A stretch of DNA of 44,194 bases from Parcubacteria group bacterium GW2011_GWD2_38_12. Its GTDB lineage: Bacteria > Patescibacteriota > Minisyncoccia > GWC2-36-17. Below are positions 1 through 44,194 of this stretch, piece after piece. Position numbers and translations under genes: made by a program. The stretch spans positions 1 through 44,194 of the forward strand of contig LBUA01000004.1 of the NCBI GenBank assembly GCA_000992345.1. Reading direction: 5' to 3'. The notes beneath the pieces were generated by a model, which worked only from the letters and a program-made list of their open reading frames with translations, was not told the DNA's origin and searched no databases. Numbering within the stretch: the stretch's first letter is position 1; the number at the start of each line of letters is the position of its first letter.

Positions 1-94
1 CCCCTTCCTTTTTGCCCGCCCGAGCGTTCAGTTTGGCGCGCGAAGCGCGCCGTCAGTTCCGTTCAAAATAGGTTCGGACTTTGTCGTATAATTG

Positions 95-208
95 CACCAG
101 TATTTGACTTTCAGGAATTTTGCCGACCGATTCGGCCGCGCGAAGCGCGGAAAGGTATGGAAACACTGGCTCGCCGCGCACGGCGCGGCTCGCCAAACGC
201 AGGTTCGA
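95..208. repeat. Left arm of 114-bp inverted repeat
   Basis: Reverse complement of 1646-1759 with one mismatch. Confidence 0.95.
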
Positions 209-243
209 AATCCCTTGCGATTTTAAGTATTTGCTTTGCCCAA
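95..243 (-). pseudogene. Inverted, internally deleted remnant of a serine recombinase gene
   Basis: Minus strand matches three segments of the adjacent recombinase in colinear order: 226-243 vs 630-647 (18 nt), 210-224 vs 1586-1600 (15 nt), 95-208 vs 1646-1759 (114 nt, 1 mismatch by eye). ORF 53..265 shares SNLRLASRAVRGEPVFPYLSALRAAESVGKIPESQILV with the recombinase C-terminus. Confidence 0.8.
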
Positions 244-250
244 TAAAACT

Positions 251-1768
251 ATGACTGAACAACATAAATTTTTCTTATACGCCCGCAAGTCCACAGACGT
301 GGAAGATAAACAGATGCGTTCTATCGAAGACCAGATCGCAGAATTGCGCGCCTTTGCGAAACAAGAAAATTTGAATGTTGTTGATATTTTTATTGAAAAG
401 CAAAGTGCCAAAATTCCGGGCCGACCGATATTTGGTCAAATGTTGAAAAAAGTTGAGGACGGCGAAGCCAACGGAATTTTGGCTTGGCACGCGGACAGGT
501 TGGCGCGCAATTCTGTGGACGGCGGGCGTATCATTTACCTTTTGGACACCGAAAAACTTGCGAGCTTGAAGTTTCCAACCCTATGGTTTGAAAATACGCC
601 GCAAGGAAAATTTATGTTGAACATTGTGTTTGGGCAAAGCAAATACTATGTGGATTCTCTTTCCGAAAACACCAAGAGGGGTTTGCGCCAAAAAGTGAAG
701 CGCGGAGAATATCCCGGCCCCGCGCCCATCGGCTACATAAATGACAGCCGCACTAAATCTGTGGTAGTGGACAGAAAGAAAGCAAAGGTTATTCGCGGGG
801 CCTTTGAGCTATATGCCGAGGGCAATTCGCGGTTAGAGGATATTTCAAACTTTTTGGCGCAACGCGGGATACTATCCCGTGGCGGAAAGAGAATCCACAA
901 GACGAGGGCGACTTTTATCCTCTCCAATCCGTTCTATACTGGATTATTTCGCTACTCCAAAGAATTGCACGAGGGCAAATACGAGCCAATCATCGCAAAG
1001 AAAATTTTTGATAAAGTTCAGGAAGTTTTGAAGCAGAGAGGAAGGCCGCACCACAAAACCAAATATGAGCCGCGAGATTTTTGCGGACTAATGAGGTGCG
1101 GCACTTGTGGAATGTCCATAACTGGCGAATACAGGGTTAAGAAGCAGAAAAATGGAAATGTCCACGATTACATTTACTATCACTGCACCAAGAAAAGTAA
1201 ATCAATCAAATGTCCCGAACCCTGTATTCGCCAAGAGGAACTGGACAAACAAATCTCCTCTCTGCTTCAAAAATTTTCTTTGCGTGCGGATTGGGCGGAA
1301 AAACTTTTGGCTATGGCAGAAAAAGATAAAGCGGTATCCGCCCAATCCGTTTCTGCTTTTGTTCTTGAATCTCAAATCAAAATCCGCGCCATGCAAACCA
1401 AGCTCCAGCGACTTCTCGATGGGTATTTAGAACAGGATATTGAACGCGAAATATACCGAGAACAGAAAGCGGTCTTGCTATCCGAAAAGAAGTCGCTGGA
1501 CGAGCAAATGGCGCGAATTGAACAAAAGCAAAATGATTGGCTCGAACCGATGAAAGAATGGATAAAAGTCGCTTCAAACCTCGTCAAAATCGCAAGGGAT
1601 AGCAACCTTTTGGGGAAAAAGGTTGCTGCCAAAGAAATCTTTGGCTCGAACCTGCGTTTGGCGAGCCGCGCTGTGCGCGGCGAGCCAGTGTTTCCATACC
1701 TTTCCGCGCTTCGCGCGGCCGAATCGGTCGGCAAAATTCCTGAAAGTCAAATACTGGTGGGCGCTTGA
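251..1768 (+). CDS. Large serine recombinase (resolvase + recombinase + zinc ribbon + coiled coil)
   Basis: N-terminal YARKSTD motif; HADRLARN; Cys-rich CGLMRCGTCG...YHC...KCPEP; start taken at MTEQHKFF (track ORF uses TTG at 236). Confidence 0.9.
   Translation: MTEQHKFFLYARKSTDVEDKQMRSIEDQIAELRAFAKQENLNVVDIFIEKQSAKIPGRPIFGQMLKKVEDGEANGILAWHADRLARNSVDGGRIIYLLDTEKLASLKFPTLWFENTPQGKFMLNIVFGQSKYYVDSLSENTKRGLRQKVKRGEYPGPAPIGYINDSRTKSVVVDRKKAKVIRGAFELYAEGNSRLEDISNFLAQRGILSRGGKRIHKTRATFILSNPFYTGLFRYSKELHEGKYEPIIAKKIFDKVQEVLKQRGRPHHKTKYEPRDFCGLMRCGTCGMSITGEYRVKKQKNGNVHDYIYYHCTKKSKSIKCPEPCIRQEELDKQISSLLQKFSLRADWAEKLLAMAEKDKAVSAQSVSAFVLESQIKIRAMQTKLQRLLDGYLEQDIEREIYREQKAVLLSEKKSLDEQMARIEQKQNDWLEPMKEWIKVASNLVKIARDSNLLGKKVAAKEIFGSNLRLASRAVRGEPVFPYLSALRAAESVGKIPESQILVGA
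1646..1759. repeat. Right arm of 114-bp inverted repeat, overlapping the 3' end of tRNA-Val
   Basis: Reverse complement of 95-208 with one mismatch. Confidence 0.95.
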
Positions 1769-1831
1769 GGACTCGAACCCCAGACCCTCTCGGTGTAAAC
1801 GAGATGCTCTAACCAGCTGAGCTAAGCGCCC
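1755..1831 (-). tRNA. tRNA-Val(TAC) with encoded CCA
   Basis: GGGCGCTTAGCTCAGCTGGTTAGAGCATCTCGTTTACACCGAGAGGGTCTGGGGTTCGAGTCCTCAAGCGCCCACCA; all four stems pair. Confidence 0.95.
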
Positions 1832-1970
1832 CTTTGTCGTCCATTTGTCCAAAACAAAACAGTTGACAGTTTATAGATTTTAAGTTTTTAGTCAACTATC
1901 ACAAAAAATAAAACAATAAATACATCACTATTAATAATATAAACGTAGAAATCCCAAACTATAATCCGCT

Positions 1971-2666
1971 TTAAAACAATTCTTTTCTTTCTTTTGATTC
2001 TTTGATAATCTTAAACGCCTCATCAGCGGAATCCACCAAGCTATATAATTTCATATCGCCTTCATCAATCGCTTTATATTTGTCATACATCATCTCTTTG
2101 ACCCATACCAAAAACGGTTCCCAAAAATCTTTTCCCACAAGCACCACTGGTATATCCCGCGAAATCTTATTCGTTTGTATTAAGGTAACTATCTCCGACA
2201 TTTCATCCAGAGTCCCAAATCCTCCCGGAAAAAACACATAGGCCTGCGAAGCAAACGCCAGCATCACTTTTCTAGTAAAGAAATAATGAAATCCCAGTCC
2301 TTTCTTGACATAATCATTTATCCTTTGTTCCATCGGAATAAGCAAGATATTCAACCCAACCGACTGGGCATTAGCTTCAAAAGCTCCACGATTGGCCGCT
2401 TCCATTATTCCGGGTCCGCCACCAGTAATAACGGTAAATCCTTCTTGGCCCAAAAGATAAGCCAAGCGCCTCGCCTCTTTATATTCGGGAATTTCGGAAG
2501 TGAATCTGGCTGATCCAAAAAATGTTACGGTTTTTTTAAGATCCGCCAAAAATTGAAACCCATCCACAAACTCAGCCATAATCCTGAAGATTCTCCACAA
2601 AACGCTCTCGCGAAAATCCATCTTAGAACTTTCGGCTTCTTTTTTGACAGATTTTTCTTCTGACAT
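1971..2666 (-). CDS. LOG/TIGR00730 family Rossmann-fold protein
   Basis: GGGPGIMEAANRGA and PGGFGTLDE motifs. Confidence 0.88.
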   Translation of the reverse strand: MSEEKSVKKEAESSKMDFRESVLWRIFRIMAEFVDGFQFLADLKKTVTFFGSARFTSEIPEYKEARRLAYLLGQEGFTVITGGGPGIMEAANRGAFEANAQSVGLNILLIPMEQRINDYVKKGLGFHYFFTRKVMLAFASQAYVFFPGGFGTLDEMSEIVTLIQTNKISRDIPVVLVGKDFWEPFLVWVKEMMYDKYKAIDEGDMKLYSLVDSADEAFKIIKESKERKELF

Positions 2667-2786
2667 ATATGAATATCACAAAAATATTAAAAATATAAAG
2701 TTTATTTTACATCTTCAATATTATATGCTACATGTTTTATACTTTTAAATTTACCATTTTTAAAATTCCGAAGCAATATAGAAAAA

Positions 2787-2812
2787 AGCCCCCGAGTTTT
2801 AACACGGGGGCT
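2787..2812 (-). terminator. Rho-independent terminator of the 2820..3635 gene
   Basis: minus strand AGCCCCCG...CGGGGGCTTTTTTC. Confidence 0.85.
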
Positions 2813-2819
2813 CACTTTT

Positions 2820-3635
2820 TTATTCGGCGGGGCCGTCATATCTGACCTTAGATTCACCGATTCTATATTCATACTCGCTTTCCCATCCTGGATACGCATA
2901 TACAATGGCGGTTAAATATCTTTTGTAATAACCGCCGACACTGCTCATTATAGCAGGCACAATCTTATGCGGAACACCTGCTTCAACAATCAAAGCCCAA
3001 TCATCATTCACCGGGACTTTAATTATATCTCCGTCAACGCCTATCTCAAAATGACCCCTGCCGGATGTAAAAATAAAAATTTCTGTCGTACGACTATGCT
3101 CATGCCAATCGCCCTCTTGCTCTGCGCGCATAAAAGCAAAACTATTGCTGTTTAATTTTCTCTCTTCATCAAAAACCGTGTGCAAAAACTCATATATCCA
3201 ACCTGCTTTAGTATATTTGTGGCAATATCCGGTATGCTTGCCTTTGTATTTTACCAGCCGATATCCTTTTCCGATTATTTTAATTACCGCCTTCCGATAT
3301 CTTGGCTGACCATAACCGTCAATATTCGCCTCCCGAGATTCTTTAAAAATCTCCGGCTTCTTAAATTCATCAGCCCAAAGAAATTTATATCCCCACTCAG
3401 AGATGATTATTTTCTTATTTTCTCTCTTTATAAAGCCATTTACCGCTGACAATAACCAGAAGATTCTTCTGGTCGCCTTCATACCGATATTTTTAGTATC
3501 ATTTGTCAGTAAAGGCCGGTCTGCCAACCACCGCTTAAGATCACTGTTTTTCTTGAAAATTCTCATTTTAGAATAACTCTCTTCATGAATCGCAAGTAGC
3601 GCCAAATAACAATCCTCTGTTCCTATTTTTTTCAT
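2820..3635 (-). CDS. Conserved hypothetical with C-terminal cupin-like domain
   Basis: FIFTSGRGHFEIGVDGDIIKVPVNDDWALIVEAGVPHKI; GGGAGGGAAG Shine-Dalgarno before ATG. Confidence 0.6.
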   Translation of the reverse strand: MKKIGTEDCYLALLAIHEESYSKMRIFKKNSDLKRWLADRPLLTNDTKNIGMKATRRIFWLLSAVNGFIKRENKKIIISEWGYKFLWADEFKKPEIFKESREANIDGYGQPRYRKAVIKIIGKGYRLVKYKGKHTGYCHKYTKAGWIYEFLHTVFDEERKLNSNSFAFMRAEQEGDWHEHSRTTEIFIFTSGRGHFEIGVDGDIIKVPVNDDWALIVEAGVPHKIVPAIMSSVGGYYKRYLTAIVYAYPGWESEYEYRIGESKVRYDGPAE

Positions 3636-3829
3636 TTCTTCCCTCCCATATTTTATTTTTAAGATACAATTTTATTTGAGAACAAACTACATTAAAAAAA
3701 TAAAAAAAGCAACTTGTTCTCTCTGGTGCAGTATTCTTGAATTAATCCGAACGCATTTTTGCCCAGAAAATTCGGAGCGGCTTCGCCGCAAGATTTAACA
3801 ATTTCCAATTTTTATTTGGCGGCAAATTC

Positions 3830-4099
3830 CTAATGCTCTAGTTCTTTGAGTTGCGCTTCTTCTTCCTGAATAATCTTCTGCCACAATGCTTGGTTTCCGG
3901 TAGCCAACGCAGCTCGTTTAGCTTTATAGTTTTCGTTGATTTTACGAATCCACGAAGAATCTTCGATAAACAGCTTGAGTGTTGGTTCTAAATCTTGATC
4001 GTTAGCTTTAGTAAATAGCAGGAGCAGGTCTTCCCGTTCGGTAGGAAGTAAAGTTGATTCTTGGATCAGTTCTTTGATTTTTTGAAAGTTGGTATCCAT
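3830..4099 (-). CDS. Hypothetical protein
   Basis: 89-aa intact ORF, no recognised motif. Confidence 0.55.
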   Translation of the reverse strand: MDTNFQKIKELIQESTLLPTEREDLLLLFTKANDQDLEPTLKLFIEDSSWIRKINENYKAKRAALATGNQALWQKIIQEEEAQLKELEH

Positions 4100-4161
4100 A
4101 AAAGTTTTGGGTGGATTGTTATCATTGCAATATTCTTCCCATTTTTTTATTTTTAAAAGAT

Positions 4162-4764
4162 TTAATCATTGGAAATGTCGCTTTTTGATACGCGCGCAAG
4201 CGCAAACATTGTGCCATCAGGACTTTTCCAAAAAGAAAGAACCGTGGACCCCTTTAATGTGCCTTTTTCCCGACTAGCAGCTTTCAGAAGGTTTGCTCGA
4301 GCCCTATTCCCGGCAGTGCTTCTTAATAAAGAAATGTTCTGTATTCTCGACACTATTCCTACCGCAAAGATTGTTTCTCCTTCCTCCCAGAATATTTCTC
4401 CGCTGATCGCGCGGGCGACCCATTCTGGCGCACCCTCCCGCGTTTTCGTTTTTTCTTGTTTCCGTACTTGCTCTGTCCGAGTAGTTAGCTTTGTTCCTTG
4501 CGCGTATGCTTCGCTGACCATTCCAGGGCCAACCGAAAGCGCAGAAACAAAAAGCAAAACGCTAGCCACTTGCTTGGCTTTGCCCTTGAACCTTTCTAAA
4601 ACGCTTCGTTCTTGGGCGATGGCTTGCTCTGGTTTTAATTCCGCTTTCTCTACCACCGTCTCACGCATTTCTAATCCCCCTTCTTTAGGAAGTTCTAATG
4701 ACATTTCCTCTTCTGATTTTATTTGTTCTGGGCTAGGCCCAGCTTCGAATGATTTCATACTCAA
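4162..4764 (-). CDS. LPP20-like domain protein with internal hydrophobic segment
   Basis: PEWV...FAVGIVSRIQNISLLRSTAGNRARANLL resembles the LPP20 lipoprotein family. Confidence 0.5.
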   Translation of the reverse strand: MSMKSFEAGPSPEQIKSEEEMSLELPKEGGLEMRETVVEKAELKPEQAIAQERSVLERFKGKAKQVASVLLFVSALSVGPGMVSEAYAQGTKLTTRTEQVRKQEKTKTREGAPEWVARAISGEIFWEEGETIFAVGIVSRIQNISLLRSTAGNRARANLLKAASREKGTLKGSTVLSFWKSPDGTMFALARVSKSDISND

Positions 4765-4886
4765 GAATGATTAAAATTTTTCTTTTCTTTTTTCAAAATC
4801 GCCAATTCGTTTTTGCCCCCAAAATTGAATACGAATTAGTCGCCGAGCGAAGCGAGGCGAACCTTCAAAACTCGCAATTTCCTCAA

Positions 4887-4972
4887 TGGTGCGCGGGAGA
4901 GGATTTGAACCTCCACGCCTTACGGCACATGCACCTCAAGCATGCCTGGCTACCAAGTTACAGCACCCGCGC
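4887..4972 (-). tRNA. tRNA-Leu(GAG) with encoded CCA
   Basis: GCGCGGGTGCTGTAACTTGGTAGCC...CATGCTTGAGGTGCATG...CCCGCGCACCA, long variable arm. Confidence 0.93.
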
Positions 4973-4985
4973 AAATTACAACTCA

Positions 4986-5645
4986 TTATTTATGATCAAT
5001 ATTTATTTTCAAAGCTTTTTTAATCTTTTCAAATTTTCTTGAAAGATAAGTTATATTATTAGAATAATATATTTTTGGCAATAGTTTCAAGGAATCTGCC
5101 TTTGCATATCTTAAATAATACATATTTCCATTTTGCGTAATACGACCTCTTATTTTTATTAAATTATAAATTTGGCTATCAATCCACTTAATATGCAATT
5201 CACTAGCTGACATAAACACCGTGTAAAACATAAAACTTGATTTCCATCGCTCATCCCAATATGAATAAAATGTTCCGTCGCCATCAAAATGACCTCGCAA
5301 AAAATCAAAGAAATATTGGCGCGGTATTTTTAATTTAGAAATCACCTTTGATTTTCTAGGCATAAATCCTATCTTAATTAAAAATTTATAAAAACTTATG
5401 TCTCCAAATTGAATGCGTGGAGATTTTTTACCTGTAAAACCAGAAATTTTAAAACCTATCTTTACGTCAATTCCTAAACATTTTTTAAAATTATTAAGTT
5501 GCTCAATATCATTCGATGTAAAATCAAGATGTCTCCCGTCCGGAGATAAATTACCATCGGTGGTTAAAAGTCCTATGGCATAGGCAAAATCAGGCGACCA
5601 CTTTATTTTTACTTTATTTTTTGGTTTTGGTCCTCTTTCCCCCAT
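4986..5645 (-). CDS. LAGLIDADG-family homing endonuclease-like protein
   Basis: FAYAIGLLTTDGNLSPDGRHLDFTS and FLRGHFDGDGTFYSYW, two LAGLIDADG-like helices. Confidence 0.8.
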   Translation of the reverse strand: MGERGPKPKNKVKIKWSPDFAYAIGLLTTDGNLSPDGRHLDFTSNDIEQLNNFKKCLGIDVKIGFKISGFTGKKSPRIQFGDISFYKFLIKIGFMPRKSKVISKLKIPRQYFFDFLRGHFDGDGTFYSYWDERWKSSFMFYTVFMSASELHIKWIDSQIYNLIKIRGRITQNGNMYYLRYAKADSLKLLPKIYYSNNITYLSRKFEKIKKALKINIDHK

Positions 5646-5743
5646 TTAATTATTATATATTATATCTCAAGCTTATAGCGTATACCAATATTATATTAAA
5701 ATAAAACCTCTTTTTCAAGAGATTTTATTAATAGAAATACATC

Positions 5744-6184
5744 TTATTCCGTTTTTGCTTTTGCTAACTCTTTTGATTCTGTCGGCTCTATTACTGATTC
5801 TTCCGGAACTATCTCGGCCGGAGTCCCCACCACCTCTATTTTTCTCCCTGTTTTAAATCTAGTTTTTCCTTTTGTTTCGCGGACAAAATATAATTTACTC
5901 CTGCTCACTTTCGCTGATTTTACAATTTCAACATTAGCAACCAGTGGCGAATGCGCCGGGAACACTCTTTCAACGCCTATGCCCAGGGAAATTTTTCGCA
6001 CAGTAAAAGTCGCGTCTGGTTTGTCGCCGTGTTTTTTAGCGATAACAAGGCCTTCAAAAATCTGAATTCTGTCTTTGTCACCGTCTTTTACTTTTTGGTG
6101 GACTTTTACGGTATCACCAACCTTAAAATTGAACTTTCCCAAATTCAATTGCTGAGTTTTATTGAAAATATCCAGTTTATTCAT
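5744..6184 (-). CDS. rplS: 50S ribosomal protein L19
   Basis: FKVGDTVKVHQKVKDGDKDRIQIFEGLVIAKKHG; GIGVERVFPAHSPLV. Confidence 0.95.
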   Translation of the reverse strand: MNKLDIFNKTQQLNLGKFNFKVGDTVKVHQKVKDGDKDRIQIFEGLVIAKKHGDKPDATFTVRKISLGIGVERVFPAHSPLVANVEIVKSAKVSRSKLYFVRETKGKTRFKTGRKIEVVGTPAEIVPEESVIEPTESKELAKAKTE

Positions 6185-6315
6185 TCTTTATCTTTTTGGC
6201 AATTAGCGGTTAGCTATCGGCTATTAGCCAATCCTTATTTAAAATTTACAATTTAATCTACCAAATAATCATAATAAAATCAAGACTCCATTGGTCAAAT
6301 GTCAATTGTCAAATG

Positions 6316-6555
6316 TTAATTGTTATTTTTGACTTTAATAATCTGCACCGGACAGACATCTTGCGCGTCAATATTACATTCGGGATCATCAAGCTCCAGC
6401 TCATAAGTCGTCTCATCCGCTCCTTTCTGCAATTTTGATCCTTTCAAATGAGAAAGTCCGTCTTCTTTCATTTCCCAATACTTCTCGCACACCGCCACGC
6501 AAGAACCGCAACCGATGCAACGATCCCTGAAATGCAAGATTTTATATTTAGCCAC
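6316..6555 (-). CDS. 4Fe-4S ferredoxin
   Basis: CIGCGSCVAVC plus DVCPV. Confidence 0.85.
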   Translation of the reverse strand: MAKYKILHFRDRCIGCGSCVAVCEKYWEMKEDGLSHLKGSKLQKGADETTYELELDDPECNIDAQDVCPVQIIKVKNNN

Positions 6556-6624
6556 TTCAGCAGTTAACAGTTAACAGTTGATAGTTAACGGATTAGTTAA
6601 CTGGGCTTTGTTAAATGTTATAAG

Positions 6625-7365
6625 TTAATTGTTAAATGTTGCGATAGCGTAACTCGCCACTATTGCCGCTGTCTCGCTACGAAGCACCAAATCGCCTAGC
6701 GATAATACATAAAAATTATTCTTTTTCGCAAGCTCGATTTCTTTCTTGCTAAATCCGCCTTCTGGGCCGACAAAAAGATTAAACTTTTTTATTCGCCGCG
6801 GCGAATAAAAGTGTTTTAAAAAATCGTATGATAACTTGTCGCAACACTGGTTTATCTCCTCATGTAAAATAAAATTCACTGAATCTTTTTCTGATATCGC
6901 CGCCATTATTGCATCATCGAAATTTTTCGCTTCGTCTATCATCGGTAATCGTGCCCGGCCGCATTGCTCGCTCGCCTCTTTTACTATTTTTTGCAATCTT
7001 TCATCATTTAAATTTAATTTTATTGAATGTTCCGCAAGTACCGGCATAAATCTTGAAACGCCAATTTCTGTGCATTTTTCAAAAATAAGCTCCACATTAT
7101 CTTTTTTGAGTAAACTCTGGAAAAGAGTAATCTCAACATTTAGTTTCTTCCCCTCTTTTCTGTCATTTATCTGGACTATAATTTCTTTCTTGCCAATGTC
7201 CTTTATTGTCGCATCATATTCAAATCCGCTATTGTCCAACAAAATTATATTCTCGCCCAATTTCACCCTAAAAACAGAACTCAACTGATGCAAAATTCCC
7301 TCATCGTGAAGTGAAACTCTTTTTTTATCATCTATTGAAAAATCTATAAAAAATCTTCGATGCAC
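6625..7365 (-). CDS. rsmE: 16S rRNA (uracil1498-N3)-methyltransferase family
   Basis: EKCTEIGV..., FVGPEGGFSKKEIELA, LRSETAAI. Confidence 0.92.
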   Translation of the reverse strand: MHRRFFIDFSIDDKKRVSLHDEGILHQLSSVFRVKLGENIILLDNSGFEYDATIKDIGKKEIIVQINDRKEGKKLNVEITLFQSLLKKDNVELIFEKCTEIGVSRFMPVLAEHSIKLNLNDERLQKIVKEASEQCGRARLPMIDEAKNFDDAIMAAISEKDSVNFILHEEINQCCDKLSYDFLKHFYSPRRIKKFNLFVGPEGGFSKKEIELAKKNNFYVLSLGDLVLRSETAAIVASYAIATFNN

Positions 7366-7447
7366 AAAAATAATTCAGCCGTTCCAGCGGTTTAGCGAGC
7401 ACAGCTTGTTTGACCGAAATAGCTTAACCGCTTGACTAGCTTAACCG

Positions 7448-8050
7448 CTATTCCACAATAACCTGCTCTACCGTCACCGCTCCGCGGGGATTATCGTTTT
7501 CATAGGTTTTAAGCGCTTCTACTTTATCAATCACATCCATACCCTCAATCACTTTTCCAAAGGCCGTATGCTTGCCGTCAAGCCACGGAGTTTCTTTGGC
7601 GGTAACAATAAAAAATTGGCTGCCATTTGTGTTCGGACCGGAATTCGCCATTGCAATAACTCCGCGAACTAATTTATGACTGTTAAATTCATCTTCAAAT
7701 TTATAGCCGGGATCGCCCATACCGTCATTTGACCAATTATCATCTTTACTGTTTGGATCACCACCCTGAATCATAAAATCCTTAATAACACGATGAAACC
7801 TTGTGCCATTATAAAAACCTTCTTTTGATAACTTCACAAAATTCGCCACTGTTTTTGGCGCATCCTTTTCGAAAAGCTCAACTTTAATATCCCCTAAATT
7901 AGTCTTTAAAATAACAATTGACATTTTATTTATATTCTCGGGCTCTAATTGCGGCTGGCTGGCGACATCGACTCTATAAAAACCGAAGTACCAGACAACA
8001 AGCGCTAAAACCAAAACCCAAAATATCCAGATAAAAAATTTTGATTGCAT
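7448..8050 (-). CDS. Peptidyl-prolyl cis-trans isomerase (cyclophilin type), membrane-anchored
   Basis: FHRVIKDFMIQGGDP...GSQFFIVTA...HTAFGKVIEGMDV; N-terminal TM. Confidence 0.93.
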   Translation of the reverse strand: MQSKFFIWIFWVLVLALVVWYFGFYRVDVASQPQLEPENINKMSIVILKTNLGDIKVELFEKDAPKTVANFVKLSKEGFYNGTRFHRVIKDFMIQGGDPNSKDDNWSNDGMGDPGYKFEDEFNSHKLVRGVIAMANSGPNTNGSQFFIVTAKETPWLDGKHTAFGKVIEGMDVIDKVEALKTYENDNPRGAVTVEQVIVE

Positions 8051-8393
8051 AAATTCTATATTTTAAATCTTATTAATATGCTTTGCGAGCGAAAATGAGC
8101 GATTGAAATATTCCGAGAGAACCATAAAAATATTTTGTAATTCAAAATAAAGGTTCCCCGCGGCAAGCCGACGGGGTATTTTGTCGGAGCTCGCTTTGCT
8201 CGCGCTTTCTCACCGCAAGCGGTGAGGTATTAGACCTATATTAACTCCTCGGCTCGAAAATACAAAAGATTACTTTTGTATTTTGCTCGCTCTACGTCGT
8301 TAATAATAATACTAAAAAAATAGTCTCTTTTCAATGGGAAACAAAATAGTCCGCCGTGGCGGACTATTTTGCAAAGTTTTTATTAAATTGATA

Positions 8394-10919
8394 TTAGTTG
8401 GTTTTTGCGTTCAGTCTCCTCATTGCGGCTCTCGCTAAAGAACTCGTAATAAAGATAAACGCCATAATGCCCATTAAAACAACCCAACCTGCCAAAGATA
8501 TTGAACCAAGACTGCCAAAGATGGATGCGGATAAATTTATGGAGTCAATAACGGTGCTTGAAGCCGAAGCCGAAATAATCGGTTGGGTATTGCCAACAAA
8601 ATCTTGATAATTAACAATTATGATAGCTGTTAAAATATCATTTGTCTTAACTTTTAATCCGACTTTCACGCTGAATTTTCTTACTATTTCCTGATTTGCC
8701 GCAACAGAACCCAGATCAACAATCAAACTATTGTCAGTTTTATTAGAAACTGGAAAATCGGATTCAATAAGCTCAACGCCTTCGGGTAAACCGATAGAAA
8801 GTAAAATATTTTTTACCGCAAAATCATTAACATTTTTGATGATTATTGAGTAATTCAACACATCATCCGCTTTGACTTCATTTTCATCAACTGTAAATCT
8901 CAAGGAAATCGGTTTTTGTTTACTGATATATGTTGAAGCACTATTGGAATAAACATTCAAATTTTTCGCAGGAATATAAATTTGAGCTTGATTGGTGATA
9001 GTGCTATTTAATCCGCCCTGAACTTCTGCTACAAAAAACAAGATTGTTGTCTCGCCCGCTCTCAAGCGCAGAGTATTCCAAGCAACAATATTGCCGATAG
9101 AATCATAGCTCGCTCTTGGTGTTGATTCCAGATATTTTAAGGCGCTTGGAATTTGAGTACTAATCCTTAAATTAGACAGTGTCTGACTGCCGATATTCTT
9201 GATATTGATTATATATTTCAATTTATGGCCAATGTCGGAAAAATTTGAAATTTCGTTACCGTTTGGCAGGGTCAAATTTTCAATGGTCTCTGAAATTTCT
9301 ACGACAGAAGCTTGAACCGAAGCCGCAACAACTGTTCCTGCGCTCTGATTTGCATTGTTTGTATTATTTGCAGGCTGACTTGTGATATTTAAAGCCGCTG
9401 CTCCAGTAACAAACATATTTGTCGCGCCACGAGTAATCCCGGCATAATTTTGAGCTACCGGCCTGAAATAATAAATAGTATTATCAGAAAGATTTAAAAT
9501 TGGAATTGTTACCGGCACATAAGAAGCGCCACCGCCGATATTTTGCGAGTTGGTCGAATTAGCCAAAGATCCCGCAGATGTCCCGTATTCAAACCAAGCA
9601 TTAGTTGAAGATCCGTTGGGATTAATCGTTCCGTTTAAATTAGCGGAGGTTCTTGTGATTGCAGTTGCAGAATTTGTAGTCACAAAAGGAGCTAGAGTGT
9701 TGGTTTGTGAAACCGCAGTAGCAAATGACAAGATATTGCCATAGGTCGTGCCTTGTGAATTTTGAGCGACTGCGCGGAAATAATAAGTGGTATTTGAAGA
9801 AAGATTGGAAATATTTGAAGAAACATTTGAAGTTGCGTTACCCGAGCCGATGCTTTGATTTGAAGACACATAAGGGAATGAATTACTGGAAGTTCCATAC
9901 TCAAACCAAGCGGTGGTAAATGAATTATTCGGATTAACTAAAGAATTTAAAGTTGCGGAAGTTGTTAATATCGAATTGGCGGAAAGCGTAGTAACCGTCG
10001 GATTCAAATTAACTGTAGGCAAAATCGCAGTAGCAAATGACAAGATATTGCCATAGGTAGTGCCTTGTGAATTTTGAGCGACTGCGCGGAAATAATAAGT
10101 GGTATTTGAAGAAAGATTGGAAATATAATAAGATGTTGCATTGTTTGAAGCGTTAGAACCGATAACAAATTGGCTTGAGGTTGTATTGTTTAAAAGATTA
10201 GATGAAATCCCATATTCAAACCAAGTGGTTGTTGAAAAACCATTAGGATTAACTTGACCTCTTAAATCAGCAGAGTTCGTCAAGATGTTTGTCGCAAGAT
10301 CGGTTACAACAATCGGAACTGACGCAAGATTGGATATGGAATTACCGCCCACCCTTGCTTTAAGCGTAATATAGCCCTGAGTATCCCATCCGCCTGCGAT
10401 GTTGCCCAAATTCAATCCATTGAAAGATATAATCTCATCTCCGTTTTGACCAAACGGCAAAGCTTGGACCGTATTTGAATTTTGATTTGGATACCATTTC
10501 ACTGAGCCAGAAATAAAATTAAGATTCTGAGATGAAGATAAATTTAAAGCAACGGAATCAAAAATTGCCGAAGCGTTATCTGCCCAGATATTAACAGATA
10601 ATATATGTGTTGTTTGATAAGAACTGGAACTAGGAAAATTAATCCTAATTTTTGTGTTATCGGCAGTAACGCTTGAATTATTGTGATAATAAACAAGTAA
10701 CGCAATCTCTTCGCCTGCATTAGCAGATACAGAAGAACCCCAATTTAAAGTGCCTCTGTCTCTGGTGGAATTTGCAATTCTTAAAGTTTCAAAATCCGAA
10801 GCATTGTTATTAAACTGAGTTGGAGCGGCCTTTATGGAAATCACCGGAATAGTCAAGCCAGCGATTATTGAAATGATTCCTAAAATTGAAAAGATTTTAT
10901 TTAAAATATTTTTAATCAT
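8394..10919 (-). CDS. Large exported protein with repeated fibronectin-III-like domains and C-terminal TM helix
   Basis: Signal-like N-terminus; three ~100-aa repeats (WFEYG...NLSSNTTYYFRAVAQNSQGTTYGNILSFATA); C-terminal hydrophobic segment. Confidence 0.75.
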   Translation of the reverse strand: MIKNILNKIFSILGIISIIAGLTIPVISIKAAPTQFNNNASDFETLRIANSTRDRGTLNWGSSVSANAGEEIALLVYYHNNSSVTADNTKIRINFPSSSSYQTTHILSVNIWADNASAIFDSVALNLSSSQNLNFISGSVKWYPNQNSNTVQALPFGQNGDEIISFNGLNLGNIAGGWDTQGYITLKARVGGNSISNLASVPIVVTDLATNILTNSADLRGQVNPNGFSTTTWFEYGISSNLLNNTTSSQFVIGSNASNNATSYYISNLSSNTTYYFRAVAQNSQGTTYGNILSFATAILPTVNLNPTVTTLSANSILTTSATLNSLVNPNNSFTTAWFEYGTSSNSFPYVSSNQSIGSGNATSNVSSNISNLSSNTTYYFRAVAQNSQGTTYGNILSFATAVSQTNTLAPFVTTNSATAITRTSANLNGTINPNGSSTNAWFEYGTSAGSLANSTNSQNIGGGASYVPVTIPILNLSDNTIYYFRPVAQNYAGITRGATNMFVTGAAALNITSQPANNTNNANQSAGTVVAASVQASVVEISETIENLTLPNGNEISNFSDIGHKLKYIINIKNIGSQTLSNLRISTQIPSALKYLESTPRASYDSIGNIVAWNTLRLRAGETTILFFVAEVQGGLNSTITNQAQIYIPAKNLNVYSNSASTYISKQKPISLRFTVDENEVKADDVLNYSIIIKNVNDFAVKNILLSIGLPEGVELIESDFPVSNKTDNSLIVDLGSVAANQEIVRKFSVKVGLKVKTNDILTAIIIVNYQDFVGNTQPIISASASSTVIDSINLSASIFGSLGSISLAGWVVLMGIMAFIFITSSLARAAMRRLNAKTN

Positions 10920-11063
10920 TTTTTTATTTTTATATTTTCTTATTTATTAATTATGATTTCTTAGAATTCATTCACTCAAAAAACTATATAATATCTGTAG
11001 GTTAATAAATTCTAAGAAATCCGGGCGAAAAGCGTTTTACGCTTCTCGCCCTTATTTTATTTC

Positions 11064-11828
11064 TTACGGCACCGGTGGCGGAACCACAGGACCAGTACCG
11101 CCCCCTCCGGGTACGGGAGGAGGACTTCCGGGACCGCCTCCTGCGCTGGATTGGGATGATTGACGATAAGCGCTACCGCCGGCATACCCAATTGATCCTC
11201 CGACTAAAGCCGCGGCCGCCTTGCATCGGCCGTCTGATTCTGTCCCCCACACTTCTTTATCAAAAATTCCCGTGATGGACATAATAGCCCCGCCAACTAT
11301 AAGCCACGAATTACGCGTGGCTATACCGGCAGTCAATGCCCCGCTACCAAGTCCAGTCGCCCAAGTACCTGCGCTAAAACATTTCGACGCTTGATCTTGA
11401 TTCTGTTTGCCTTGTTTTGCCGATGCTAATGCAGGAGCAGGGAAGACAGGCACCAGATTCATGATATCCCGCCATCCCGCGGTAGCGAAGTGCTCAGCAT
11501 ACCGATTGCCTTTTTTTGCGACGATGGGAATGCCCGAAGGGATGCACCCTTCAACTTTCCGACCCCCTTTCATTGTCTCTACATAAAACGGTTTTTCCGT
11601 CGTATATAGTTCTTCCGTAAGAGGGTTAAAATACTTCTTGTCCAATTTCTTGCCAACCCCTGTTAAAAGCGGGAGTTGACTTTTGACGCAAAGCTCATGC
11701 CGCGGATCTTCTGGTGGCGTATTCACTGGCTCATAAAAAACATTATGAGTAGTGGCACAACCAGCTCCCATAGTAAGGAGGACTAACAATAAAAAACCTA
11801 AACCTCCTCTTTTTGCCATGTGACCCAC
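11064..11828 (-). CDS. Putative lipoprotein with Gly/Pro-rich C-terminus
   Basis: Lipobox-like LLLVLLTMGAGC; C-terminal GGGPGSPPPVPGGGGTGPVVPPPVP; SD GAGGAGGTGGGTCACATG. Confidence 0.6.
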   Translation of the reverse strand: MGHMAKRGGLGFLLLVLLTMGAGCATTHNVFYEPVNTPPEDPRHELCVKSQLPLLTGVGKKLDKKYFNPLTEELYTTEKPFYVETMKGGRKVEGCIPSGIPIVAKKGNRYAEHFATAGWRDIMNLVPVFPAPALASAKQGKQNQDQASKCFSAGTWATGLGSGALTAGIATRNSWLIVGGAIMSITGIFDKEVWGTESDGRCKAAAALVGGSIGYAGGSAYRQSSQSSAGGGPGSPPPVPGGGGTGPVVPPPVP

Positions 11829-11887
11829 CTCCTCTTTTTGTTTTATTTTCAGCGCTTTTGCGCCTTAACTACAAAGAACTGTTTTGC

Positions 11888-11916
11888 AGTATATACTACA
11901 ATCTAAATTCTGTCAA
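11888..11916 (-). promoter_or_regulatory. sigma70-like promoter for the 11064..11828 gene
   Basis: TTGACA-17 nt-TATACT on minus strand. Confidence 0.75.
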
Positions 11917-11950
11917 GCCCCATATAATAACCTTGTGCCAGAACACAAAA

Positions 11951-11986
11951 AAACAGGCATCACCAAATAAATAAAGATGCCTGTTT
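11951..11986 (-). terminator. Rho-independent terminator downstream of the Kef-type transporter
   Basis: minus AAACAGGCATC...GATGCCTGTTTTTTTG. Confidence 0.8.
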
Positions 11987-12000
11987 TATTATATTTTCAT

Positions 12001-13683
12001 CTATCCCAAGGTTGCTAGATCTCGCTCCCGATATTCGCGGAGCCGTGGCAAATCATGATCTTCCGCTATCATATAGGCTATTTGTTGAGCCCCAATAAAA
12101 TGCGGCAAAATAACATAGTCCGCCCCCTCTTCATACAATATTTTCGCTTCCCATTCTTCATTCGCCGTCATCATAACCTTAGGCGGTTTTTTCAACTTTT
12201 CTTCTTTTATGCGCGTCAAAATTGAAATATTATCATTCAAATCCGGCACTGTTGAAATAATTAATTTTGCCTTGAGCATATTCGCATCGTCCTGTATTTC
12301 TTCATCGGACATATCGCCATAAATCACATTGTATCCTTTGATTTCGAGTTTCTTCGCCGTATCAGGATTGAAATCAATAATCTCGGTTTTATCCGCCGGC
12401 AGAACAGAAAGCAAATGTCCGCCTAGACGATGAGAGCCGATCAAGACAAAATGATCCGCCATGTCTTTATGCGCAAGTGGTCTTTCAATAGTAATTTTTC
12501 TCTCAAAAATCTTTAGAAATACAGAGAGATATTTATAAAGCCAATTACCGCCAAGAATCATATATGAAGATATCGTTATCGTTATAATGCCAACCAAGGT
12601 TATTATGGTTACCGATCGCTCATCAATATGACTGACATTTTTGCCAAGTTGCATCAACACAAAACTAAATTCTGAAATTTGCGCCATGCCAAGACCGACA
12701 AAAAATGCCGTCCTTTTTTTATAACCTAAAATTCCCATAATAACTAAAACAATAAGGGGGTTGCCAACCAATATAAATCCGGAAAACGCCAAAACCGGAA
12801 TCCAGATACCCGCCAACGATTCACCGAGAACCAAAGTTGACCCCAAGGTAATAAAAAATACCACTATAAAAAGATCTCTTACCGGCCTGATGCGGGAATG
12901 AATTTGATAATGCTCGGAAGAATAAGACAAAGCGATGCCCGCCAAAAATCCTCCAATCTCCAAAGAAAGCCCAATAAATGACGAAGAAACAAAACTGGCA
13001 ATCCCAAGAGCAAAAGCAATACTGGTTAAAAATAGGAGTTCTTGGGACCTCGCAATAAAGCCTATCAGTTTCGGGAGAATTTTTTTGCCAATAATAATTA
13101 AGACTACAGATAAAATTATTCCTTTTGCAAAGACTATTAATATGGGGGTAAAATTTAAAACATCTCCCTTGGCTCCGATTCCAGCCAAGAACATCAATGC
13201 AAAGAGAGCTATAAAATCCTGCACGAATAAAACACCGATGAGAATTTTGCCATATAAACTGCCCATATCCTTTTTCTCTGATAAGAGTTTTACAACTATA
13301 ATCGTGCTGGAAAATGTTAATGCCAAAGCAATATATAAAGAGACCATGCTGGAAAATCCAATAGCAATAGACAAGAAATACCCGATAATTGCAGTAAAAA
13401 TAACCTGCCCCAATCCGATAATCACAGCCGACTTTCCAATCTGTTTCAATCCCGAAAGATTCATTTCAAGGCCAACCATAAATAAAAGCAAAGTGATGCC
13501 GATTTTTGACATTACCTCTAGAGTTTCCTTGCTATCAAAAGCCAAATATCCAAGAGGTCCTATGATAATCCCGGTTAAAATATAGGCCAAAATACCGCTT
13601 TGGCGGAAAAACATAGCAACAATGGCCAACGCGCTTGCGAGCACCAAAACGACGGAAATTTCCGAAAAAAGAGAGAAAATCAT
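12001..13683 (-). CDS. CPA2 / Kef-type cation:proton antiporter with TrkA-N domain
   Basis: Multi-TM N-terminus, FVLIGSHRLGGHLLSVLPADKTEIIDFNPD; start at MIFSLFSEIS because upstream codons are the repeat leader. Confidence 0.88.
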   Translation of the reverse strand: MIFSLFSEISVVLVLASALAIVAMFFRQSGILAYILTGIIIGPLGYLAFDSKETLEVMSKIGITLLLFMVGLEMNLSGLKQIGKSAVIIGLGQVIFTAIIGYFLSIAIGFSSMVSLYIALALTFSSTIIVVKLLSEKKDMGSLYGKILIGVLFVQDFIALFALMFLAGIGAKGDVLNFTPILIVFAKGIILSVVLIIIGKKILPKLIGFIARSQELLFLTSIAFALGIASFVSSSFIGLSLEIGGFLAGIALSYSSEHYQIHSRIRPVRDLFIVVFFITLGSTLVLGESLAGIWIPVLAFSGFILVGNPLIVLVIMGILGYKKRTAFFVGLGMAQISEFSFVLMQLGKNVSHIDERSVTIITLVGIITITISSYMILGGNWLYKYLSVFLKIFERKITIERPLAHKDMADHFVLIGSHRLGGHLLSVLPADKTEIIDFNPDTAKKLEIKGYNVIYGDMSDEEIQDDANMLKAKLIISTVPDLNDNISILTRIKEEKLKKPPKVMMTANEEWEAKILYEEGADYVILPHFIGAQQIAYMIAEDHDLPRLREYRERDLATLG

Positions 13684-13698
13684 GAAGCATGAAACATG

Positions 13699-13746
13699 CA
13701 ACATGAAACATGAAGTCCGCCGCGGCGGACTTCATGTTTCATGTTG
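13699..13746. repeat. 48-bp perfect palindrome with TCCGCC/GGCGGA core
   Basis: CAACATGAAACATGAAGTCCGCCG/CGGCGGACTTCATGTTTCATGTTG. Confidence 0.95.
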
Positions 13747-13793
13747 AGTGAACATATTATATCACACATTATAAACTTTCTACTTTATAACTT

Positions 13794-14864
13794 TCAACTT
13801 ATTTGCCTGTCCGCCGACAGGCATGACTTGCCGGCGAGCTGTCCGCACGCGCCTTGAATATCTTGCCCGAGACTCTTTCTGATAGTAGCGTTGAATCCAT
13901 TGCTTTTTAAAAACTCCTGAAATTTTCTGGCTTGATTACGAGATGATGGCTTAAACGGGGACTCAATAATCCGCTGTGGCGGATTAAAAACAATCAAATT
14001 CATATGCAAAAGATGAGGATAACCGATACTCCTTAAATAATTAATCAATTCTCTGGCATTTTTCAAGTCATCATTTACTCCGTCAAGTAAAATATACTCA
14101 ATAAATACTTTTCTTTTTGATTTTGAAAGATACTTTTTCAACTCCCCTGCCAAATCCTTGAGGTTATAAGATTTATTGATCGGCATCAAATCACTCCGCA
14201 ATTTATCGTTGGCCGCGTGCAGTGATATTGCAAGGTTCACCTGCGGGAATTCTTTGGCAAACTTCTCAATGCCCGGCAATATACCGCATGTGGAAACCGA
14301 GATGCTTCTTTGTCCAATTCCAAATGCATCTTTATCAATCAAAATCTTTATACTTTCAAAAACATTTTCCAAATTGTTAAAAGGCTCTCCCATTCCCATA
14401 TATACAACATTAGAAATTTTTCCAATGATTTTTTCTTTTCTCATATAACTTTTCCAAAATAAAACTTGCCCCCAAATTTCTTCCGCTGATAAATTCCTTA
14501 TAAATCCACCAGCGCCAGTAGCGCAAAAAGCACATCGCATGGCGCATCCCGCTTGCGTTGAGACACATAAAGACCAATTGTTTTCTATCGCGCCTTCCAT
14601 TAAAACCGTTTCAATTATCTTGTCATCAACCAAATACAAAATCGCTTTATACGCTTTTTTATCGCCAGAAACAAAAACCTCGGATTTTTTAAACGGCATT
14701 ATTTTAAAATTTTTCTCCGATAAATCCCGCAAAATCTTTGGCAATACAGAAATCTCATCAAAAGAAATTATCCCATCTTGAAAAACCGCTTTCTTAATCT
14801 GTTTTAAGCGAAATGCCGGCTGACCCTCATCTTTTAAGAATTTTTCCAGCTTTTTAAAATCCAT
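13794..14864 (-). CDS. rlmN: 23S rRNA (adenine2503-C2)-methyltransferase, radical SAM
   Basis: CVSTQAGCAMRCAFCATGAGGFIRNL; VVYMGMGEPFNN. Confidence 0.95.
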   Translation of the reverse strand: MDFKKLEKFLKDEGQPAFRLKQIKKAVFQDGIISFDEISVLPKILRDLSEKNFKIMPFKKSEVFVSGDKKAYKAILYLVDDKIIETVLMEGAIENNWSLCVSTQAGCAMRCAFCATGAGGFIRNLSAEEIWGQVLFWKSYMRKEKIIGKISNVVYMGMGEPFNNLENVFESIKILIDKDAFGIGQRSISVSTCGILPGIEKFAKEFPQVNLAISLHAANDKLRSDLMPINKSYNLKDLAGELKKYLSKSKRKVFIEYILLDGVNDDLKNARELINYLRSIGYPHLLHMNLIVFNPPQRIIESPFKPSSRNQARKFQEFLKSNGFNATIRKSLGQDIQGACGQLAGKSCLSADRQIS

Positions 14865-14884
14865 AATATTAATTTCAATGCAAT

Positions 14885-15937
14885 TTATAATTTAACAATC
14901 ACTTCCATTATTACCTCCTCACACTCTCTCGCGTTGTTTATTTTCATCAATTGCGCTCTCACTTCACTCGCCCCTTCAAATCCGCGACAATACCACGCCA
15001 AATGTTTTCGCATGTTTATAAACGGCCTTTCCGTAAAAATCATCTCATAATATTTTGCATGTTCTATCGCCACAGTTAATTTTTCTTTTGCACTCGTCTC
15101 TTTCCCGGAAAATATCCACGGATTACCCATTACCGCTCTGCCCACAAGCGCTCCATCTAAACCATACTTTAGCGCTTTTTCTTTTGCTTCGGTGATGTTT
15201 TTTATATCGCCGTTTCCTAAAATAGTTATTTTTGCATCGGTGTCGCGAATAATTTTCGCCATCTCTGCAATTGTTTCCCAATTAGCAACTCCAAAATACA
15301 TTTGCTTGAGCGTTCTTCCGTGAATTGAGATATTAGCCAATCCCATTTCAGTTAAATGTTTTGCCCAATCTTTTGCTTGTTGTAATGAATTATTATCCAC
15401 TCCAATTCTCGTTTTGACTGATACGGGAATCGTTTCGCGCTCCCCACCCAAGCGGAGCATACTATCCATAGCATATTCAACGATATTTTGGGGTAAACCA
15501 AAATCTTCAATTTTTTTTCCTTTAGCCCAATCAGAGATTCCTTGTTTGAGATTAATAACCACTTCTTTTGCTAATTTGGGGTTAGCGATTAAAGACGCGC
15601 CTCCTCCCTGCTTCATAATCGCTTTATCGGGACAACCCATATTAATATCAATGCCATCAAAACCGAGTTCGCATAAAAACGGCGCTATTTTATAAAAATT
15701 TTTGGGGTTTGCGCCAAAAATCTGAGCCACTATCGGCCTTTCATTTGCGCCATAAATCAATCCCTCTGTCAGCACTCGGGCTCCGGCGCAAATTCCGTCA
15801 ACAGGAACAAATTCCGTAAAAATCACATCTGGTTTTGCATATTCGCAAATAATGCGCCTAAAGGCCGCGTCTGTAACGCCATCCATCGGCGCCATACCGA
15901 TAATCGGTTTTTTCAGTTTTTGCCAAAAATTATCCAT
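14885..15937 (-). CDS. tRNA-dihydrouridine synthase family
   Basis: GMAPMDGVTDAAFR; DINMGCPDKAIMKQGGGASL; HGRT. Confidence 0.93.
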   Translation of the reverse strand: MDNFWQKLKKPIIGMAPMDGVTDAAFRRIICEYAKPDVIFTEFVPVDGICAGARVLTEGLIYGANERPIVAQIFGANPKNFYKIAPFLCELGFDGIDINMGCPDKAIMKQGGGASLIANPKLAKEVVINLKQGISDWAKGKKIEDFGLPQNIVEYAMDSMLRLGGERETIPVSVKTRIGVDNNSLQQAKDWAKHLTEMGLANISIHGRTLKQMYFGVANWETIAEMAKIIRDTDAKITILGNGDIKNITEAKEKALKYGLDGALVGRAVMGNPWIFSGKETSAKEKLTVAIEHAKYYEMIFTERPFINMRKHLAWYCRGFEGASEVRAQLMKINNARECEEVIMEVIVKL

Positions 15938-15976
15938 AATCTTAAAAAATAAAAGACTTACTCGGCGCTTTGCCTT

Positions 15977-16351
15977 TCAGTCTTTATTATATCCTTCTAA
16001 ATTTCCAAACACCGGCACCCATAAACTGATTCTGCATTTTGTTTTTGGGCAGAAAACATTTTTACCGCCGTCATCCAGTTCTTTATCATTAAACTTGATA
16101 ACAAACTCGTAATCACATACCGGACACTTCACATCTCTTATGGATTCAATATCGCCGACTAGATTAATTTCTCTGCCTAAAGTCTTTTTTATGGCACAAA
16201 CCATCGCTCCTTCAATCGGCACCCAGATAAATTGCTTGCACCTTGAACAGGTTACATTCCTGCCCCTCAAACTTACATCTCTCATGGAAAGAGTGATCAC
16301 AATCTCATTATCGCATAACGGGCACTTTCCAAACTTCGCAATCACACTCAT
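15977..16351 (-). CDS. Small protein with two zinc-ribbon-like modules
   Basis: CPLCDNE...CSRCKQ and CPVCDYE...CPKTKC; strong SD. Confidence 0.6.
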   Translation of the reverse strand: MSVIAKFGKCPLCDNEIVITLSMRDVSLRGRNVTCSRCKQFIWVPIEGAMVCAIKKTLGREINLVGDIESIRDVKCPVCDYEFVIKFNDKELDDGGKNVFCPKTKCRISLWVPVFGNLEGYNKD

Positions 16352-16411
16352 ATCCTCCTTCTTCCTATTATTTTAAAAAATTTTTCTTTCAATACAACAA
16401 CACTTATTTCT

Positions 16412-16441
16412 AATATAGCAACAACCAAACCGACAAGTCAA
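16412..16441 (-). promoter_or_regulatory. sigma70-like promoter for 15977..16351
   Basis: TTGACT-18-TATATT on minus strand. Confidence 0.6.
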
Positions 16442-16508
16442 ATAAAGATTCCAACACAAAAACCGTCGTCCTACTTCACCCCGCCAAATTTATCATTCCT
16501 ATCCAAAT

Positions 16509-16579
16509 CTGCCGGACCTGGATTCGAACCAAGATAACCTGCTCCAGAGGCAAGTGTCCTACCATTAGACGATCCGGCA
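16509..16579 (-). tRNA. tRNA-Gln(CTG), no encoded CCA
   Basis: TGCCGGATCGTCTAATGGTAGGACACTTGCCTCTGGAGCAGGTTATCTTGGTTCGAATCCAGGTCCGGCAG. Confidence 0.93.
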
Positions 16580-16588
16580 GATTTGGAT

Positions 16589-16824
16589 GGGAATTTTTTA
16601 AAAGCATTGCCACCTTTCCAACTTTTAATATACTTTTCTCTTTAGCGCGCCGATAACATATTATCATGTTCTTCTATGTACACTAATATCAACGGGCATC
16701 TAAACTTCGTTAAACGCATATCGCCATTATTATGTCGAACTAATCTTTCTTGGGAATATAATTCTGTAATACCTATATAATATTTGACTTTTTGACTCTT
16801 TAAAATATATACAAAGCATTTCAT
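16589..16824 (-). pseudogene. GIY-YIG endonuclease-like gene split by one in-frame TAA (16642-16644)
   Basis: MKCFVYILKSQKVKYYIGIT...EEHDNMLSAR*REKYIKSWKGGNAFKKFPSK; the part after the stop carries the typical GIY-YIG tail in the same frame. Confidence 0.75.
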
Positions 16825-16975
16825 AAATTTGGCTGGGCAAGTTAGACAATCTCCCAAATATTTTAAAAATTTACCTGAAGAAATACCAAAAAGCAATCCG
16901 CCCTTCCCTAGTTTTTATAAAAACTGGGGAAGGGCGGAAATTTACTAACAAGCTGACAACTGATTGATTAGCGAG

Positions 16976-17884
16976 CTAATTTTTTAAATGTTTCCTTATG
17001 GCTATGAGACTGCTGATTACTCCTATCCCCACCCCAATTGCAGAAATAATTCCGAAAAACTGAAAAAAGTTTTCTTTAAAATAATTATAAATATCCGCTT
17101 TAGGCAAAAATGCATTTATATACGGAGACGCAAAACTCAACACGGGATAAAATATTGCCACCGTCACAATTGAAGCAATCAAACCATACAGAAATCCTTC
17201 CGCTAAAAATGGCCCGCGAATAAACCAATTTGACGCTCCCACCAATTTCATAATAGAAATTTCCTCGCGCGCCGTGTATATAGCCACCCTAACGGTATTA
17301 AAAGACACCAAAAATGCCACCGTGGAAAACACAATTATTAATGCTAATCCAAGTTGGCGCGTTGTGCTAATAAATCTGGTCAGCCTATTTATCATCGTCT
17401 GATTTTCGTAATAATTGATTTTATCAATCATATCTTTTGCCGATCCGGATTCAAGAAAAGAAACGATATTAGCAAAATTAGAAGGATCTTTCGCTTTAAT
17501 GTTCACGCTGGATGGCAAGGGATTGTCATCCAGCTCGGATAGTGACTGTAAAAGCAAACTGTTATCTTTGTGCCTCTCCTTAAATTTAGAAAGCGCGTCT
17601 TCCTTGGAAATATATTCCACATTTTTCACTATTCCAAGATTATTTAATTCGCTTGTAACTTCAGATATTTTATCTTCAGTCGCATCCTTGGAAAAATAAA
17701 CCGTTATATCAATTTTATTTTGCAATGTCTCAACCGCCACCCTCGTAGTGATTGATAATATCATCAAACTGGAAATTACAAGCAATGTCAAAACCATAAT
17801 AGAAATCGTTGCTGTTGAAAGCCAGCCGTTCCTATAAAAATTTATTGCGCCATTTCTAAAAATTCGTTGAATTGATGCTAACAT
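16976..17884 (-). CDS. ftsX: Cell division protein FtsX (ABC permease)
   Basis: Four TM segments, adjacent to ftsE. Confidence 0.92.
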   Translation of the reverse strand: MLASIQRIFRNGAINFYRNGWLSTATISIMVLTLLVISSLMILSITTRVAVETLQNKIDITVYFSKDATEDKISEVTSELNNLGIVKNVEYISKEDALSKFKERHKDNSLLLQSLSELDDNPLPSSVNIKAKDPSNFANIVSFLESGSAKDMIDKINYYENQTMINRLTRFISTTRQLGLALIIVFSTVAFLVSFNTVRVAIYTAREEISIMKLVGASNWFIRGPFLAEGFLYGLIASIVTVAIFYPVLSFASPYINAFLPKADIYNYFKENFFQFFGIISAIGVGIGVISSLIAIRKHLKN

Positions 17885-17980
17885 AATTTTTAATTTCTAA
17901 TTTTTAAATATCGGGATATTGGAAATTATTTAAAAATTAGGAATTAGATATTAGAAATTCCTTTAATCCGCCGTGGTGGA

Positions 17981-18658
17981 TTAAAGGATATAACGCCCAT
18001 TTTCTTCGTCTCTTACAATCCTCCCTTTATCCATACTTATCACTCTTTTATTTAATGTATTTACAATCTCCCTGTTATGCGTCGCCAAAATAACAGTTGT
18101 GCCAAGTTCATTAATTTTAACCAATAATCTAATGACATCCCAGGTGTTCAGTGGATCCAAATTCCCTGTCGGCTCATCTGCTATTATTATATCAGGTCTT
18201 AATACTAAAGCGCGAGCGATGGAAGCGCGCTGACGCTCTCCGCCTGAAAGCTGATGTGGAAACACATTAAAATGATTTTTAAGGCCAACCAACTCCAATA
18301 CTTGCGGCACCGTCTCGCTAATCTCTTCTCGGGATTTGCCGGCAACTTCCAGCGCAAAAGCGACATTCTCAAAAGTGGTTTTATTGGACAGTAATTTAAA
18401 ATCTTGAAAAATAGAGCTGATTTTTCTCCTTAAAGACGGCAAATCGCGAGATTTTAGACTGTTTATTTCCACATCATCGAGCAACACTCTTCCTTCTGTT
18501 GGTAATTCCTCAACAGTCAATAATTTAAGCAATGTTGATTTCCCGGCGCCTGATTGGCCAACAATAGTCACGAATTCCCTGGAATTTATCTTTAAATTAA
18601 CCTTTTCTAAGGCAACGATATTGGGATAAATTTTAGAAATGTTTTCGAATACTATCAC
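17981..18658 (-). CDS. ftsE: Cell division ATP-binding protein FtsE
   Basis: GQSGAGKSTL; LSGGERQRASIARAL; DEPTGNLDP. Confidence 0.94.
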   Translation of the reverse strand: MIVFENISKIYPNIVALEKVNLKINSREFVTIVGQSGAGKSTLLKLLTVEELPTEGRVLLDDVEINSLKSRDLPSLRRKISSIFQDFKLLSNKTTFENVAFALEVAGKSREEISETVPQVLELVGLKNHFNVFPHQLSGGERQRASIARALVLRPDIIIADEPTGNLDPLNTWDVIRLLVKINELGTTVILATHNREIVNTLNKRVISMDKGRIVRDEENGRYIL

Positions 18659-18743
18659 TATAATTAGCTTCTAGTTGCTAGTTGCTAGCTTCTAGTTAAA
18701 ATGCAAGGAAAAAAATCTTTGATTTTTAGCTAGAACCTGAAAT

Positions 18744-19878
18744 CTAGAACCTAGAACCTGTCCTTATCTCTGCCTCAATAAACTCATCCAGTTCTCCCTC
18801 TAAAACTTTTTCCACCTGAGAAGTTTCCACATTTGTTCTGTGATCTTTTACCATCTTATACGGATGAAGCACATATGATCTGATCTGATGCCCCCATTCA
18901 ATTTCAACTTTTTTTCCTTTCAATTTTGATAATTCTTCAATGTGCTCTTTTTCCATTAATTGCGCAAGTTTAGAAATTAAGAGTTGCATCGCTTTTTCTT
19001 TATTTTGAAGCTGTGACCTCTCTTCTTGGCATGCAACAATAATCCCCGTTGGCTTATGATGGATGCGCACGGCTGTTTCTCTTTTATTTACATTCTGTCC
19101 GCCCGGACCGGATGACCTGAATGTCTCTTCTATTATATCATCGGGATTTATTTTTATCTCGTCTGATTTTTCAATTTCCGGCATCACATCAACAAAAGCA
19201 AATGAAGTGTGCCGAAGCTGAGCGGCAGAAAACGGAGATACGCGCACCAATCTATGCACGCCGTGTTCTTTTTTAAAATATCCATAAGCATACGCGCCCC
19301 CCATTTCTAATGTAATATTTTTTATCCCCCCTTCCTCTCCAAAGTGCTCATGCAGGGTTTTTACATCAAATCCCCTGATATTGGCAAAGCGGACATACAT
19401 CCTTGAGATCATCGCCGCCCAATCCTGCGCATCACGCCCCCCCGCCCCGGCATACACCGAAAGCACAGCGTTATTTTTGTCATATTTTCCGGTAAAAAAA
19501 ACTTTTATTTCTTCTTGCTTGAATCTCTTCTTTAAATTTTCAAATTTTTGCTCAACATCCTTCCGCCACACTTCCAAATCATGTTCAATAATATGCTTTT
19601 CTTCTTTTTCCATTTCTTTAATCTCTAAAACATCGACTGCCAAAGAATCTATTTCTTTTATAAAATCCCGCCAAATTTTAATCTCATTTTTTAAACCAGT
19701 CAGCTCTTGCGAAATTTTTGCGGCTTTCTGATGATCTTCCCAGAATAACGGATCTTGCGACAGTTTTTCCAACTCCGAAATCCTCTGTTCTTTTTTGGCA
19801 ATATCAAAGACAGTCCATTACTTTCGTAATGGTCTCTTTTTGTTCTAATATATTTTTTTCTAATTCTTTTAACTCCAT
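18744..19878 (-). CDS. prfB: Peptide chain release factor 2, expressed via +1 programmed frameshift at CTT-TGA-T
   Basis: [24 protein letters not shown] (19878 to TGA at 19804-19806), then +1 frame [29 protein letters not shown]...; GGQNVN motif. Confidence 0.92.
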
Positions 19879-20059
19879 AAATCTTTACACAACAATTAAC
19901 AACTAACATTTAACAATCAACTAAAATACAATATGCTTCATCAATTAGCTAATTCTATTTTGCGTTTTTTATTTTCCACTCTACGCTCTCTAATTATACC
20001 ACATATTCTAATTTTTAATTCGCCTACTAGAAAAATACTATCGCTCTATTTTATCCCAC

Positions 20060-20135
20060 TGGAGCCAGTGGCCGGAATCGAACCGGCGACCTCTGCTTTA
20101 CGAAAGCATTGCTCTGCCGACTGAGCTACACTGGC
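20060..20135 (-). tRNA. tRNA-Thr(CGT) with encoded CCA, U73
   Basis: GCCAGTGTAGCTCAGTCGGCAGAGCAATGCTTTCGTAAAGCAGAGGTCGCCGGTTCGATTCCGGCCACTGGCTCCA. Confidence 0.95.
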
Positions 20136-20183
20136 ACAACACAACTAAATATATCATCAATTTAAAAACTCTCAAGACAAAAA

Positions 20184-20208
20184 AGCCGCACGATGTAATC
20201 GCACGGCT
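20184..20208 (-). terminator. Rho-independent terminator
   Basis: minus AGCCGTGCGATTACATCGTGCGGCTTTTTT. Confidence 0.7.
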
Positions 20209-20264
20209 CGTGCTGCTTGTACAATATTGCAGCTTAAAGAAATTTTTGGCTCTAGGCTAGATAT

Positions 20265-20441
20265 CTAAAATAGAGCCAATTCTTTTATTATTTCTTCGAC
20301 CGTCTTCTGACCGCAGTAAATTGCTCCTCCTTTACGTGCAATCATCTGCTTAAGCTCGGTGATTTGTTCAGGCGTGAGTCTTTTCACATCACAAAATCCA
20401 CACCCCCTTTCATCGTTGCACCCGCGACATTTAATCGCCAA
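20265..20441 (-). CDS. 58-aa Cys-rich small protein (TTG start), not in supplied ORF track
   Basis: AGGAGGAGGAAGAA-TTG; (M)AIKCRGCNDERGCGFCDVKRLTPEQITELKQMIARKGGAIYCGQKTVEEIIKELALF. Confidence 0.65.
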   Translation of the reverse strand: MAIKCRGCNDERGCGFCDVKRLTPEQITELKQMIARKGGAIYCGQKTVEEIIKELALF

Positions 20442-20486
20442 TTCTTCCTCCTCCTTTTTTATTATTACAACATAAGGGACCCTACC

Positions 20487-20675
20487 TTAGTAGCCCGTCA
20501 AAGAAAATGCCAGAACCCCCATCGCATATGCGATGGGAACGGCAACAACTAATGTTGCCACAACCCGAGGACTCAGTTTTCCCGAGTCCAAATCTGCATC
20601 AACCCGATCGAAAAAACCGGGGGCGGCAGGATTATTCATAATCCTGCCGTAAAGTCCTAACTTCTTCCTCTTCAT
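20487..20675 (-). CDS. 62-aa small membrane protein
   Basis: AAGGAGGAATATCGTATG; hydrophobic C-terminal segment. Confidence 0.6.
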   Translation of the reverse strand: MKRKKLGLYGRIMNNPAAPGFFDRVDADLDSGKLSPRVVATLVVAVPIAYAMGVLAFSLTGY

Positions 20676-20797
20676 ACGATATTCCTCCTTAGTTTTTTAT
20701 TTTCAAATTCCTTCTCTGAGACTATGAAATGAAAATCATTTCATAGTCTCAGAAAGAAACCTAACTCGCAATTTTTAATCGCAAGTTAGGCATTAAA

Positions 20798-20905
20798 CTA
20801 AAATCCAAAGAAACCCGGTCCGGAGTCTTTTATCAACCACCATACCAATGCTATTATTGCTATTCCCGTCATTATTGCTACCACTATTACTGCTGCCATC
20901 CACAT
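20798..20905 (-). CDS. 35-aa single-pass membrane micro-protein, not in supplied ORF track
   Basis: AAGGAGGATGAAG-ATG; MWMAAVIVVAIMTGIAIIALVWWLIKDSGPGFFGF. Confidence 0.55.
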   Translation of the reverse strand: MWMAAVIVVAIMTGIAIIALVWWLIKDSGPGFFGF

Positions 20906-21015
20906 CTTCATCCTCCTTCCCCGATTTTACCCTCGATGGTAGGGGTTTGATTTTTGTTTTAATTGTTTTTTGTTTTAAAGAACCTCTTTATTGATTAGTA
21001 ATATTGATTAGTAAT

Positions 21016-21044
21016 ATTGTATACTATTTTATAAATTCTGTCAA
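21016..21044 (-). promoter_or_regulatory. sigma70-like promoter for the small-ORF cluster
   Basis: TTGACA-17-TACAAT on minus strand, followed by tandem AATATTACTAATC x2. Confidence 0.7.
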
Positions 21045-21187
21045 TAGCAAAATTTAAAACAAGTTGACTCCTTCCCCTATTTTAAGGTAGTATCTGTATA
21101 TTAAATTATTATTAGAATTAAACGAAGTTAGGCATAAATTCATGATTTTCAATCAAAAAACAGGAATAACTGCCCAATTAAACACAA

Positions 21188-22717
21188 ATGGAAGGATTTG
21201 CACTCTTACTTGTGGCTTTTTTGGCGTTAGCAATCGGCTCAATCTTGGGCTATCTTGCGCGCCGAACAATAGCCAAGGCTCAACTTGGATCAATAGAGGC
21301 GAAGATAGAAAAACTACTGGCCGACGCCAGAGCTGAATCTCAAAATATAATTCTTGCGGCCAGAGAAAAGGCGGCAAAAGCGGTTGAAGAATCCAAAAAA
21401 GAAGAAAAAGAACGCGTCTTGCAATTCGCAAGAAACGAAGAAAAACTGCTCAAGCGAGAAGAAATGGTTGACCGCCATATTTTCGAATATGAGAAAAAAG
21501 AAGAAGAATTAAAGCAAAAGGTGGAAAAAATCCACACTCTAAAAACCGAGATTGAAAAAATAAAAGATTCGGAAATAGAAAAACTTCAAAATATCGCCTC
21601 TTTAACAAAAGACCAGGCTAGCGAGCAACTATTTAAACTTGTTGAAGACCAGCATAAAGAAGACCTTTGGAGCCGCATCAAAAAATTGGAAAAAGAAGGT
21701 CTTGCGGAGCTGGAGAAAAAAGCCCGCGATCTTTTGCTCATCGCCCTACAAAGATATTCCGGATCTCAAGTATCAGAAACTTCAACCACTTCCGTTCCTC
21801 TGCCGTCTGAAGATATAAAGGGCAGGATTATCGGCAAAGAAGGACGCAACATTAAAACTCTGGAAAAAATGACCGGCGTAGAATTTATTATTGATGAAAC
21901 TCCGGACGCCATCACCCTGTCTTGTTTTGACCCTGTCCGCAGACAAGTGGCAAAATTAACACTGGAAAAACTATTGGCTGATGGAAGGATTCAACCGGCC
22001 CGCATTGAAGAGCTTTATGAAAAAGCTAAAGAAGAAATCGGCCAAAAAATATACGAAGCTGGAGAAGCGGCAATATACGAGCTTGGTATTGTCGGCATGG
22101 ACCAGAAATTAATTAGTCTGCTTGGTCGCTTACAATATCGCACAAGTTATGGACAAAATGTACTGCAACACTCTGTTGAAGCCGCGCATATCGCCGGCAT
22201 TTTAGCAGAAGAACTTAAAGCCGATGTAAAAACCGCAAAAATGGGCGCGCTTTTTCATGATATTGGCAAAGCGGTGGACCACGAGATTGAGGGTTCCCAT
22301 GTTGAAATCGGCAGAAAAATCCTTCAAAAATTTAACGTTTCCGAAGCCATCATTAAAGCGATGCAATCGCACCACGAAGATTATCCCTATGAGACACTGG
22401 AGTCAGTTATTGTCCAGGTCGCAGAATCAATGTCTGCCGCCCGCCCAGGAGCTCGCAAGGGCACGCTGGAAAATTACATCAAACGCCTCGAGGATCTCGA
22501 AAAAATCGCCACTTCTTTTGAGGGCGTGGAAAAAGCTTATGCTATTTCCGCCGGCCGCGAAGTTAGGATATTTGTAACGCCGGAAAAGATTGACGATATA
22601 AAAGCCAGAGAACTCGCTCGCGAAATCGCCAATCGCATTTCCAGCGAACTCCAATTCCCCGGAGAAATAAAAGTTAACGTCATCAGAGAACTGCGAACAA
22701 TAGAATTTGCAAAATAA
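21188..22717 (+). CDS. rny: Ribonuclease Y
   Basis: N-terminal TM, coiled coil, KH domain (IKGRIIGKEGRNIKTLE), HD domain (LFHDIGKAVDHE). Confidence 0.96.
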   Translation: MEGFALLLVAFLALAIGSILGYLARRTIAKAQLGSIEAKIEKLLADARAESQNIILAAREKAAKAVEESKKEEKERVLQFARNEEKLLKREEMVDRHIFEYEKKEEELKQKVEKIHTLKTEIEKIKDSEIEKLQNIASLTKDQASEQLFKLVEDQHKEDLWSRIKKLEKEGLAELEKKARDLLLIALQRYSGSQVSETSTTSVPLPSEDIKGRIIGKEGRNIKTLEKMTGVEFIIDETPDAITLSCFDPVRRQVAKLTLEKLLADGRIQPARIEELYEKAKEEIGQKIYEAGEAAIYELGIVGMDQKLISLLGRLQYRTSYGQNVLQHSVEAAHIAGILAEELKADVKTAKMGALFHDIGKAVDHEIEGSHVEIGRKILQKFNVSEAIIKAMQSHHEDYPYETLESVIVQVAESMSAARPGARKGTLENYIKRLEDLEKIATSFEGVEKAYAISAGREVRIFVTPEKIDDIKARELAREIANRISSELQFPGEIKVNVIRELRTIEFAK

Positions 22718-22788
22718 ACAATTAACAGTTAACAATTAATAGTTAACAAAATAGTTAAAAGTCAGTTGTTAACAGTTAATAGTTGAAA

Positions 22789-23583
22789 ATGATCAAAATC
22801 ATTTTCTTTGGCGACATATTCGGCAAACCCGGACGAAATGCCATTAAAAAAATATTGCCGGAATTAAAAGAGAAATATCGGCCCGATTTAATTATTGCTA
22901 ATGCCGAGAATCTGTCTCACGGAAGTGGCGTCACTGTTTCAACCATCGCCGAGATGCGCGAAGCCGGTATTGATGTTTTTACCAGTGGTAATCATGTTTT
23001 TAATAAACAGGAAGAAGCGCAAAAAATATTAAACGAACCTGATTCCCCTCTTCTAAGACCGGCTAATTATCCCAGCGAAGACCCCGGAAAAGGCGCGAAA
23101 TTAATAAGAATTAAAGATGTGAATATACTCGTCTTTAATCTTTTGGGCCGGGTTTTTATGAAAGAAGATGTCGAAGACCCGTTTACAACCGCGCAAAATA
23201 TCATTGATTACCATAAAAAAGATGTCAATATATTCATTTTGGATTTTCATGCCGAAGCAACGTCGGAAAAAGTCGCTTTAATGTATTATCTGGACGGAAA
23301 AATTTCCGCGCTTATCGGCACTCATACGCATATACCTACAGCAGACAATAAAATAACCAAAAAAGGCACGGCTTATATCACGGATATTGGCATGGTCGGA
23401 CCAACCGATTCGGTAATCGGACTCAAAAAAGAACCCGTAATAGAACAATATCTGACTCAAATAAAACAAAAGATGGAGGTGCCGGAAAACGGCGACCTGG
23501 AAATTAATGCAATTTACCTTGAGATAGACGAAAATACCGGCAAAGCGTTAAAGCTGGAAAAAATCCGCAAACTGGTTGCATAG
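22789..23583 (+). CDS. YmdB-family metallophosphoesterase
   Basis: FFGDIFGKPGRNAI; ANAENLSHGSGV; GNHVFN; linked to rny. Confidence 0.92.
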   Translation: MIKIIFFGDIFGKPGRNAIKKILPELKEKYRPDLIIANAENLSHGSGVTVSTIAEMREAGIDVFTSGNHVFNKQEEAQKILNEPDSPLLRPANYPSEDPGKGAKLIRIKDVNILVFNLLGRVFMKEDVEDPFTTAQNIIDYHKKDVNIFILDFHAEATSEKVALMYYLDGKISALIGTHTHIPTADNKITKKGTAYITDIGMVGPTDSVIGLKKEPVIEQYLTQIKQKMEVPENGDLEINAIYLEIDENTGKALKLEKIRKLVA

Positions 23584-23718
23584 TAAAGCCATTTTCTGAT
23601 ATAATTGAAAATATAAAAATAAGGAAAGGTCGTTTAAAAAACTAGTTTATAGTTTGCAGTTTATAGTTTGCAGTTAAATCAACTAAAAACTAACAACTAA
23701 AAACTAACAACTAATTCA

Positions 23719-24000
23719 ATGAATAAAGATCAATTAGTAGAAGCAGTGCTCAATAAAATCGGGGCATCAGAATATTCAAAAAAACATGCCCAGGATGCCG
23801 TAGAAGCAGTTTTTGATACAATTACCGGCGCTTTATCAAAAGGCGATGAAGTGGCTGTTGCTGGTTTTGGAGCTTTTAAGACTTCCAAAAGAGCAGCTAG
23901 ACAAGGCGTTAACCCAAGGACGGGTGAAAAGATATCTATTGCCGCAACTACAGTTCCTAAATTCAAAGCCGGCAAAGCTTTAAAAGAAGCTGTTAAGTAA
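23719..24000 (+). CDS. HU-family DNA-binding protein
   Basis: MNKDQLVEAVLNKIG...GFGAFKTSKRAARQGVNPRTGEKI. Confidence 0.96.
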   Translation: MNKDQLVEAVLNKIGASEYSKKHAQDAVEAVFDTITGALSKGDEVAVAGFGAFKTSKRAARQGVNPRTGEKISIAATTVPKFKAGKALKEAVK

Positions 24001-24032
24001 AAATTCAGAGCTCTGAATTTTAAAATATAAAA

Positions 24033-24052
24033 AGCCCGCCATCTGGCGGGCT
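24033..24052. terminator. Bidirectional terminator between convergent genes
   Basis: AAAAAGCCCGCCATCTGGCGGGCTTTTTAT. Confidence 0.9.
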
Positions 24053-24084
24053 TTTTATATTGGCTAATTACTAATCGCTAACTG

Positions 24085-24513
24085 CTATTTCATTATCTCT
24101 TTCCTCATCACCTCATACTGCTCTTTGGAAATATCTCCTTTTGCATAACGCAATTTCAATATATCTTCCGGCATTTCTCGTTTTCCCAGGATCCATAATT
24201 CGCCTCTAAAAAATTTCATATAAAGCCATTTGACCAAAGCAATGATGGCTACAATAACAATCGCCCAGAATATAACCCAAAAAATAACAGCTAAAATCAT
24301 CGTCAAAATCCCCAAGCCGCCTCCCATACCGTCCCAAGTCATCATGCTATAATTGCGATTTCCGAAATCACTCATCATTCCTCCGCCCATATAAGCAAAA
24401 GAAAAGTTTATGGACATAATTAAAGTAAGAATAATCACTGCTATAAAATATTTTTTCATTTTTAAAATTTTTGACTTTTGATTTTTAATCCGCCGTAGCG
24501 GATTAAAAATCAA
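24085..24513 (-). CDS. SHOCT-like domain membrane protein
   Basis: TM segments plus ILKLRYAKGDISKEQYEVMRKEI. Confidence 0.75.
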   Translation of the reverse strand: MIFNPLRRIKNQKSKILKMKKYFIAVIILTLIMSINFSFAYMGGGMMSDFGNRNYSMMTWDGMGGGLGILTMILAVIFWVIFWAIVIVAIIALVKWLYMKFFRGELWILGKREMPEDILKLRYAKGDISKEQYEVMRKEIMK

Positions 24514-24557
24514 ATGTCAAATGTTATTTTCGAGCGACCTTTAAAATTACCTAAATA

Positions 24558-25337
24558 TCAATTTTTGTAGCCATCTATCTTTAGAATTTCTTCCGCAAAT
24601 TGCCTATAAGCTTTTGCGCCATGGCTATAGGGATCGTGCTGAAGGATAGTCTTAGAAAAACTAGGAGCTTCTGCCAAATAAACATTGCGCGGTATAATCG
24701 CTTCAAATACATACCCGGGGAAATTACGGCGCATCTCTTTGACGATTTCCCTTGAAAGACGATTCCTTCTGTCAAACATAGTAAGCAACGCGCCCTTTAT
24801 CTGAATATGCGCGCCTAAATGATTTTTTAAAAGATTAATGGTTTCGAGCAACTGCCCCAAACCCTCAAGAGCATAATACTCGCATTGCACGGGAATTATC
24901 ACCTCATCAGACGCCATAAGAGCATTAACGGTAAGAATTCCCAAACTTGGCGGACAATCAATTAAAATATAATCATAATTCTGTTTTTCCGCTTCTAAAG
25001 CTTTTTTTAATTTCAAATCGCGATCTTCAAAATGAACAAGTTCCACTGTAGCGCCAGCCAAATCTTGATTAGCCGGTATTATATCCATACCCGCAAGTTC
25101 GGTATTTTTTATTGCTTTTGTGGCAGGCAAATTTCCCATTATAACAAGATAAGATGTCTCTTGAATCTCGCGTGGCTTCAAACCAAGACCACTTGTCGTG
25201 TTGCCCTGAGAATCCAAATCCACAAGTAAAACTTTTCTGCCAAGCGCCGATAAATACGCTCCGGCATTTATCACTGAGGTGCTTTTTCCCACTCCGCCTT
25301 TCTGATTGCAAAAACTGATGATTTTTCCCATACCCAT
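24558..25337 (-). CDS. ParA/Soj-family ATPase
   Basis: NQKGGVGKSTSVIN; IDCPPSLGILTVNAL. Confidence 0.93.
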   Translation of the reverse strand: MGMGKIISFCNQKGGVGKSTSVINAGAYLSALGRKVLLVDLDSQGNTTSGLGLKPREIQETSYLVIMGNLPATKAIKNTELAGMDIIPANQDLAGATVELVHFEDRDLKLKKALEAEKQNYDYILIDCPPSLGILTVNALMASDEVIIPVQCEYYALEGLGQLLETINLLKNHLGAHIQIKGALLTMFDRRNRLSREIVKEMRRNFPGYVFEAIIPRNVYLAEAPSFSKTILQHDPYSHGAKAYRQFAEEILKIDGYKN

Positions 25338-25380
25338 ATAATGCCTTTATACCCCAAATTGATAAAAAATACAAGAAAAA

Positions 25381-25403
25381 AACTCGCCGCTTTGCGGCGA
25401 GTT
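25381..25403 (-). terminator. Terminator downstream of 25449..25643
   Basis: minus AACTCGCCGCAAAGCGGCGAGTTTTTTTC. Confidence 0.8.
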
Positions 25404-25448
25404 TTAAATCTTTTTTATGAAAACTTTTTTAAATCTCGATGTCTTAAT

Positions 25449-25643
25449 CTATCCTAGATCAATTTTTTGAGGACATTCACTGTATTTCACTAATCGTTCC
25501 AATTCCTCTCTTTCCTCTCTCTTGATTCTTCTGCGTCTTGCTCTCAACTTAGAACGCATAAATATGAAAACTCCCCCTCCCAGCGCGCCCATCAGCAAAC
25601 TAAGTATCGCAATGATAATTAATAAATTGCTCTTTATATCCAT
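25449..25643 (-). CDS. 64-aa small membrane protein
   Basis: SD AGGAGGACATTGACATG, single TM. Confidence 0.6.
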   Translation of the reverse strand: MDIKSNLLIIIAILSLLMGALGGGVFIFMRSKLRARRRRIKREEREELERLVKYSECPQKIDLG

Positions 25644-25644
25644 G

Positions 25645-26031
25645 TCAATGTCCTCCTATTGTCAGTAAAACATTATTAAAGCTTTTCCCCTCTGTCTTTA
25701 TAATATGACTGGGATTGGCAAGTATAATCTTTTTGTCATAAATATGCAACAAAGCAAACGCCATGCCAAAATCAAAAATCGACCCCTGCGAATTTCCACT
25801 CCACCAAATATGCACTTCTCTTGAATTCAATATGGCATTAAAATTATCTTTGCAAATCCTCAATCCAATATCATCCGCTTGATTCGTATCCTTAAGCGGC
25901 CAGTAGATTTTTAATCTGCGCCCCTCAAGACTGGAAATATACTTTTTAATATCTTCTCTTTCCTCTTCGGTAATATCTCTAACCGGACATATCAAAAAAA
26001 CATCATGCAAAAATTTTCTCTTAGCATTCAT
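25645..26031 (-). CDS. Small protein, possibly nucleoside 2-deoxyribosyltransferase-like fold
   Basis: VFLICPVRD...VHIWWSGNSQGSIFDFGMAFAL; SD GGGGAGGAG. Confidence 0.45.
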   Translation of the reverse strand: MNAKRKFLHDVFLICPVRDITEEEREDIKKYISSLEGRRLKIYWPLKDTNQADDIGLRICKDNFNAILNSREVHIWWSGNSQGSIFDFGMAFALLHIYDKKIILANPSHIIKTEGKSFNNVLLTIGGH

Positions 26032-26085
26032 CTGTTACTCCTCCCCTATTTTCGCTTTTTTAAATAACAACATCATCCCAATCAA

Positions 26086-26107
26086 CTGGCGGGGGCTGTA
26101 GGAATCG
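26086..26107. repeat. 22-bp direct repeat of tRNA-Trp 3' end
   Basis: CTGGCGGGGGCTGTAGGAATCG identical to 26267-26288. Confidence 0.95.
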
Positions 26108-26267
26108 CCTCTCCTTTTAGTCGAGACGCACTATTTTTAATTCAATCGTTTCACTCTTGAGAAAAATAGGCGCCTACAGTTCAATTCCTACCAATATCCT
26201 ACCAAATACAAAAACATAGAGCAAAGCCATCTAATAAATAGAACCAAAATGATTTTGTCCTATGTTC

Positions 26268-26341
26268 TGGCGGGGGCTGTAGGAATCGAACCCACAACAG
26301 CGGTTTTGGAGACCGCAGTTATACCATTTAACTAAACCCCC
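26268..26341 (-). tRNA. tRNA-Trp(CCA) with encoded CCA tail
   Basis: GGGGGTTTAGTTAAATGGTATAACTGCGGTCTCCAAAACCGCTGTTGTGGGTTCGATTCCTACAGCCCCCGCCA. Confidence 0.94.
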
Positions 26342-26423
26342 AAAACCGCGCGCTTTAGCGCGCGGAATTTTCAATATCTAATCCGCCAACTGGCAAACCA
26401 ACTTTCAAACGAAATCCAATCAA

Positions 26424-26582
26424 TTATTTTTTCCCCTCTTTGTGCGCTGTGTGTTTTCTGCACTTTTTGCAATATTTGGAAAATTCCAATTTATTTTGAA
26501 CAGCTTTTTTATTTCTAGTTGTCCAATAATTAATTTCCTTGCACACGGGACATTGCATTTTAGCAATATGCGGTTGTGGCAT
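26424..26582 (-). CDS. rpmG: 50S ribosomal protein L33 (not in supplied ORF track)
   Basis: MPQPHIAKMQCPVCKEINYWTTRNKKAVQNKLEFSKYCKKCRKHTAHKEGKK. Confidence 0.93.
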   Translation of the reverse strand: MPQPHIAKMQCPVCKEINYWTTRNKKAVQNKLEFSKYCKKCRKHTAHKEGKK

Positions 26583-26663
26583 TTATTTCAAACTCATAAC
26601 TTATAACTTATAACAAATTTATTAGTTATGGGTTATTAGTTATGGGTTATTATTTATTTATTA

Positions 26664-26925
26664 AGCCGATGGCCAGAATTGAACTGGCGACCTACTCCTT
26701 CATTTACACCTTTGTTTTTAAAATATGCATATCAAAGGATTAGACTGTATCTTTCCGCCTGAAGCGGACCCTTGTCAGTCGTTCGGGCGCGTTATTTCAC
26801 GCCACGGTCTGAACCATGCATTAGGTCTTTAACCGTTATTCGGGATTCACTGTAAAATTACTTTTACGGTGGGCAGAAAATAATAACTCTACCATGGAGT
26901 TGCTCTACCCCTGAGCTACATCGGC
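26664..26925 (-). tRNA. tRNA-Thr(GGT), split gene: exon 1 26891-26925, exon 2 26664-26700
   Basis: Ligated exons GCCGATGTAGCTCAGGGGTAGAGCAACTCCATGGT+AAGGAGTAGGTCGCCAGTTCAATTCTGGCCATCGGCT fold as a 72-nt tRNA; U73 as in the two other tRNA-Thr genes here. Confidence 0.88.
26701..26890 (-). other. ~190-nt group I intron-like sequence in the tRNA-Thr anticodon loop
   Basis: 5' exon ends in U, intron ends in G; TTCAGAC...AAGATACAGTCT resembles R/S (P7) elements; TCCGCTTCAGGCGGA hairpin before the S-like motif fits P8; GTAAAAGTAATTTTAC fits a P2-like hairpin. Confidence 0.8.
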
Positions 26926-27509
26926 AATATGTTAACTAATAAATTTCTCAATTTAACATTACAATAATAAACTGTCATTACGCCATATTTACTTTTTTTC
27001 TTATATATCCCAAGCGCTCCTGTCCTTGTAATCATCGGTTTATATATCTGCTCTTTCTTAATCCCAAGTTCTTTTATCCAAAAATTCCGTGCTTCATTTA
27101 TATCAATATCTGAAAAAATATGCAAATGAAATTTCATATCTTCCTTCTTAATATTAAAAAACTTTATTAAAAAATCAATAAATATTTTCAACAATTTTGA
27201 ATCCGAATTACCCAACCTTACCGTATTTTTATTCGCCTTATTCCCCTCTCCCCAATACAATCCCACCCCCATCCCAAACAATTTTGCTTCTTCTAAATTT
27301 TTTGGCGGGACAAACTTAAAGGGATCGCCGTTTGGATTATTTTTAATATAAATAGCTTCACTGATAGTTCTTTTGATAATTTTATAATGCTGCAGCCAAT
27401 AATTAACTTTATTATTTGAACATTTTAAAATCTTTGCAATTTCCGGAACCGACTTACGCCCTACAATATAATATTTGTTTAATAATTTGACCTGTATTCC
27501 TTTTCTCAT
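26916..27509 (-). CDS. Homing-endonuclease-like protein with N-terminal HTH; stop codon within tRNA-Thr exon 1
   Basis: RKSVPEIAKILKCSNNKVNYWLQHY (HTH); GMGVGLYWGEGNKANKNTVRLGNSDSKLLKIFIDFL (LAGLIDADG-like); ...VNILPM* ends TTGCCGATGTAG overlapping the tRNA start. Confidence 0.7.
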   Translation of the reverse strand: MRKGIQVKLLNKYYIVGRKSVPEIAKILKCSNNKVNYWLQHYKIIKRTISEAIYIKNNPNGDPFKFVPPKNLEEAKLFGMGVGLYWGEGNKANKNTVRLGNSDSKLLKIFIDFLIKFFNIKKEDMKFHLHIFSDIDINEARNFWIKELGIKKEQIYKPMITRTGALGIYKKKSKYGVMTVYYCNVKLRNLLVNILPM

Positions 27510-27799
27510 ATAGATATTATAATCATTTTTTATATTTTGGTCAAACTATTTCTATTTAAATAACTACTTACACAAAAAACTTAACGTTTTTAAATAGTCC
27601 CAAACACACCACCATTAACCACATAAAAGATAAGCAGAGGCTATACAGATAACAATCTCAAATTTTTCTAAATAGCAAATCCTGCGCAATCAAATCCAAT
27701 TAGCGCGCGCTAAAAACCAAGTAATAACAGTGGCCATTAATAATCCCATAATAATTACTAAAGATCGAGGACCACCTGTCGCCAATACAAAAACACCAC

Positions 27800-28237
27800 T
27801 CAAAAAAATCCCAATGGAAATCCTGCTATAAACCAAAACAAAAATCGTTTAAGTGTTACCGAACGAGGTGCTAAATTCTGAGGTATAGTACTTACAATCA
27901 ATTCATTTTGATCTAGATCTACAAGATTTATCAATAAACGACGAACCAACCAAACAATAGGCAACCCAATCATAAATCCATACACTAGCATTATTACCAT
28001 ATTGAATCCCCCCTTAAAATCATCCCCTGCTACCACCACAAGAAGAGCAAATAACATCACTAATAAAAATGCACTTGCCAACAAAACCGCTCGCACTCCA
28101 TAATAACGGTACCACTGCATAAAATTAAGTGTATATACAAAATCACGATATATAATACTCACAATAAAATAGCTAAATAATCCTACAAAAATTGTATAAA
28201 AATAGAAATTTTCCAAAAAATTCTCTAAGTAACTCAT
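27800..28237 (-). CDS. Hypothetical membrane protein
   Basis: 145 aa, several TM segments. Confidence 0.55.
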   Translation of the reverse strand: MSYLENFLENFYFYTIFVGLFSYFIVSIIYRDFVYTLNFMQWYRYYGVRAVLLASAFLLVMLFALLVVVAGDDFKGGFNMVIMLVYGFMIGLPIVWLVRRLLINLVDLDQNELIVSTIPQNLAPRSVTLKRFLFWFIAGFPLGFF

Positions 28238-28280
28238 TGTTTCTATTGATCAGATTATAATTATTAACCTGTTGTGTCTT

Positions 28281-28366
28281 GGTGCGGAGAGCAGGATTTG
28301 AACCTGCGAAGCCCGAAGGGCGACAGATTTACAGTCTGTTGCGATTGACCACTCCGCCATCTCCGC
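28281..28366 (-). tRNA. tRNA-Tyr(GTA) with encoded CCA
   Basis: GCGGAGATGGCGGAGTGGTCAATCGCAACAGACTGTAAATCTGTCGCCCTTCGGGCTTCGCAGGTTCAAATCCTGCTCTCCGCACCA. Confidence 0.95.
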
Positions 28367-28461
28367 ATTCTTAACTTATAACCATCAACACTTAACCATT
28401 AACAAATAAAATTGGCGATATTACAATGGGGAATAATTGTAACAGGTTAACTGTTAACGCA

Positions 28462-28537
28462 TGGAGCCACCCGTCGGATTCGAACCGACGACCCACAGTT
28501 TACAAAACTGTTGCTCTGCCAACTGAGCTAGGGTGGC
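28462..28537 (-). tRNA. tRNA-Thr(TGT) with encoded CCA, U73
   Basis: GCCACCCTAGCTCAGTTGGCAGAGCAACAGTTTTGTAAACTGTGGGTCGTCGGTTCGAATCCGACGGGTGGCTCCA. Confidence 0.95.
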
Positions 28538-28665
28538 TTGCATTATATAATTTATATACAAAATATCAATGTTTGTCTACTATATTTATGTATTTGCTAC
28601 AATAAATAATCCGTCCCTCTATGCAATGGAACGGATTATTTATTGTGCTATTTTCAATGTCTTTG

Positions 28666-29076
28666 CTAAATTTTTGTTTCTCTATTTTCTGCATTATCTT
28701 CACCATCGCAAGTCACAAACGAAGCAATTTGATTATCAGTATCTATTTCATCAATATCTGGCGCCCCATATTTATCGTGATGAAGTTTTTTATTTAAAAA
28801 TTCTGTCCAAATATGCGCTTTATTATGAATTTTTAAAGATACTATCTTGAGTCGCATCAATCTCTTATTGGAGCTCATTAGAAAACCAATTCTGATCTTG
28901 TCCAATTGAGAGGGGAATTCATTCCTTTTTCTATCTAAGAAATTAATAAATGTTTCTTTATATTCCAATGATTCTTCGGGCAACGCCATTACAATAGGCA
29001 TTTTTCTGGCAATCAGAAAAATTATACCCGCGAAGCTCGATATAAATGAAACCCATAATATCAATTCTACGATCAT
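28666..29076 (-). CDS. Hypothetical protein with N-terminal TM
   Basis: 136-aa intact ORF. Confidence 0.55.
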   Translation of the reverse strand: MIVELILWVSFISSFAGIIFLIARKMPIVMALPEESLEYKETFINFLDRKRNEFPSQLDKIRIGFLMSSNKRLMRLKIVSLKIHNKAHIWTEFLNKKLHHDKYGAPDIDEIDTDNQIASFVTCDGEDNAENRETKI

Positions 29077-29119
29077 TGATAATAATTTTATTGATTATGC
29101 TTGATAATTATAATTCCGC

Positions 29120-29707
29120 TTATAATTCATATCTCGTAAATCTCGCAACTTCTATATTCTCCCCTATTTTTGCTATATATTCAGTAATTAATTCTCTGGT
29201 GGTTTGATTGGGATTCTTAACAAACGGCTGCTCAAATAAACAAATTTCAGAAAATCTTTTCTTCATTTTACCATCAACCATTTCCTCCTTAATATTAGCA
29301 GGTTTATTAATATCTGCAACTTGAGCCATAAAAATATTTCTCTCTTCATCTAATATTTCCTGCGGGATATCTTCCGGCTTTAGATATTTTGGAGACATAG
29401 CCGCAATGTGCATCGCAAGCTCATGAGTTAAATTTATAAAATCAGAATTCTTCGCCACAAAATCAGTCTCGCATCGAAGTTCAATCAATACGCCGATTCT
29501 TTTATTGGGATGAATATAGGAATCTATAATCCCCGCACTAGTCGCCCTTACTCCCTTTTTCTCGGCAATAATCCGTCCCCTCTTTTTCAAAATATCTATC
29601 GCCTCTTTTTCATCGCCATTTGATTCTTCAAGAGCTTTCTTGCAATCAAGTATTGAAGATCCTGTTTTTACTCTTAGATTCTGTATTTGTTCAATGGAAA
29701 TTGCCAT
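29120..29707 (-). CDS. tsf: Elongation factor Ts
   Basis: AISIEQIQNLRVKTGSSILDCKKALEESNGD; start after leader repeat. Confidence 0.96.
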   Translation of the reverse strand: MAISIEQIQNLRVKTGSSILDCKKALEESNGDEKEAIDILKKRGRIIAEKKGVRATSAGIIDSYIHPNKRIGVLIELRCETDFVAKNSDFINLTHELAMHIAAMSPKYLKPEDIPQEILDEERNIFMAQVADINKPANIKEEMVDGKMKKRFSEICLFEQPFVKNPNQTTRELITEYIAKIGENIEVARFTRYEL

Positions 29708-29792
29708 GCCATAAATCATAAAGCATGAAATATGAAGTCAGCCGTGGCTGATTCCATATTTCATGCTTCGTGTTGCGTGATTGTATTTTGTA

Positions 29793-30533
29793 TTATTGAG
29801 TAATAGCCTCTGCTACTTTTTCTTGAGTAACAGCTTCGGTAATTTTTTCCAGAATAAATTTAATAGACTCTATTGATTCAGAATTCGCGGGTATGGGATA
29901 AGTCACTCTTGTCGGATCAGAATCGGTATTTACAATAGCGATGATGGGGACTTTGGTTTTAATCGCTTCATTGATTGTCCACTTGTGGGCAGCGGCATCA
30001 ACAACGAAAATAGCATCTGGCAATTTTTTTAAATTTTTAATGCCATTAAAATTATGGAATAATTCCGCTAATTCTTTTTCAAATTGAAGCTGCTCTTTCT
30101 TGGTATATTTTGTCAAATCACCGGAATTCTTTCTTTTTTCAAGATCCAAAAAATACTCGATCCTCTTTAAAATTGTATTGATATTAGTCAATGTGCCGCC
30201 AAGCCATCTTTCTTCCACGTAAGGCATATCGCATTTAATAGCAGCCTCTTTGATTAAGAGTTTTGCCGGCATTTTCGTGGCAACAAATAAAATCGTGCCT
30301 TTATTTTTTGCGATTGTTTTTATATATTCCAGAGATTCGTTTAATTTAGCAATGGTTTTTTCGAGATTGATGATCTGCAAATTATGACGAGTGCCAAAGA
30401 TAAAATTCTTCATCTTGGGATGGCTTTTTGATTTCATTTTTCCGATATAAACTCCCCTCTTTATCATCTCGTTGATGATTGCCGGAGAAATATCTGATGA
30501 AATATTTTCTTTTATTTGGGTATCGTTTGCCAT
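29793..30533 (-). CDS. rpsB: 30S ribosomal protein S2
   Basis: GVYIGKMKSKSHPKMKNFIFGTRHNLQIINLEKT; ERWLGGTLTN. Confidence 0.96.
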   Translation of the reverse strand: MANDTQIKENISSDISPAIINEMIKRGVYIGKMKSKSHPKMKNFIFGTRHNLQIINLEKTIAKLNESLEYIKTIAKNKGTILFVATKMPAKLLIKEAAIKCDMPYVEERWLGGTLTNINTILKRIEYFLDLEKRKNSGDLTKYTKKEQLQFEKELAELFHNFNGIKNLKKLPDAIFVVDAAAHKWTINEAIKTKVPIIAIVNTDSDPTRVTYPIPANSESIESIKFILEKITEAVTQEKVAEAITQ

Positions 30534-30656
30534 ACTACATAAACTACATAAAGCTTGAAACTTGAAACATAAAACATTTGCAAAGATTCAAGATATGAGA
30601 TTTAAGTTTTAAAATATAAGTTATTAGTTAAATAATTATACATAAAAATTAAAACA

Positions 30657-30685
30657 TTGCAATAGTTCCAATCGTTTGATACCAT
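30657..30685 (+). promoter_or_regulatory. sigma70-like promoter for 30737..31339
   Basis: TTGCAA-17-TACCAT. Confidence 0.5.
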
Positions 30686-30736
30686 GCTGTTAAATACGGA
30701 TAAAAACAGTTCTTTCAAAAGGGAGGTGAGGGATAA

Positions 30737-31339
30737 ATGCCGACAGACAATTATGACTGCAAATTATGCAAGTTGCCTTTTCGCTTTATTTGTTCATCCA
30801 AATTCTGCCTTGATGAGTGGGTATTTAAAATATCCGGCGTTACCCCGCACAATAAAGAACTTCGCGACAACATAGATTGGTTCTATCTAGCGCTCTGGAT
30901 AACCAGCATTGGATATCAGGCCTTGTTACTTTTGTGTTTTTTTATCTATCCTGATTTGATTTTTACGATAAAATTACACAACGAATTTGAAATATCATTC
31001 TCAAAAATTCTTAATTTACTGGCTGGATCATATATCACCGCGGTTGGCGGATATGGAATATTCAACGTCATTCATCGCCATAATCTCCGCCCGAAGAATG
31101 ATCAACGTTATCGCAACATCAAGGTTTCGGATGAAAAAAGAAAAAGACGCAATGGTCACAGATTTATTATTTATTGGTGGCTAAATTTCCTAATAATGTT
31201 TCTCGCAATAATATTCTGGGACTTTAAAGGGGGGATTTTGAATGGCAGAGAAGGACCAGAAACAACATCACTCGTAATCGCCATTGACTGCTTGGTCCTG
31301 GCGATAGGACTTAGATATGCAAAGGAAAGGTGGAAATAA
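30737..31339 (+). CDS. Hypothetical membrane protein
   Basis: SD AAAGGGAGGTGAGGG; CKLCKLPFRFIC; multiple TM. Confidence 0.6.
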   Translation: MPTDNYDCKLCKLPFRFICSSKFCLDEWVFKISGVTPHNKELRDNIDWFYLALWITSIGYQALLLLCFFIYPDLIFTIKLHNEFEISFSKILNLLAGSYITAVGGYGIFNVIHRHNLRPKNDQRYRNIKVSDEKRKRRNGHRFIIYWWLNFLIMFLAIIFWDFKGGILNGREGPETTSLVIAIDCLVLAIGLRYAKERWK

Positions 31340-31350
31340 TCGGATATAAA

Positions 31351-31382
31351 AAGCCTCCTCCATCAACTGATGGAAGAGGCTT
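31351..31382 (+). terminator. Rho-independent terminator
   Basis: AAGCCTCCTCCATCAACTGATGGAAGAGGCTTTACTTTTTT. Confidence 0.8.
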
Positions 31383-31439
31383 TACTTTTTTATATTTATA
31401 TTATATATTTTATTCATTAAAATTACCGAATCAAAACAT

Positions 31440-31649
31440 ATGAAACAAGATATCCATCCGAAATATTACGAGAAAGCAAAAGCAATATGCGCTTGCGGCA
31501 ATAAATTTGAAATTGGATCAACAAAACCGGAAATTCATATTGAAATTTGCGGCGCTTGCCATCCTTTTTATACTGGCAAAGAAAAAATGATTGATACCGC
31601 CGGACGCGTGGAAAAATTCAAGAAAAGAATGGAGAAAAAGAAAAAATAA
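31440..31649 (+). CDS. rpmE: 50S ribosomal protein L31
   Basis: [49 protein letters not shown]. Confidence 0.96.
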
Positions 31650-31657
31650 ACTTCAAT

Positions 31658-32728
31658 ATGAATGGCGCGTTGGAGAAAATAAAATCGGAATATCAGGAAT
31701 TAACAAAAAAGCTCAGCGACCCTGAGCTTTTTTCAGATTTAAAAAAATCGCAGGAAATATTGAAAAAACATTCAGAGCTCAAGAAAATTATTGAACTAGA
31801 CGAACAAATAAACAATAACTCCAAAACAATAAAAGAAAATGAGGACTTGTTGGCATCAGAAAGAGACGAGGAAATTTTAAAAATGGTAAATGAAGAAATA
31901 AATAACCTAAAAAATAAAAAAGATAATCTGGAAAAGGAATTAAAAAATATCCTTCATCCTGACGAAACAAGCAAATATAAAAATATTATCGTAGAAATCC
32001 GCGCGGGCACAGGCGGAGACGAAGCAGCGCTCTTTGCCAATAATTTATTCAAAATGTATTCGAAATACGCCCAATCAAAGGGTTGGGATGCCACAATTAT
32101 TGATTCCAGCCAAACTGATATCGGTGGATTTAAAGAAGTGATTTTTGAAATATCCGGCAGAGGCGCTTACTCGGATCTACAATACGAAAGCGGAGTCCAT
32201 AGAGTGCAACGAGTTCCGGGAACAGAAAAATCTGGCCGCATCCACACCTCTACTGCATCTGTCGCAATATTGCCGGAAGTCGAAGAAGAAGATGTTACCA
32301 TAAAAAATGATGATATTTTAATGGAAACATATCGCGCCGGCGGGCCCGGGGGGCAAAATGTCAATAAAGTGGAAACAGCTGTGCGTCTAATTCATAAACC
32401 AACCGGCATTATTGTCGCTTGCCAGGTAGAGCGGTCGCAGGCTAGAAACCGAGAAAGGGCGATGAAGATATTGCAATCAAAAATAACTCAAGAGCAAAAA
32501 GAAAAACAGGCAATGGAGCAAGGCCAGCTCCGTAAAAGCCAAATCGGAACAGCCGACAGATCAGAAAAGATTCGCACCTATAACTTCCCACAAGACAGAG
32601 TCACTGATCATCGCATTAAAGAAAGTTGGCACGGATTGGATAAAATAATGGCCGGAGAATTATCAGTTATGATCCAATCTCTTAAGGAAAAAATGCTGAT
32701 TTTATCCATTAGCGAAACGAGTAATTAA
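31658..32728 (+). CDS. prfA: Peptide chain release factor 1
   Basis: [40 protein letters not shown]. Confidence 0.95.
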
Positions 32729-32903
32729 AAACGGATACCCAGCACATAATCTTATATTCTCTCTTCTTGCAATTTATGGGATTATTAAAATAATAAAATA
32801 AAGATTTTTTAAATTAACGAACCAAGCGTAAAATTATGTACTGGGTAAGGTTTTGCAACAAAAAATTATTCTCCCGATGGCTCGAATTTTTTGGACAAAG
32901 CCC

Positions 32904-34331
32904 TTAAAAGTATTTCTCGCAATTTGATTCTATATCTATGTTTTGTTCGCCTTTTTTGACGGCATCAATATAATCCTGATAACAAAATGACGCTTCGCGC
33001 ACTCTGGTCGCATAATTTTGCCCGGGAGCCCTCTGCCACCGGGAACCGGCATAATACATAGCCGCCGCTTTTCTCTCGCCTTCTCTATTTTGAGAACCGG
33101 CTCCATTATCGGAAAGTTTTACCGCTGAACCGGTGAAGCCATCCAAAATATTCCACGGAGACGCAGGGTTATTGCCTGACAGCAAAGAGATTTTTGATTC
33201 ATATCCTTGCCAGGTTGCGGGCATAAATTGCGCAATGCCCATCGCTCCGCCACAACCAACGCTAGTGAGAGCTTTAGATACCGGCACATTGTCGGGATTC
33301 AACATCAATTTACCGGTAATCTCAAAAAATGCGTTCTTTTGCATTTCAGCCGCGCTTTTTTTACCAAGCCGAATATAACAATCATAAAGATCGGTTTTCC
33401 AATTGCCGGTCCCGAGATTGCTATTAAGCCGCGACTCCACCCATATAAGTCCCAAAAGAAACGCCGGCCTAATGCCGGTTTTTTGTGCGGCAAACTCTGC
33501 ATACTCTATCGCCTTTTCAATGGTGATTTTGCCGACGCCCAAAGCATTGGACAATCCAAAAAGCCGACTCTGTATTTCAATAATTTTTTTCTTGTTTTTT
33601 ACTACTAATTCCTGAAATTTCTTTTCTTGCCCTTTTGTCTGGGAAACTAAATTTTTCTTTTCTTTTTGCTTTTGGGCCAATGAAAGATTTTGCGACTCAA
33701 GAATTGATTTTAAATATATTGACTCTTTCTGATCCTCCTTGAACATTTCAATCTGCACTTCAAGATCATTCTTAATCCCGCGGATATCCCCTAAAATTCT
33801 TTGAGTTTCGTTTTGTAAATTTTCCATCGCAGTAGCATTTGCGAAAAAATCGGAAAAATTGCCGTAGTTAAGCATCATTTCCAAAACGCCAATTTTATCA
33901 TATTCATTTATTTTACTTAAATGTTCGGCAAGTTTTATTTTTTCGAGTAGCGCTTTTTTTTCTAAATCGCTAATTTCCTTATTTCTACTTTGAATATCAA
34001 TCCTTAATTGCTCAATATACAATTTTGTTTTTTTTAGCTCCAACCCATATTTTTTAACTTCCTGTTCGATGATAGAGAGTTCGCGATTTAACGTCTTCTG
34101 TTCTTTCTTTTTTTCTTCAATCTTATCTTCGTATTGTTTGATTTCATTTTTGCATTCTTCAATACGTCGCAATGATTCATCGCGATATGCCTCCTGATTT
34201 TCTATTTTTTCTTCTTGGGGTATATCTTCGCATTGAGCCGATATTGACTGGGGGGAATAAAGAAAAATCGCCAAACCGCTTATCATGGTCGCTGTCAAAA
34301 CAAAAGAAAATGTGAATTTATTCTTGTCCAT
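32904..34331 (-). CDS. Exported coiled-coil protein with lytic transglycosylase-like C-terminus
   Basis: Signal peptide, long coiled coil, LLGLIWVESRLNSNLG...GAMGIAQFMPATWQGY. Confidence 0.8.
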   Translation of the reverse strand: MDKNKFTFSFVLTATMISGLAIFLYSPQSISAQCEDIPQEEKIENQEAYRDESLRRIEECKNEIKQYEDKIEEKKKEQKTLNRELSIIEQEVKKYGLELKKTKLYIEQLRIDIQSRNKEISDLEKKALLEKIKLAEHLSKINEYDKIGVLEMMLNYGNFSDFFANATAMENLQNETQRILGDIRGIKNDLEVQIEMFKEDQKESIYLKSILESQNLSLAQKQKEKKNLVSQTKGQEKKFQELVVKNKKKIIEIQSRLFGLSNALGVGKITIEKAIEYAEFAAQKTGIRPAFLLGLIWVESRLNSNLGTGNWKTDLYDCYIRLGKKSAAEMQKNAFFEITGKLMLNPDNVPVSKALTSVGCGGAMGIAQFMPATWQGYESKISLLSGNNPASPWNILDGFTGSAVKLSDNGAGSQNREGERKAAAMYYAGSRWQRAPGQNYATRVREASFCYQDYIDAVKKGEQNIDIESNCEKYF

Positions 34332-34360
34332 AATTTTAAATCTTAATATAATTATAACAA

Positions 34361-34391
34361 AACCCCCGCGCTTTTTATAGCGCGGGGGGTT
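34361..34391 (-). terminator. Terminator downstream of rplY
   Basis: minus AACCCCCCGCGCTATAAAAAGCGCGGGGGTTTTG. Confidence 0.85.
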
Positions 34392-34460
34392 TTAAGGATT
34401 AACCTTGGTAATTTCTAAGGTCGAATTTTGTTGGTTTCTATTTTTGGTTTCTATTTACCG

Positions 34461-35159
34461 TTACTTTGCCTCTTCTTCAATTACCTTATTTTCTGCCTCT
34501 GCTTCCCTCTCTTTCTTTTTCTCTTCGGTTTCCACCTTGACCGCTTCAATATCAATCTTCACTTCACCTTCAAGAGCTTTGATTTCTTCTTCTGTGCGCG
34601 GCGGCTTAACCAAGGTGACTATCTCTGAACTATCGCTTAAAACCTTGATACCCGCGGATAATTTCAAATCTTTAATGTAAATATAATCGTTAAAAGTATT
34701 AATGGCGGAAATATCCACTTCGATTTGATGGGGCAAATCCTTTGGTAGCGCTTCAATCTCAATTTCATGAAGATTTTTAATTAAAATACCGTTTAATACT
34801 TTAACAGCATTTGATTCGCCAATAAATACAAGGGGAATTTTCGCGGTAATTTTTTCATCCATTTTAACAACATAAAAATCGGCGTGACGCAATTGATCGG
34901 AAACCGGATCAAAATCAACCTCATGAATAAGCACTGGCTTTAACTCCGCTTTCCCGTCTCTTTCAATATTTAAATTTATAATTGTTGATTCCCCCGCCTG
35001 TTTATATATTTTTGCGAATTCTTTCAGATCAAGCGAAAGGGCTGTTGCCTCTGATCCATGACCGTAAAGCACAGCCGGAATAACACCATTTTTTTTCAAG
35101 GCTTTAGTTTGTTTTCCGAATTTATCCCTAATTTTTGCTGAAATTTGAAGTTCTAACAT
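34461..35159 (-). CDS. rplY: 50S ribosomal protein L25 (CTC form)
   Basis: MLELQISAKIRDKFGKQTKALKKNGVIPAVLYGHG. Confidence 0.92.
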   Translation of the reverse strand: MLELQISAKIRDKFGKQTKALKKNGVIPAVLYGHGSEATALSLDLKEFAKIYKQAGESTIINLNIERDGKAELKPVLIHEVDFDPVSDQLRHADFYVVKMDEKITAKIPLVFIGESNAVKVLNGILIKNLHEIEIEALPKDLPHQIEVDISAINTFNDYIYIKDLKLSAGIKVLSDSSEIVTLVKPPRTEEEIKALEGEVKIDIEAVKVETEEKKKEREAEAENKVIEEEAK

Positions 35160-35409
35160 ATTTCATGAAGCTTGAAACTTGAATCATAAAACATTTATAA
35201 AGATTCAAGTTATAAGATTTAAGTTTCAGGATATGAGATATTATACGCATTTTTCAAAAAAGGTCAATCCCGTATATCAACTTTCAGTCTCAATATCACA
35301 CATATTAACACTTACCCAAAATTAGTTTAATAATCTTTATTTCCAATAAATTCCTGTCTTTGTTCGCTGCAGCGAATACTCTGAAAGTTGTATTGCGATA
35401 TCAAACAAA

Positions 35410-35433
35410 AAAGGGCTGATTTTCCAGCCCTTT
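35410..35433 (-). terminator. Terminator downstream of 35479..35697
   Basis: minus AAAGGGCTGGAAAATCAGCCCTTTTTTG. Confidence 0.8.
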
Positions 35434-35478
35434 TATTTTAAACCATAAGCTCAACTTTTAATAAAAAATTGCTTTCCT

Positions 35479-35697
35479 TTATTTTTTCTTGTTGTTTTCC
35501 TGTAAAAATTCGTATTTTATCCCACAACTTCCACAATAATAACCGCCGTGGATATCTTTGTATTGTCTTTTACTGCCAGGACCATAAATCGGTGACCCGG
35601 CTTCAGGATTATATACTGTCACAGTTTTTGCAACGATCGCGCCACCACAAATACGGCATTCTGAATTAGTCTTTTCTACGCGTGAACTGACAGACAT
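35479..35697 (-). CDS. 72-aa zinc-ribbon-like protein
   Basis: CRICGG...CGSCG; SD AGGAGGTATGTTATG. Confidence 0.6.
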   Translation of the reverse strand: MSVSSRVEKTNSECRICGGAIVAKTVTVYNPEAGSPIYGPGSKRQYKDIHGGYYCGSCGIKYEFLQENNKKK

Positions 35698-35734
35698 AAC
35701 ATACCTCCTATTTTTTAAGAACTTTTATACTTCG

Positions 35735-35763
35735 ATACTATCCTCTCCTCTGTTAAGAGTCAA
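35735..35763 (-). promoter_or_regulatory. sigma70-like promoter for 35479..35697
   Basis: TTGACT-17-TAGTAT on minus strand. Confidence 0.7.
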
Positions 35764-35818
35764 TAAACTCCGCCAATTTATGAACTAATTCATGAATTGC
35801 GGAGTTTATATCTACTAT

Positions 35819-36787
35819 TTATTTCACAAGGTTATTCGGCGGAACCTGCCCCTCAAGCGCGGTGATGATATTTTTTGCCGCGACCTCAGACATTGCCGCG
35901 CGAGTTTCCTCGGTTGCGGAAGCGGTGTGCGGAGTCAAAACTACATTTTCAAGCTCGGAAAGACCCGGAGCAAGATTTGGCTCGTTTTCATAAACATCAA
36001 GACCAGCGCCTTTAATCACTTTATTTTTTAAAGCATCTACCAAAGCTGCTTCGTCAATCACCGGACCTCGAGAGGTATTCACAATATACGCGCTAGGCTT
36101 CATCATTTTTAATCTTTCTGCGTTGATTAAGTGCTTTGTTGTTGGCAAGAGCGGCACATGGACAGAAACAAAATCTGCTTCCTTCAAAAGTTCTTCGGGT
36201 GTTGCCATAAATCTGGCATTATACTCTTTTTCAAATTCTTCGTTTCGCCTTACATCATAATAGATAATATCCATATCAAAACCCTTGGCTCCGTGATGCG
36301 CCACGCGACTGCCAATTCTGCCAAGACCTAAAATACCCAGAGTTTTCTTGAAAAGATCATTGCCAAGAAGCATCATTGGCTCCCATCCATGATATTTGCC
36401 GGCCCTGGTAAATCTATCTCCTTCGGTGATGCGTTGGGCTACCGACAAAATCAATCCAAAAGTATGCTCTGCCACGGTATTAGTCAAAACATCCGGAGTA
36501 TTGGAAGCATAAATGTTCTTAGATTTAAAATCATCCAATTTAAGATTATCAAAACCCACCGCGTAATTTGCAACAATTTTGAGTTGCGCTCCGGCAGCAT
36601 CCAAAATCTCCGCATCAATTTTGTCGGTCAATAATGAAAGAACGGCATCCGCCCCCTTAACATTTTCTTTCAGTTCATCTCTTGTCATAACCCTATCTTC
36701 AGGGAATACAACAACTTCATACCCTTTGACTTTTAACATATTAATTCCTTCTTCCGGAATCTGACGAGTAACAAATACCTTAAACAT
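35819..36787 (-). CDS. D-2-hydroxyacid (glyoxylate/glycerate-type) dehydrogenase
   Basis: LGILGLGRIGSRVAHHGAKGFDMDIIYYD; VNTSRGPVIDEAAL. Confidence 0.92.
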   Translation of the reverse strand: MFKVFVTRQIPEEGINMLKVKGYEVVVFPEDRVMTRDELKENVKGADAVLSLLTDKIDAEILDAAGAQLKIVANYAVGFDNLKLDDFKSKNIYASNTPDVLTNTVAEHTFGLILSVAQRITEGDRFTRAGKYHGWEPMMLLGNDLFKKTLGILGLGRIGSRVAHHGAKGFDMDIIYYDVRRNEEFEKEYNARFMATPEELLKEADFVSVHVPLLPTTKHLINAERLKMMKPSAYIVNTSRGPVIDEAALVDALKNKVIKGAGLDVYENEPNLAPGLSELENVVLTPHTASATEETRAAMSEVAAKNIITALEGQVPPNNLVK

Positions 36788-36889
36788 AATTTTTAATTAC
36801 TAATTTTTAATTTTTAAATAATTATTTAATTTCTTAATGTTTTAAAATTAATTCATTTTAAAATTACTTAAAAATTACAAATTTAAAAT

Positions 36890-37486
36890 TTAGTTGTTAT
36901 CTTTTAATTTCTTATATCCGATATATATTAACACAGCCAGCACGATTCCCAAAATTACAAATCTCAAATAATCCTGTATTGCTGACCAATAGCCGACCGT
37001 GCCGACCAAAAAAGAAATAAGTCCGGCAAATGTGAATATGATGGACATACTTTCAATCGCAAACAAAAAGAAGCTCGCTACGATCGCTATCGTTCCGGCA
37101 ATCATCCAAACAATAAAAACATTTCTTTTATAAACATTGTTCACCTTTTCAAAATCTTTTTGACAAGTAAAATAAGCATCGCACCATCCAGCTGGTTCAC
37201 CCATTGCCATCTCTGGCGTTGAAACGCCTTTTATTCCTTCCATCATAGTCGGCGCTGGAGGAATTGGCGTTCTATAATTCATATTTTCCGTCCATAAACC
37301 GTCGACTTCTTCACATTTTTCTTTCGTATTTACTCCTTTTCTCATTGCTTCCGGCTTGCAAAAATCATCCATTTGCGGAGTTTTATAAAAAGTATGAATG
37401 CCATAATTAATAAATAAATTAAAAATAATAATTATGGCTATCCCCAGGCCGAATTTTTTTAAACTGAATAATCTTAATAATTCCAT
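36890..37486 (-). CDS. Hypothetical membrane protein
   Basis: 198 aa, four TM segments. Confidence 0.6.
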   Translation of the reverse strand: MELLRLFSLKKFGLGIAIIIIFNLFINYGIHTFYKTPQMDDFCKPEAMRKGVNTKEKCEEVDGLWTENMNYRTPIPPAPTMMEGIKGVSTPEMAMGEPAGWCDAYFTCQKDFEKVNNVYKRNVFIVWMIAGTIAIVASFFLFAIESMSIIFTFAGLISFLVGTVGYWSAIQDYLRFVILGIVLAVLIYIGYKKLKDNN

Positions 37487-37565
37487 CTTGAATTAGGTTG
37501 TAGGTTTTGGGTTATAGGTTATAGAAAAAATAACTAATTAAAGGCATTAATCTAGAACCTAGCGC

Positions 37566-38468
37566 CTAGAAACTAGAACCTGCTTTGCCGCCACTCCCAA
37601 ATACTATTATCTTATTTTCCACCACTTTCTGCATCGCGTCAATTGACGCCTGGAGATATTTATATGGTGTAGTTTCTTCAGGATTCTTAATAAAATAATC
37701 TTTCAGGGCGATTGTGAAAGCCGCTCTTAATTCTGTATTTACATTTATTTTTCTTATACCAAGCAAAATTGCTTTTTTAATATCTTCGTCCGGTATCCCC
37801 GAACCTCCGTGCAAAACAAGCACGGCGTAATCCCTGACTTTCTCATTGATTTTAGCAATTCTATCAAAATCTAATTTTGGCTCATCAGCCGAGATACCAT
37901 GACTATTGCCAACCGAAACCGCCAACCTGTCTACGCCAGTGACCTTCACAAACTCCAATGCTTTTTCCGGATCAGTAAAATATTCTTCTTTAAATTCTAG
38001 TTTTTCTTTGGAAACTTTAGACGCGCCAGGCAAAAATCCCAATTCGCCCTCCACGGAAATATCCGGATTTTTTTCTTTGCACATTTTCACCACTTCGCTT
38101 GTCCATTTCACATTTTCTTGATAAGGCAACACCGAACCGTCAAAATGAATGGAATTATATCCAGCATCAAGCAACGCCTTTATTTTATCAAGATTTTGAA
38201 TGTCTTTCGCGTCCTTATATGTATGGTCGGCATTCAAGATAATCGGCAAACCTGTTTCTTCCTGATAGCTCTCCACAAGCTTAACAGCCTGTCTCAATCC
38301 CATAAATTTACTTTCGCCTTCCGATGTCCCGACTATCACCGGCGCATTTAATTTTTGAGCAACCAAAATCACCGCTTTTACTTGGTCAGCGCTTGAACAA
38401 TTAAATTGCCCAATGGCGTAATTACCTTCCTCCGCTTTTTTAAAATATTGTTTAGTAGAAAAATTCAT
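37566..38468 (-). CDS. fba: Class II fructose-bisphosphate aldolase family
   Basis: AIGQFNCSS...NADHTYK...HFDGS...LHGGSGIPDEDIKKAI. Confidence 0.88.
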   Translation of the reverse strand: MNFSTKQYFKKAEEGNYAIGQFNCSSADQVKAVILVAQKLNAPVIVGTSEGESKFMGLRQAVKLVESYQEETGLPIILNADHTYKDAKDIQNLDKIKALLDAGYNSIHFDGSVLPYQENVKWTSEVVKMCKEKNPDISVEGELGFLPGASKVSKEKLEFKEEYFTDPEKALEFVKVTGVDRLAVSVGNSHGISADEPKLDFDRIAKINEKVRDYAVLVLHGGSGIPDEDIKKAILLGIRKINVNTELRAAFTIALKDYFIKNPEETTPYKYLQASIDAMQKVVENKIIVFGSGGKAGSSF

Positions 38469-38584
38469 ATAAAAAATTAAACATCAAAAATCAAAATGAC
38501 AAATCAAAATGTAAAATTATAAATGCATTCTTCTTTTTAATCCTTGATATGTCATTTTGATATTTAATTTTTAATATTTGATTT

Positions 38585-39868
38585 TTATAAGCTTATGTAT
38601 CCTTTATCAAAATTCTCAATCACCATCTCTTCCGCTCTATCCATGCCGCCCATATATTCAAAAAATATCTTTGACCACATCGCCTCTTGTTGATGATACA
38701 TATATTTTATATCCTGTTTTTCCATTACAAGACCCATAGTCACATCAAGCATGTTAAAACCAATCAATTGTTTGCCCAGCCCATTTTCCCTGAAAACATC
38801 GCCAACAAAATCCAAGTTAGCCCAAAAAGTAAGGTCATACTCATAAAAACGATGGGCAAAACGAGCAATATCGGTTTCCGCTTTTTCCCAGTGGATTACT
38901 TCAGAATTTATACGTGGCAAAAAAAGTCGCGGATCATTCTCATTGTCTTTGGCTAAATATCTTTGGACAATCAACCAATTGGCTTTTGCCGGATCCATTG
39001 ATTTCCCCTCCAAGACATCTCCCCGAAGCAATGACTTCATCTTCTCAATAAAATCGGGACGCGTAGAATACTTTTTAAATAAACGGGAATAAAAATCAAC
39101 TTCATGAAAATAGTGGAGTAAAAGCCCGAAAAGACGCAATGTTTCTCCCGAGGTATCAATATTTAATGGAATTACAAATATCACTCCCAATTCTTTTAAA
39201 TGGGAAACATTATGATATTTTTTCTTCATAAACTTCTCGGCAATCTTCAGCCATTTCTGATCCAGCACCATTAATTTTACCGGCCTATATTCAAAATCGC
39301 CTACCCTAAGATCAGAATAGGCCACATCAAAATTTTTATGCATCCATTCGTTTGTCTCAATAAATCTCAAAGAACAATAGAGTTGATAAAAATTCTCTTT
39401 CATTAAAAGTTCCTGAACAGTGGCATATCCAAGGGCGCTCATTATATTTGGCGGCGGGTTCTTTTTTATGATTTCTCGCGCCACTTCTTCTTTCAATACA
39501 AAAAGGTCGGGAATCTGCGCAAGCTCCTTTGTGAAATTTAATAATGTTTTTGAACCTTCCTCTGTGGCGCCATCAGGCTTCCTAAATATCTCATATAATT
39601 TTTGATCGTCTTTTTTGAACTTATGAATCAAAGCATTTTGAACTTCTGAAGCAGTCGGATTTTTATGAATATGAAGCTCTTTTAAAATAAGATTCACATA
39701 CATATCATTTTCCGAAATAATCTTTTCTAAAATATTCCTTTTTCCCGTAATTTTCTCCATTTTCTCTTCCATATCCAAAATCACCTCTTCCTTTGTCCTT
39801 AAAATCTGCGCTATTTTCTCCAATGGACGAATTTGATTCATGCCAATTTTGTCCCCAATAGATATCAA
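38585..39868 (-). CDS. Conserved hypothetical protein, 427 aa
   Basis: Intact ORF inside sugar-phosphate cluster; no recognised motif; start could be M10 (MNQIRP). Confidence 0.6.
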   Translation of the reverse strand: MISIGDKIGMNQIRPLEKIAQILRTKEEVILDMEEKMEKITGKRNILEKIISENDMYVNLILKELHIHKNPTASEVQNALIHKFKKDDQKLYEIFRKPDGATEEGSKTLLNFTKELAQIPDLFVLKEEVAREIIKKNPPPNIMSALGYATVQELLMKENFYQLYCSLRFIETNEWMHKNFDVAYSDLRVGDFEYRPVKLMVLDQKWLKIAEKFMKKKYHNVSHLKELGVIFVIPLNIDTSGETLRLFGLLLHYFHEVDFYSRLFKKYSTRPDFIEKMKSLLRGDVLEGKSMDPAKANWLIVQRYLAKDNENDPRLFLPRINSEVIHWEKAETDIARFAHRFYEYDLTFWANLDFVGDVFRENGLGKQLIGFNMLDVTMGLVMEKQDIKYMYHQQEAMWSKIFFEYMGGMDRAEEMVIENFDKGYISL

Positions 39869-39964
39869 ATAACTAACAAGGGCTCTGTAAATTAAAAATT
39901 AAACATATATAAATATCTTACCTGAATTTATTGGATTTATCTATTGGGGATATCAAAATTGAGC

Positions 39965-40048
39965 ACCCTGTTAAATAATTTTAAATCCGCGGCGGCGGAT
40001 TTAAAATTAAAATTTGAAAAGGCAATTTCAAATTTTATTTAACAGGGT
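39965..40048. repeat. 84-nt three-way-junction inverted-repeat structure
   Basis: ACCCTGTTAAAT [AATTTTAAATCCGC-GGCG-GCGGATTTAAAATT][AAAATTTGAAA-AGGCAA-TTTCAAATTTT] ATTTAACAGGGT. Confidence 0.9.
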
Positions 40049-40061
40049 AATATTTTGTATT

Positions 40062-40099
40062 TAAATTTTAGATCCGCCAGCTGGCGGATCTAAAATTTA
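40062..40099. repeat. 38-bp perfect palindrome overlapping pfkB-family stop
   Basis: TAAATTTTAGATCCGCCAG/CTGGCGGATCTAAAATTTA. Confidence 0.95.
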
Positions 40100-41079
40100 G
40101 ACAAAATGCTTACCTTCACTCTCTTCCAGCTCCCCCAATCATATTTTTTAAGCAATCCTCTTTTAGCTCCAAAATATTGTATCACGGAAGTCGCATTTGC
40201 CGTGCCGAACTGAATAGCATGTTCAATGTCTTTGCCGTCTAGAATAGCCGATACAAATCCACTATTAAAGGCATCGCCCGCTCCGGTTCTATCAATTATC
40301 TTTGATCTAGGAATCCCGGCGCGATAATAATTATCCCTATCGCAAACCACAACACCCTTGGGACCCTTGGTCATTATAAAGATACCTCTGATATAATCTC
40401 TAGCTTTCTCTAAAATCTCTTTTTCATTATTTATATTCTCCTCGAAAAAATCAGCTGCTTCTTCGTCATTCATCATTAAAATATCAACATTTTCAAATAA
40501 GGGTTTTAATCTTTTTGTGCCAAATTTCAATTCCAAAGCGCCGGGATTAATCGCAATCTTTATATTATTTGCTTTTGCAATTTTGAATATCTTCTCAAGT
40601 AATTTAAAATCTCCGGAGAATGAACCGCAAAAATGAAACCACTTGGTATGTTTTAACGCCTCAAAATCAATTTCTCGCGAATCAATATTTTTAGAAGCTC
40701 CGCGATATACCAAGATAGTCCTCTCACCCCCGGGAGAAAGCAATATAAAAGAATAAGATGTCGGAATTTTTTGATCCTGTTGAATAAATTTTGCCGATGA
40801 TTTTTCCTGATACAATTCCTCTATGATTGCTTTGCCTCCAAGGTCCATACCCACTCTAGCAACAAGCGCTGTTTTAAAACCCTGCTTAGTCAAAGAAATG
40901 GCGGCATTTGACCCTCCGCCGCCGGTAGTGAAAACCAGCTCGTCAAGTTCTATTTTAGAACCAAGCGAAAAACACTCTGCCGCGCCAGTAATAAAACGAG
41001 GGTCTTTTATGATCCTCATTTGCTTGCTTTTCAAAAATACGTCTCGAGTTGCCGAGCCGAAAACGATTACATCGAACAT
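40090..41079 (-). CDS. PfkB-family carbohydrate kinase
   Basis: TTGGGGSNAAISL; DRTGAGDAFNSGF; start at MFDVIVFG, upstream codons are hairpin repeat. Confidence 0.9.
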   Translation of the reverse strand: MFDVIVFGSATRDVFLKSKQMRIIKDPRFITGAAECFSLGSKIELDELVFTTGGGGSNAAISLTKQGFKTALVARVGMDLGGKAIIEELYQEKSSAKFIQQDQKIPTSYSFILLSPGGERTILVYRGASKNIDSREIDFEALKHTKWFHFCGSFSGDFKLLEKIFKIAKANNIKIAINPGALELKFGTKRLKPLFENVDILMMNDEEAADFFEENINNEKEILEKARDYIRGIFIMTKGPKGVVVCDRDNYYRAGIPRSKIIDRTGAGDAFNSGFVSAILDGKDIEHAIQFGTANATSVIQYFGAKRGLLKKYDWGSWKRVKVSILSKF

Positions 41080-41093
41080 TTCTAGAGGTTGGA

Positions 41094-41146
41094 GATTGGA
41101 GTTTAGAGTTTGGAGCTTAGATAACTCCAAACTCTAAACTCCAATC
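41094..41146. repeat. 22-bp perfect-stem hairpin between transketolase and kinase genes
   Basis: GATTGGAGTTTAGAGTTTGGAG-CTTAGATAA-CTCCAAACTCTAAACTCCAATC. Confidence 0.95.
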
Positions 41147-42211
41147 TCATATTTTTTTTCGTTCAATAACTCTTTTCACTGCTTCTTTAATTGAATCTAT
41201 CCCCATGCCATATTTTTCTATCAATTCATTCGGTTCCCCGGATTCGCCGAAAGTATTTTGCATGCCGATATATTCCATTGGGACGGGATTATTTTTGCTC
41301 AAAACCTCCGCCACCGCGCTCCCCATACCTCCCATCACTTGATGGTCTTCCACGGTCACGATAGCGCCCGCCCTTTTAGCAATAGCAATCACCGCCTTTT
41401 CATCCATTGGCTTTACCGTATGATTATTTAAAACTAAAACTCCAATCCCCTCTTTAGCTAAATCTTCGGCTACCATCAATGCATTATAAAGCAATGGTCC
41501 GCAACCAATAATTGCAACGTCAACTTTCTTGTCTGTGTCGCGCAATAAATATGCTTTACCAATTTCAAAAGGAGTTTGTTCGGTTGTGAAAATTGGAGTG
41601 TTTTCGCGAGCGAATCTAAAATATACCGGACCAATCATTTTACCGCCCGCGATTGTCGCTTTTTTTGTTTCCCAATAATCGCAAGGCGCAATCACAGTCA
41701 TATTCGGGATACATCTGGTAATTGCAATATCTTCAAGCGCTTGGTGAGTCTGGCCGTCCGGTCCTACAGATACACCTGTATGCGCTCCTGTTAATTTAAC
41801 ATTGGCGCTGTTCAAACAAATATTCACGCGTATTTGATCCCAATTTCTCCCTGGACAAAATACGCCATAAGTTGAGACAAAAGGCACTTTCCCGGCAACG
41901 GCAAGGCCGGCAGCAATGCCCGCCATATTTTGCTCAGCAATTCCGCATTGTATGAATCTATCCGGATATTTTTCTTTAAACCAGCCAACACGAGTAGAAT
42001 CTGACAAATCTCCGCAAAGCGCGACTACATTTGGATTTTCCGCGCCAAGCTGCACTAATCCATCACCAAACCCGTCACGAGTCGGCTTTTGTTGAACTTT
42101 TTCTTTTTCTTTCCACTCCAAAGCAAGATGAGTATCGGTATGCCTATTGCCATTTCCGCACACGCAGGCGCTCTCCGCATGCTCGCAAATCGCGCAAATA
42201 TTATTAGTCAT
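41147..42211 (-). CDS. Transketolase C-terminal subunit
   Basis: LCGDLSDSTR...FIQCGIAEQNMAGIAAGLA; TVEDHQVMGGMGSAVAE. Confidence 0.92.
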   Translation of the reverse strand: MTNNICAICEHAESACVCGNGNRHTDTHLALEWKEKEKVQQKPTRDGFGDGLVQLGAENPNVVALCGDLSDSTRVGWFKEKYPDRFIQCGIAEQNMAGIAAGLAVAGKVPFVSTYGVFCPGRNWDQIRVNICLNSANVKLTGAHTGVSVGPDGQTHQALEDIAITRCIPNMTVIAPCDYWETKKATIAGGKMIGPVYFRFARENTPIFTTEQTPFEIGKAYLLRDTDKKVDVAIIGCGPLLYNALMVAEDLAKEGIGVLVLNNHTVKPMDEKAVIAIAKRAGAIVTVEDHQVMGGMGSAVAEVLSKNNPVPMEYIGMQNTFGESGEPNELIEKYGMGIDSIKEAVKRVIERKKI

Positions 42212-42318
42212 AATGTGATACTAATATACTAATGACATACGAATTATACTAATAATACCAATGAACTCATTTGTATTATTCGTTGCATTCGCATCAATTC
42301 GTATATTGGTATTAAACT

Positions 42319-43176
42319 TTATTCATGTTCACTTTTAATCTTTCCTCCAAGCGTCCTTAATTCATCCAAAAATTCTTTGCCTTGATCCGGCTTTGGAGGA
42401 ACGCCGTGCCATTTGTAATCAAATTCAATCGCTTCTATCCCTTTGCCGGCAATCGTATGCGCAATAATCATCACCGGCTTTTCATAAATAGATTTTGCCT
42501 CCTCGCAAGCCGCAACAATTTGTCCGATATTGTGTCCGTCAATTTCAATCACATGCCAATTAAAAGCTCTGAATTTATCGGCAAGTGGCTCAAGCGGCAT
42601 CACATCCTCGGTCATCCCATCAATTTGAATATTGTTTCTATCAATAATCGCTGTCAAATTATCCAATTTGTTTTTTCCTGCGAACATCACCGCTTCCCAA
42701 ATCTGCCCCTCATCGAGTTCTCCATCGCCAGTCGCGCAATAAACTTGCGTATGTTTTTTATCTATCTTAGCGGCAAGCGCGGCGCCAATCGCCTGAGAAA
42801 GACCTTGACCGAGCGGTCCGGATGAACTCTCAATGCCCGGCAATGACTCGCGGTGCGGATGTCCCTGGAGTCTCGTACCCAATTTTCTCAAAGTTTTCAA
42901 TTCTTCACGGGAGAAATATCCGGCGTTTGCCATAACCGCATAAAGAGCCGGACAAATATGTCCGTGCGATAAGAAAAACTTATCTCTCTCCTCCCAATTG
43001 GGATTTTTGGGGTCGTGTTTTAAAACACTAAAATATAAAGCAACTAAAACATCAGTAAAACTCAAAGACCCGGCGGTATGTCCGGACTTTGCTTCTATAA
43101 GCATGGAAATAATATCCTGCCTGACTTGATTGGCAACTTTCTCAAGTTCCTTAATTTTGTCGTCATGAATTGACAT
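42319..43176 (-). CDS. Transketolase N-terminal subunit
   Basis: GHTAGSLSFTDVLVALYF; GPLGQGLSQAIGAALA; GDGELDEGQIWEA. Confidence 0.94.
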   Translation of the reverse strand: MSIHDDKIKELEKVANQVRQDIISMLIEAKSGHTAGSLSFTDVLVALYFSVLKHDPKNPNWEERDKFFLSHGHICPALYAVMANAGYFSREELKTLRKLGTRLQGHPHRESLPGIESSSGPLGQGLSQAIGAALAAKIDKKHTQVYCATGDGELDEGQIWEAVMFAGKNKLDNLTAIIDRNNIQIDGMTEDVMPLEPLADKFRAFNWHVIEIDGHNIGQIVAACEEAKSIYEKPVMIIAHTIAGKGIEAIEFDYKWHGVPPKPDQGKEFLDELRTLGGKIKSEHE

Positions 43177-43187
43177 AATTATAGCTC

Positions 43188-43862
43188 TTAAGCTCTTAAG
43201 CTCTTAAGCTGATTCATTGCTTCTTTTTTATTCTCCGCTTGCCATATATACGCTCCTACTACTAAAATATCAGCTCCGGCTTTTAAAATTTTTGGAGCGG
43301 TTTCCAAATTCACTCCACCATCGACTTCTATTTTAACACCAGGATATTGCTTGCGCAAATCTTGAATTTTATTTAAAATATGTTCTTGAAAATTTTGACC
43401 CGCTCTCCCTGGTTTCACGCCCATCAATTGAATAGTATCAATTTTTAAAATATATTTATCCATATCATCAATCGGAGTTTCCGGATTCAAAGCAATTCCA
43501 AACTCGCAATCTGCCACATGACATTTTGCCGCCATATCTTCAATAATATTTTCCGCATCAAGACGAAAAGCAATTGCCTCATAATGCGCTAGGATTCTTT
43601 TCACTCCTGGCTCGCCAAGCGGACCAGCCACCATCCAATCATCAATAAAATTCCACGGATGCTCAATCATTAAATGCGCTTCCAATTTCAAATTGGTTTT
43701 TAGATTCGACAATTCCGCCGGACGATTAAAAGTCCTTTGTAAAACAAACTTCCCATCCATCACGTCAATCTGCGCCCATTCACAAAGCCCCTCAACGGCT
43801 TTGATTTTTTCCTCCAGTTCCTTAAAATTTTGCGCGATAATCGCGGGGACGACTTCTGCCAT
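43188..43862 (-). CDS. rpe: Ribulose-phosphate 3-epimerase-like protein
   Basis: WAQIDVMDGKFV; LMGVKPGRAGQNF; EVDGGVNLETAP. Confidence 0.85.
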   Translation of the reverse strand: MAEVVPAIIAQNFKELEEKIKAVEGLCEWAQIDVMDGKFVLQRTFNRPAELSNLKTNLKLEAHLMIEHPWNFIDDWMVAGPLGEPGVKRILAHYEAIAFRLDAENIIEDMAAKCHVADCEFGIALNPETPIDDMDKYILKIDTIQLMGVKPGRAGQNFQEHILNKIQDLRKQYPGVKIEVDGGVNLETAPKILKAGADILVVGAYIWQAENKKEAMNQLKSLRA

Positions 43863-43957
43863 ATAAATAATTTCTTGTTTCTATGATTATTTTATCATAA
43901 AATAAAAAAAATCCCAATTATAAAATATTCAGGGATTTTTTAATATTCAAAGTAATC

Positions 43958-44194
43958 TTAGAACTTCTCGATTCTCCTCTGATGTCTCTCTTCTCTAGAA
44001 AATTCCGTTTCAATCCACGCCTTTACCGCTTTCTTAGCGTCTTCTTCGGAGATAAATCTCGCACCAAGAGATAAAATATTGGCATCGTTGTGCTCGCGGG
44101 ATAATTTTATAATATCTTCGTTATAATTATACAAAACTGCCGCGCGAATACCCGGCACGCGATTAGCCACTATCGCTTCGCCCTGTCCGGAACC
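43958..44194 (-). CDS. rpiB: Ribose-5-phosphate isomerase B, partial (5' end beyond window)
   Basis: GSGQGEAIVANRVPGIRAAVLYNY...SREHNDANILSLGARF. Confidence 0.92.
   Translation of the reverse strand, partial: GSGQGEAIVANRVPGIRAAVLYNYNEDIIKLSREHNDANILSLGARFISEEDAKKAVKAWIETEFSREERHQRRIEKF

Follow-up and report, generated by a model that had tools for sequence, protein, structure and literature searches.

A small tRNA-targeting integrative element of CPR bacteria whose serine integrase gene appears to fold as single-stranded DNA

Integron cassettes (attC x attI) are small mobile units which recombine through a folded single strand, and we know of no report that the cassette genes themselves are folded. 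Single strands also matter in the precise excision of Tn10-type elements with long inverted repeats, where fold-back draws the element ends together on a single strand and replication slippage takes place. Capture of integron cassettes following their entry by natural transformation has been studied (PMC8191803). The strand-biased circularizing elements SE-6945 and SE-6283 of Vibrio are integrative elements making a circular copy of one strand, their own enzymes exchanging strands at attL and attR; an inverted att copy or gene-wide folding is not described in the accessible part of that source (PMC9345347). Large serine integrases of phages and ICEs (A118/LI, SPbeta YokA and phiC31 type) carry Resolvase, Recombinase and zinc-ribbon domains, and in attP and attB of the LI integrase the zinc-domain motif differs in position by 5 bp (PMC3783163). 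Finally, multi-targeting large serine recombinases combine one integrase with many target sites, and tRNA does not appear in the main text of the respective paper (PMC10083194).

The locus described here lies in the window, a stretch of 44,194 nucleotides at the start of contig C4 of the Parcubacteria group bacterium GW2011_GWD2_38_12 (674-kb genome, 96% complete). We read it as part of a small element that integrates by means of a large serine integrase directed at tRNA genes and would pass through a self-folded single-stranded DNA stage, an interpretation of the sequence to which we assign a probability of roughly 0.6. Like an integron cassette, the element is a small mobile unit with one or few cargo genes. 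However, integrons use a tyrosine integrase, just the short attC folds and there is no splint for the whole element, whereas a serine integrase with a tRNA core was found here in place of a tyrosine integron integrase and attC. The integrase has the same domains as the phage and ICE enzymes and a similar motif shift (4–5 bp), but the element differs from those systems in targeting the 3′ end of many tRNA isotypes and in having a second, inverted attP and a gene apparently folded at the DNA level. It resembles the multi-targeting recombinases in using one integrase for many sites, though its target is one conserved feature common to tRNAs. In contrast to Tn10-type excision, the element ends would be splinted by an internal attP copy. 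The open-access literature on CPR serine recombinases, tRNA targeting and coding-sequence folding contained no description of such an element and, to our knowledge, protein-coding genes with conserved, covarying DNA-level structure have not been described.

As judged from the contig sequences, the window begins inside an element of about 4.03 kb, the other end of which is on contig C14 of the same genome. The last bases of C14 are identical to window positions 1–44, and farther inside C14 positions 1–99 recur as their reverse complement (C14:18806–18904, opposite strand, 100% match). The join of C14 and C4 for the window's own element depends on this 44-bp contig overlap, and the same layout is present in complete single-contig elements (L013, L018, L033, L063 and probably L029, plus L061). 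L061 has a spacer of only ~150 nt between the P′ arms, no cargo genes and an unstructured recombinase gene (L061:4334–4585). In sequence, the integrated element is ordered attL, cargo, intact inverted attP, recombinase and attR (Table 1), the C14 portion holding attL and the genes for a GmrSD restriction protein and an HTH protein. On C14, attL (...GCGGATTGTTTTCATGTTGGTG / CAATTATACG) consists of a terminator-like hairpin, then the core, then the native C-terminal tail of the recombinase, and in the window, which has the right end, tRNA-Val comes after the core. Joining the flanks across the core yields tRNA-Val plus a hairpin resembling its terminator. On this basis attL is placed on C14 and attR in the window; the B flank at attL is the kind of hairpin that commonly terminates transcription behind a tRNA. 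A common core of attL and attR and a tRNA restored by the element were found at the element's own C14 and C4 ends, in L063 and in others. The serine integrase appears to have inserted the element into the CCA end of tRNA-Val.

Table 1. Positions of the features of the element within the window.
Feature	Position	Strand	Basis
Inverted copy of the attP P′ side (native recombinase C-terminal tail QLYDKVRTYFERN with stop, and sequence beyond), continuing onto C14	1..94	-	match to C14:18806-18904
Left arm: inverted copy of the attP P side (recombinase C-terminal codons)	95..208	-	113/114 complementary to 1646-1759
Core TGGTG of the intact inverted attP	95..99	-	attR vs inverted attP alignment, 40 elements
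Large serine recombinase (integrase), final codons from antisense tRNA-Val	251..1768	+	Pfam domains; translation
Gene body with nested perfect stems	209..1645	.	folding z-scores; covariation in relatives
Nested perfect stems, gene body	210-224/1586-1600, 226-243/630-647, 260-276/603-619, 339-352/502-515, 407-418/472-483		
Nested perfect stems, gene body	649-665/883-899, 683-696/849-862, 908-920/1560-1572, 982-993/1533-1544, 994-1011/1267-1284		
Nested perfect stems, gene body	1123-1138/1218-1233, 1287-1299/1337-1349, 1404-1416/1488-1500		
Right arm: P half of the attP split by integration	1646..1759	+	repeat; attR/inverted attP alignment
attR core TGGTG, antisense to the CCA-bearing tRNA 3′ end	1755..1759	+	alignment, 40 elements
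tRNA-Val(tac), target	1755..1831	-	ARAGORN; Rfam RF00005; T-loop antisense motif spacing

Several details of the original prediction were borne out: the two arms are of equal length (114 nt each, with a single G/A difference at 182), the right arm holds the C-terminal codons of the recombinase and in its last 5 nt the antisense of the tRNA-Val CCA, the stop of the open reading frame (ATG at 251) falls within the antisense of tRNA-Val (C-terminus ...ESQILVGA), and an alternative C-terminal tail exists, encoded by the inverted left copy (...ESQILVQLYDKVRTYFERN, then stop). The left arm together with window 1–94 forms a full second attP in inverted orientation, its P side complementary to attR and its P′ side complementary to attL, and the right arm is half of the split attP. 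Integration into tRNA-Val with a broken-off tail had also been suggested. The integration holds, as the locus allows attL, attR and a plausible attB to be identified and tRNAs of many isotypes show this arrangement again, but the tail is not a fragment of another gene: it is the native C-terminus of the recombinase, which the gene carries (...ILVQLYDKVRTYFERN, then stop) only once attP is re-formed.

By its domains, the recombinase itself is of a known kind, a large serine integrase with all three typical Pfam domains, each above its cut-off (Resolvase, E 1e-24; Recombinase, 2e-15; Zn_ribbon_recom, 1e-9). Many tRNA isotypes are occupied by the elements (Val, Ile, Lys, Glu, Leu, Cys, Gly and Arg among them), and when attR was aligned with the inverted attP in 40 elements, the core contained TGG, the antisense of CCA, in most of them. 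The proposed integrase motif is the antisense of the tRNA T-loop, which reads CTCGAACC in tRNA-Val. A CGAAC-type motif lies nearer to the core in attB than in attP, by 4 bp in 27 elements and by 5 bp in four; another five elements were scored −3 or −4, the pattern having caught an earlier CGAAA-type match in attP, and inspection by eye placed the true motif at +4 in the four of these with a complete attP, the fifth (L034) being cut. Hence, attB and attP share a core and show a shifted zinc-domain motif. On this spacing, attP seems to mimic the tRNA T-loop, which would explain integration into many isotypes, and the zinc domain presumably recognises the T-loop, which would make nearly every tRNA a suitable target. 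Except for the tRNA, Rfam gave no match on the locus. No excision factor was recognised among the cargo proteins, although directionality factors are diverse and could be missed. In L018, P-arm-like sequence is present ahead of the core at the left junction (L018:2740–2810), as expected if insertion took place at a tRNA-Leu already holding an older copy (tandem integration). The window's own genome has a 76-bp, 84% remnant of the recombinase P arm in antisense, shortly after tRNA-Leu (taa) on contig C8 (L009:3394–3504), which is a decayed earlier integration.

Inside the arms, the recombinase gene is occupied by nested perfect or near-perfect inverted repeats of 12–20 nt. Its predicted folding energy has a z-score of −16.3, which is 16 SD below dinucleotide and synonymous-codon shuffles alike, and folding with DNA parameters gave −16.8 against synonymous shuffles. 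For four neighbouring stretches, z ranged from −2.0 to +1.0. The 114-bp inverted repeat, for which chance is excluded, is only the outermost stem of this larger structure. Among 80 relatives, mainly CPR and almost all MAGs, stems are found in most, with mostly 10–42 perfect 12-mer pairs per ~1.3 kb compared to 0–0.75 in synonymous shuffles. In a codon alignment of 32 sequences, the stem positions of the window gave 4600 Watson-Crick, 203 G·T, 202 A·C and 449 other pairs, and controls with the partner slid gave 1442–1974 Watson-Crick pairs, all of these being counts of sequences and not of events. Some stem positions show three Watson-Crick states across relatives. Only 8 of 1998 stem pairs cross, versus 33% for random matching, and the stems are therefore parts of a single secondary structure.

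Five changes suffice to place the structured state on a tree of 63 recombinases, compared to a mean of 17 after shuffling. In the saccharibacterial and verrucomicrobial clades the genes are unstructured and the terminal repeat is mostly kept. An inverted attP next to an unstructured gene occurs in L061–L064, L068, L069 and L081, so the cycle does not require folding along the whole gene. Distant structured clades share few or none of the window's stem positions (one each in L065 and L079, none in L086), yet their stems are still mostly non-crossing (6/153 cross); given these different stem sets, gene folding arose or was remodelled independently and repeatedly. Three relatives, L071, L086 and L088, are on contigs binned as Woesearchaeota, Bdellovibrio and Rhodoferax, respectively, but the L088 protein equals that of the saccharibacterial L087 over the tree columns, which makes mis-binning of L088 likely. 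Five unrelated phage or plasmid serine integrases showed neither gene stems nor a terminal repeat. IMG/VR (2.9 million viral contigs) yielded no relative and phage and plasmid records contained only distant integrases; a viral origin was rejected.

The cargo is diverse. In the window's own element it comprises a 578-aa single-chain GmrSD (type IV restriction-like; PADLOC HEC-06/Orf5) and a 65-aa HTH protein (L008:4967–6909, contig C14), a restriction enzyme with a control-type protein that is likely defence cargo. L013 has a complete GMP synthase and an HTH gene (L013:2880–4630), L018 has ArsR, a thioredoxin-like protein and an ArsP permease (L018:3071–4630), and L033 has a 1328-aa protein with a C-terminal acetyltransferase domain (L033:590–4576). 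Stems are also present in GuaA of L013 (22 12-mer pairs versus 0.5) and the ArsP permease of L018 (10 versus 0.2), and none of this kind were seen in the cargo of L033 and L063 or in eight host genes (one of which, in L013, was read out of frame).

The stems are abrupt and almost free of mismatches (4786 Watson-Crick, 7 G·T, 14 A·C and 27 other pairs), which would also suit a passive footprint, i.e., folded single strands occur, and template switching and hairpin mismatch repair make or perfect the inverted repeats with no selection for folding. That stem sets differ between clades and that cargo is affected to varying degrees fits this explanation as well. However, homologous stems are kept, with multi-state compensation, in relatives down to ~60% protein identity, and some elements with the same terminal repeats have stemless genes; we consider a purely passive origin unlikely. 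A folded single strand is implied in either case, be the gene folding a product of selection or a footprint left by repair while the strand is folded.

From the element anatomy, which was observed in the sequence, we infer a life cycle through such a strand; a circular, an excised or a single-stranded form did not turn up in the sequences. In single-strand folds predicted with DNA parameters for four elements, the outermost paired bases at the two element ends find their partners side by side in the inverted attP (2373/2374 in the window's own element, 2044/2045 in L018, 2063/2064 in L063, 2117/2118 in L013). Because both ends pair with adjacent bases, the inverted copy is predicted to work like a splint, keeping the ends of the element side by side at the core. 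A donor strand of the element with its flanks would enter a new cell, most likely by ComEC-type natural transformation, and would fold into a two-lobed dumbbell joined at the splinted attP, from which the host flanks would protrude as flaps at the core. No excision factor would be needed to restore attP, since the flaps could be trimmed and the ends ligated, or the P end could be extended over the splint. Once the second strand had been made, the integrase would be expressed, recognise the conserved tRNA T-loop and CCA, and integrate the circle at the end of a tRNA. The arms would be kept alike by mismatch repair in the folded stems, and the cycle would thereby explain their near-identity: arm identity within an element averages 97% (37 elements), while between elements the median ungapped identity of the 70-nt stretches beside the core is 36%. 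In L012, L023, L026, L034 and L038 the arms have drifted to 83–92%, which we take for decay that followed integration.

The com uptake system handles single strands, and transfer of the folded single-stranded DNA probably proceeds by natural transformation. ComEC is encoded in the window's own genome and in 16/16 other element genomes examined; as it is near universal, its presence discriminates little. Saccharibacteria are naturally competent through ComEC, and com uptake is conserved across CPR (PMC10633639). Conjugation and filamentous (ssDNA) phage particles both deliver single strands as well, and either could be the vehicle of the same cycle in elements that are present in many distant CPR lineages. 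Nevertheless, no relaxase, Rep or packaging genes were recognised among the cargo examined and the viral contigs held no relative, which makes these vehicles unlikely.

In a sense RNA, G·U would be far easier to accommodate than A·C. In the 32-sequence alignment, G·T and A·C are equally frequent and a wobble preference on the transcribed strand is absent, so the constraint appears to act on the DNA strands; the antisense strand folds equally well (−570.2 versus −572.3). As nested, covarying and strand-symmetric stems, they point to folding of a DNA strand rather than to mRNA structure. A recombinase mRNA that is itself a large structured RNA, regulating how it is translated or degraded, would agree with the very stable RNA folding, but this reading is largely refuted by the strand symmetry and was rejected on the equality of G·T and A·C. 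Further, stems also tie the element ends together across attL and attR, and Rfam matched nothing but the tRNA at the locus; we regard mRNA structure as very unlikely.

Two inverted att copies flank a recombinase, which could suggest a double-stranded mechanism with the copies as an invertible switch or as integrase binding sites, and an invertible recombinase cassette had indeed been part of the original prediction. The cassette was rejected, as the recombinase points into the tRNA in 40/40 elements listed. According to one abstract, serine integrases do not recombine other site pairings, and inversion by attP x attR is not a reaction known for them, which argues against the cassette (PMC3783163). 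Moreover, the arms are far longer than an att site and the gene stems would stay unexplained, so that a double-stranded mechanism is highly improbable. A promoter scan of the left arm found nothing. An equivalent repeat, mostly of 68–179 bp, is found at the same place in nearly all relatives with enough upstream sequence. Assembly chimerism of the left arm at the contig end, which would have undermined the prediction and to which the short distance of 95 nt from the end and the breaking of many relatives' contigs at this place might point, was rejected and has a negligible chance, since the repeat recurs at the same place in MAGs from many studies and assemblers, several of them with 5 kb of continuous upstream DNA, and the layout is identical within long contigs of independent assemblies (L013, L018, L033, L045, L053, L063). 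Contigs of many relatives (many among L011–L055) end a few hundred bases upstream of the recombinase, at the repeat; such elements are probably under-assembled in metagenomes.

More broadly, these loci may represent a class of elements whose whole body, including the protein-coding genes, is selected to fold as single-stranded DNA, whose ends are closed by an internal inverted attP splint, which spread by natural transformation between distant CPR lineages without an excision step, and in which gene folding evolved independently in several clades. We put this wider proposal forward tentatively, at slightly less than an even chance. If confirmed, it would be a gene-transfer route built on the uptake of single-stranded DNA in the largest uncultured bacterial group, and it would account for the movement of cargo (for instance a restriction system, GMP synthase or ArsP permease) from one CPR lineage to another. 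Since nearly all tRNAs share the conserved T-loop and CCA, an integrase reading these could be used as a landing tool in general, and with the folding as a mark such transfer can be traced from sequence alone.

Follow-up and report, generated by a model that had tools for sequence, protein, structure and literature searches.

Collaborative homing, in which the site of an intron is also the target of a homing endonuclease gene (HEG) and both move together, is known from phages, including cyanophage psbA and T7-like phages (PMC3984707, PMC10448857). Group I introns in bacterial tRNA genes have been described for tRNA-Leu, tRNA-fMet, tRNA-Arg and tRNA-Ile (Paquin 1997 and Bonocora & Shub 2001, cited in PMC3984707). 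Group I introns have been noted in CPR tRNAs (PMC8172020), and Patescibacteria tRNA introns are the title subject of a preprint by Nakagawa et al. (bioRxiv 10.1101/2025.07.03.662931, cited in PMC12641178), which may overlap with the present work on the Thr intron itself; such overlap is not excluded. CPR rRNA introns carry LAGLIDADG HEGs (PMC11270868), and the T4 homing endonuclease SegB is found near phage tRNA genes (cited in PMC3984707). SegB belongs to the GIY-YIG family. The locus described here lies in a window of 44,194 nucleotides, by which we mean the whole stretch of DNA that was analysed, and is probably a collaborative-homing pair made up of a tRNA-specific HEG aimed at the anticodon arm and a group I intron that spreads with it.

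Using ARAGORN in intron mode, a tRNA-Thr(GGT) gene in two exons was found on the minus strand of the window (c[26664,26925], i(36,190)), with the following parts:

26925-26664, minus strand: the complete split tRNA-Thr(GGT) gene
26891-26925, minus strand: 5' exon, tRNA positions 1-36, terminating in ...CCATGGT
26701-26890, minus strand: probable group I intron, 190 nt, without an internal ORF, its final base an omega-G (26701)
26664-26700, minus strand: 3' exon, beginning AAGG

The insertion falls after tRNA position 36. The split gene is detected neither by default ARAGORN nor by the Rfam tRNA model, and the interruption explains why standard tools overlook tRNA-Thr(GGT) in such genomes. Compared with dinucleotide-shuffled sequences, the fold of the 262-nt precursor is better by 4.9 sd. 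A whole-genome tRNA search (674 kb in 23 contigs, 96% complete, 36 tRNAs), together with ARAGORN, detected no second tRNA-Thr(GGT) in the genome; the split copy is therefore unlikely to be a pseudogene, and the gene should be needed.

The main elements of the intron structure are located as follows:

26872-26893, minus strand: P1, in which exon GGU and intron AGA pair with UCUGCC, with a U.G pair at the 5' splice site
26804-26836, minus strand: P4/P5, ACGGUU..GACCGU and GACC..GGUU
26844-26842 with 26771-26769, minus strand: P3, CCC pairing with GGG, with a compensatory change in 2 sequences
26780-26776 with 26747-26743, minus strand: P7, GACUG pairing with CAGUC, invariant
26701-26740, minus strand: P9.0/P9 and the 3' splice site; P9.0 covaries from AU/UA to GC/CG (11 sequences)

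Covariation was assessed in an alignment of 11 homologues of the Thr intron, for which the structure from P1 to P9.0 was written out as 66 pairs, including the tRNA stems. In this structure 96.1% of cells are paired, 33 pairs carry changes in both partners, and none of 500 shuffles reaches the covariation score. When the 3' partners were slid as a control, pairing fell to 35-44%; this control is partly biased, as a single member served as the basis for the structure. Within the intron, real compensation is seen in P2, P3 (C-G to U-A), P6, P9 and P9.0, double changes also occur in P5, and P4 is nearly or fully invariant. The U.G pair at the 5' splice site is present in all sequences (11/11), and the terminal intron G (alignment G225) is invariant as well. 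Rfam RF00028 gave no match to the Thr intron, even at E=10, and one homologue (L189) scores 21.9 bits against this model, under the 50-bit cut-off. The fold itself is supported by these sequence data, and the insertion is likely to be a group I intron that escapes Rfam, with a P3-P9 core backed by covariation; self-splicing is inferred. It is conserved across many genera, and our model R1 detects it in 20 of the 380 sampled genomes. At 19 of these 20 loci ARAGORN reads intron-bearing tRNAs, the exon sequences being those of tRNA-Thr(GGT).

A sequence-only reading of the window had already proposed a two-exon tRNA-Thr(GGT) on the minus strand around a 190-nt gap, and its coordinates and exons held. 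Its group I-like intron is supported by the covariation and the splice-site pair, its observation that the 5' exon ends in U and the intervening sequence in G also held, and the comparison with RF00028 that it had named was the negative one given above. Its placement of TTCAGAC in P7 failed, as this motif belongs to the 3' strands of P5/P4. It had further remarked that an intact tRNA-Thr(GGT) elsewhere would make this copy a pseudogene, and the genome-wide search bears on this point. One could suppose that the locus is a product of chance or annotation, with a random insert in a tRNA pseudogene and an ORF that is spurious, and the failure of Rfam to detect the intron speaks for such a view. 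Against it stand the conserved, covarying intron and the lack of another tRNA-Thr(GGT) in the genome, on which grounds the pseudogene reading was rejected, as well as the conserved ORF, a dN/dS well below 1 in its relatives, and clean empty sites in related species. We regard this explanation as all but excluded.

Further intron-bearing tRNAs were observed. The genome that contains the window has a second group I intron (G000:C14:18391-18644, L037; 72 bits against RF00028), which is read as splitting tRNA-Phe(GAA) between U33 and G34, and on reading the sequence no family-1 ORF, as described below, was seen directly upstream of it. In another genome, a second intron-bearing tRNA (L191 in G074, 773-1056; Ser according to ARAGORN, perhaps Tyr) lies beside the intron-bearing tRNA-Thr(GGT).

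Immediately upstream of the split tRNA is the ORF that defines family 1:

26916-27509, minus strand: family-1 ORF, 197 aa, with an N-terminal HTH and a YWGEGNK domain, a putative tRNA-specific homing endonuclease

This ORF lies outside the intron, directly 5' of tRNA-Thr(GGT), and overlaps it; the final codons TTG CCG ATG TAG cover tRNA nucleotides 1-10, and the TAG stop is tRNA U8A9G10. The product contains the conserved block GLYWGEGNKA. Scanning a database returned 22 relatives, all of them adjoining a tRNA gene, and relatives in a public genome collection come almost entirely from organisms named as Patescibacteria/CPR, a few being named only as 'bacterium'. By profile search, family 1 is present in 102 of the 380 sampled Patescibacteria genomes, with up to 7 copies per genome. 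A positional survey took in 126 distinct family-1 ORFs of at least 170 aa, of which 112 overlap a same-strand tRNA or end within 40 nt of its start: 34 stop exactly at U8A9G10, 20 overlap the tRNA in other ways, and 58 end 0-40 nt before it. Inspection by hand revealed two ORFs (L080 and L154) that run through the whole tRNA gene and stop beyond it, such that tRNA sequence codes for the C-terminus, two (L077 and L101) that are convergent with an adjoining tRNA-Ile, and five without a nearby tRNA. The adjoining tRNAs include Thr, Ile, Gly, Lys, Phe, Arg and Met, and also Gln, Asn, Ala, Pro, Trp, Tyr and Val.

On the protein tree of family 1, tRNA identity requires 35 changes, compared with 92 in shuffles (0/200), and host family requires 91. 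The 22 ORFs of the Thr(GGT) clade form one branch with a support of 99, and SH-aLRT support is 99-100% for the clades of Thr(GGT), Ile and Arg(CCT). The tree thus tracks tRNA identity rather than host, from which it follows that lineages keep their tRNA and change hosts. Intact copies are under purifying selection (dN/dS about 0.13-0.25 in three pairs, with dS near saturation), and decaying copies were found at L050/L133, L055, L180 and L183. At L050/L133, L180 and L183 the degraded ORF lies beside an intact intron, which may reflect the life cycle of an HEG. A tblastn search of the family-1 ORF against 50,697 phage records gave no match. Two distant relatives are found in large viral contigs, L223 (IMGVR, 446 kb) less than 500 nt from a tRNA-Leu and L224 (IMGVR, 230 kb) just past an array of eight tRNA genes; it is possible that such contigs serve as vehicles for family 1.

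Direct evidence that family 1 encodes an endonuclease is weak. The top PDB profile matches are chains of I-DmoI, at an E value of only 0.025, and in this match YWGEGNK falls on the second LAGLIDADG motif. No library identified a LAGLIDADG domain in the family-1 ORF, only a weak HTH, and Pfam, NCBIfam and PHROGs returned HTH or unrelated weak matches for the family. Foldseek found no significant match to the PDB for two AF2 models (pLDDT 88 and 93), nor to viral models for the first of them, and so no claim is made concerning the fold. The assignment to homing endonucleases is therefore an inference from context and weak motif similarity, as is cleavage; it rests on the tRNA-specific positions, the patchy spread, the decay, the purifying selection and the presence of a LAGLIDADG family in the same niche. 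The sequence-only reading had described an HTH and LAGLIDADG-like ORF external to the intron and overlapping the 5' exon. The position held and is conserved in many genomes, the HTH is weakly found, and the LAGLIDADG likeness has weak support without a domain library match. That reading had also called the arrangement unusual, which must be changed, as it is part of a phylum-wide pattern and no one-off.

The second family occurs in the same window, in front of another tRNA:

4986-5645, minus strand: family-2 ORF, 219 aa, double LAGLIDADG, stopping 13 nt before tRNA-Leu(GAG)
4887-4972, minus strand: tRNA-Leu(GAG), without an intron, downstream of the family-2 ORF (default ARAGORN)

The family-2 ORF matches LAGLIDADG_3 at E=0.0011, though below the curated cut-off. 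Two LAGLIDADG motifs are conserved in the family (..TADG.. and FLRGYFDGDG), and D30 G31, G118 and D121 G122 D123 G124 are invariant. Family 2 is related to a GyrA intein domain (L222), and 22 of 192 genomes contain it. The majority of its members lie immediately in front of a tRNA for Leu, Asp, Cys or Phe. Among the members with no tRNA beside them are an intein-like domain within a gyrase gene and a domain attached to a topoisomerase-like gene. As hhalign revealed no convincing relation between families 1 and 2 (prob 1.6), the position that they share is either the outcome of convergence or very ancient. Two other ORFs of the window also lie next to tRNA genes. A GIY-YIG ORF of 84 aa (16642-16896, minus strand) stops 61 nt before tRNA-Gln(CTG), and a 510-aa ORF (236-1768, plus strand), which by its sequence alone resembles a large serine recombinase, ends within the 3' end of the opposite-strand tRNA-Val(TAC) (1755-1831, minus strand), a layout like that of tRNA-integrated elements.

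Whether intron and ORF co-occur in relatives, a question raised in the sequence-only reading, was answered in the affirmative. At tRNA-Thr(GGT) in the 380 genomes, 9 loci have both the intron and an intact or degraded ORF, 7 have the ORF only, 10 have the intron only, and approximately 354 have neither, the last figure assuming one tRNA-Thr(GGT) per genome. The association has a p of 2e-9, or 9e-6 with intact ORFs alone; these tests were not corrected for phylogeny, and shared ancestry inflates the p-values. In genus g37 (17 species, the genus of G275), ORF and intron always occur together or not at all, with both in 4 species and neither in 13, and the species lacking them show clean empty sites GCATCCATGGTAAGGATG. 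A weakly resolved single-marker host tree of this genus requires at least three changes of state.

This coupling could also be read as the sign of a protein that is no nuclease and instead helps in splicing or processing, like a maturase, or acts as an HTH repressor of a shared promoter. The N-terminal HTH, the promoter directly before the ORF, the inverted repeats near several such promoters, and the ORF-intron association itself are all in keeping with a helper or regulator. Some LAGLIDADG proteins are maturases. Against this, the tRNAs next to most family members have no intron, 10 of the 19 introns persist with no ORF beside them, and the patchiness, decay, tRNA-wise phylogeny and multiple copies per genome better fit a selfish element. 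We consider a helper or regulator very unlikely.

Other intron-bearing tRNAs were observed behind ORFs of these families. Family-1 ORFs at tRNA-Phe (L103, L107, L110, L128, L141 and L142) are mostly followed by intron-bearing tRNAs, whose introns are of a different sequence type at the 33/34 site; for L103, ARAGORN calls Ile and the sequence reads Phe. tRNA-Phe may represent a second, independent ORF-intron partnership. Isolated cases directly behind ORFs are L126 (Asn), L120 (Thr TGT) and L207 (Asp, family 2).

By its nature the anticodon arm forms an inverted repeat, quasi-palindromic, of which the central 11 bp were compared. The sequence CCATGGTAAGG is found there in 98 of 126 genomes lacking both ORF and intron and in the exons of every intron-bearing allele examined, as against only one of 12 ORF-bearing intronless loci (L065; p 3e-6). 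Natural intronless variants of the arm include ACTTGGTAAGT and GCATGGTAAGC. The depletion of the intact site is observed directly, and is as expected if the ORF product cuts there and carriers survive through the intron or through substitutions; it lends only indirect support to cleavage, which remains inferred. L065, with a seemingly intact ORF beside an intact intronless CCATGGTAAGG, goes against the model, since simple self-cleavage should forbid this combination. The depletion could also partly reflect the needs of the intron, which uses CCATGGT/AAGG for P1, P10 and the anticodon stem, and common descent inflates this p-value too. It is also possible that the protein cuts at another point of the tRNA. 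A similar comparison of tRNA-Ile(TAT) anticodon arms was dropped, as the arms were too variable for one target form.

A different target was considered, namely that the tRNA-linked HEG is directed at the 5' end of the tRNA or at the junction upstream of it and homes without an intron, the intron being an independent passenger, associated with the ORF through a shared need for the tRNA gene to be transferred. In favour of this, the ORFs sit at the 5' boundary of the tRNA, away from the anticodon, most tRNA types adjoined by family 1 have no intron, and 10 introns lack an ORF. The depletion of CCATGGTAAGG in ORF-bearing intronless tRNAs and the perfect coupling in genus g37 point instead to the anticodon arm, and because the upstream sequence varies between hosts while the clades are tRNA-specific, a target inside the tRNA is more economical. 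We consider a 5'-junction target unlikely.

Expression of the locus was predicted from the region upstream of the ORF:

27516-27544, minus strand: sigma70-like promoter, TTGACC-17-TATAAT, with the -10 ending 6 nt before the ATG of the family-1 ORF

A TANWWT box ends exactly at -6 in 22 of 125 family-1 ORFs, compared with about 3 per neighbouring position, so many family-1 mRNAs are probably leaderless and ORF and tRNA one transcript; both co-transcription and leaderless mRNA are predictions from sequence. By inference, an RNase P cut at the tRNA 5' end would strip the ORF of its last codons and stop, so that any one transcript would yield the tRNA or a complete message for the ORF, but not both. 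Several family-1 ORFs (L139, L166, L087, L136 and others) have promoters that are flanked or overlapped by inverted repeats (e.g. GAACCACG...CGTGGTTC), which may be an autoregulatory operator for the HTH.

In the collaborative-homing model that we favour, the ORF would be a free-standing HEG specific for the tRNA-Thr(GGT) gene, transcribed with the tRNA from the promoter upstream of it. The encoded protein would probably be a dimer in which each chain supplies one catalytic motif, and it would recognise the quasi-palindromic anticodon arm (...CCATGGTAAGG...) in alleles without the element. When the break is repaired from the donor, the ORF, whose distance from the proposed break is no more than tens of bp, would be copied, as would any group I intron at the cut site. 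The intron would interrupt the recognition site in DNA, and so protect the carrier chromosome, and by removing itself from the RNA would leave the single-copy tRNA functional; intronless carriers would mostly have altered anticodon arms. Dimerisation, cut position and homing are, like cleavage and self-splicing, inferred. A bolder reading, which on present evidence could go either way, is that a large undescribed class of selfish endonuclease genes exists in Patescibacteria, comprising at least two protein families whose members each specialise on one tRNA isoacceptor. Their stop codon embedded in the tRNA and their place between promoter and tRNA would give control of tRNA expression, and they would cleave the palindromic anticodon arm and recruit group I introns as protective partners.

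The pattern suggests a widespread tRNA-targeting selfish element able to spread together with an intron, its activity being inferred. If this is true, homing endonucleases have a major niche in the tRNA genes of a phylum that accounts for much of bacterial diversity, and cellular genomes are also a setting for collaborative homing. The natural series of empty site, HEG only, HEG with intron, and intron only could then be used for testing the origin of mobile introns, and numerous candidate enzymes would become available, each with a particular tRNA gene as its target. In the open-access literature searched, there was no report of HEGs parked in this way on tRNA genes, nor of collaborative homing at bacterial tRNAs. 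T4 SegB is similar in being a free-standing homing endonuclease that favours inheritance of a tRNA gene region, but is a phage enzyme of another family for which no intron partner is described in PMC3984707. The HEGs of CPR rRNA introns share the host group and the combination of LAGLIDADG-type endonucleases with group I introns, but those ORFs lie inside the rRNA insertions, and tRNA is not mentioned in the article text (PMC11270868). Like the known bacterial tRNA introns, the Thr(GGT) intron is a small group I intron in the anticodon loop with a U.G pair at the 5' splice site, but it differs in its position after nucleotide 36, its lack of a match to RF00028, and its linked putative HEG outside the intron. 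With phage collaborative homing, the locus shares the arrangement of a free-standing ORF, an HEG by inference, linked to an ORF-less intron at the proposed target of that ORF; it differs in that it lies on a bacterial chromosome and in tRNA genes, the ORF overlaps the tRNA 5' end, and the protein family, unrecognised by Pfam, NCBIfam and PHROGs beyond its HTH, has many tRNA-specific clades.
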